Below are positions 1 to 33,490 of a stretch of 33,490 nt of DNA, piece by piece. The notes below the pieces were generated by a model that worked only from the letters and a program-made list of their open reading frames with translations, made no database searches and had not been told where the DNA came from. The stretch is from Dongia mobilis (lineage in GTDB: Bacteria; Pseudomonadota; Alphaproteobacteria; Dongiales; Dongiaceae), in contig NZ_CAMDRA010000022.1 of assembly GCF_945906275.1 (NCBI RefSeq), positions 1 to 33,490 of the forward strand. Direction: 5' to 3'. Every line of letters begins with the position of its first letter. Positions within the stretch are counted from its first letter, which is position 1. The position numbers and the translations under genes are program-made.

Positions 1-2
1 AT

Positions 3-341
3 TTCAATCTGGTGGAAAGTGCTGCGGTCCTCATCCGCCATCATGCCGATGTCAACGCGGCGACCGGCAGCGCTGACGTCGGCTATTCCGATCTCTTCAA
101 CGGCTTAACCTATCGCATCGATTTCTGGTTCCGTACCGCCCTGATGTACGCGCTCGAGAATGCCGGCGTCGACATGGTCGCACTTCTGCTCGACGCCGGC
201 GCTGATCCCAATGCCAGGGATTCGAATGACCGCGATGCGCTGGACTATCTCAAACTCAACACGGCCATCGGTTCATCGGCGCACAGGGAAATCGAAGCGC
301 TCCTGCGCAAGGCCGGGTATCGGGCGCTGTCCGTGCCCTGA
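3..341 (+). CDS. Ankyrin-repeat protein, C-terminal part (5' end outside window)
   Basis: The frame is open to the window edge, so only the C-terminal part is visible (about 112 residues). A GTG at 12 could be called as a start, but the codons before it (Phe-Asn-Leu) continue an ankyrin helix, so the gene very likely begins upstream. Two ankyrin-like units can be seen: one ending HHADVNA, and one with TALMYALE, then VALLLDAGADPNARD. The TALMxA and LLxxGADxNxxD patterns are typical of the family, which mediates protein-protein contacts. There is no enzymatic motif. The partner and the cellular location cannot be told from this fragment. Confidence 0.8.
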   Translation, partial: FNLVESAAVLIRHHADVNAATGSADVGYSDLFNGLTYRIDFWFRTALMYALENAGVDMVALLLDAGADPNARDSNDRDALDYLKLNTAIGSSAHREIEALLRKAGYRALSVP

Positions 342-382
342 TGGGGCTTCTCGCGGCCCGGCCGCAAGTCTAGGATCGCGTC

Positions 383-1196
383 ATGCCGACCGTCTCCATC
401 ATCGTCGCCGCCATCGAGGCGCGGGATTTCATCGCCGAGGCGGTGGGTTCAGCGCTGGCGCAGAGCCATGGCGATATCGAGATCATCGTGGCGCCCGACG
501 AACCGCGCGCGCGCCGACTATTCGTTTCTAAGGTTGCTCGACAGCCGCGTGCGTGTGCTGGACGATGTAGCACAAGCAACCGGCCCGGGCCTGGCGCGCA
601 ACCGTGCGCTCACTGCTGCGCGCGGGTCCTTCATCGCCCTGCTCGATGCCGACGATCTGTGGTCGCCGGATTATCTGGCCGAACTCCTTCCTTTGGCCGA
701 GCGGCATGGTGCTGCCTTCGGGGCCACGCGCATCACTGATTGGCAGGGCAGGACCTTGCGTGAGATCCAGCCGGCCACGCGTGACATCGGCATCGCCGAT
801 TTTGCCACTGCCTTCGCCTCGGTCCATGGCATCGCACGCCATCTGCCGGAGCGGCGCTGGCTGGATATCCTGGCCGAGGACGTTCTGTTCGATCTCGAGA
901 CGTTGGCGCTTGTCGGCGGACATGCGCCTTTCGTGGCCGAGGCGGTCTACCACCTGCGTCTGCGCCCGCGGTCGATGACGCGCGGCGGTGCTTTCGTGGC
1001 CAGGATCGGTGCCGGCTATGACCGGCTGAAGGCCCTTATCCGCGCCGGCGACACGCTCATCCCGTCCGACCAATGCGCGGCTTCCATCGCCGTATTCGAC
1101 AGCTGGCAGCGCATGAACATCGCTTTTGGCGCGGCGGTGGCCAACGAGCCGGCGCTCGATTTCCAGAGTTTCGTTGCCAAACGCTTGCTCGGCTAG
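383..1196 (+). pseudogene. Family 2 glycosyltransferase, split by a frameshift
   Basis: The N-terminal part (from ATG 383) reads MPTVSIIVAAIEARDFIAEA, the classic start of a GT-A fold family 2 glycosyltransferase. This frame loses homology-like sequence after a CG-dinucleotide tract at about 504-514. The rest of the protein continues in another frame to a TAG at 1194-1196, with LARNRALTAARG and the nucleotide-sugar/metal-binding segment FIALLDADDLW (DADD, positions about 630-660). Joining the frames needs either one base fewer or one extra CG unit and gives about 270 residues, a reasonable length for a small GT2. Both halves are otherwise free of stops, so the lesion is recent, phase-variable or a sequencing error. 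The transferred sugar and the acceptor cannot be inferred. Confidence 0.75.
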
Positions 1197-1239
1197 ATGT
1201 GTTCTTGTATTGTTCCAGTCCAATTCGACGAGGCACATC

Positions 1240-1917
1240 ATGCTGAAGCTCTATGTCGGGCCGCTAAGTCTCTTTTCGCGCAAGGTCGAGATTGCTCTCA
1301 ATGAGAAGGGCATCCCCTATGAGCGGGAATTTGTCGCCTTCACCCAGGAACGGGGCTATGAACCGCGCCACCCGGCGGTGGTGGCGGTGAATCCGAAGCG
1401 GCAGGTGCCGGTGCTGGTCGATGGCGATCTCGCCTTGTCTGATTCGACCGTGATGCTGGAATATCTCGACGAGCTTTACCCGAACCCGCCGCTCTACCCG
1501 GCGACACCCCAGGAACGCGCGCGTTGCCGCCTGCTGGAACTCGATGCCGACGAGATCCTGTTCACGCCGGTCCGGCAGCTGCTGTTCCGGACCGAGCCGC
1601 CGCATCCTGACCAGGCGCGCCATGCTGAGCATGTGGCCGCCGGCAAAGCCGCCGAAGGGGTGATCGAGACGCGCTTTGCCGAGCTGGACCGAAAGCTGGA
1701 CGGGCAGGAATTCTTCTGCGGCAGCCTCAGTGTGGCCGATATCGGCCTGTTCATGACCATCCTCTTCACCCAGCGGCTGAATGGTCCGGCGCTTTCTCCC
1801 CACAGGAGCCTTGCTGCCTGGCACCGGCGGCTGCTGGCACGCCCGGCCTTTGCCAAGGCGGCGGCCGAAATCGCCGCGGCCGATCGCGAATTGTCGCCGG
1901 CCCTGGCGGCCGGATGA
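1240..1917 (+). CDS. Glutathione S-transferase family protein
   Basis: A 225-residue protein with the two-domain GST layout. An N-terminal thioredoxin-like domain (about 1-80) begins MLKLYVGPLSLFSRKVEIAL and contains the glutathione-site signature NPKRQVPVLVDGDLALSDST, with cis-Pro in QVPVL and an acidic/Ser pair at DS. An alpha-helical C-terminal domain carries the conserved SVADIGLF segment with the N-capping Asp. The Ser in LSLFSRKV is the likely catalytic-position residue. ATG 1240 was chosen because the fold starts exactly there; upstream codons in this frame look unrelated. It is one of three GSTs in the window. The substrate is unknown; soluble and cytoplasmic. Confidence 0.9.
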   Translation: MLKLYVGPLSLFSRKVEIALNEKGIPYEREFVAFTQERGYEPRHPAVVAVNPKRQVPVLVDGDLALSDSTVMLEYLDELYPNPPLYPATPQERARCRLLELDADEILFTPVRQLLFRTEPPHPDQARHAEHVAAGKAAEGVIETRFAELDRKLDGQEFFCGSLSVADIGLFMTILFTQRLNGPALSPHRSLAAWHRRLLARPAFAKAAAEIAAADRELSPALAAG

Positions 1918-2051
1918 TGCGTTAACCCGCCTCGGTCGTGGCGATGGCTGCGGCATCTCGCGCAGGTAACAATCGCGAGCCTCTGGCAGCGACGAATTAT
2001 CGTGCTATTCCAGCAGCTTGATGAATCGGTCCGCAGCCCGCCCAGGGCCTG

Positions 2052-2080
2052 TTGATTAGCCTGAAACCATATGTTACTAA
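2052..2080 (+). promoter_or_regulatory. Candidate promoter of the ATP synthase operon
   Basis: TTGATT at 2052-2057 and TACTAA at 2075-2080 are separated by 17 bases and lie about 120 bases before the atpH start, in a 285-bp gene-free stretch. The match to the sigma-70 consensus is moderate (4/6 and 3/6), so this is a candidate only. The AT-rich segment at 2167-2180 closer to the gene is an alternative. Confidence 0.3.
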
Positions 2081-2202
2081 CCCGCCGCCTGTCGCAGCGC
2101 GGAAATCTGCTGAGACGGGCCGGTTGAGTTTGTGCCGGCACCCATGCCGTTTCGGAATTCTCCGCAAAATCAATATTTAAGACCAGGGATGGGGGCGACA
2201 TC

Positions 2203-4295
<2,093 letters not shown>

Positions 4296-4348
4296 CCGGG
4301 ACCATCACGCGCGCCAACCTTGTGACCGAGAGTTGAGAAGGGGCAGAA

Positions 4349-5239
4349 ATGCCGAACCTTAAGGATCTAAAGATCCGCATCAACAGCACCAAGAACACGC
4401 AGAAGATCACCTCTGCGATGAAGATGGTGTCTGCCGCGAAACTGCGCCGCGCCCAGGAACAGGCGGTTGCCGCCCGTCCCTATGCCGAGCGCATGGAGCG
4501 TGTGCTGGGATCGCTTGCCGCCAGCATGGCCGGCAAGGACAACGCCCCGGCGCTGCTGGCCGGGACCGGTTCCGATCAGGTGCATCTGCTGGTCGTCATG
4601 ACGTCGGATCGCGGTCTGTGCGGCGCCTTCAACTCGTCGATCGTGCGCCAGGCGCGCAAGATGGCGCGCGACCTGAAGGCCAACGGCAAGACGGTGAATA
4701 TCCTCACGGTCGGCCGCAAGGCCAAGGAGCAGCTGAAGCGCGAGTTCCAGCCGCTGATCGTGGGTTCGATCGAGGATGTGGGCAAGCCGCGCCTGACCTT
4801 CGATGCCGCCGCCAAGATCGCCGTGCAGATTCGCCACATGTTCGAGGCAGGCGAGTTCGACGTCTGCACGATCATCTACAACAAGTTCAAATCGGCCATC
4901 GCCCAGATCGTGACGCCGCAGCAGCTCATCCCGTTTGCGCTGGCCTCGGCCAACGAGAACAATGCCGCCAAGACTGCCGATGCGCAGCTCTATGAGTATG
5001 AGCCGGACGAGGAATCGATCCTGGCTGACCTGCTGCCGCGCAACATGAGCATGCAGGTCTATCGCGCGCTCCTCGAGAATGCCGCCTCGGAACACGGCGC
5101 GCGCATGACCGCCATGGACAATGCGACCCGCAACGCGGGCGAAATGATCAACAAGCTGACCATCAATTACAACCGGACACGTCAGGCAAACATCACCAAG
5201 GAGCTGATCGAGATCATCTCCGGCGCTGAAGCCGTCTGA
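4349..5239 (+). CDS. atpG: ATP synthase F1 subunit gamma
   Basis: The 296-residue central rotor shaft of F1. The N-terminal helix [20 protein letters not shown] followed by [15 protein letters not shown] is diagnostic, as is the central [12 protein letters not shown]. The C-terminal helix has [15 protein letters not shown] and ends [10 protein letters not shown], the standard gamma signature. ATG 4349 is preceded by AGAAGGGG. It lies 53 bases after atpA and 35 before atpD in the same operon. The C-terminal part is the usual binding surface for epsilon (AtpC), whose gene is here displaced by a Nudix gene. Confidence 0.98.
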
Positions 5240-5262
5240 TCCGGAACAAGAGATCGTTGTAA

Positions 5263-6696
<1,434 letters not shown>

Positions 6697-6719
6697 CAAG
6701 GTTCGGGGCTCCGGTCGCA

Positions 6720-7163
6720 ATGGACCCTTCCATGGAACAAGCGGCCGGTTCCTCTGTTCAACTCACGAAGCCGCCTGTTTGGCCGGTTTCGATCAAGGGG
6801 GTTCTCTTCGTCGCGCAGGAAGTCGTTCTGCTGCAGAACGAGCGCGAGGAGTGGGAGCTTCCCGGTGGCCGGCTCGAAGCCGGCGAAGAACCAGGTTCCT
6901 GTCTTGCCCGTGAGATCACGGAAGAGCTGGGAATAGACGTGACGGTTGCGGATCTTATCGATTGCTGGCGCTACCCGGTCCTGCCCAGCCGCGAGGTTCT
7001 GATCGTTACATATGGGGTGCGGCCGCTGCCTTCAGCGCAACTGCAGCTCAGTAACGAACACAAGGCGCTTGGGCGTTTCCCGATCGGCGCGATCGCGGAC
7101 CTCAGGATGCCGGAGGGCTATCGGCGCAGCATCCGCGATTGGGCGGCGCGCTGCGGTTTATAA
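6720..7163 (+). CDS. Nudix hydrolase encoded between atpD and atpC
   Basis: A 147-residue single-domain Nudix protein. The Nudix box is complete: GRLEAGEEPGSCLAREITEE followed by LGI fits Gx5Ex7REUxEExGU, with Mg-binding Glu residues in REITEE. The box is preceded by EEWELPGG, as in MutT-like NTP or nucleotide-sugar pyrophosphatases. It lacks the WQMPQGG segment of RNA pyrophosphohydrolase RppH, so it is a different branch. The gene starts 23 bases after atpD and ends 16 bases before atpC on the same strand, so it should share the operon transcript. ATG 6720 has only a weak GGGGCT upstream; ATG 6732 is an alternative. Substrate unknown; the location suggests, but does not prove, a link to nucleotide or energy status. 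Confidence 0.92.
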   Translation: MDPSMEQAAGSSVQLTKPPVWPVSIKGVLFVAQEVVLLQNEREEWELPGGRLEAGEEPGSCLAREITEELGIDVTVADLIDCWRYPVLPSREVLIVTYGVRPLPSAQLQLSNEHKALGRFPIGAIADLRMPEGYRRSIRDWAARCGL

Positions 7164-7179
7164 CGAAGAAGGTTGGGTC

Positions 7180-7596
7180 ATGGCGGATCAGGTGCATTTC
7201 GAGCTCGTCTCGCCGGAACGGTTGATGTTCTCGGCCAATGTCGGCGAAGTCATCATCCCGGGCACCGAGGGTGATTTCGGCGTGCTTGCCGGTCACAGCA
7301 ACCTCGTCTCCACCGTGCGTCCCGGCGTCATCAACATTCTCGACGAGAGCGCCCGCATTACCGACCGGATTTTCGTTGAAGGTGGTTTTGCCGAGGTGAA
7401 CGGCAGCAGCTGCACCGTACTCGCCGAACGTGCCCAGAAGGTCGACGATATCGACCGCCTCAAGGCCGACCAGGCGCTCGCCGATGCGCGCGAAGATCTG
7501 CAGGATGCCAAGAACGATGTCGAACGCGCCGCTGCCGCAGCCGCTCTCGAGATCGCCGAAGCGCGGATTCACGCCCTGGCGACCAGCGTCTATTAA
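7180..7596 (+). CDS. atpC: ATP synthase F1 subunit epsilon
   Basis: A 138-residue epsilon subunit. The N-terminal beta-sandwich has VHFELVSPERLMF and the family hallmark IIPGTEGDFGVLAGHSNLVS, followed by a two-helix C-terminal domain rich in Ala, Asp and Glu (DQALADAREDLQDAKNDVER). Epsilon couples gamma to the c-ring and can inhibit ATP hydrolysis through its C-terminal helices. ATG 7180 is preceded by AGAAGG at 8-base spacing and begins at the family's usual start. Last gene of the F1 operon, 16 bases after the Nudix gene. No clear intrinsic terminator follows; only a weak GGGG-TTT-CCCC hairpin lies at about 7617. Confidence 0.97.
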   Translation: MADQVHFELVSPERLMFSANVGEVIIPGTEGDFGVLAGHSNLVSTVRPGVINILDESARITDRIFVEGGFAEVNGSSCTVLAERAQKVDDIDRLKADQALADAREDLQDAKNDVERAAAAAALEIAEARIHALATSVY

Positions 7597-7676
7597 GGCG
7601 ACGAAGCGAGACGGAAGGGGTTTCCCCAACCGTTGCCAGCAGGGCGAAGACCGATAGACGGGAGCATCGGCCCAAG

Positions 7677-8492
7677 ATGGCGCATTGGACCCTCGACCAG
7701 ATTCCCTGGGATCAGTTCGACCCAAGCAAAATCGACCCCGAGCTGGTAAAGCTCGTGAAGGCCGCGGCCCTCGTGGAATATAACGGCGGCGACTACGCCA
7801 CTTATCTCAACAATGTGTTTCACGATGATGACGGCTTTCGCGCCGTTGCCAGTGCCTGGGCCTTGGAAGAGGTGCAGCATGGCGCAGCGCTTGCGCGCTG
7901 GGCCATGCTCGCCGACCCGGACTTCGATTTCGACGCCAGCTTCAAGCGTTTCACCAACGGCTACAGGATCACGCTCGACGTGAACGCCTCTGTGCGCGGC
8001 AGTCGCTCCGGCGAACTCGTCGCGCGCTGCATCGTCGAAACCGGAACCTCGTCATACTACACCGCCTTGGCCGAGTCCTGCGCCGAGCCAGTGCTGCACG
8101 CCATCTGTCGCAAGATCGCTGCTGACGAGCTCCGTCATTACAAGCTGTTCTACACGCATTTGCAGCACTATCTGGAGCAGGAAGGCCTGGGTGCCTTCGG
8201 CCGGGTCAAGGTGGCACTCTCGCGCATCACCGAATCCTAAGATGACGAGCTCGCCTATGCCTATTATGCCGCCAATCATGCGGCCGAGCCCTATGAGCGC
8301 AAGCGCTTCTCGATGGCCTATGCGCGGCGCGCCTATGCCTATTATCAACCGCCGCATATCCAGCGCGGGATCGCCATGGTGCTGAAGGCTGCCGGCCTCA
8401 ATCCCCAAGGTCCTTTGCACATGCCGCTCAGCAACCTCGCCCTGTGGTTCATGCGCCGCCGTGTGGCCAGGCTGAACGCGATCGGCGCCTAG
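7677..8492 (+). pseudogene. Ferritin-like diiron protein interrupted by an in-frame TAA
   Basis: The first 187 codons (7677-8240) encode an all-helical ferritin-like protein related to the acyl-ACP desaturase/ferritin superfamily. Candidate diiron ligands are E34, E64 or E65 with H68 (WALEEVQHG), E121, and E151 with H154 (ADELRHYKLF). The frame then meets TAA at 8238-8240 but continues in the same frame for 83 more sense codons to TAG at 8490-8492, beginning DDELAYAYYAANH and including helix-like protein sequence. This strongly suggests an original 271-residue protein hit by a nonsense change (for example from CAA, GAA or AAA), read-through, or a base error. All candidate metal ligands lie before the stop, so the short form may still fold. 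It follows atpC by 80 bases. Its substrate is unknown. Confidence 0.75.
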
Positions 8493-9151
8493 CCCGGCAC
8501 TCCTTCGGCGGCGAACCGCGTCGCCAGCATGCTGGCTCGCGCATTCATGTGCTCCCACCATCTGGCAAGACGCGGCTGCTCCTGCAACAGGGCAAGACCT
8601 TCGGCAGCCTGGCGGCCATAGGCGATCATCGGTGCCAGGTGAAGGTCGGCCAGTGACAGCGACTGACCCAACAACCAACTGTCGCCATCGCTAAGGTTTG
8701 CGAGTGCCGCCAATGCCAGCCGTGATCTGGCCATGGCTGCGTCCAACGCAGCCTGATCCAAGGGCGAATTGCCTTTCGCCGCCTCGTCGCGGGCCACATA
8801 AATGCCCCAGACCAGCGGCCGGTAGAGGTAATTGTCGGCGATGTTGATGATCTGGTTCATGCGAGCGCGTGCCCGCGCCTCCGCGGGTTGCAGGTTGCTG
8901 CCGGCGAAGGCCTCATCGATGTACCGTGTGATGGCATTGGTCTCGTAGAGCGTGAAATCGCCATGAACCAAGACCGGGATACGGCCAAAAGGATGCAGGC
9001 GCAAATAATCTGGCGGTGGCCCGCCGGGCGCGAAGATGTCGATGTCGCGTGACTCGTAGGGAACGCCTTTCTCGAGCAGCGTCAACCTGACGATGCGGAC
9101 ATAGACGCTGTAATGCGCGCCGTAGAGCCGTGGCTGCAACGTCTCAGTCAT
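8489..9151 (-). CDS. Glutathione S-transferase family protein
   Basis: A 220-residue GST. The N-terminal thioredoxin-like domain has LYGAHYSVYVRIVRLTLLEK (Ser or Tyr at the catalytic position) and FGRIPVLVHGDFTLYETNAI, with cis-Pro in IPVL and the glutathione-binding E-T/S pair. The C-terminal helical domain carries QSLSLADLHLAPM with the conserved Asp. ATG 9151 is chosen because the domain starts directly after MTETLQPR; it overlaps the end of the upstream DUF599 gene by 8 bases, indicating co-translation. At its 3' end the TAG overlaps the TAG of the convergent ferritin-like frame in the palindrome CTAG. Confidence 0.9.
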   Translation of the reverse strand: MTETLQPRLYGAHYSVYVRIVRLTLLEKGVPYESRDIDIFAPGGPPPDYLRLHPFGRIPVLVHGDFTLYETNAITRYIDEAFAGSNLQPAEARARARMNQIINIADNYLYRPLVWGIYVARDEAAKGNSPLDQAALDAAMARSRLALAALANLSDGDSWLLGQSLSLADLHLAPMIAYGRQAAEGLALLQEQPRLARWWEHMNARASMLATRFAAEGVPG

Positions 9152-9860
9152 TCGGGTCGCGCGCAGGCGAAGTTTCCGGTGGGTTGAGTTCGACATAGCG
9201 CTGGATGGCGCGCGAACTGTGCGAGGAGACCTGACGGCGCAGCAGGACCAGCATGACGCCAAGCGTGGCGACGATGAAGGCCATCGGGTCGATCAGCCAG
9301 GCAAGCCAGGCGAGGGCGAAATAGTAGCAGCGGATGCCGCCGCCGAAGCTGGTGAGCGCGCTGGTATAAACCCGCGCCATCTGGTCGGCCAGTTCCAGCC
9401 TGTGGGGGTAATCGTTCTTGGCGAGTGGCGCCGCGCCGATCAGAGTGCAGCAGTAATTGTATTGCCGCAGCGCCCAGGTGAAGCGAAAGAAGCCGTAGAC
9501 GAAGACGGCGATCAGCCCGATGATCTTCAGCTGAAACATGGTGGCGCTGCTATGGGCGACAAAGATCCAGCCGGCGATCACCTTCTGCGCCTCTTCCGCC
9601 TGGCCCAGGACGCCCAGCAGGCCGGCGACGACCAGGATCGTGGCGGAGCTGAAGAAGGACATCGAGTTGACCGTATGGCCGGTCAGCGCGGAATCGACGA
9701 TGCGATCAGGCCGCTCCATCATGCGTTGCATCCAGGCGCGCCGCACTTCATGCATCAGCGAATTCACATTCTTGCCACGGCCGGCGAGATCGGCGATGCG
9801 TGCATAGCCGAAGAAAGCGACGGCAAACAGACCAAGGCCGATGAGGTCCACAATCGTCAT
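9144..9860 (-). CDS. DUF599 family membrane protein, copy A
   Basis: A 238-residue polytopic inner-membrane protein of the DUF599 family, function unknown. Hydrophobic segments lie near residues 3-20, 70-90, 105-130 and 185-215. Family-like conserved blocks are RPDRIVDSALTGHTVNS, FTWALRQYNYCCTLIGAAP and SFGGGIRCYYFALAWLAW. It is clearly paralogous to the gene immediately upstream (copy B), sharing these blocks in order. The gap to copy B is 33 bases and the 3' end overlaps the GST start, so PilZ-DUF599-DUF599-GST looks like one operon. Confidence 0.85.
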   Translation of the reverse strand: MTIVDLIGLGLFAVAFFGYARIADLAGRGKNVNSLMHEVRRAWMQRMMERPDRIVDSALTGHTVNSMSFFSSATILVVAGLLGVLGQAEEAQKVIAGWIFVAHSSATMFQLKIIGLIAVFVYGFFRFTWALRQYNYCCTLIGAAPLAKNDYPHRLELADQMARVYTSALTSFGGGIRCYYFALAWLAWLIDPMAFIVATLGVMLVLLRRQVSSHSSRAIQRYVELNPPETSPARDPND

Positions 9861-9893
9861 GCGGTCGTCTCAGGATCCCGACATGCCATGGGC

Positions 9894-10613
9894 TCACCCT
9901 CCCGTCGCATCATAATACTCGGCAACGCTCGCCTGGCTGCGGCTGTTCACCTGGCGCTTCAACCAGACGAGGACAACGATGCCGTTGGCGACGACGAAAG
10001 CCAGCGGATGAATGAACCAGCACAACCAGGCCATGGCGAAATAGTAGGAGCGGATGCCGCCATTGAAGCTCACGACCGCCAGTGACATGACCCGTGCTGC
10101 CTGATCGGCGAACCTGTCGCGGGCCATCGACTCAACCGGCGGCAGGGGTGCTGCCCCGATCAAGGTGCAGGCGAAGTTGAACTGCCGCAACGCCCAGGTG
10201 AATTTATAGAAGCCCACCATGAACAGGCCGATGAGGCCGAGGATCTTCAGCTCGAACAGCAACTCGGACGATATCACGGCAAATCCGAAAGACTGGATGA
10301 CGGCGTGGGCGTCGGCCGCCTTGCCAAGGACGCTCAACAGGCCGGCGATGATCAACATCGAGGTTGAGGCAAAGAAGGTGGTCGAGTTGACCTGATGGCC
10401 GGTCAACGAGGAATCCAGAATGCGCTCCGGCCGGTCGAGCATGCGCCGCATCCAGAGGCGGCGCAGCTGATGCATCATCTGATTGAGATTTTTCGGCGCC
10501 ACGTCATCGGCGGGCAGCTTGTCGGCAAATCGGCCATAGACGAACCACAGCATCAGCATCCAGCCGAAGGCCAGAGAATCCGGCCAATTCCACTGCGACC
10601 AAATGATTGCCAT
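9894..10613 (-). CDS. DUF599 family membrane protein, copy B
   Basis: A 239-residue polytopic membrane protein, tandem paralogue of copy A. Matching blocks are RPERILDSSLTGHQVNS, FTWALRQFNFACTLIGAAP and SFNGGIRSYYFAMAWLCWF. The N-terminal region before the first block differs (MAIIWSQWNWPDSLAFGW here), so the pair has diverged mainly at the N-terminus and in the loops. It starts 17 bases after the stop of the first PilZ gene. No catalytic motif is visible. The conserved soluble stretch RxxWMxRMxxRPxRIxDSxLTGHxVNS between membrane segments may be the working part. Confidence 0.85.
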   Translation of the reverse strand: MAIIWSQWNWPDSLAFGWMLMLWFVYGRFADKLPADDVAPKNLNQMMHQLRRLWMRRMLDRPERILDSSLTGHQVNSTTFFASTSMLIIAGLLSVLGKAADAHAVIQSFGFAVISSELLFELKILGLIGLFMVGFYKFTWALRQFNFACTLIGAAPLPPVESMARDRFADQAARVMSLAVVSFNGGIRSYYFAMAWLCWFIHPLAFVVANGIVVLVWLKRQVNSRSQASVAEYYDATGG

Positions 10614-10630
10614 GATGCCGACCGATCGCG

Positions 10631-11002
10631 TTAGGCCGGTGAGCGTTCCCGGCCGTGGAAGCGCTTGTTGAACCCGCGCTCGAAGAAATCGTAGATGGAG
10701 GGTCTGAGTTCGTCGTACTTGACCGCAAGGCGCCTGTTTTCGCGATCGTTCCGCACCACCTTGGCCTGGATCTTCATGGCAAATTCGGCGTGCTCGTCCT
10801 TGATCTTGATATCGATCACGACCGGCATCTCGACCAGCAATTGGCCATCATAATTCTCGATAAGAAGCCAGCCCAGGGACCAGTTGAGCGTATCGCAGAC
10901 CTGCCCGCCCACCTTGACCGTGAAGATCGGCAACGGCATGCGCTTGTCGCGCCGGTGTTCCGGACCCCGGGCCTTGCTGAAACCCATGGTGAAGCTGGTC
11001 AT
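10631..11002 (-). CDS. PilZ-like domain protein, copy 1 (degenerate motif)
   Basis: A 123-residue protein with a PilZ-like beta-barrel. The cyclic-di-GMP-binding loop RxxxR is present as RRDKR (R17-R21). The second motif, normally [D/N]xSxxG, is NWSLGW at residues 40-45, so the last Gly is replaced by Trp. Cyclic-di-GMP binding may therefore be weakened or lost. The start is taken at ATG 11002, which has GGAGAG five bases upstream and aligns with the start of the second PilZ gene; a GTG two codons earlier is less likely. First gene of the likely operon with the two DUF599 genes and a GST. Confidence 0.72.
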   Translation of the reverse strand: MTSFTMGFSKARGPEHRRDKRMPLPIFTVKVGGQVCDTLNWSLGWLLIENYDGQLLVEMPVVIDIKIKDEHAEFAMKIQAKVVRNDRENRRLAVKYDELRPSIYDFFERGFNKRFHGRERSPA

Positions 11003-11132
11003 CCACACTCTCCCGACATGTATGCTCGCAAGTGTAACAGATGGCAGGATTCCTGTACCAGCCGATTGGGACCATATCCCGGCTGGCCAAAGCCGGCGAT
11101 GGTCCTTGGGCTCCGCCCAGCCGATCCCTCGG

Positions 11133-11504
11133 TCAGCGAACCCGATTGCGATGGGCGAGATAGCTGCGCTCGAGAAAACGGATGGCGGCCGGAGTGAGCT
11201 TGACGAATTTCAGGGCCAGGAGTCGCTTCTGGCGGTCATTCCGCACCACTCTTGCCTCGACCGACACCACGCTCTGCACCCGCTGGTCCCGGGTGTCGCC
11301 TTTCACTTTGATATGGACCAGCACCAGCATGTTGCTGAAGAAGCGCCCATCATAATTGCGCAGCAGAAGGCCACCCAGGGACCAGTTCTCGGTGTCGTAG
11401 CGATAGTCGTCGATCTCTACCGAGAGAGTTGGCTCGAAGAAGCGCTTGTCGCGGCGCATCTCGACTTTGCCGACCTTCCGGAATCCCAAGGTGAAGGAGA
11501 TCAT
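11133..11504 (-). CDS. PilZ domain protein, copy 2
   Basis: A 123-residue PilZ-domain protein, the same length as copy 1 and aligned with it from the first residue (MISFTLGFRKVGKVE against MTSFTMGFSKARGPE). Both cyclic-di-GMP motifs look complete: RRDKR (R17-R21) and NWSLGG (N40, S42, G45). The downstream strand VVSVEARVVRNDRQKRLLAL matches the copy-1 stretch IQAKVVRNDRENRRLAV. The start at ATG 11504 fits this alignment although a longer frame exists; its ribosome-binding site is weak (AAGGCT). A 130-base gap separates it from copy 1. Likely a cytoplasmic c-di-GMP receptor; its target is unknown. Confidence 0.75.
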   Translation of the reverse strand: MISFTLGFRKVGKVEMRRDKRFFEPTLSVEIDDYRYDTENWSLGGLLLRNYDGRFFSNMLVLVHIKVKGDTRDQRVQSVVSVEARVVRNDRQKRLLALKFVKLTPAAIRFLERSYLAHRNRVR

Positions 11505-11615
11505 TCGTAGAGCCTTGAAAATAATAAGTAATTTGAAGATGCTGCAGGTTGATCTAGCGGCGCCCCCAGGAACAGCTGAGTGCATAATGGCAAAAAAAGA
11601 GTTAAGCGCTGCTTA

Positions 11616-13382
11616 CTAGAAATTGCTGTTGAGCGTGGCGCCCTCGGTGGCCGTGACAGCGCTGGTCGGCCAGATTGCGACCCAGCGGTCGCGGGCAACC
11701 CCCCGGTAATAGGGCAGCGCCGGCAGGCGCAGCGGGCTGCCGTCGAAATAGCTGACGATGACTCCGGCCGGATTGTCCTTCGCCCATGCCAGGGCGGCCT
11801 GCCGGTTCGGCAGCGATATCGGTGCTTCCGAGAGGCGGCCATAAAAATCGAACTCGCCGCGATAAGGTCCATAGACGGCGAGCGGCTGCCCAGCCTCCTC
11901 CAACTGCCGCAGGCGCTGGGCCACCGGTTCAAGATCGAAGAACTGGCGCAGATTGAACGGGAACTCGATGTTGATGCAGGTCATCAGCAAGACTGGCAGG
12001 GTCGCGACCTGGATGGTCCGCGAGAGCAGATGGGTCGGTGACAGCTGGGCGATGCCATAGCCGGCAACCAGCAGCACGAGGCCCGAGGTCATGCCGATGC
12101 CACCGATCCAGATCGGCAGCGGGACGTCGAACAATTGCCGCCAAAGCGCATCAAGATGTGCCGTCGGCACGATGTTCATCAGGAAGAAGAACAGTCCAAG
12201 CAGCAGCGCCAGGAGGGACGGCACGATGGCATGGAAATCCTTGGCGCGGATCTCCTGCGTTGCCAGCAGGCGTGCGCCCAGCAGCGACAGCGGCAGGATG
12301 ATGTAGATCAGCCCCTGCATCTGCCATCCGCTGGCGATGCCGCTGATCATGGTCGTCGCCAGAAACAGCAGGCAAAGGCGAAAGCTGCGACCGACACGGC
12401 CACGCCATTGCTTGGCCATCGCGCGCCACAGGGTCTTCCAGCAGATCCAGGGATAGAGCAGGACCGGCGCCAGGAACAGCGACCACATTTCGCGCCGGCT
12501 AGCTTCCGTGGCGGGGTGGAGCCAACCATTGCCAAAGCCGATGAAGCTCGCCGCATTGCCGGTCTGGCGCAGATACTGAATCCAGGCGACCCAGGCTATG
12601 GCCGCGGGAAGCAGGCTGATGAGCAAGGCAAGATGCCATGCCGGGGCGAATTTAAGTATCACCCGCGCCGAGCCAGCGACGGGTTGCACCGCTGCCTGGC
12701 GTTGACCCAACATGTTCTGGCGTGGCGCCAGGGCGGCAATCAGCGGCAGGACGAGCCACGCAATGTTGCCGATCGCAAACAATATCAGCAGGACCGTGCC
12801 GCCGAAAACAGACCACCACAGCATGGCCGAGCCGGTGGAAATGTTGCTGTGCCAAAGCTTGGTCAACGCGTGAAAGCCAAGCGCCGTGAACAACAGGCCC
12901 AGCGGTTCCGCCTGAACCATGGTGGCGATCAGCGCGAATGCCATGACGCCGGCCAGCAGAATGCGCGCATAGAGCTCGGTCATCTGCCGGTGGGGCCAGA
13001 GGGAGAGAGCGCTGAGGCCGATCAGGACGAGGGTCGCCAGGCTGCACAGCACACTGAGGATTCGCGGCCATCCATCACCGATGCCGAAGACGTGCCACCC
13101 GGCGAGGATTGTCCAAAGCTGAAGGGGCGGCTGGTCGCCATTACCAATGCCGCTGCGCAATGGGATCCAGACGCCGTCTTGCCACATATGCCAGGCGGAG
13201 GCGAGCATCTCCAACTCGTAGGGTGCCGTCGGTGGCCGACCGAGCAAAGCGCCCACGACGATGATCAACCACAGCAGGAACGGCGCCACATATCCCCAGC
13301 GAAGAAAGCCGATGCCCGGTGGCGCGACCTCGTCCGGGCGGTTCAGCGGCGTATCGCCTTCCGGGTTCGTATTGCTGTTCAT
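11616..13382 (-). CDS. ArnT/PMT-like (GT39/GT83-type) polytopic membrane protein
   Basis: A 588-residue protein with about a dozen hydrophobic helices. The first periplasmic loop has the layout of lipid-linked sugar transferases of the ArnT/PMT type: acidic residues in PYELEMLASAWHMW (E56, E58), then GIGNGDQPPLQLW, where D83 and the PPLxxW segment match the family pattern. Canonical enzymes carry a DE or DD at the first position; here it is EL-E, so the assignment is to the fold rather than to a known activity. A C-terminal soluble part (about 490-588) follows. It probably uses a polyprenyl-linked sugar on the periplasmic side. ATG 13382 is preferred; GTG 13400, directly abutting the GST stop, is the alternative. 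Confidence 0.75.
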   Translation of the reverse strand: MNSNTNPEGDTPLNRPDEVAPPGIGFLRWGYVAPFLLWLIIVVGALLGRPPTAPYELEMLASAWHMWQDGVWIPLRSGIGNGDQPPLQLWTILAGWHVFGIGDGWPRILSVLCSLATLVLIGLSALSLWPHRQMTELYARILLAGVMAFALIATMVQAEPLGLLFTALGFHALTKLWHSNISTGSAMLWWSVFGGTVLLILFAIGNIAWLVLPLIAALAPRQNMLGQRQAAVQPVAGSARVILKFAPAWHLALLISLLPAAIAWVAWIQYLRQTGNAASFIGFGNGWLHPATEASRREMWSLFLAPVLLYPWICWKTLWRAMAKQWRGRVGRSFRLCLLFLATTMISGIASGWQMQGLIYIILPLSLLGARLLATQEIRAKDFHAIVPSLLALLLGLFFFLMNIVPTAHLDALWRQLFDVPLPIWIGGIGMTSGLVLLVAGYGIAQLSPTHLLSRTIQVATLPVLLMTCINIEFPFNLRQFFDLEPVAQRLRQLEEAGQPLAVYGPYRGEFDFYGRLSEAPISLPNRQAALAWAKDNPAGVIVSYFDGSPLRLPALPYYRGVARDRWVAIWPTSAVTATEGATLNSNF

Positions 13383-13400
13383 GGGCTGGGCGCCGGTCAC

Positions 13401-14084
13401 TCAGTCGGCTTTCTGAAAGACGTCGAATTTGAAGACCGCGGTTTCCTGAAGGGCCGCCGCTTCCCATTCCTTGAATCCCGGCCAGGCGAAGATGGCCTCG
13501 CAATAGAGTTGGCTGGTTTCGTCCAGCTTGACGCCATAGGTGCGAAACCTTGTCGCCACAGGTGCAAACATCGCATCTGCGATCGTGAATCCGCCAAGCA
13601 GGAAAGGTCCATTGCCATTGGCCGCGCGTGTGCCGACTCGTTCCCGCGCCTCGTTCCAGATGGCCGTGATGCGGGCGATCTGGTCGGCCACGAGATGCGC
13701 GCGCGACTCATGCCGCCGGTCGCGCGCCAGATCCATGGGCATGTTCTGGCGCAGGGCGGCAAATCCGGCATGCATTTCGTTGGCGATCGAACGGCCAAAG
13801 GCGCGCGCCTCGGCATCCCGCGGCCACAGATTGGCAGTCGGTGCCAGTTCGGCGATGTATTCGCAGATCGCCAGGCTCTCCCACACCTTGACGCCGCCAT
13901 GGAGCAGGACCGGCACCGTGCCAGAGGGGGAATAGAGGCGGATATGCCGATAGGTGTCTTCGGTCCGCAGGGGGATCAGCATCTCGCGGAACGGCAGGCC
14001 AGCCGCTTTCAGCGCAAGATAGGGTCGCAATGACCATGATGAATAATTCTTGCTGCCGATGATCAGCGTCAGTTCAGTTGTCAT
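13401..14084 (-). CDS. Glutathione S-transferase family protein
   Basis: A 227-residue GST. The N-terminal domain has LIIGSKNYSSWSLRPYLALK (Ser at the catalytic position, SSWS as in maleylacetoacetate isomerase-like and related bacterial GSTs) and PSGTVPVLLHGGVKVWESLA with cis-Pro and the E-S glutathione contact. The C-terminal helical domain has GGFTIADAMFAPVATRF with the N-capping Asp. ATG 14084 is used because the beta strand starts at once (MTTELTLIIG). An in-frame ATG at 14108 is possible but has no better ribosome-binding site. Its stop abuts the ArnT-like gene, so the two are probably co-transcribed, without an obvious functional link. Confidence 0.9.
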   Translation of the reverse strand: MTTELTLIIGSKNYSSWSLRPYLALKAAGLPFREMLIPLRTEDTYRHIRLYSPSGTVPVLLHGGVKVWESLAICEYIAELAPTANLWPRDAEARAFGRSIANEMHAGFAALRQNMPMDLARDRRHESRAHLVADQIARITAIWNEARERVGTRAANGNGPFLLGGFTIADAMFAPVATRFRTYGVKLDETSQLYCEAIFAWPGFKEWEAAALQETAVFKFDVFQKAD

Positions 14085-14147
14085 GCGACGTCCCGCTTGT
14101 TCTTTCATTCAAGTCGATCATTCTTGCATCATAGGCGAAGTGGCCGC

Positions 14148-14171
14148 CCTGTGAACCATCCTGTGAACCAT
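14148..14171. repeat. Tandem 12-bp direct repeat, 2 copies
   Basis: CCTGTGAACCAT occurs twice head to tail (14148-14159 and 14160-14171), with no mismatch. It lies in the 193-bp divergent spacer between the GST (minus) and the M17 aminopeptidase (plus), about 110 bases before the aminopeptidase start. It may be a simple slippage duplication or a doubled regulator site. Confidence 0.8.
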
Positions 14172-14277
14172 GACGATTCAGCCAGTTACCATCCGACTTG
14201 CCAGAAGCTACAATCCGGGCGAATCGGGCCGGTAAGGCATCCCGCCCGCCCCCAAGACCCTATCAAGGACCACGCCC

Positions 14278-15804
14278 TTGCTCGATCATCTCGTTGCGCG
14301 CACCCCGAAAGCTACCGGTAAGGCTGCTGGCAAGGCCACGCCCATCCTGCCACTCAGCGAAAAGACCCTGGCGGCCTGGCTCAAATCGCAATCCGCGACA
14401 CTGTTGGCCTGGATAAAGGCCGCCGGCTTCAAGGCCAAGCCAGGAACCTTCGTGCTGCTGCCGGACGATGCCGGCCGGGCCACGCGGATTCTCGCCGGTG
14501 TCGAAGACGGGCTCGATCGCTGGTCGCTGGCGGGCCTGCCTGCCGCCTTGCCGGTCGGTCTATACCAGCTGGAGGAGGAGGATCTGTCGCCGGCGCAGGC
14601 TTCCGCCCATGCCTTTGCCTGGGCGATGGGCTGCTATCGCTTCGCGCGCTATCGCAGCGACGCAAAGGAGTTTGCGACCATGGTCTGGCCCAAGGGCGCC
14701 GACAGGGCGGCGGTCGAACGCACCGCCAGGGCGATCGGTCTCGGCCGCGACCTCATCAACACGCCGGCCGAGGATATGGGGCCGGAACATCTGCAGAAGG
14801 CGGTGGAGAAGGTCGGCGCAGCCTACAAGGCCAAGGTTACCAGCATCGTCGGCGATGCACTGCTGAAACAGAACTACCCGACCATCCATGCGGTCGGCCG
14901 CGGTGCTGCGACCACCGGCGTTCGTGCACCGCGCCTGATCGACCTTTCCTGGAAGGGGACCGGGGGCGAGAAGGGGCCGTTGCTGACATTGGTCGGCAAG
15001 GGCGTCTGCTTCGACACCGGGGGTCTCGATATCAAGCCGCGCGGCGGCATGATGATGATGAAGAAGGATATGGGTGGCGCCGCCACGGTTCTTGCCCTTG
15101 CGCAAATGATCATGGACGCCGATTTGCCACTCCGCTTGCGGCTGATGATTCCGGCTGTGGAGAATTCCATCTCCGGGAATGCGATCCGGCCGCTTGATGT
15201 GGTGAAGACCCGCAAGGGCATCACGGTCGAGATCAACGATACTGATGCCGAAGGGCGCCTCATCCTGTGCGACGCCCTGGCCGAGGCGGATGCGCAGAAG
15301 CCGGATCTCATCATCGACATGGCAACCTTGACCGGCGCTGCGCGCGTGGCGCTGGGGCCGGATCTTCCGGTCCTGTTTGCCAATGATGACGACCTTGCGG
15401 ATAGCCTGCTGCGGTACGGCCGCAGCGAAGGCGACCCGTTCTGGCGCCTGCCTTTGTGGAAGCCCTACCGCAAGATGCTCGACAGCAAGGTGGCCGACAT
15501 CGCCAATTGCGAACCCGGCGCCTTCGGTGGCGCGATCACGGCGGCCCTCTACCTCGCCGAGTTCATCGCGCCGACCACCAAATGGCTGCATGTCGACACC
15601 TATGGCTGGACCGCGGGCAAGGGTGCGGGCCGGCCGGACGGGGGCGAGCCGCTGGGCATTCGCGGCCTATATGCCTTTGTCGCGGATTGGGTCAAGCAGG
15701 CGACCAAGTCTGCCGTTCTGCCCAAGCGGGCAGCGCCGCGGACGAAGCCACTTACCCGCGCGGCGAGCAAGCGACCACTGTCACGGCCGCGGGCGCGTCG
15801 TTGA
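14278..15804 (+). CDS. Leucyl aminopeptidase family (M17) metallopeptidase
   Basis: A 508-residue M17 aminopeptidase that removes N-terminal residues from peptides in the cytoplasm with two divalent metals. The N-terminal domain (about 1-155) is divergent. The catalytic domain has VGKGVCFDTGGLDIKP and NDTDAEGRL. By family comparison the metal and catalytic residues are K241, D246, D264, D323, E325 and R327, all present. The C-terminus has a basic Pro/Arg/Lys tail of about 30 residues (KRAAPRTKP to RPRARR), beyond the usual fold. The start is TTG 14278, supported by AAGGA eight bases upstream. It probably works as one of several PepA/PepB-like enzymes; hexamer formation is usual in the family. 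Confidence 0.92.
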   Translation: MLDHLVARTPKATGKAAGKATPILPLSEKTLAAWLKSQSATLLAWIKAAGFKAKPGTFVLLPDDAGRATRILAGVEDGLDRWSLAGLPAALPVGLYQLEEEDLSPAQASAHAFAWAMGCYRFARYRSDAKEFATMVWPKGADRAAVERTARAIGLGRDLINTPAEDMGPEHLQKAVEKVGAAYKAKVTSIVGDALLKQNYPTIHAVGRGAATTGVRAPRLIDLSWKGTGGEKGPLLTLVGKGVCFDTGGLDIKPRGGMMMMKKDMGGAATVLALAQMIMDADLPLRLRLMIPAVENSISGNAIRPLDVVKTRKGITVEINDTDAEGRLILCDALAEADAQKPDLIIDMATLTGAARVALGPDLPVLFANDDDLADSLLRYGRSEGDPFWRLPLWKPYRKMLDSKVADIANCEPGAFGGAITAALYLAEFIAPTTKWLHVDTYGWTAGKGAGRPDGGEPLGIRGLYAFVADWVKQATKSAVLPKRAAPRTKPLTRAASKRPLSRPRARR

Positions 15805-15865
15805 GGGCGTGGCAGCACCAAACCGCGGCTCAACGCATCATCCGTCAAAGAAGGCGCACCAAGAT

Positions 15866-15888
15866 GATTAACTTATTTCAAGTTAATC
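15866..15888. promoter_or_regulatory. Perfect 9-bp inverted repeat in an AT-rich island
   Basis: GATTAACTT, a five-base centre ATTTC, then AAGTTAATC form an exact palindrome. It sits in a 267-bp AT-rich spacer (15805-16071), in strong contrast to the GC-rich surroundings, about 180 bases upstream of the PAS_5 gene. A second short palindrome, AGAGA-TTG-TCTCT, follows at 15900-15912. No T-run follows either, so an operator is more likely than a terminator. The bound protein is unknown. Confidence 0.55.
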
Positions 15889-16071
15889 GTTGAAATAGAA
15901 GAGATTGTCTCTCTTTACCGAATTGGAATAGCTAGATTTTTTTCGAATCATGCCACGATGGTCCTTTGGCGCGAATAAAGCACAAAAACCCGATAACGCA
16001 ATTATATTGCTAGATATTTTATACAATCGGTCCAATATCTGAGCAGTTGAACTCAGTAAGGACTAAATGAA

Positions 16072-16560
16072 ATGCATACATCATCGTATGCGAATGAACT
16101 TCTCGAAAAGCCAATGGCGCCCACTTGGCTGGATGCTGCGCCGGAGATCCAGGGATTGTGCGAGGTTTGGGACCAGTTCAGGGCCGGTCGCACCATGCCC
16201 CGGCGCGCCGACATCGACCTTGTCGGGCTGGCCGAGGCCTTTTCTGGCGTGCTGCTGGCGGAACTCTTGCCGGATGGCGAACAGGCCGCAAACTACCGCT
16301 ATCTTCCAATCGATGCGCTGGATGACAGGGGACATGCGGGGCTCGACCCAGCGCTTTTCCAGCATATTCCGGTCCGTGGCTGCCACGCTGCTTCCGCGAC
16401 GGGGGCGCCATATCTCGAACGACACAGCCTGTTGTCGGGTGACGGCGTCCTGCTCGATTACGACATCGTCTTCCTGCCCCTGGCGGCTGCCGGCGGATCG
16501 GAGGGATTTGTGGTCGAGGCCCTTCTGATCCTGGCGCTCGAATTGCCGCCAGGCGCCTAA
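16072..16560 (+). CDS. PAS_5-family (PF07310-like) protein
   Basis: A 162-residue soluble protein of the PAS_5 type, common in Rhodospirillales and related alphaproteobacteria. The family opening is clear: LCEVWDQFRAGRTMPRRADI followed by DLVGLAEAFSGVLLAELLPD, then the strand NYRYLPIDALD and a C-terminal strand pair (LLDYDIVFLPL) before the end. PAS domains sense ligands or redox state, but no output domain is fused. ATG 16072 has AAGGA at 16058-16062, nine bases upstream. An overlapping frame starting five bases earlier has no family resemblance. The AT-rich region upstream probably carries its promoter; TACAAT at 16022-16027 is a possible -10, but no -35 is convincing. Confidence 0.78.
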   Translation: MHTSSYANELLEKPMAPTWLDAAPEIQGLCEVWDQFRAGRTMPRRADIDLVGLAEAFSGVLLAELLPDGEQAANYRYLPIDALDDRGHAGLDPALFQHIPVRGCHAASATGAPYLERHSLLSGDGVLLDYDIVFLPLAAAGGSEGFVVEALLILALELPPGA

Positions 16561-16561
16561 G

Positions 16562-16603
16562 CTCAGGCCAATGAGGTCAGGGCAATGAGCTCAGGACAAT
16601 GAG
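16562..16603. repeat. Three tandem 14-bp repeats
   Basis: CTCAGGCCAATGAG (16562-16575), GTCAGGGCAATGAG (16576-16589) and CTCAGGACAATGAG (16590-16603) follow one another without spacing, two bases after the PAS_5 stop codon. They differ only at unit positions 1 and 7. No terminator-like T-run follows. Confidence 0.85.
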
Positions 16604-16671
16604 ACGGGTGCCGGGTCCCGGGTTGCGCTATACCGGGTCCATATGAGGCCGATTTCGGATCACCTTGCCAT

Positions 16672-16980
16672 ATGACGGATCCCGCCGAGTCACCTTGCCA
16701 GACTTGTGGCGCCTGCTGCGCCTATGACAAGAACTGGCCGCGCTTCTCGCTCGAAGCCGAGGAAGATCTAGCCCTCATTCCAGAGGCGCTGGTGGCGCTC
16801 GACAAGAGCGGGATGCGCTGTGAGGGGAACCGTTGCGCGGCGCTCGGTGGTGAGATCGGCGTCGCGACCGCCTGCACGATCTATGGCTTGCGCCCCGACG
16901 TCTGCCGCGCCTGCCAGCCGGGCGATGCCGAATGCAATATTGCCCGCGCCCATTACGGTTTCCCACAGATCCGGCAGTAG
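16672..16980 (+). CDS. YkgJ-family cysteine cluster protein (zinc/iron-chelating domain)
   Basis: A 102-residue protein with the cysteine pattern of the YkgJ-type zinc- or iron-chelating domain: CQTCGACC near the N-terminus, RCEGNRCAAL in the middle, and TACTIYGLRPDVCRACQPGD then EC near the C-terminus. The YGLRPxxCRxC stretch is typical of the family. It most likely binds a metal or Fe-S cluster in the cytoplasm; the biochemical role of the family is poorly defined. No ribosome-binding site is strong at ATG 16672. It ends 10 bases from the convergent secreted-protein gene. Confidence 0.88.
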   Translation: MTDPAESPCQTCGACCAYDKNWPRFSLEAEEDLALIPEALVALDKSGMRCEGNRCAALGGEIGVATACTIYGLRPDVCRACQPGDAECNIARAHYGFPQIRQ

Positions 16981-16990
16981 CGACCAGCGC

Positions 16991-17731
16991 CTAGTCAGCG
17001 AGGTTAAAGACCGTTTGCGCCCGGCCGAGGTCGAGCAGTTCGGTCTGGAGGCCCTGCAACCGCCCCTGGAATGCCGTCAGCAAAACAATGGCGCCACGAA
17101 AGTTAGGCCCCAGCAGCTTTGCCCGGCGCTGCAAATCCATGCTCCAGAACTCGATAAAGTCATCATGACCGAGCGTAAGTGGATCGGGGAGCGCTGCCAA
17201 CATGAGGGAACGCTCGGCCTCGCCCAGGGCTGGATCCACCATGATCAGGATTGCATTGCCCGGCCAGTCCGCAGCCGTGACGATCCGGTCGGGCTTGCCG
17301 AAACTGGCTTCCACCATCTGCATGGTCTGGGCGATGCCGGTTGCGTCGGCTGGACCCTCGATAGGCTTGCGCGCCCGGATCCAGAAGAGCCGACGATGGT
17401 CGGCGGCGCTTGAGAAATAGAGGTCCATCTGCTCGTTACGAGGATCGCTCTCGACCGCTTGCTGCGCATCGATCTCGGCAAGCTTGCCGCCCACCTTCAG
17501 GGTCGAATGAATGTGATAGCTCGGCCATTCGGTGAGGACGCTGTACATCAGGCGGTCCTGCAGCTTCTCCTGATAGATGCCTTCCAGGAACTCGCCGTTC
17601 AGCGCCTCATCAAGCGGCATGTCGAGTGGAATATTGTTGATGCGCCAGCGCGTGGCGGTCTCATCAGCGTGCGCGGACGCACTCAATGCAAGGCAAAGCG
17701 CAATGAGGAAGAAGACGAAATGGCGCAGCAT
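16991..17731 (-). CDS. Secreted protein of unknown function, coupled to a LysR regulator
   Basis: A 246-residue protein with a clear Sec signal peptide (MLRHFVFFLIALCLALSASA, cleavage probably after AHA near residue 22). The mature part has mixed alpha/beta character (YHIHSTLKVGGKLAEID, DLYFSSAADHRRLFWIRARK, AILIMVDPALGE) and no Cys-rich, lipobox or catalytic motif that I recognise. It is probably periplasmic. Its ATG shares one base with the TGA of the upstream LysR gene (TGATG), so the two are translationally coupled. The regulator may respond to the same process this protein serves, but nothing in the sequence says which. Confidence 0.8.
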   Translation of the reverse strand: MLRHFVFFLIALCLALSASAHADETATRWRINNIPLDMPLDEALNGEFLEGIYQEKLQDRLMYSVLTEWPSYHIHSTLKVGGKLAEIDAQQAVESDPRNEQMDLYFSSAADHRRLFWIRARKPIEGPADATGIAQTMQMVEASFGKPDRIVTAADWPGNAILIMVDPALGEAERSLMLAALPDPLTLGHDDFIEFWSMDLQRRAKLLGPNFRGAIVLLTAFQGRLQGLQTELLDLGRAQTVFNLAD

Positions 17732-18687
17732 CAGACAGTTCCCTCGCCACGGGCGGCGCCGGGCTTTGCTGCCGCCTCGATCTTCTTGTCCCGGAAGGTG
17801 GACATCTGGCCCAGGATCCAGTCGCGGAAGGCCTTCACCTTGGCCTGGCGCAATGCGCCCTTGCCGTAGATCAGGTAATAGCCGGTCTCCAATTGCACGG
17901 TCTGCGGAAAGGGCTGAACCAATCGTCCGTTTCGCAAATCGTCACCCGCCAGCATGGTGTTGCCGAGCGCGATGCCGAGCCCGTCGATCGCTGCCTGGAT
18001 CATCAGGTTGTAATAGTTGAAGGTGAGGTTGGTCTTGAGTTCAAGATCGGGGACGCCGGCCGCCGCCAGCCAACGCGGCCAGAAATCGAACTGCGCACGA
18101 CGCCAATCCATATCCGAGATGAGCGAGAAGCGGGCAAGGTCGCGCGGTTCCTTCAAAGGGAGCGGTCCTTCCAGGATGCTGGGTGCGCAAACCGGAAACA
18201 CCTCGTCCTGCAGCAGCAGCTCGGCCTCGACACCCGCCCATTGGCCGCGGCCATAGCGGATGCCGATATCGACATCGCCCTCACCCACGGGATCGAGCCG
18301 GTCGGTGGCGGAGATGCGGACCTCGATTTCCGGGTGGCGGGCCTGTAAGTCATAGAGCCGGGGCACCAGCCATTTCGAGGCGAGTGAGGGGAGGGCGCTG
18401 ACGGTGAGCGGTCCTCCGCCCGGGAAAAGCCGCATCTCGGCCGACGCTTCGGCCAGCTGGTGAAAGGCGGCGCGGACCGGTGGCAGATAGCGCCGGCCGG
18501 CCTCGGTGAGGCTCAGGGAGCGGGCGCCACGGTCAAACAGGCTGATCCCCAGCCATTCCTCCAATGCCTTGATCTGATGGCTGATGGCGCTGTGGGTGAC
18601 GCTCAGCTCATCGGCGGCCTTGGTAAAGCTCAAATGGCGCGCCGCGCATTCGAAATATCGCACGGCTTTCAAGGGCGGCAGGCGCAT
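17731..18687 (-). CDS. LysR-family transcriptional regulator, GcvA type
   Basis: A 318-residue LysR regulator. The N-terminal winged helix-turn-helix is at about residues 7-65 (LSFTKAADELSVTHSAISHQ, then IKALEEWLG), with the PPLKAVRYFECAARH opening typical of the GcvA/AmpR group. The effector-binding domain begins near residue 92 (GPLTVSALPSLASKWLVPRL), again GcvA-like, and includes DVDIGIRYGRGQW. ATG 18687 has GAGGAAG at seven-base spacing. It is divergent from a DUF1127 gene, a recurring arrangement in alphaproteobacteria, and overlaps the secreted protein downstream. Effector unknown. Confidence 0.95.
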   Translation of the reverse strand: MRLPPLKAVRYFECAARHLSFTKAADELSVTHSAISHQIKALEEWLGISLFDRGARSLSLTEAGRRYLPPVRAAFHQLAEASAEMRLFPGGGPLTVSALPSLASKWLVPRLYDLQARHPEIEVRISATDRLDPVGEGDVDIGIRYGRGQWAGVEAELLLQDEVFPVCAPSILEGPLPLKEPRDLARFSLISDMDWRRAQFDFWPRWLAAAGVPDLELKTNLTFNYYNLMIQAAIDGLGIALGNTMLAGDDLRNGRLVQPFPQTVQLETGYYLIYGKGALRQAKVKAFRDWILGQMSTFRDKKIEAAAKPGAARGEGTV

Positions 18688-18727
18688 CGCGGGGCTTCCT
18701 CAATGGAATCAATATCAAGCCGTTCTG

Positions 18728-18746
18728 CTGTTACGCAAACTAACAG
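18728..18746. promoter_or_regulatory. Candidate LysR-type operator in the divergent spacer
   Basis: CTGTTA (18728-18733) and TAACAG (18741-18746) are exact inverted arms around seven bases, in the spacer between the LysR gene (minus) and DUF1127 (plus). A second palindrome, AAACG-GT-CGTTT, is at 18757-18768. LysR regulators usually bind partly palindromic sites in such spacers, so these are reasonable autoregulatory candidates. CATAAT at 18788-18793 could be the -10 of DUF1127. Confidence 0.45.
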
Positions 18747-18839
18747 AACAAGTGAGAAACGGTCGTTTGCAACCCCAGCAATGCAAGCATAATCTCTACC
18801 CAACGGCAATGGTGCCGGTTAGTTAAATGTGAGGATACA

Positions 18840-19097
18840 ATGACTCAGATCAGCCTCTTCTCCGGGTCGCAGGCGTCTTCGCAGGGCGCTTCCCACCTGT
18901 TCGGCCGACCCTACCACGCGTCCAAATCCGTGCCCACTGGCCGCCTCGGCGCCCTTGTCGTTGCCTTTCTCGAGTGGCAGGAGCGGCATCGTTCCCGCCG
19001 CGACCTGATGCGACTCTCGGACTATCAGCTCAAGGATATCGGCCTGTCGCGCCTGGATGCCGAGGAAGAATACAGCAAGCCCTTCTGGCGCGGGTAA
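18840..19097 (+). CDS. DUF1127 family small protein
   Basis: An 85-residue protein with the DUF1127 (YjiS-like) C-terminal motif: LEWQERHRSRRDLMRLSDYQ followed by LKDIGLSRLDAEEEYSKPFW. The Trp, the Arg-rich helix and the DIGLxR turn are all present. The 45-residue N-terminus is variable and low in motifs. Family members are short basic proteins; some have been tied to RNA turnover and phosphate or stress responses, but the role here is open. ATG 18840 is preceded by GAGGA at 5-6 bases. It is divergent from the LysR regulator, which may control it. Confidence 0.92.
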   Translation: MTQISLFSGSQASSQGASHLFGRPYHASKSVPTGRLGALVVAFLEWQERHRSRRDLMRLSDYQLKDIGLSRLDAEEEYSKPFWRG

Positions 19098-19288
19098 CGG
19101 CTTTGGCAGCCGCGTCGAGTTCGAGTTCGTCAAAGCTTGCGATTGTCACCATCGTTCCGGTTCATCGCGGCGATCTCGCTGGCGATTCGGGCAGGAACGC
19201 AGAGAAGGGCGGCAACGCCGCTCTTCGGCATCCGACCCCGGATGCTCGTTGGGCCAGCGCCCCCTTTGGCCCAGCCCGGGACGACTAA

Positions 19289-19339
19289 GCCACCGGCCCG
19301 AAGATCCATTGGATCATCCGGACCGGTGGCGCATTTTTT
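19289..19339 (+). terminator. Intrinsic terminator with nested hairpin
   Basis: GCCACCGG (19289-19296) pairs with CCGGTGGC (19323-19330). The stem extends with mismatches toward an inner hairpin GATCC-ATT-GGATC (19303-19315), and a run of six T (19334-19339) follows. It would end plus-strand transcripts, presumably from DUF1127, about 190 bases upstream. The stretch between (19098-19288) holds no convincing gene. Confidence 0.65.
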
Positions 19340-19360
19340 CCAACAAGCTAGAATCCACCG

Positions 19361-19864
19361 ATGAAAAGCTACTTCGCCAGCCTCGCGCGCTACAATCAAT
19401 GGGCCAATCGACGCCTCTATGGCGCCGTCGGTGAACTGTCGCCAGACGAGATCGATGCGCCACGGATCGGCTTCTTTCCGTCGCTCCTGAAGACATTCAA
19501 TCACCTGATTGTCGCCGATCGCATCTGGCTGAGCCGCCTCACCGGCATTGCAGATCCCGAGATGCGGGCGCTGGACCAGATCGTGGCCGCGGAGTTCGCA
19601 GCGCTGACGGCGGCGCGCGCTGCACTCGATCAACGCATTCTCGACTGTGTCAACGACATGCCGGCGGCACGGCTGTCCGAAGTGCTCACCTACAAGACCG
19701 TCGCCGGCATCGCGCATGAAACGCCAATAGCCCTGGTGCTGGGGCACATGTTCAATCACCAGACCCATCATCGCGGGCAGGCGCATGGCATGCTGTCCGG
19801 CACCAGGGTGGCGCCGCCATCGCTCGATCTCATCGCGTTCCTGCGGGAAGAAGCGATGTCTTAA
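19361..19864 (+). CDS. DinB family protein
   Basis: A 167-residue four-helix DinB/YfiT-like protein. The metal-binding His triad of the superfamily is visible as H48 (LLKTFNHLIVADRIWLSRL), H133 and H137 (GHMFNHQTHHRGQAHGML). The N-terminus LARYNQWANRRLYGAV is also typical. The family includes thiol-dependent transferases (mycothiol, bacillithiol or glutathione types); the exact reaction here is unknown. The ribosome-binding site is weak. Its TAA overlaps the TAA of the convergent methyltransferase gene in the palindrome TTAA. Confidence 0.93.
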   Translation: MKSYFASLARYNQWANRRLYGAVGELSPDEIDAPRIGFFPSLLKTFNHLIVADRIWLSRLTGIADPEMRALDQIVAAEFAALTAARAALDQRILDCVNDMPAARLSEVLTYKTVAGIAHETPIALVLGHMFNHQTHHRGQAHGMLSGTRVAPPSLDLIAFLREEAMS

Positions 19865-20484
19865 GCGGCGATTTCCAACTTGCTCTTGGCCTTGCCATGG
19901 CTGCCGGATTTGACGGCGCTGCCGGCCGGACGCGAATAGCGCCACACGCTGGCGGGCGGCAGGTTCTGAAGCACGCGCTCCTCGACCTCGCCGGTGATGC
20001 CGAGGCGGCCGCGCGGCAAGGGTGAAAACAGGCCATAGGTAAACTGGATGAACGGCGCGCCCGGCTGCAACACAGCAAAGGCCTGGGCGCCGATGCGCAG
20101 CTGGATCGATTTCTTGAGGCTGAGCAGCGGCAGGCTGGAGACGATGGCATTGACCGGCTCGATCCCGTGCCGCCGCAGCAGAGAGGGGAGATGCATGGCA
20201 TCGCCCAGCAGGATCTTCACGCCGGGAAAACGGTCGACCAGATGCTTGTGCAACATCGGGTCGCGTTCGACCACGATCAACCGCTCCGGTGCAACACCAG
20301 CAGCCAGGATGGCCCGCGTGACGGCACCCGTGCCACCACCCAGTTCGACCACATAGCCGGCATTGTTCTTGGGCACCTGGCGCGCCATGGCGGCCGCCAG
20401 CTCCGGGCTCGACACCGTGACGGCGCCGATGCTGCGCGGATTTTTCAGCCACAGTTTGAACAGCAGACGGGAATCTTTGAGCAT
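19861..20484 (-). CDS. PmtA-like class I SAM methyltransferase
   Basis: A 207-residue methyltransferase. The SAM-binding motif I is VVELGGGTGAVT, preceded by NPRSIGAVTVSSPELAAAMA, which resembles the (G)AVxPSSxxLAxxM segment of Rhodobacter-type phosphatidylethanolamine N-methyltransferases and rRNA adenine dimethylase-like proteins. Later blocks are LIVVERDPMLHKHL (motif II region) and NAIVSSLPLLSL in the motif IV position. These favour phospholipid N-methylation (towards phosphatidylcholine), but the assignment is by resemblance only. ATG 20484 is used because the protein start MLKDSRLLFKLWLKNP fits the family; a 31-residue longer frame has no better ribosome-binding site. The C-terminus is Lys/Ser-rich. 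Confidence 0.8.
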   Translation of the reverse strand: MLKDSRLLFKLWLKNPRSIGAVTVSSPELAAAMARQVPKNNAGYVVELGGGTGAVTRAILAAGVAPERLIVVERDPMLHKHLVDRFPGVKILLGDAMHLPSLLRRHGIEPVNAIVSSLPLLSLKKSIQLRIGAQAFAVLQPGAPFIQFTYGLFSPLPRGRLGITGEVEERVLQNLPPASVWRYSRPAGSAVKSGSHGKAKSKLEIAA

Positions 20485-20609
20485 CGTTATGCGTGATCGT
20501 TTCTTGAAGGCCCTTGGACTATAGGGCCAATCTGTCACTTCAGCGCCCAGACGGCAATCGGCTTCGGCCACAGTCACAGGTAAATCTGGTCAATCGCGCC
20601 CCTTGCCTG

Positions 20610-21596
20610 TCAGGGCGTCAGCACGATCTTGCCGGTCGACCGCCGACCCAGCAGTGCCTCGAATCCCTCCCGCCAGGCGCCAAGCGGCAGAATATGGGAG
20701 ACGTGCGGCCGCAATTGACCGTTTTGCGCTATCCGGGCCAGCGCAAGGAAGCTGTCAGCCAGCAGGCCGGGCGCCTCGCGCCGGTACGAGCCCCAATAGA
20801 AGCCGAGTATGTCGACATTCTTGACCAGCAGGATGTTGGCCGGAATCTGTTGCACCTTGCCGGCCGCAAAGCCGATCACCACTAGCCGCGCATTCCAGGC
20901 CACGGCCCGGAGCGAGGCTTCGAAGGTGTCGCCCCCGACCGGGTCGTAGACCACGTCGGCCCCGCGCCCGGCGGTCAGCGCCTTCACGCGCTCGCGGATA
21001 TCCTCGACCTTGTAGTCGATGATATCGTCGGCGCCGTGGGCAGCGGCGATGGCGCATTTGTCGGCCCCGCCGGCGGTGGCGATGACCCTGGCGCCCAGCG
21101 CCTTGCCGATCTCGACGGCGGTGAGGCCGACACCCCCGGCGGCGCCGTGGACCAGCAATGTCTCGCCCGGACGCAGCCGCGCCTTCCAGACCAGCGCGCC
21201 ATAGGAGGTGCCGTAGGCAATCGGAAAACCTGCGGCCTGGGGGAAATCCAGTCCGTCCGGAATGGGAAAGACATCGGCGCTCCGGGCGGTCGCGACGGGG
21301 GCAAAGGCGCCATGATCGACCACGGCCATCACGCGCTGCCCAATAGCGAGGCCATCGACCCCGGTATTCACCCCGGCACCCAACCTGGCCACCACGCCCG
21401 CCAGTTCCAGACCAGGAACAAAGGGCGGTTCAGGCTTCACCTGATACTTGCCGGCCGCCATCAGCGAATCGGCGAAGTTCATGCCGGCCGCCTTGACCTC
21501 GATCAGCACCTCGCCCGGCCCGGCCTCAGGCACCGGCATGTCGCCGAGGCGCAGGTTCTCGTAACCGGTAGGTTGATCGCAAATGAGGGCCTGCAT
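20610..21596 (-). CDS. NADPH:quinone oxidoreductase-like zinc-independent MDR enzyme
   Basis: A 328-residue medium-chain dehydrogenase/reductase of the quinone oxidoreductase branch. It has the GroES-like N-terminal domain (GPGEVLIEVKAAGMNFADSL; the zinc-ligand Cys of alcohol dehydrogenases is replaced by Asn), the cofactor fold with LLVHGAAGGVGLTAVEIGKA, and DVVYDPVGGDTFEASLR. It probably reduces quinones or enones with NADPH in the cytoplasm; it may instead be an acryloyl-CoA-like or nitropropane-like enzyme. ATG 21596 is chosen because GGAAGG sits nine bases upstream; the ATG at 21605 directly abuts that site. Confidence 0.93.
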   Translation of the reverse strand: MQALICDQPTGYENLRLGDMPVPEAGPGEVLIEVKAAGMNFADSLMAAGKYQVKPEPPFVPGLELAGVVARLGAGVNTGVDGLAIGQRVMAVVDHGAFAPVATARSADVFPIPDGLDFPQAAGFPIAYGTSYGALVWKARLRPGETLLVHGAAGGVGLTAVEIGKALGARVIATAGGADKCAIAAAHGADDIIDYKVEDIRERVKALTAGRGADVVYDPVGGDTFEASLRAVAWNARLVVIGFAAGKVQQIPANILLVKNVDILGFYWGSYRREAPGLLADSFLALARIAQNGQLRPHVSHILPLGAWREGFEALLGRRSTGKIVLTP

Positions 21597-21733
21597 AGTT
21601 TCCATCCTTCCGTCCCGCGGCCAGCATTTCGCGGCCGGCGGCGGAAGGATATAACGGCTGTTGCAGATCCGGCAAAGCGGATCGGGGAGGGTGCCAGATC
21701 ACCCTTCCCGCCGCAGTCAAAGGAAATGCTGTC

Positions 21734-22054
21734 TCAGTCGAACAGCGGCACGATAATGTTGATCGACGGCCGCTGATAGATCACCGGGGAGGGTTCATAG
21801 TAGACCGGCGCCGGTTGCACATAGACCCGCTCGCGGACAACAACCGGTCGCGGCTGGACGTAGATCACGTCCGGGCCGTCATAGTAGCGCACCTCGTCAT
21901 AGCGATGATTGTGACTATGGTGCTTGCCGTGGTCATGCTGCCAGTTCTTGTGCTTGCGATCGGCCAGCGCCGGCGATGCGGACGCCACGGCCAGGCCAGC
22001 TGCCACGAGCAGTCCAACAGCCATACGCAATCGTGTCGCCTTGATGATAGTCAT
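21734..22054 (-). CDS. His- and Tyr/Pro-rich exported protein
   Basis: A 106-residue protein with a Sec signal peptide (hydrophobic RMAVGLLVAAGLAVASASPA, cleavage probably after ALA near residue 31). The mature part has a His-rich stretch (HKNWQHDHGKHHSHNHRYDE) followed by a Tyr/Pro/Val-rich tail with near-repeats such as VYVQPAPVYYEPSPVIYQRP. The His cluster could bind Ni, Zn or Cu, but this is inference. Similar small alphaproteobacterial envelope proteins exist without known function. ATG 22054 has AAGGAG at seven bases, better than a longer frame starting at 22099. It is monocistronic, downstream of the PLP enzyme gene. Confidence 0.8.
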   Translation of the reverse strand: MTIIKATRLRMAVGLLVAAGLAVASASPALADRKHKNWQHDHGKHHSHNHRYDEVRYYDGPDVIYVQPRPVVVRERVYVQPAPVYYEPSPVIYQRPSINIIVPLFD

Positions 22055-22136
22055 GTCCCCGCTCCTTGAATCATTATCGGCATGCGTGCTTCGCCGCATG
22101 TCCGAAAATCATCTTACGATTCGGTGACTATGCCGA

Positions 22137-22185
22137 CCTGTGAGGTCTCTGTGGCAGCCCCTGTGACACCTTCACAATCCTGTGA
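22137..22185. promoter_or_regulatory. Cluster of CCTGTGA direct repeats
   Basis: CCTGTGA occurs at 22137, 22160 and 22179, with a related CTGTGG at 22149. The TGTG cores start at 22139, 22150, 22162 and 22181, so the first three are spaced 11 and 12 bases, close to one helical turn. The middle copy also forms TGTGA-N5-TCACA (22162-22176). The cluster is about 85-130 bases upstream of the His-rich protein start and could be a response-regulator site. Confidence 0.35.
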
Positions 22186-22211
22186 GCTGCGCGGCGAACC
22201 AGACGCCAATC

Positions 22212-23486
22212 TCAGATCTTCTCCAGCGCTTCGGCGAGGTCGGCGATGAGGTCGTCCGGATTCTCCAGGCCGACCGAGACGCGGATCAGGCTGTCGGTGA
22301 CGCCGACCTTGTCGCGAATCTCCTTGGCGACTCCAGAATGCGTGGTCGAGGCGGGATGAGAGATCAGCGATTCGGTACCACCGAGACTGACCGCGAGCGT
22401 GAAGAGGTGAAGATCATTGAGGAAACGGAACGCTCCCTCCTGACCACTCTTTAATGTGAAGGAGAACGTCGACCCACCATCCTTGGCCGTCCTTCTGTAA
22501 ACGCGCTGATAGCTGCCGTGATCGATGAGGTCCGGGTGATAAACCTCGTCGACCTTGGTCTGGTCATGCAGCCAGCGCGCGATTTTCGCCGCACTGTTGC
22601 TGGCGCGCTCCATGCGCAGATGCAGGGTTTCGAGCGAGCGGCCCAGCATCCAGCTGGAATGCGGGTCAAGCTGCATGCCGAAGGCACTGCGGATCTTCTT
22701 GATGGGCACGAGGTCCAGTGCGCGGCCGATCACACCGCCAGCCACCAAATCGCTGTGCCCGCCGACATATTTGGTCAGCGAATAGACGATGATGTCGGCG
22801 CCATGCTGCAGCGGCTGCTGGAAGATCGGCCCCAGCATGGTGTTGTCGACCACAATCAGCGGCCGCGATCCCTGGCGCCTTTCGATGGCATCGGCGGCTT
22901 TGACCATGAGCTCGAAATCGACGATGCCGCAGGTGGGGTTGGCGGGAGATTCGACATAGATGATCGGAACCTTGGAACCGGCAGTCTGGGCGACGGCCGC
23001 GTTGATCACCTGTTCGTCCAGCCCGTCCATGAAGCCGACGGCCTTCAGGCCGAACGGTGCCAATGTGCCGACCAGCAATGTCTCGGTGCCGCCATAGAGC
23101 GGCTGGCTGTGGAGGATCGTGTCACCCGGTCGTGCAAAGGCCAGGATCGCGGCGGTGATGGCCGCCATGCCGCTGGCGAACATCAAGGCGCCTTCGCCGC
23201 CTTCAAGGACTGCCAGTCGTTCTTCGACAATCTGCAGGTTGGGATGATTGAAGCGCGAATAGACGAGGCCCGCATCCTGCGCATTGGGCGGCGTCTTGCG
23301 ACCGGCGACATAGTCGAAGAAATCCTTGCCGTCTTCCGCCGATTTGAATGCGAAGGTCGAGGTGAGAAAGACCGGCGGCTTCACCGATCCCTCCGACAGG
23401 AAGGGATCGTAGCCATAACTGGTCATCAGGGTTTCGGGGCTGAGCTTCCTGTTACCAATCGATCGCTGGCGATAGCTCGATTTCAT
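22212..23486 (-). CDS. Cystathionine gamma-synthase family PLP-dependent enzyme
   Basis: A 424-residue fold-type I PLP enzyme of the Cys/Met metabolism family. The PLP lysine is K239 in VYSLTKYVGGHSDLVAGG; D214 in LIVVDNTMLGP contacts the pyridine nitrogen; YSRFNHPN and MFASGMAAI are the phosphate- and ring-binding segments, and the C-terminal SLGGTESLISHPASTTHS is the substrate-carboxylate site. Candidate activities are cystathionine gamma-synthase, gamma-lyase or methionine gamma-lyase; the sequence cannot separate them. ATG 23486 has GAGGAGC upstream. It lies 90 bases after the asparaginase gene on the same strand. Confidence 0.93.
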   Translation of the reverse strand: MKSSYRQRSIGNRKLSPETLMTSYGYDPFLSEGSVKPPVFLTSTFAFKSAEDGKDFFDYVAGRKTPPNAQDAGLVYSRFNHPNLQIVEERLAVLEGGEGALMFASGMAAITAAILAFARPGDTILHSQPLYGGTETLLVGTLAPFGLKAVGFMDGLDEQVINAAVAQTAGSKVPIIYVESPANPTCGIVDFELMVKAADAIERRQGSRPLIVVDNTMLGPIFQQPLQHGADIIVYSLTKYVGGHSDLVAGGVIGRALDLVPIKKIRSAFGMQLDPHSSWMLGRSLETLHLRMERASNSAAKIARWLHDQTKVDEVYHPDLIDHGSYQRVYRRTAKDGGSTFSFTLKSGQEGAFRFLNDLHLFTLAVSLGGTESLISHPASTTHSGVAKEIRDKVGVTDSLIRVSVGLENPDDLIADLAEALEKI

Positions 23487-23576
23487 GACGGGCTCCTCAT
23501 GAACGATGAGAGGCTATCATCATGTCACCCAAAAAGTCGCCCGGTGAAACGATTTATTTTTGTATCTGCGCCGCTC

Positions 23577-24644
23577 CTAGAACGGCGCCGTCTCGTTGAG
23601 AATCGGCGCCGGTTTGATACTGCCCACCACCGTCCCGGCCCAGTTCCGGAGAGTGGGCTGCAGCGCTTGCTGCAGTTGCTCCGCCTGCGCCGCATCGATA
23701 ATGCCGAAATGGCGCAGCAACTGACCCATGACTATTTCGGCGCCGCGTCCGTTGCCATCCTCGGCCTTGATGCAGATGCCAAGTCCCAGTTCCGGCAGAG
23801 ATCCCATATAGACTCCCTCGGCACCGGTTTTGATCGCGGCCTTGGTGCCGGTGACTTTCATGACATCGGTGCAGAAGCGCCCGGTGCCCGCCACATACCA
23901 AGGTTCGCGGGACATCGCCGTGAGGATGCGCGCACACGCCGCGGCCCGTGCCGGCGCCAGATCCTTGGGGTCTGCCATCTTCGCCATGGCAAGGGCGTGA
24001 TGTCCGACCGGGATGGCGATGGTGGGAATCCCGCAGCCATCGATGCCGCGCGGCACATGCGAGAGATCCTGCCCGCACATCTGTTCGAGGGTGCCGAGCA
24101 GGCGCTGCTGTACGCTGTGTTCGTAACCAATATAGCCAGCGGTCTTTTCGCCGAGATGGACGGCGGTAGACAGAAAGCCAGTATGCTTGCCGGAGCAATT
24201 GTTGTGGGAACGCGTCGGCGTGATGCCGCCGCGCACCATGTCGTGGAGCGCCGGCTCGTAATAGGGAAAGTGCGCGCCGCATTCGAGGTCGTCGGCGGAG
24301 AGCCCGATCTTCGCCAGCCATGTGTTGACGGCCTCGACATGGCCGGGCTCACCGCTGTGGGAGGCGCAGGCGAGGGCGATTTCACGCTCGGTCAGGCCGT
24401 ATCTGTCGGCGGCACCCGATTCCACCAGCGGGATGGCGAGCAGCGGCTTGATCGACGAGCGTCCATAGATCGGCGTCTCGACATCGCCCCAGGCCTTTAC
24501 CACATGACCATCGGCATCGACCACGGCGGCGATGGCGCGGTGCCGGCTCTCCACCATATTCCCGCGCCAGACTTCGACCAGGATCGGCGCGTCGCCTCGT
24601 GGCAGGTCAGCATGGACGTGGAGGTGCTGGTGGGGCTTGTTCAT
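23577..24644 (-). CDS. Asparaginase II family protein
   Basis: A 355-residue protein of the asparaginase II family (PF06089 type, unrelated to AnsA/AnsB). Family segments are VEVWRGNMVESRHRAIAAVV at the N-terminus, YGRSSIKPLLAIPLVESGAA with the conserved SSxKP (a serine-beta-lactamase-like motif), ACASHSGEPGHV, NNCSGKHTGFL and GIDGCGIPTIAIP. Expected reaction: L-asparagine to aspartate plus ammonia. ATG 24644 is chosen because family-like sequence starts shortly after; the longer open frame upstream is unlikely. It lies between a CGNR regulator and a PLP enzyme, all on the same strand, suggesting an amino-acid-use operon. Confidence 0.93.
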   Translation of the reverse strand: MNKPHQHLHVHADLPRGDAPILVEVWRGNMVESRHRAIAAVVDADGHVVKAWGDVETPIYGRSSIKPLLAIPLVESGAADRYGLTEREIALACASHSGEPGHVEAVNTWLAKIGLSADDLECGAHFPYYEPALHDMVRGGITPTRSHNNCSGKHTGFLSTAVHLGEKTAGYIGYEHSVQQRLLGTLEQMCGQDLSHVPRGIDGCGIPTIAIPVGHHALAMAKMADPKDLAPARAAACARILTAMSREPWYVAGTGRFCTDVMKVTGTKAAIKTGAEGVYMGSLPELGLGICIKAEDGNGRGAEIVMGQLLRHFGIIDAAQAEQLQQALQPTLRNWAGTVVGSIKPAPILNETAPF

Positions 24645-24715
24645 GGTGATGGTCTTTCGGGCCAAATCGGTTTGGCGCGCACAATGCCCCTCTCCGCCGA
24701 CGCTGGCAACAAGCG

Positions 24716-25300
24716 CTAGAAGGCGGGCTGCTTGCGACGAAAGCGCTGCACCTTGTCCTTGACCCCACAATCGGCCATGGCGCACCAGCGGCGCGTACCG
24801 TTACGGCTGGTATCGAAAAAGAGCCAGCGGCAATCATGGGCCGGGCAGCGCTTGATGCGCGCCTGGGCGGTGCCTGTGAGGAGATCGACGGCATCGGCGA
24901 TGAGTGCCTGGCGTAGTTGATCGAACCTGCCGTCGGCTGGCTGGGGCCGTGCCCGACCGGATTCCGCGTCCCAAACCAGCCGCGGCGGAACGCAGATGCC
25001 GGCCAACCAGTCCAGGGCCTGCTGCGGTGGGGATTTGCCGTCGGCCAAGGCCTCGAAAATCATCTGCAATTGCCTGCGCAGGGTGATACAGGCTGCAAAA
25101 TCGTCCGGTCCCGGCGTGGAATCCAGCGGATAGCCGGCTCGGAGCGCCCAGGCGGAGAGACCCGCGGGGTCGGCGAGCCGATCAGCGGCGTCGGGCAAGG
25201 CGACGGTGTTGCAGAAGGCGAGGCACAGCCTGCCGGCCACAAATTCCGACTTCGGCACCCGGTTCGGCAATGCCACGATTTGGCTCACAGCTGTCACCAT
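24716..25300 (-). CDS. ABATE/CGNR zinc-finger regulator
   Basis: A 194-residue protein with the N-terminal ABATE-like stress-sensing region (GRLCLAFCNTVALP and onward) and a C-terminal CGNR-type zinc finger. Cys residues come as RCPAHDC and WCAMADC (CxxxxC pairs) with FFDTSRNGTRRW between. The eponymous CGNR tetrapeptide is CGVK here (CGVKDKVQRFRRK), a substitution in the DNA-recognition turn. The family is proposed to regulate transcription. It is divergent from an EamA exporter, with GGTTAC-type repeats in the 74-bp spacer, and upstream of asparaginase II. ATG 25300 is used; an abutting TTG is possible. The ribosome-binding site is weak. Confidence 0.88.
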   Translation of the reverse strand: MVTAVSQIVALPNRVPKSEFVAGRLCLAFCNTVALPDAADRLADPAGLSAWALRAGYPLDSTPGPDDFAACITLRRQLQMIFEALADGKSPPQQALDWLAGICVPPRLVWDAESGRARPQPADGRFDQLRQALIADAVDLLTGTAQARIKRCPAHDCRWLFFDTSRNGTRRWCAMADCGVKDKVQRFRRKQPAF

Positions 25301-25316
25301 CAAAACACAATTGACT

Positions 25317-25369
25317 GGTTACAGTAACTGAATAGGATGTAACCTTCAAATAATAAATAGCCGGTTACA
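25317..25369. promoter_or_regulatory. GGTTAC/GTAACC repeat cluster (candidate operator)
   Basis: In the spacer between the CGNR gene (minus) and EamA (plus), GTTAC-A-GTAAC forms a palindrome at 25318-25328, TGTAACC is at 25338-25344 and GGTTACA at 25363-25369. The last two are inverted relative to each other across 18 bases. Four half-sites in about 50 bases suggest a regulator-binding region, most simply for the adjacent CGNR protein. The last half-site is only six bases before the EamA ATG. Confidence 0.55.
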
Positions 25370-25374
25370 CGCCC

Positions 25375-26253
25375 ATGGCCCGACCAACCCATCATCCAGC
25401 GCTTGTCGCGCTCTTCGCCGGCATCTTTCTGTCCGGCTTCAGCCCGATCCTGGTCCGGCTCAGTCCATTGGACCCGGCCTCGACCGCCTGCTGGCGGCTG
25501 CTGGTCGCGGCCCTCCTGTCACTCATCTTTGCCCGGTTTAAGGTCGCCCTGCCGCCACGGGTGCTGCTGGCGGTCACCTTCGCCGGCTTCCTGCTGGCGG
25601 CCGATCTGGTGCTGTGGAACATCGCCATCATGACCACCACCGTGATGGAGGCAGCACTGCTGGTCATGCTCTATCCGCTGCTGGTGGCGGCGGTGGAAAT
25701 CATCTTCCTGAAGCGGCCGCTGGGCTGGCATTTGGTGGCAGGCGGGCTCATCGCTTTTGCCGGTGTCGCGGTGATGACGGCGGGGCCGAGCCTGGGCTCG
25801 CTCGGGAGCGGTCAGTCCAGCACGGCCGGGAACCTGCTCGCACTGACAGCGGCGTTCTTCTATGCCGGCTGCCTGCTGATCACGGCACGTTCCTGCCGCG
25901 GCCATGATGTGCGGGCAGTGACGTTCTGGGAGTTGATCAGCGCCGGCTTGTTCTGCGTGCCACTGCTGTTCTGGGAAGATCATGGCATGCCGGTCGATGC
26001 CGGCGAAACCGGCTTCATGGCGCTCTACGGCCTCATCACCTTTGCCGGATATTTTCTCATGAATATCGGCCTGACGCGGATTTCCGCCAGTGTGGCGGCG
26101 GTGCTGGGCTATGGCCAGCCGGTCATTGCCAGCGTCATTGCCTTCTTCCTGCTCAGCGAAGTGCCGAGCGGGATGGCCCTGGCCGGCGGGGTCACGGTCC
26201 TGTTCGGTCTCGCCTTCGCCAGCCGTGCCGCGCGGGCGCCCCTGACAAGCTGA
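25375..26253 (+). CDS. EamA/DMT family transporter
   Basis: A 292-residue inner-membrane protein with ten predicted helices and the two internally repeated EamA halves (about 10-135 and 150-285). The first half has FLSGFSPILVRLSPLDPAST and MEAALLVMLYPLLVAAVEII; the second has NLLALTAAFFYAGCLLITAR and ASVAAVLGYGQPVIASVIAF. The closing EVPSGMALAGGVTVLFGLA is typical. These proteins export amino acids, nucleotides or drugs; the neighbouring asparaginase and PLP enzyme make an amino-acid-related substrate attractive but unproven. No Shine-Dalgarno sequence precedes ATG 25375, so a short or leaderless transcript is possible. Confidence 0.93.
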   Translation: MARPTHHPALVALFAGIFLSGFSPILVRLSPLDPASTACWRLLVAALLSLIFARFKVALPPRVLLAVTFAGFLLAADLVLWNIAIMTTTVMEAALLVMLYPLLVAAVEIIFLKRPLGWHLVAGGLIAFAGVAVMTAGPSLGSLGSGQSSTAGNLLALTAAFFYAGCLLITARSCRGHDVRAVTFWELISAGLFCVPLLFWEDHGMPVDAGETGFMALYGLITFAGYFLMNIGLTRISASVAAVLGYGQPVIASVIAFFLLSEVPSGMALAGGVTVLFGLAFASRAARAPLTS

Positions 26254-26305
26254 CATTGGCGACAAGCTGACATTGGCGACAAGCTGACATTGGTGACAAG
26301 CTGAC
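26244..26305. repeat. 17-bp tandem repeat, about 3.6 copies
   Basis: GACAAGCTGACATTGGC repeats at 26244-26260, 26261-26277 and 26278-26294 (last base T in the third), followed by a partial fourth copy GACAAGCTGAC (26295-26305). The first copy contains the EamA stop codon, so the array starts inside the gene's last codons and extends into the spacer before the RNA methyltransferase gene. Confidence 0.9.
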
Positions 26306-26361
26306 TGGTCTTTTTGCCGACCCTTCGCTAATTTGCGCCGCGTCATGGCCAAGGGCAGAAG

Positions 26362-26934
26362 ATGAGCACAAATCCGATCAATCGCGGCTATTTCGGCATC
26401 GGCGTCGAGGGCATCTCGAAGCCGATGAACCTGGGTGCCGTGCTGCGCACGGCCCACGCCTTCCATGCCAGCTTCTGTTTCACCGTCGGCGCCTGTTTCA
26501 ACGTGCGCGATGTGCTGGCCTCCGACACCTCGGTCGCTTTCGACAGCATGCCGGTGCAGGTCTACCCGGACGTGGCCTCCTTCACGCCGCCTTTGGGTTG
26601 CCGGGTCGTCGGGATCGAGATCACCGATGACGCCATCGACCTCCCCACTTTCACCCACCCGCCGGCCGCCATCTACGTGCTGGGGGCGGAAAAAGATTCG
26701 CTCTCGCCCGCGATGCAGGCGCGGTGCGATTTCATCATCAAGATTCCGACCCGGTTCTGCGTCAACCTGTCGGTCGCCGGCGCCATCGTCATGTATGACC
26801 GGATGATCAGCCTGGGGCGCTTTGCGGAACGGCCGGTCCGGGTCGGCGGACCCACACAAGCGCTTGCGGCACATAAGCGCGGACTGCCCGTGTGGAAGCA
26901 GAAACAACTGAAAAAACAAAGCAATTCGGATTGA
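26362..26934 (+). CDS. TrmH/SpoU-family RNA methyltransferase
   Basis: A 190-residue SPOUT-fold methyltransferase. The three SpoU motifs are visible: motif 1 KPMNLGAVLRTAHAF (with N-x-G and the catalytic-type Arg), motif 2 AIYVLGAEKDSLSP, and motif 3 IPTRFCVNLSVAGAIVMYDR. It 2'-O-methylates ribose in tRNA or rRNA with SAM; the target cannot be told. No N-terminal RNA-binding extension is present. The Lys-rich C-terminus (KQKQLKKQSNSD) may bind RNA. ATG 26362 has AAGGG six bases upstream. A terminator-like hairpin overlaps the stop codon. Confidence 0.93.
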   Translation: MSTNPINRGYFGIGVEGISKPMNLGAVLRTAHAFHASFCFTVGACFNVRDVLASDTSVAFDSMPVQVYPDVASFTPPLGCRVVGIEITDDAIDLPTFTHPPAAIYVLGAEKDSLSPAMQARCDFIIKIPTRFCVNLSVAGAIVMYDRMISLGRFAERPVRVGGPTQALAAHKRGLPVWKQKQLKKQSNSD

Positions 26935-26969
26935 TCCACAGGCGCAGGCGTCGCCTATGGGTGGATTTT
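26934..26969 (+). terminator. Intrinsic terminator after the RNA methyltransferase gene
   Basis: ATCCAC (26934-26939) pairs with GTGGAT (26961-26966) and inside it GGCG (26941-26944) pairs with CGCC (26952-26955); TTTT follows at 26966-26969. The first arm begins on the last base of the stop codon. Confidence 0.55.
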
Positions 26970-27076
26970 CGCGCCAATCCTTGCTACAGGAAGACCATCA
27001 GCCGCCCCCATTCCGCCCCATTTGGCGGGTAAACGGGCTGCCGCTGGATAAAGTCGCCTTCCCCAAGGATTTGAGC

Positions 27077-27625
27077 ATGCGCGTCGCTACTGCCATTCTT
27101 CAGGACCCGATTGCTATCGTCCGCAAGCTCTTGCTGGGTCTTGCCCTGTTGGGAGTGACGCTGGCCCCGGCATTTGCGGACGCGCCCAAGAACCTCGGCG
27201 CGTTCAAGAAATGGCGGGCGATGACCGTCAATGCTGATGGCAACCGCACCTGCTATGCCATGAGCCAGCCGGTCACCAAACAGGGTAATGTGAAGGAGCG
27301 CGGCCAGGTGGCGGCGATGGTCACTCATTTCCCGGAGATCGGCGCGCTCGACCAGGTTTCGATCGTGCTTGGATTTGAGCCGCTGGAGAAGAGCCCGGTC
27401 ATCGTCAAGATCGGCGGCTTCACCTTCAAGTTCACCGAACTCGAAGAGGACCGCGCCTGGGCCAAGACCCATGCCAACGACAAGGCGCTGGTGCAGGCGA
27501 TGCGCAAATCGAACCAGATGATCGTGACCGCCACGACCACCAAGGGCCTCAAGGTGCAGGACACCTATGACCTGTCCGGATTCACCAAGGCCTACCAGAC
27601 CATGAGCAAGGCCTGCTCGAGCTAA
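27077..27625 (+). CDS. Invasion-associated locus B (IalB) family exported protein
   Basis: A 182-residue protein with a Sec signal peptide (hydrophobic [18 protein letters not shown], cleavage near residue 34) and a mature IalB fold: [20 protein letters not shown] then SQPVTKQG, with the family's W-x(n)-C-x-x-SQ pattern and a C-terminal Cys (KACSS) that may pair with the first. IalB proteins are periplasmic or outer-membrane-associated and widespread in non-pathogenic alphaproteobacteria; the role is not defined. ATG 27077 has AAGGA seven bases upstream; an open frame further upstream has no signal peptide. It ends 19 bases before rlmN. Confidence 0.9.
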
Positions 27626-27644
27626 CAATCGGAAATTTGGCAAG

Positions 27645-28805
27645 ATGAGTACCGAGAAACACGCCGCGTCCTTCGCTCCACCCTCCGTCGATGCCAGCGG
27701 CAGACGCGACCTCATCGGCCTTGATCGCGACGAGCTTGAGGCGTTGATGCTTGAAGTGGGCGAGCCGAAGTTCCGCGCGCGCCAGCTATGGCATTGGCTC
27801 TATCATCGCGGCGAGCGGGACTTCTCGAAGATGCTCAATCTGTCGAAGGAATTTCGCGTCCGTCTTGAGAACCAGTTCTTCGTGGGGCGCCCCGGCATCG
27901 CCGTTGATCTCGCTTCCAAGGACGGGACGCATAAGTGGCTGCTCAACCTGCGTGACGGTCAGCAGGTCGAAACCGTGCATATCCCGGAGGAAGACCGCGG
28001 CACGCTGTGCGTCTCCTCCCAGGTCGGCTGCACCCTCACCTGCAAGTTCTGCCATACCGGGACGCAGCGCCTGGTGCGCAACCTTGCGACTGACGAGATC
28101 GTTGGCCAGGTGATGATGGCGCGCGACCATCTCGGTGAATGGCCAAGTCCCAAGGATGGGCGCTTGCTTTCGAACATCGTGATGATGGGGATGGGTGAGC
28201 CGCTTTACAATTTCGATGCCGTGGCGAAGGCGCTGAAGATCGTCATGGACGGCGAGGGCATCGCCATTTCCAAGCGGCGCATCACCTTGTCGACCGCCGG
28301 TGTCGTGCCGATGATCGAGCGCTGCGGCGCCGAGCTCGGCGTCAACCTTGCGGTGTCGCTGCATGCGGTGACTGACGAATTGCGCGACCAGATCGTGCCC
28401 ATCAACAAGAAGTATCCGCTGAAGGAACTGATGAAGGCGCTGGAGAATTATCCCGGCCTTTCCAACGCGCGGCGCATCACCTTCGAATATGTGATGCTGA
28501 AGGGCGTCAATGACAGCCCGGCCGATGCCAGAGCATTGGTGAAGCTGATCAGCAAAGTGCCGGCCAAGGTCAACCTGATCCCGTTCAACCCCTGGCCGGG
28601 TGCGCCGTTCGAGCGTTCGACGCCGGCGGCCATCCGCGATTTTTCCGACATCATTTTTGATGCCGGCTATTCCAGCCCGGTGCGCACGCCACGTGGCGAG
28701 GACATCATGGCGGCCTGCGGCCAGCTGAAGAGCGAGAGCGTCAAGCAAAGGCGCTCGGACCGCGACAAGGCCGCTGCCGATACCAGTGCCGGCGAGGCCG
28801 CGTAA
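27645..28805 (+). CDS. rlmN: Dual-specificity 23S rRNA (A2503-C2)/tRNA (A37-C2) methyltransferase
   Basis: A 386-residue radical-SAM methyltransferase. The [4Fe-4S] motif CxxxCxxC is C129, C133, C136 in [14 protein letters not shown]. The two methyl-transfer cysteines match C122 (LCVSSQVG) and C358 (MAACGQL) by comparison with the E. coli enzyme. Other family marks are [12 protein letters not shown] and [11 protein letters not shown]. It methylates A2503 of 23S rRNA and A37 of some tRNAs, tuning translation fidelity and antibiotic sensitivity. The C-terminal tail after C358 is a polar, probably disordered 28 residues. The TPR gene starts at or before its stop codon. Confidence 0.97.
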
Positions 28806-28806
28806 G

Positions 28807-29892
28807 TTGCGCCTTGTCCCATGGTGCTGCCGGACCGGGTTGATCATGGCCTTGGGTGCCTGCCTGGCTATTCCGGCAATCGCCGAGGACGCACCGAAGA
28901 AGGCGGCGGTGCCGCTCAATCCGCTGCTGGAAGCCTGCCTCAAGCCCGCCGATACCCAGGCGGTCATCATCAGTTGCACAACAGCCATCGAGAGCCGGCA
29001 GTTGCAGGGAGAGGAACTCGCCGCAGGCCTCTATCGTCGCGGATTGGCGCAGGGACAGCGCGGTCAACTGACTCCGGCCGTCAATGATTTCGCAGCCGCC
29101 CTCAAACTGACGCCCGATGCCGCCGATGTTCTCTATGCCCGTGCCTCTGCCTACGGCGCGTTGAAGCGCCATGATCTTGCCATAGCCGATTACGATGCAT
29201 TGCTGAAACTGGTGCCGAATGATCCGGACTCGCTCTATCGTCGCGCCTGGTCACGCTCGGCGCTGGGTAGGGACGCGGCGGCGGTAGCCGACCTCACGGC
29301 CTTGCTGGCTGCGGTCAAGGACGATGTCGATGCATTGATGGATCGCGGCGGGCTCTATTTGCGCCTCGGCCAGTTCGACAAGGCGGCGGCGGATTTCTCG
29401 GCGATCATCAAACTCGACCAGAAGGCGGCCGCCGCCTTCTACAATCGCGGCCGCGCCGCCTTTCTCAAAGGCGACTTCAAGGCGGCGACCAAGGATTTCG
29501 CGCAAGCCCAGGCCTTGCGGTCCGACAATCCCTATGCCGCTTTGCGCCGCTATATCGGTGCTGGCCAGGGCGTTGGCGACGGCAAGAGCAAGGTCCATGC
29601 CGAGTTTTTGACCGAGGCGATAGCAAAATTTCCGCCGGAACAATGGCCGGTCCCGATCCTGAGCACCCTCGTTGGGCAGATGACCGAGAAGGATCTGCTG
29701 TCGGCAGCGGCCGTCAGCGACAAGGCGGTGACGCGGCGTCTTGATGCCGAAGCGCATTATTATCTTGGTGAAGCGGCCTTGCTGAAAAAGGATGCCAAGT
29801 CCGCGCGCGATCATTTCTCGGCGGCGGCCAAGGGCAATCGCGGGATACCCGAAGTTGTGGATGCCGGCTGGCGCCTCAAACAGCTGCCCTAG
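28807..29892 (+). CDS. Exported tetratricopeptide-repeat protein
   Basis: A 361-residue protein with a signal peptide (MRLVPWCCRTGLIMALGACL then AIPAIA, cleavage before ED) and several TPR units, for example GLYRRGLAQGQRGQLTPAVN then DFAAALKLTP, YARASAYGALKRHDLAIADY then DALLKLVPND, and AFYNRGRAAFLKGDFKAATK. The C-terminal unit EAHYYLGEAALLKKDAKSAR resembles NlpI-type alphaproteobacterial TPR proteins. It is a periplasmic scaffold; partners are unknown. TTG 28807, one base after the rlmN TAA and nine bases from GAGG, gives the best signal peptide. GTG 28786 inside rlmN and ATG 28846 are alternatives. Confidence 0.85.
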   Translation: MRLVPWCCRTGLIMALGACLAIPAIAEDAPKKAAVPLNPLLEACLKPADTQAVIISCTTAIESRQLQGEELAAGLYRRGLAQGQRGQLTPAVNDFAAALKLTPDAADVLYARASAYGALKRHDLAIADYDALLKLVPNDPDSLYRRAWSRSALGRDAAAVADLTALLAAVKDDVDALMDRGGLYLRLGQFDKAAADFSAIIKLDQKAAAAFYNRGRAAFLKGDFKAATKDFAQAQALRSDNPYAALRRYIGAGQGVGDGKSKVHAEFLTEAIAKFPPEQWPVPILSTLVGQMTEKDLLSAAAVSDKAVTRRLDAEAHYYLGEAALLKKDAKSARDHFSAAAKGNRGIPEVVDAGWRLKQLP

Positions 29893-30300
29893 ACGGAAAG
29901 GGGCGCCCGGCAGGCCATCTGCACGATGGGGGGGAGTGTGCAAACGCGATGGCCTGCCGGGTGCTCTTGGGGGTTATCCGGGGCTGCGGATAAATCCCCA
30001 AGTCGACCAAATAACAACTTACCCTCGTCGCCCTGGCGACGCCAGTTCGACAGCACGACAAATCCCAGCAATTTGCCTTACGCCATCTTTTGGGTCGCGG
30101 ATTACCGATAGGATCAAAAACCGACATCCGAGCCGGAAATCCGACATGTTTGCGTACAATATATGGTCAAATATTACGAAAACCTGAAGGTTTCCCAGTT
30201 TGATTGCCGTTAGCCCAGGTAAAGAGTTTATTTTTCAGGCCAGATCCCAATTAAGGGGAAGCCGCAGGGTGAAGTGCATCATGACGTCAGGTGAGTTGCT
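29893..30300. other. 408-bp gene-free region with consecutive hairpins
   Basis: No convincing gene lies here. Three inverted repeats follow one another: a 17-bp stem with one mismatch (29903-29919 with 29948-29964), a near-perfect stem CTTGGGG-G-TTATCC (29966-29979) with GGATAAATCCCCAAG (29988-30002), and CGTCGCC-CT-GGCGACG (30026-30041). Beyond these the region turns AT-rich (30150-30240), with a short AAACC-TGAA-GGTTT hairpin at 30180-30193. No T-run closes the GC-rich hairpins. It may hold a terminator, an RNA gene or a structured 3' end of the TPR mRNA. Confidence 0.6.
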
Positions 30301-30942
30301 GTGAAGCTGGAATGGATAGCAGCGATGAGTATTGCCGTCTGGACCAGCTTCGCTGTGCCCGCCTCGGCGCAGACACCCGCATTTGACGCGTGCCTCCTGT
30401 TCGATCGAGCGGCCTGCAGCGCCGTCCTGTCGACCGAACCTGACAATCTCACAGCTCTTTTCATGCGCGGGCTGGCGGCTGAACTCGTTGGCGACGATGC
30501 CGCCGCCCTTGCGGATTTCGACGCCACCGCCGCGCGTGAGCCACGTCATTTCGGGGCGCAGCTATGGCGGCATGTTGCCGCGGCGACCCTTGGCCAAAGC
30601 CGGGCCGCCGAGCTCAAATCCTACCTTGCGAGCGCCAAAATGCTCGGGCCATGGCCGCGGGCACTGGCGGAACTCTACCTCAACCAGGCAACGCCGGCGG
30701 ACACGTTGGCATTGGCCGGCCAGCAGCCCGCCGCGGCACGGATGGAAGCCATTTGCGCTGCCGAGTATCACAGCGGCCGGGTGGCTCAACTCGCCGGTGA
30801 TGCGGAAGCCGCAATGGCACATTTCCGTGCGGCGCTCGCAACCGGTGCCAGGCACGTATTCGAATATCAGGCGGCCGACAGAGCCATCAACGGGATGCCA
30901 TACGCGTCTCCCGCCCTTGCCACCAACCCCCATTTCCCCTAG
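30301..30942 (+). CDS. Exported NlpI-like tetratricopeptide protein
   Basis: A 213-residue protein with a signal peptide (WIAAMSIAVWTSFAVPASAQ, cleavage near residue 24). The mature part has one clear TPR-like unit (NLTALFMRGLAAELVGDDAA then ALADFDATAAREP) and a C-terminal segment AAEYHSGRVAQLAGDAEAAM then AHFRAALATGARHVFEYQAA, an NlpI-like ending also seen in weaker form in the larger TPR gene upstream. Two Cys pairs (ACLLFDRAACSA and a later C in MEAICAAEY) may matter in the periplasm. The start is GTG 30301, with AGGTGA six bases upstream. It is a diverged relative of its neighbour and lies 33 bases before argG. Confidence 0.78.
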   Translation: MKLEWIAAMSIAVWTSFAVPASAQTPAFDACLLFDRAACSAVLSTEPDNLTALFMRGLAAELVGDDAAALADFDATAAREPRHFGAQLWRHVAAATLGQSRAAELKSYLASAKMLGPWPRALAELYLNQATPADTLALAGQQPAAARMEAICAAEYHSGRVAQLAGDAEAAMAHFRAALATGARHVFEYQAADRAINGMPYASPALATNPHFP

Positions 30943-30975
30943 GTTCCGGCCGCTTTATTTTGATGAGGATGGTTC

Positions 30976-32187
30976 ATGTCGCGCGATATCAAGAAGGTCG
31001 TTCTGGCCTATTCCGGCGGTCTCGACACCTCGGTCATTCTGAAATGGCTGCAGGAAACCTATGACTGCGAGGTGGTGACCTTCACCGCCGATCTGGGGCA
31101 AGGCGAAGAACTGGCGCCGGCACGCAAGAAGGCCGAGATGCTCGGCATCAAGGAGATCTTCATCGAAGACCTGCGCGAGGAATTCACCCGCGACTTCGTC
31201 TATCCGATGTTCCGCGCCAACGCCCTTTACGAAGGCCAGTATCTGCTCGGCACCTCGATCGCGCGGCCGCTGATCGCCAAGCGCCAGATCGAGATCGCCA
31301 AGCTGACCGGTGCCGATGCGGTCGCCCATGGCGCCACCGGCAAGGGCAACGACCAGGTCCGCTTCGAACTTTCCTATTACGGCCTCAACCCGGACATCAA
31401 GGTGATCGCCCCCTGGCGCGAATGGGACCTCACCTCGCGCACGACGCTCATCGAATATGCCGAGAAACACCAGATTCCGGTCGCCAAGGACAAACGCGGC
31501 GAAGCCCCGTTCTCGGTCGATGCCAACCTCCTGCACTCGTCGAGCGAAGGAAAGGTACTGGAAGATCCGTGGGAAGAGCCTGAGGAGATGGTCTATCAAC
31601 GGACCATTTCTCCGGAAGCGGCGCCTGACAAGGCCACCTATATCGAGGTTGGATTCCTGAAGGGCGATGCGGTGTCGATCGATGGCGAGAAGCTGTCACC
31701 GGCCAGCCTGCTCACCAAGCTCAATGAACTTGGCAAGGCCAACGGCATTGGGCGCCTCGATCTCGTGGAGAACCGCTTCGTCGGCATGAAGTCGCGCGGC
31801 GTCTACGAGACGCCGGGCGGTACCATCCTCCATGCCGCCCATCGCGGCATCGAGAGCATCACCCTCGACCGCGGTGCAGCGCACCTTAAAGACGAACTGA
31901 TGCCGCGCTATGCGGAACTCATCTACAATGGCTTCTGGTTCAGTCCGGAACGCGAAATGCTGCAGGCGCTGATCGACAAGAGCCAGGAGCATGTCGAAGG
32001 GACGGTGCGCCTCAAACTCTACAAGGGCAACACCACCGTAGTCGGGCGCAAATCACCGAAATCCCTTTACAGCCTGAAGCACGTGACGTTCGAAGACGAT
32101 GCCGGCGCCTATGACCAGCGCGATGCCCAGGGTTTCATCAAGCTGAACGCCTTGCGTCTACGGTTGCTGAAAAAATCTGACAGGTAG
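30976..32187 (+). CDS. argG: Argininosuccinate synthase
   Basis: A 403-residue enzyme joining citrulline and aspartate with ATP to argininosuccinate, the penultimate step of arginine synthesis. The ATP pyrophosphatase P-loop [18 protein letters not shown] is at the N-terminus. Other family marks are [31 protein letters not shown] and the C-terminal [18 protein letters not shown]. Length and motifs are standard. ATG 30976 has GAGGA six bases upstream. A YbjQ gene follows 10 bases later; argH is not in the window. Confidence 0.98.
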
Positions 32188-32197
32188 AGGCCCCGCG

Positions 32198-32518
32198 ATG
32201 ATCATCACGACGACGCCCAGCATCGACGGCAAGCGGATTGTCGAGTATCTGGGCGTCATCGCTGGTGAAGCGATTGTCGGCGCCAACATCCTCCGAGATA
32301 TCTTCGCAGCGGTTACCGACATCGTCGGTGGCCGTTCAGGCGCCTATGAATCAGCGCTTCGCGAGGCCAGGGAAACGGCCCTTGGCAAGCTGCGTGACGC
32401 CGCCCGTGACCTTGGTGGAAACGCCGTGGTTGGGGTCGACATCGATTACGAAGTCATCGGCAAGTCCGGCAGCATGCTGATGGTCAGCGTCAGCGGCACC
32501 GCGGTGATTGTGGAATAG
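32198..32518 (+). CDS. YbjQ family (UPF0145/DUF74) protein
   Basis: A 106-residue member of the YbjQ family, with the conserved [39 protein letters not shown] and [15 protein letters not shown] segments. The family forms pentameric rings and was described as a heavy-metal-binding-like domain; its function is unknown. It starts 10 bases after argG, and its ribosome-binding site GAGG (32187-32190) overlaps the last base of the argG stop codon, so it is probably co-transcribed. A GCCGGC hairpin (32518-32540, no T-run) lies in the 42-bp convergent gap that follows. Confidence 0.93.
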
Positions 32519-32560
32519 CCGGCCCAGTTGCTGCGCCGGCGCTATGGCACCGGAACATGG

Positions 32561-33490
32561 TCAGGCCGCCTCGTCCAACAGGGCGCGGCGCAGGTCGCGC
32601 TTTACATGCCAGGCCATCAGGTGCCCAAGGCGCGCCGACCCCAGTGGCTTGCGGGCGGTACGCTGGATGATATCGAGATCCGGCGCGCCATTGGCTTCGA
32701 TGATGCAGGGGCCATCGGCAAGGATGCCCACGTCCCAGCCGATCACGGCGAAATCACTGAAATGCCGATGTGCCCGCTCCACCAGATCACGCGCTTCCCG
32801 CCAGCATGGCAGAGTGCGGCCGCGGATCGCAGCACCCGTCACGGGATGTGTCTCGGACCAACCGGATTGCGGGCTGAGGCCGAGATCAGTGGCTGCACCC
32901 AAGCGCCCGGTGACGATATCGACGGCGGCGGCGATGCCGCCGGCATGGAAGTTATCGACCGCCGACCCGGTCACCCTTGGCATGCGAAAGGCGTCGTCGG
33001 TGACTTCATAACCGCCAGTCTCGTTGCGGCAGGTCACAATTCGCACTGTGGCGAGCGTGCCGCAATTGATATCGGCGAGATCCGGGTGATTGGCGAGCAG
33101 GGTCTGCACCAGCATGTTTTCCTGCGTCGATTGATCGACCACCCATTGGCGGAGGCCCGTCGCTGTCAGTTGCGTGCCATCCTTATGGATAAAGAAGGGC
33201 GCCACGAACTGCCATTTCGCGGCCCCACGACCACCACTGCCCTTGCGTGGCTTGATGAACAGATCCGTGGCAGGAAGGGTGATCGTACCGTCAAACTGTC
33301 GATCCGCAACGCCGCGGGTCGCGGCGAACACCACCGGCGCCACCGGCAGGCCAAGCTCGCGGCAGCGATCATGAAAGACGATCTTTTCACTCAGCCTGTG
33401 GCCGGTGGCACGGTGCATGATCTTATAGGCCGCAGCCTTGGTCTCGTTGCGCTGCTGATAGTGCGAGGCAACCTTCTCGCAAGCCGGATC
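32561..33490 (-). CDS. ATP-grasp sugar-transfer-type protein, 5' end outside window
   Basis: The frame is open to the window end, giving 309 codons without the true start; ATG 33418 is internal, since the codons before it (HYQQRNETKAAAYKIMHRAT) continue a family-like helix. The pattern HRATGHRLSEKIVFHDRC, the ATP-binding strand DLFIKPRKGSGGRGAAKW, NMLVQTLLANHPDLADIN, and VIGWDVGILADGPCIIEANG with metal-binding Asp, Glu and Asn match the ATP-grasp family linked to sugar or polysaccharide transfer (PF14397 type). It probably makes a carboxylate-amine bond, often in exopolysaccharide or capsule loci. The substrate is unknown. Confidence 0.82.
   Translation of the reverse strand, partial: DPACEKVASHYQQRNETKAAAYKIMHRATGHRLSEKIVFHDRCRELGLPVAPVVFAATRGVADRQFDGTITLPATDLFIKPRKGSGGRGAAKWQFVAPFFIHKDGTQLTATGLRQWVVDQSTQENMLVQTLLANHPDLADINCGTLATVRIVTCRNETGGYEVTDDAFRMPRVTGSAVDNFHAGGIAAAVDIVTGRLGAATDLGLSPQSGWSETHPVTGAAIRGRTLPCWREARDLVERAHRHFSDFAVIGWDVGILADGPCIIEANGAPDLDIIQRTARKPLGSARLGHLMAWHVKRDLRRALLDEAA

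Follow-up and report, generated by a model that had tools for sequence, protein, structure and literature searches.

PilZ-like genes directly before DUF599 membrane protein genes hint at a c-di-GMP-controlled switch in Dongiaceae

Described PilZ and DUF599 systems

In Alg44, the PilZ domain is one part of a larger membrane protein that serves alginate secretion. For DUF599, mutations in edgA, a DUF599 gene of Methylobacterium, aided life on dichloromethane, and the authors proposed chloride export as the likely role of EdgA (PMC4271186); the chloride link of the domain is drawn from the indirect genetics of EdgA in the available parts of this one paper. The plant DUF599 protein At4g31330 is described, in the passages available, as a predicted plasma-membrane protein that responds to sulfate starvation (PMC13349389), and in a further paper DUF599 appears only within co-expression tables (PMC5550703). 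Two other candidate sources, PMC13118837 and PMC12542790, were rejected, as the passages available concern other DUF numbers. No assigned function for DUF599 was found in the parts of the literature available, and no paper treating it together with PilZ was found in the open literature searched, outside which most subscription journals lie.

Dongia and its relatives form a family of soil and water bacteria, the Dongiaceae. The locus described here lies in a stretch of 33,490 nt from Dongia mobilis (contig NZ_CAMDRA010000022.1; the window, in what follows), where a PilZ-like gene placed before DUF599, judged by its sequence, hints at a c-di-GMP-controlled switch in this family.

Organisation of the locus

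As the initial annotation stated, two PilZ genes, two DUF599 genes and a glutathione S-transferase (GST)-family gene form one cluster; all five were found on the minus strand (Table 1). PilZ1 lies 17 nt upstream of DUF599-A, DUF599-B begins 33 nt downstream of DUF599-A, and the GST gene starts inside DUF599-B, the two sharing the 8 nt at 9144-9151 that had been noticed before. The glycosyltransferase gene MEM594 lies 111 nt upstream of PilZ2; it has no Pfam match of its own, and three of the five homologues tested exceed the PMT or PMT_2 cut-off. A promoter scan of positions 8400-11800 gave no sigma-70-like sites (0.9 expected) and is uninformative; the same region has five terminator-like sites (2.4 expected), every one of them inside a gene and on the minus strand. 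The D. mobilis genome contains 12 GGDEF matches.

Table 1. Positions of genes and motifs at the PilZ-DUF599 locus in the window.
Feature	Position	Strand	Description and basis
PilZ2 (P0002)	11133..11504	-	single-domain PilZ, 123 aa; Pfam PilZ 4e-4, 21.0 bits
PilZ2 [D/N]xSxxG motif	11370..11387	-	NWSLGG, intact; translation and alignment
PilZ2 RxxxR motif	11442..11456	-	RRDKR; translation; R17 and R21 invariant in 31/31 aligned PilZ
PilZ1 (P0001)	10631..11002	-	single-domain PilZ, 123 aa; sub-threshold Pfam, 12.8 bits
PilZ1 second motif	10868..10885	-	NWSLGW, final motif Gly to Trp; translation
PilZ1 RxxxR motif	10940..10954	-	RRDKR; translation
DUF599-A (P0003)	9894..10613	-	membrane protein, 239 aa; PF04654 1.7e-56
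DUF599-B (P0004)	9144..9860	-	membrane protein, 238 aa; PF04654 2.8e-55
GST-family protein (P0005)	8489..9151	-	220 aa; GST_N_3 4.6e-18
Glycosyltransferase (MEM594)	11616..13400	-	divergent PMT/ArnT-like membrane protein; homologues' PMT/PMT_2 matches

The PilZ copies

Paralogy within the cluster, proposed from the outset, was confirmed for both pairs, PilZ1 and PilZ2 being 43% identical (pairwise E 1e-32) and the two DUF599 proteins 52% (E 1.8e-71). The identical length of the PilZ copies, also pointed out initially, holds when each is read from a homologous methionine (the mechanical open frames are of 125 and 150 aa), but on comparison of the sequences it is incidental: their alignment needs a 4-residue gap, the C-termini differ, and other Dongiaceae copies have 116-140 aa.

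Neither copy reaches the curated cut-off of Pfam PilZ (PF07238), which is 22.5 bits. Among three other Dongiaceae PilZ proteins tested, two exceed it (G001 at 25.5, G008 at 30.2) and the second G006 copy falls below it (20.6); the low scores thus seem to reflect divergence inside the family. The model of PilZ1 (pLDDT 80.9, with ends of low confidence) has a predicted PilZ beta-barrel fold and gave 17 PDB matches in Foldseek with E<=0.001, all of which we take to be PilZ proteins or complexes (Alg44, MotI, BcsA, MapZ). Since this predicted fold fits solved PilZ domains and two of the three relatives exceed the cut-off, PilZ1 and PilZ2 were accepted as members of the PilZ family.

Both copies have the RxxxR motif of c-di-GMP-binding PilZ domains, whereas the [D/N]xSxxG motif is complete in PilZ2 and lacks its last glycine in PilZ1. 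Of the 31 aligned PilZ proteins, 30 keep this glycine and PilZ1 alone has tryptophan; NWSLGG occurs in 16 of the 17 Dongiaceae copies, each of which also has RxxxR, and the sole NWSLGW belongs to the DUF599-proximal PilZ1 of this genome. The dN/dS of PilZ1 against its G003 orthologue is 0.06, and by this estimate PilZ1 is under strong purifying selection.

The DUF599 proteins

DUF599-A and DUF599-B align to positions 2-210 and 3-210 of the 211 in PF04654, with scores of 191.4 and 187.4 bits where the cut-off is 27, and are the only DUF599 matches in this genome. DUF599 is predicted with high confidence to be a helical membrane protein (pLDDT 95.7 for the DUF599-A model), with near-invariant basic residues at R51, R61, K123, R143, R188 and R220. 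The model had no match with E<=0.001 in the PDB and viral fold libraries, a sequence search of the PDB returned one chance-level match and no credible solved relative, and the resemblance to the Orai/CRAC-like structure 6bbi (Z 8.7, rmsd 3.9, 133 aligned) is level with that to unrelated helical bundles. DUF599 was found in 141 of the 397 Pseudomonadota genomes drawn. No PilZ-DUF599 fusion protein was noticed in the loci fetched; a 557-aa open frame with DUF599 in G344 was judged by eye to run on into the upstream gene out of frame, and was rejected.

Conservation within and beyond the family

Whether PilZ and DUF599 are neighbours elsewhere has a different answer inside the family and outside it. 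PilZ lies directly upstream of DUF599 on the same strand in all 12 Dongiaceae genomes with DUF599 at the locus, window included, and the spacing is operon-like: in 10 of the 11 other loci the gap to the first candidate start is 9-53 nt, and G001 is the exception, its first candidate start giving a 62-nt overlap and the second a gap of 43 nt. Some genomes keep a single DUF599 paralogue with PilZ, this being A in G004 and B in G009, G012, G013, G015 and G016. The named strain D. mobilis CGMCC 1.7660 (L268) has PilZ and DUF599-A. In the four Dongiaceae genomes without DUF599 this PilZ is missing as well (G011 has a weak match, 1.4e-4, elsewhere).

These loci do not bear out the idea that repeated pairing reflects a joint duplication of PilZ and DUF599, and we rejected it. 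The gene order is PilZ-PilZ-DUF-DUF, DUF599-A and DUF599-B diverged before the genera of Dongiaceae split, the number of PilZ copies (1, 2 or 3) changes independently of DUF599, and in two genomes (G002, G005) the locus is split, with DUF599-A beside PilZ and DUF599-B beside GST on another contig. The PilZ tree has long branches and gives no date for the PilZ duplication.

Outside the family, PilZ was found near only two of 171 distinct DUF599 domains examined, both from one genus (G182 and G271, loci L118 and L119), where it is directly upstream on the same strand. At least 182 PilZ matches occur in the 65 non-family genomes with DUF599, a tally that served for the chance estimate and not for counting neighbours; if each genome is assumed to have 4,500 genes, about 0.2 neighbours would be expected by chance among the 171. 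Among the domains examined the pairing is nearly absent beyond Dongiaceae, at a level that chance could give, and the two cases are weak evidence for a general PilZ-DUF599 link. A first PilZ profile found PilZ outside Dongiaceae in one genus only, but failed on all seven general control loci (L003-L007, L096, L097; six separate places, as L003 and L007 overlap); profiles rebuilt from 20 further PilZ domains recovered 7/7 and 6/7 held-out controls below 0.01. The rebuilt general profile misses the Dongiaceae type, with PilZ2 at 1.5, but the merged profile covers this type.

A census of DUF599 neighbours in 60 fetched stretches, 15 of them from Dongiaceae, gave no steady partner. The largest neighbour clusters seem to consist of antisense or shifted reading frames over DUF599; others, named by eye, are chemoreceptor-like (7 loci) and fumarase-like (4 loci).

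A possible PilZ-DUF599 operon and its alternatives

The reading that we put first, tentatively and at rather less than even confidence, is a family-specific operon, [PilZ]1-3 - DUF599-A - DUF599-B - (GST), in which a PilZ adaptor tunes the DUF599 membrane protein. PilZ would be a small cytosolic adaptor binding c-di-GMP via RxxxR and NxSxxG, and the c-di-GMP-bound form would dock on the cytosolic face of DUF599 and alter its activity. DUF599 would most likely move or gate a small anion, chloride being the one published clue found, and the operon would therefore tie membrane anion or osmotic balance to the level of c-di-GMP. In this genome the copy that responds to the nucleotide would be PilZ2; PilZ1, in which tryptophan replaces the glycine of the motif, may show weak c-di-GMP binding or none and serve as a constitutive or structural partner. 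In favour of the operon are the adjacency in 12 of 12 genomes with its short gaps, the lack of both genes beside the glycosyltransferase gene in four relatives, the motifs of the 16 other Dongiaceae copies, the low dN/dS of PilZ1, the GGDEF matches of the genome, the edgA mutations (PMC4271186) and the near-invariant basic residues of DUF599. Several observations count against the operon: PilZ1, the copy closest to DUF599, is the one that lost a motif residue, the pairing is scarce outside the family, and the predicted DUF599 structure has no clear fold match.

The nearest rival holds that PilZ and DUF599 are merely co-inherited neighbours in a Dongiaceae block, sharing a transcript at most and having no direct functional tie; we think this doubtful, yet a possibility to be reckoned with. 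The block M17-GST2-glycosyltransferase-PilZ-DUF599-GST1-ferritin-like-atp is largely kept across Dongiaceae loci, and because most of them are syntenic between the M17 peptidase gene and atpD, the adjacency may reflect shared ancestry and not independent support, which also counts against the operon. The chance-level pairing in other families sampled and the census without a steady partner likewise fit co-inheritance. Within the block, however, GST1 is matched in only 7 of the 12 genomes and GST2 in 8 (window included), and DUF599 paralogues are lost singly, while PilZ and DUF599 never part there; the short gaps between them also fit a single transcript.

We find it improbable that the two PilZ proteins are free-standing effectors of the DgrA or MapZ kind, with targets elsewhere (the flagellum or pili, for instance) and an incidental gene position. 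Action in trans is common among single-domain PilZ proteins, and the MapZ-CheR1 complexes 5y4r and 5xly are among the fold matches of PilZ1, but the four Dongiaceae genomes that lack DUF599 lack this PilZ too. About equally improbable is that PilZ serves the upstream glycosyltransferase, as PilZ domains do in the cellulose synthase BcsA and, for alginate, in Alg44, with DUF599 a bystander. In favour, that gene precedes PilZ in all 13 Dongiaceae genomes that have this PilZ, G008 has PilZ near it without DUF599 (which is on a different contig, a case that counts against the operon too) and the Alg44 domain is the best structural relative of PilZ1. Against it, the distance is larger and variable (58-189 nt in the 12 genomes with DUF599 at the locus, 527 nt in G008), no PilZ or DUF599 lies beside the glycosyltransferase gene in G007, G010, G011 and G014, 16 more distant homologues (L102-L117) have no family-type PilZ within 1.5 kb by a profile that misses general PilZ, and all 11 of the aligned Dongiaceae copies have a changed PMT signature.

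A bolder form of the preferred operon reading, for which we see only a slim chance, is c-di-GMP-gated anion permeation, with DUF599 as an anion channel or exporter of a class not yet described, PilZ its dedicated gate subunit and PilZ1 a nucleotide-independent partner, linking biofilm and motility signalling to chloride and osmotic balance.

Comparison with known systems

A messenger-sensing partner in one lineage offers a handle on the function of DUF599, which is widespread in bacteria and also reported in plants (PMC13349389, in the parts available), with c-di-GMP as candidate input and chloride as candidate output; if the link is true, a PilZ adaptor would place membrane ion balance under the control of c-di-GMP. 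The PilZ domain of Pseudomonas aeruginosa Alg44 (PDB 4rt0, 4xrn) is the best sequence match (E 0.004 with a 22-PilZ profile), and its complex with c-di-GMP is the best fold match of PilZ1 (Foldseek E 4e-6, TM 0.66). The likeness is that in Alg44 a c-di-GMP-bound PilZ is tied to a membrane process; in contrast, the Dongia PilZ is a separate protein and DUF599 its putative partner. With EdgA, found through dichloromethane selection (PMC4271186, in the parts available), the locus has DUF599 in common, and At4g31330 has the same domain as named by its authors, in the available passages, but is eukaryotic (PMC13349389). The protein of G182 and G271 also places a PilZ domain with RxxxR and NWSFGG upstream of DUF599, but does so at the C-terminus of a 510-aa pentapeptide-repeat fusion, beside a DUF599 branching apart from the Dongiaceae copies, and in one genus only.

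Organisation of the gene cluster

The description of two PilZ genes, two DUF599 genes and a GST gene as one cluster in the initial annotation is confirmed, all five lying on the minus strand downstream of a divergent PMT/ArnT-like glycosyltransferase gene. From the glycosyltransferase through PilZ2, PilZ1, DUF599-A and DUF599-B to the GST, the intergenic distances by coordinates are 111, 130, 17, 33 and −8 nt, and PilZ1, DUF599-A, DUF599-B and the GST therefore look like a single transcription unit, the last two genes overlapping. DUF599-A and DUF599-B (52% identity) are clear members of their Pfam family. PilZ1 and PilZ2 (43% identity) both miss the Pfam cut-off for PilZ, which two of three other family copies tested pass and one fails; the predicted structure of PilZ1 nevertheless has a PilZ fold, with Alg44 PilZ–c-di-GMP structures as top matches.

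Coordinates of the clustered genes and of the PilZ-containing proteins adjoining DUF599 in two genomes outside the family
Feature	Location	Strand	Place in order
Glycosyltransferase, PMT/ArnT-like, divergent	window 11616-13400	minus	first
PilZ2	window 11133-11504	minus	after glycosyltransferase
PilZ1	window 10631-11002	minus	after PilZ2
DUF599-A	window 9894-10613	minus	after PilZ1
DUF599-B	window 9144-9860	minus	after DUF599-A
GST	window 8489-9151	minus	last
Pentapeptide-repeat protein with C-terminal PilZ, 510 aa	L118 4624-6156; L119 4508-6040	same as DUF599	directly upstream of DUF599

The source genome comprises 3.72 Mb in 271 contigs, the window being contig 22; elsewhere in it (G000:C195:4948-5580) two PilZ domains lie in opposite orientation, ~165 nt apart. 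Within the ATP synthase operon, a NUDIX hydrolase gene (6720-7163; Pfam NUDIX 1.7e-14) sits between atpD and atpC, names assigned by synteny and eye, and has a match at the corresponding position of 8 further family loci but none in G004, G006 and G012.

Conservation within Dongiaceae

The PilZ–DUF599 arrangement is real and is conserved inside one bacterial family. Among 61 genomes searched (60 relatives and the window's own), 17 belong to Dongiaceae, and DUF599 occurs in 13 of these, with a close PilZ in the identical 13; the two are neighbours in 12, the same locus being present in Dongia mobilis (G005), Dongia deserti (G009) and an uncultured Dongia (G003), whilst in the exception, G008, they lie on separate contigs. 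Conservation of the neighbourhood extends beyond the window's genome. In the four genomes without DUF599 (G007, G010, G011, G014) the glycosyltransferase is kept and PilZ is absent from the fetched surrounding stretch, which in G011 leaves ~1.1 kb downstream; G011 has a weak PilZ match only (1.4e-4), away from the locus.

Measured to the first candidate DUF599 start, the PilZ to DUF599 gap is 9–53 nt in 10 of the 11 other loci; in G001 this start lies 62 nt inside PilZ, and with the following candidate the gap is 43 nt. The glycosyltransferase to PilZ gap is 58–189 nt in the 12 adjacency loci and 527 nt in G008. Counting the window, GST1, which there overlaps DUF599-B, is matched at 7 and GST2 at 8 of the 12 loci. 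Two genomes, G002 and G005, have the locus broken between DUF599-A and DUF599-B onto separate contigs; PilZ accompanies A, and the GST accompanies B. All 11 aligned Dongiaceae copies of the glycosyltransferase have an altered DETR / KPPLLFW signature, and two genomes further afield (L102, L103) likewise carry an M17 aminopeptidase beside a homologue of this gene.

Gene neighbourhood alone leads us to infer a possible functional link between PilZ and DUF599. The strongest rival explanation is simple co-inheritance of the two, which is favoured by the family block being largely syntenic as a whole, so that the adjacency observations within the family are not independent.

The initial annotation took the repeated pairing to suggest duplication; a joint duplication of PilZ with DUF599 is not borne out. 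When 65 DUF599 domains are placed in a tree, the DUF599-A clade (seven genus members; support 100/98) and the DUF599-B clade (six genus members with G012, G009, G013, G015 and G016; support 99/96) are each well supported, and the duplication thus most simply predates the genera, with DUF599-A lost afterwards in groups g4 and g7 and DUF599-B in G004. Within the locus set, nine genomes have a single PilZ copy, G000 and G006 have two and G003 has three; the PilZ tree is too weakly resolved for dating them. Given the early DUF599 split and varying PilZ number, the pairs did not arise from a repeated PilZ+DUF599 unit. A tandem DUF599 pair with one extremely divergent, long-branched member occurs in G276 (L137 6112-7500), and G118 has two adjacent weak DUF599 matches.

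Occurrence outside the family

DUF599 is found in 73/386 class and 141/397 phylum genomes. Its neighbourhood was sampled in 100 stretches (20 + 40 + 40), covering part of all DUF599 genomes, the first 20 including 15 from the family (one a PilZ place without DUF599), together with search-match loci (mostly 1.5 kb flank) and the best 80 of 160 further loci. In all, 196 distinct domains were covered, which form 188 clusters when grouped at 98% identity; 171 domains come from outside the family, 162 with flanks of 1 kb or more to either side. A search with two PilZ profiles, which were validated against 7 control loci and may miss very divergent PilZ, found a PilZ near these 171 domains solely in G182 and G271, members of one genus in the family holding Azospirillum cavernae (G066). 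Adjacency of the two families elsewhere, left open initially, holds within Dongiaceae and, in the sample examined, outside it only in these two genomes.

Their partner is a pentapeptide-repeat protein with a C-terminal PilZ; two papers contain both terms, and neither has a title concerning a protein of this kind. Their DUF599 lies on a branch separate from the Dongiaceae copies. As roughly 0.2 PilZ neighbours would be expected by chance (a rough estimate), the pairing weakly supports a PilZ–DUF599 link. The family PilZ profile (E<=1e-6) matches in 53/386 class genomes, five from the family, and among the places listed, compared by eye, adjoins DUF599 only in the family, G182 and G271; the sample examined gives no sign of a general PilZ–DUF599 system.

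Predicted functions and comparison with known systems

According to PMC7288161 and PMC3131395, c-di-GMP binding by PilZ proteins involves RxxxR and [D/N]xSxxG, and in the latter motif it is Asp, Ser and Gly that touch the ligand. RxxxR occurs in all 17 family PilZ copies and NWSLGG in 16, the exception being PilZ1 of the window (NWSLGW); in a wider alignment the motif Gly is present in 30/31. Simple Nei-Gojobori counts against G003 give dN/dS of 0.06 for PilZ1 (94% identity to its orthologue) and 0.25 for PilZ2. By these values PilZ1 is under constraint despite the recent replacement of a ligand-contacting residue, and is not a gene in decay. Twelve GGDEF matches make c-di-GMP signalling likely in this genome, and an operon of PilZ adaptor and membrane protein is plausible. 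XCC6012, whose motifs are incomplete, is described in PMC3131395 as showing no reliable c-di-GMP binding and perhaps needing a partner, as in the FimX–PilZ complex.

An alignment of 100 DUF599 members has four hydrophobic stretches and invariant or nearly invariant R51, W54, R61, D67, K123, R143, R188, W199 and R220. The very confident predicted model (pLDDT 95.7, pTM 0.90) has no clear match among solved folds, Orai (Z 8.7) scoring at the level of unrelated helical bundles. An anion-related membrane function would fit, without being proved by, work on Methylobacterium: PMC4271186 reports repeated mutations in edgA, a DUF599 gene, in dichloromethane-adapted lines, with those rebuilt being beneficial, and lower fitness of a clcA/edgA double mutant than of clcA alone, from which its authors concluded that EdgA likely has a role in chloride export.
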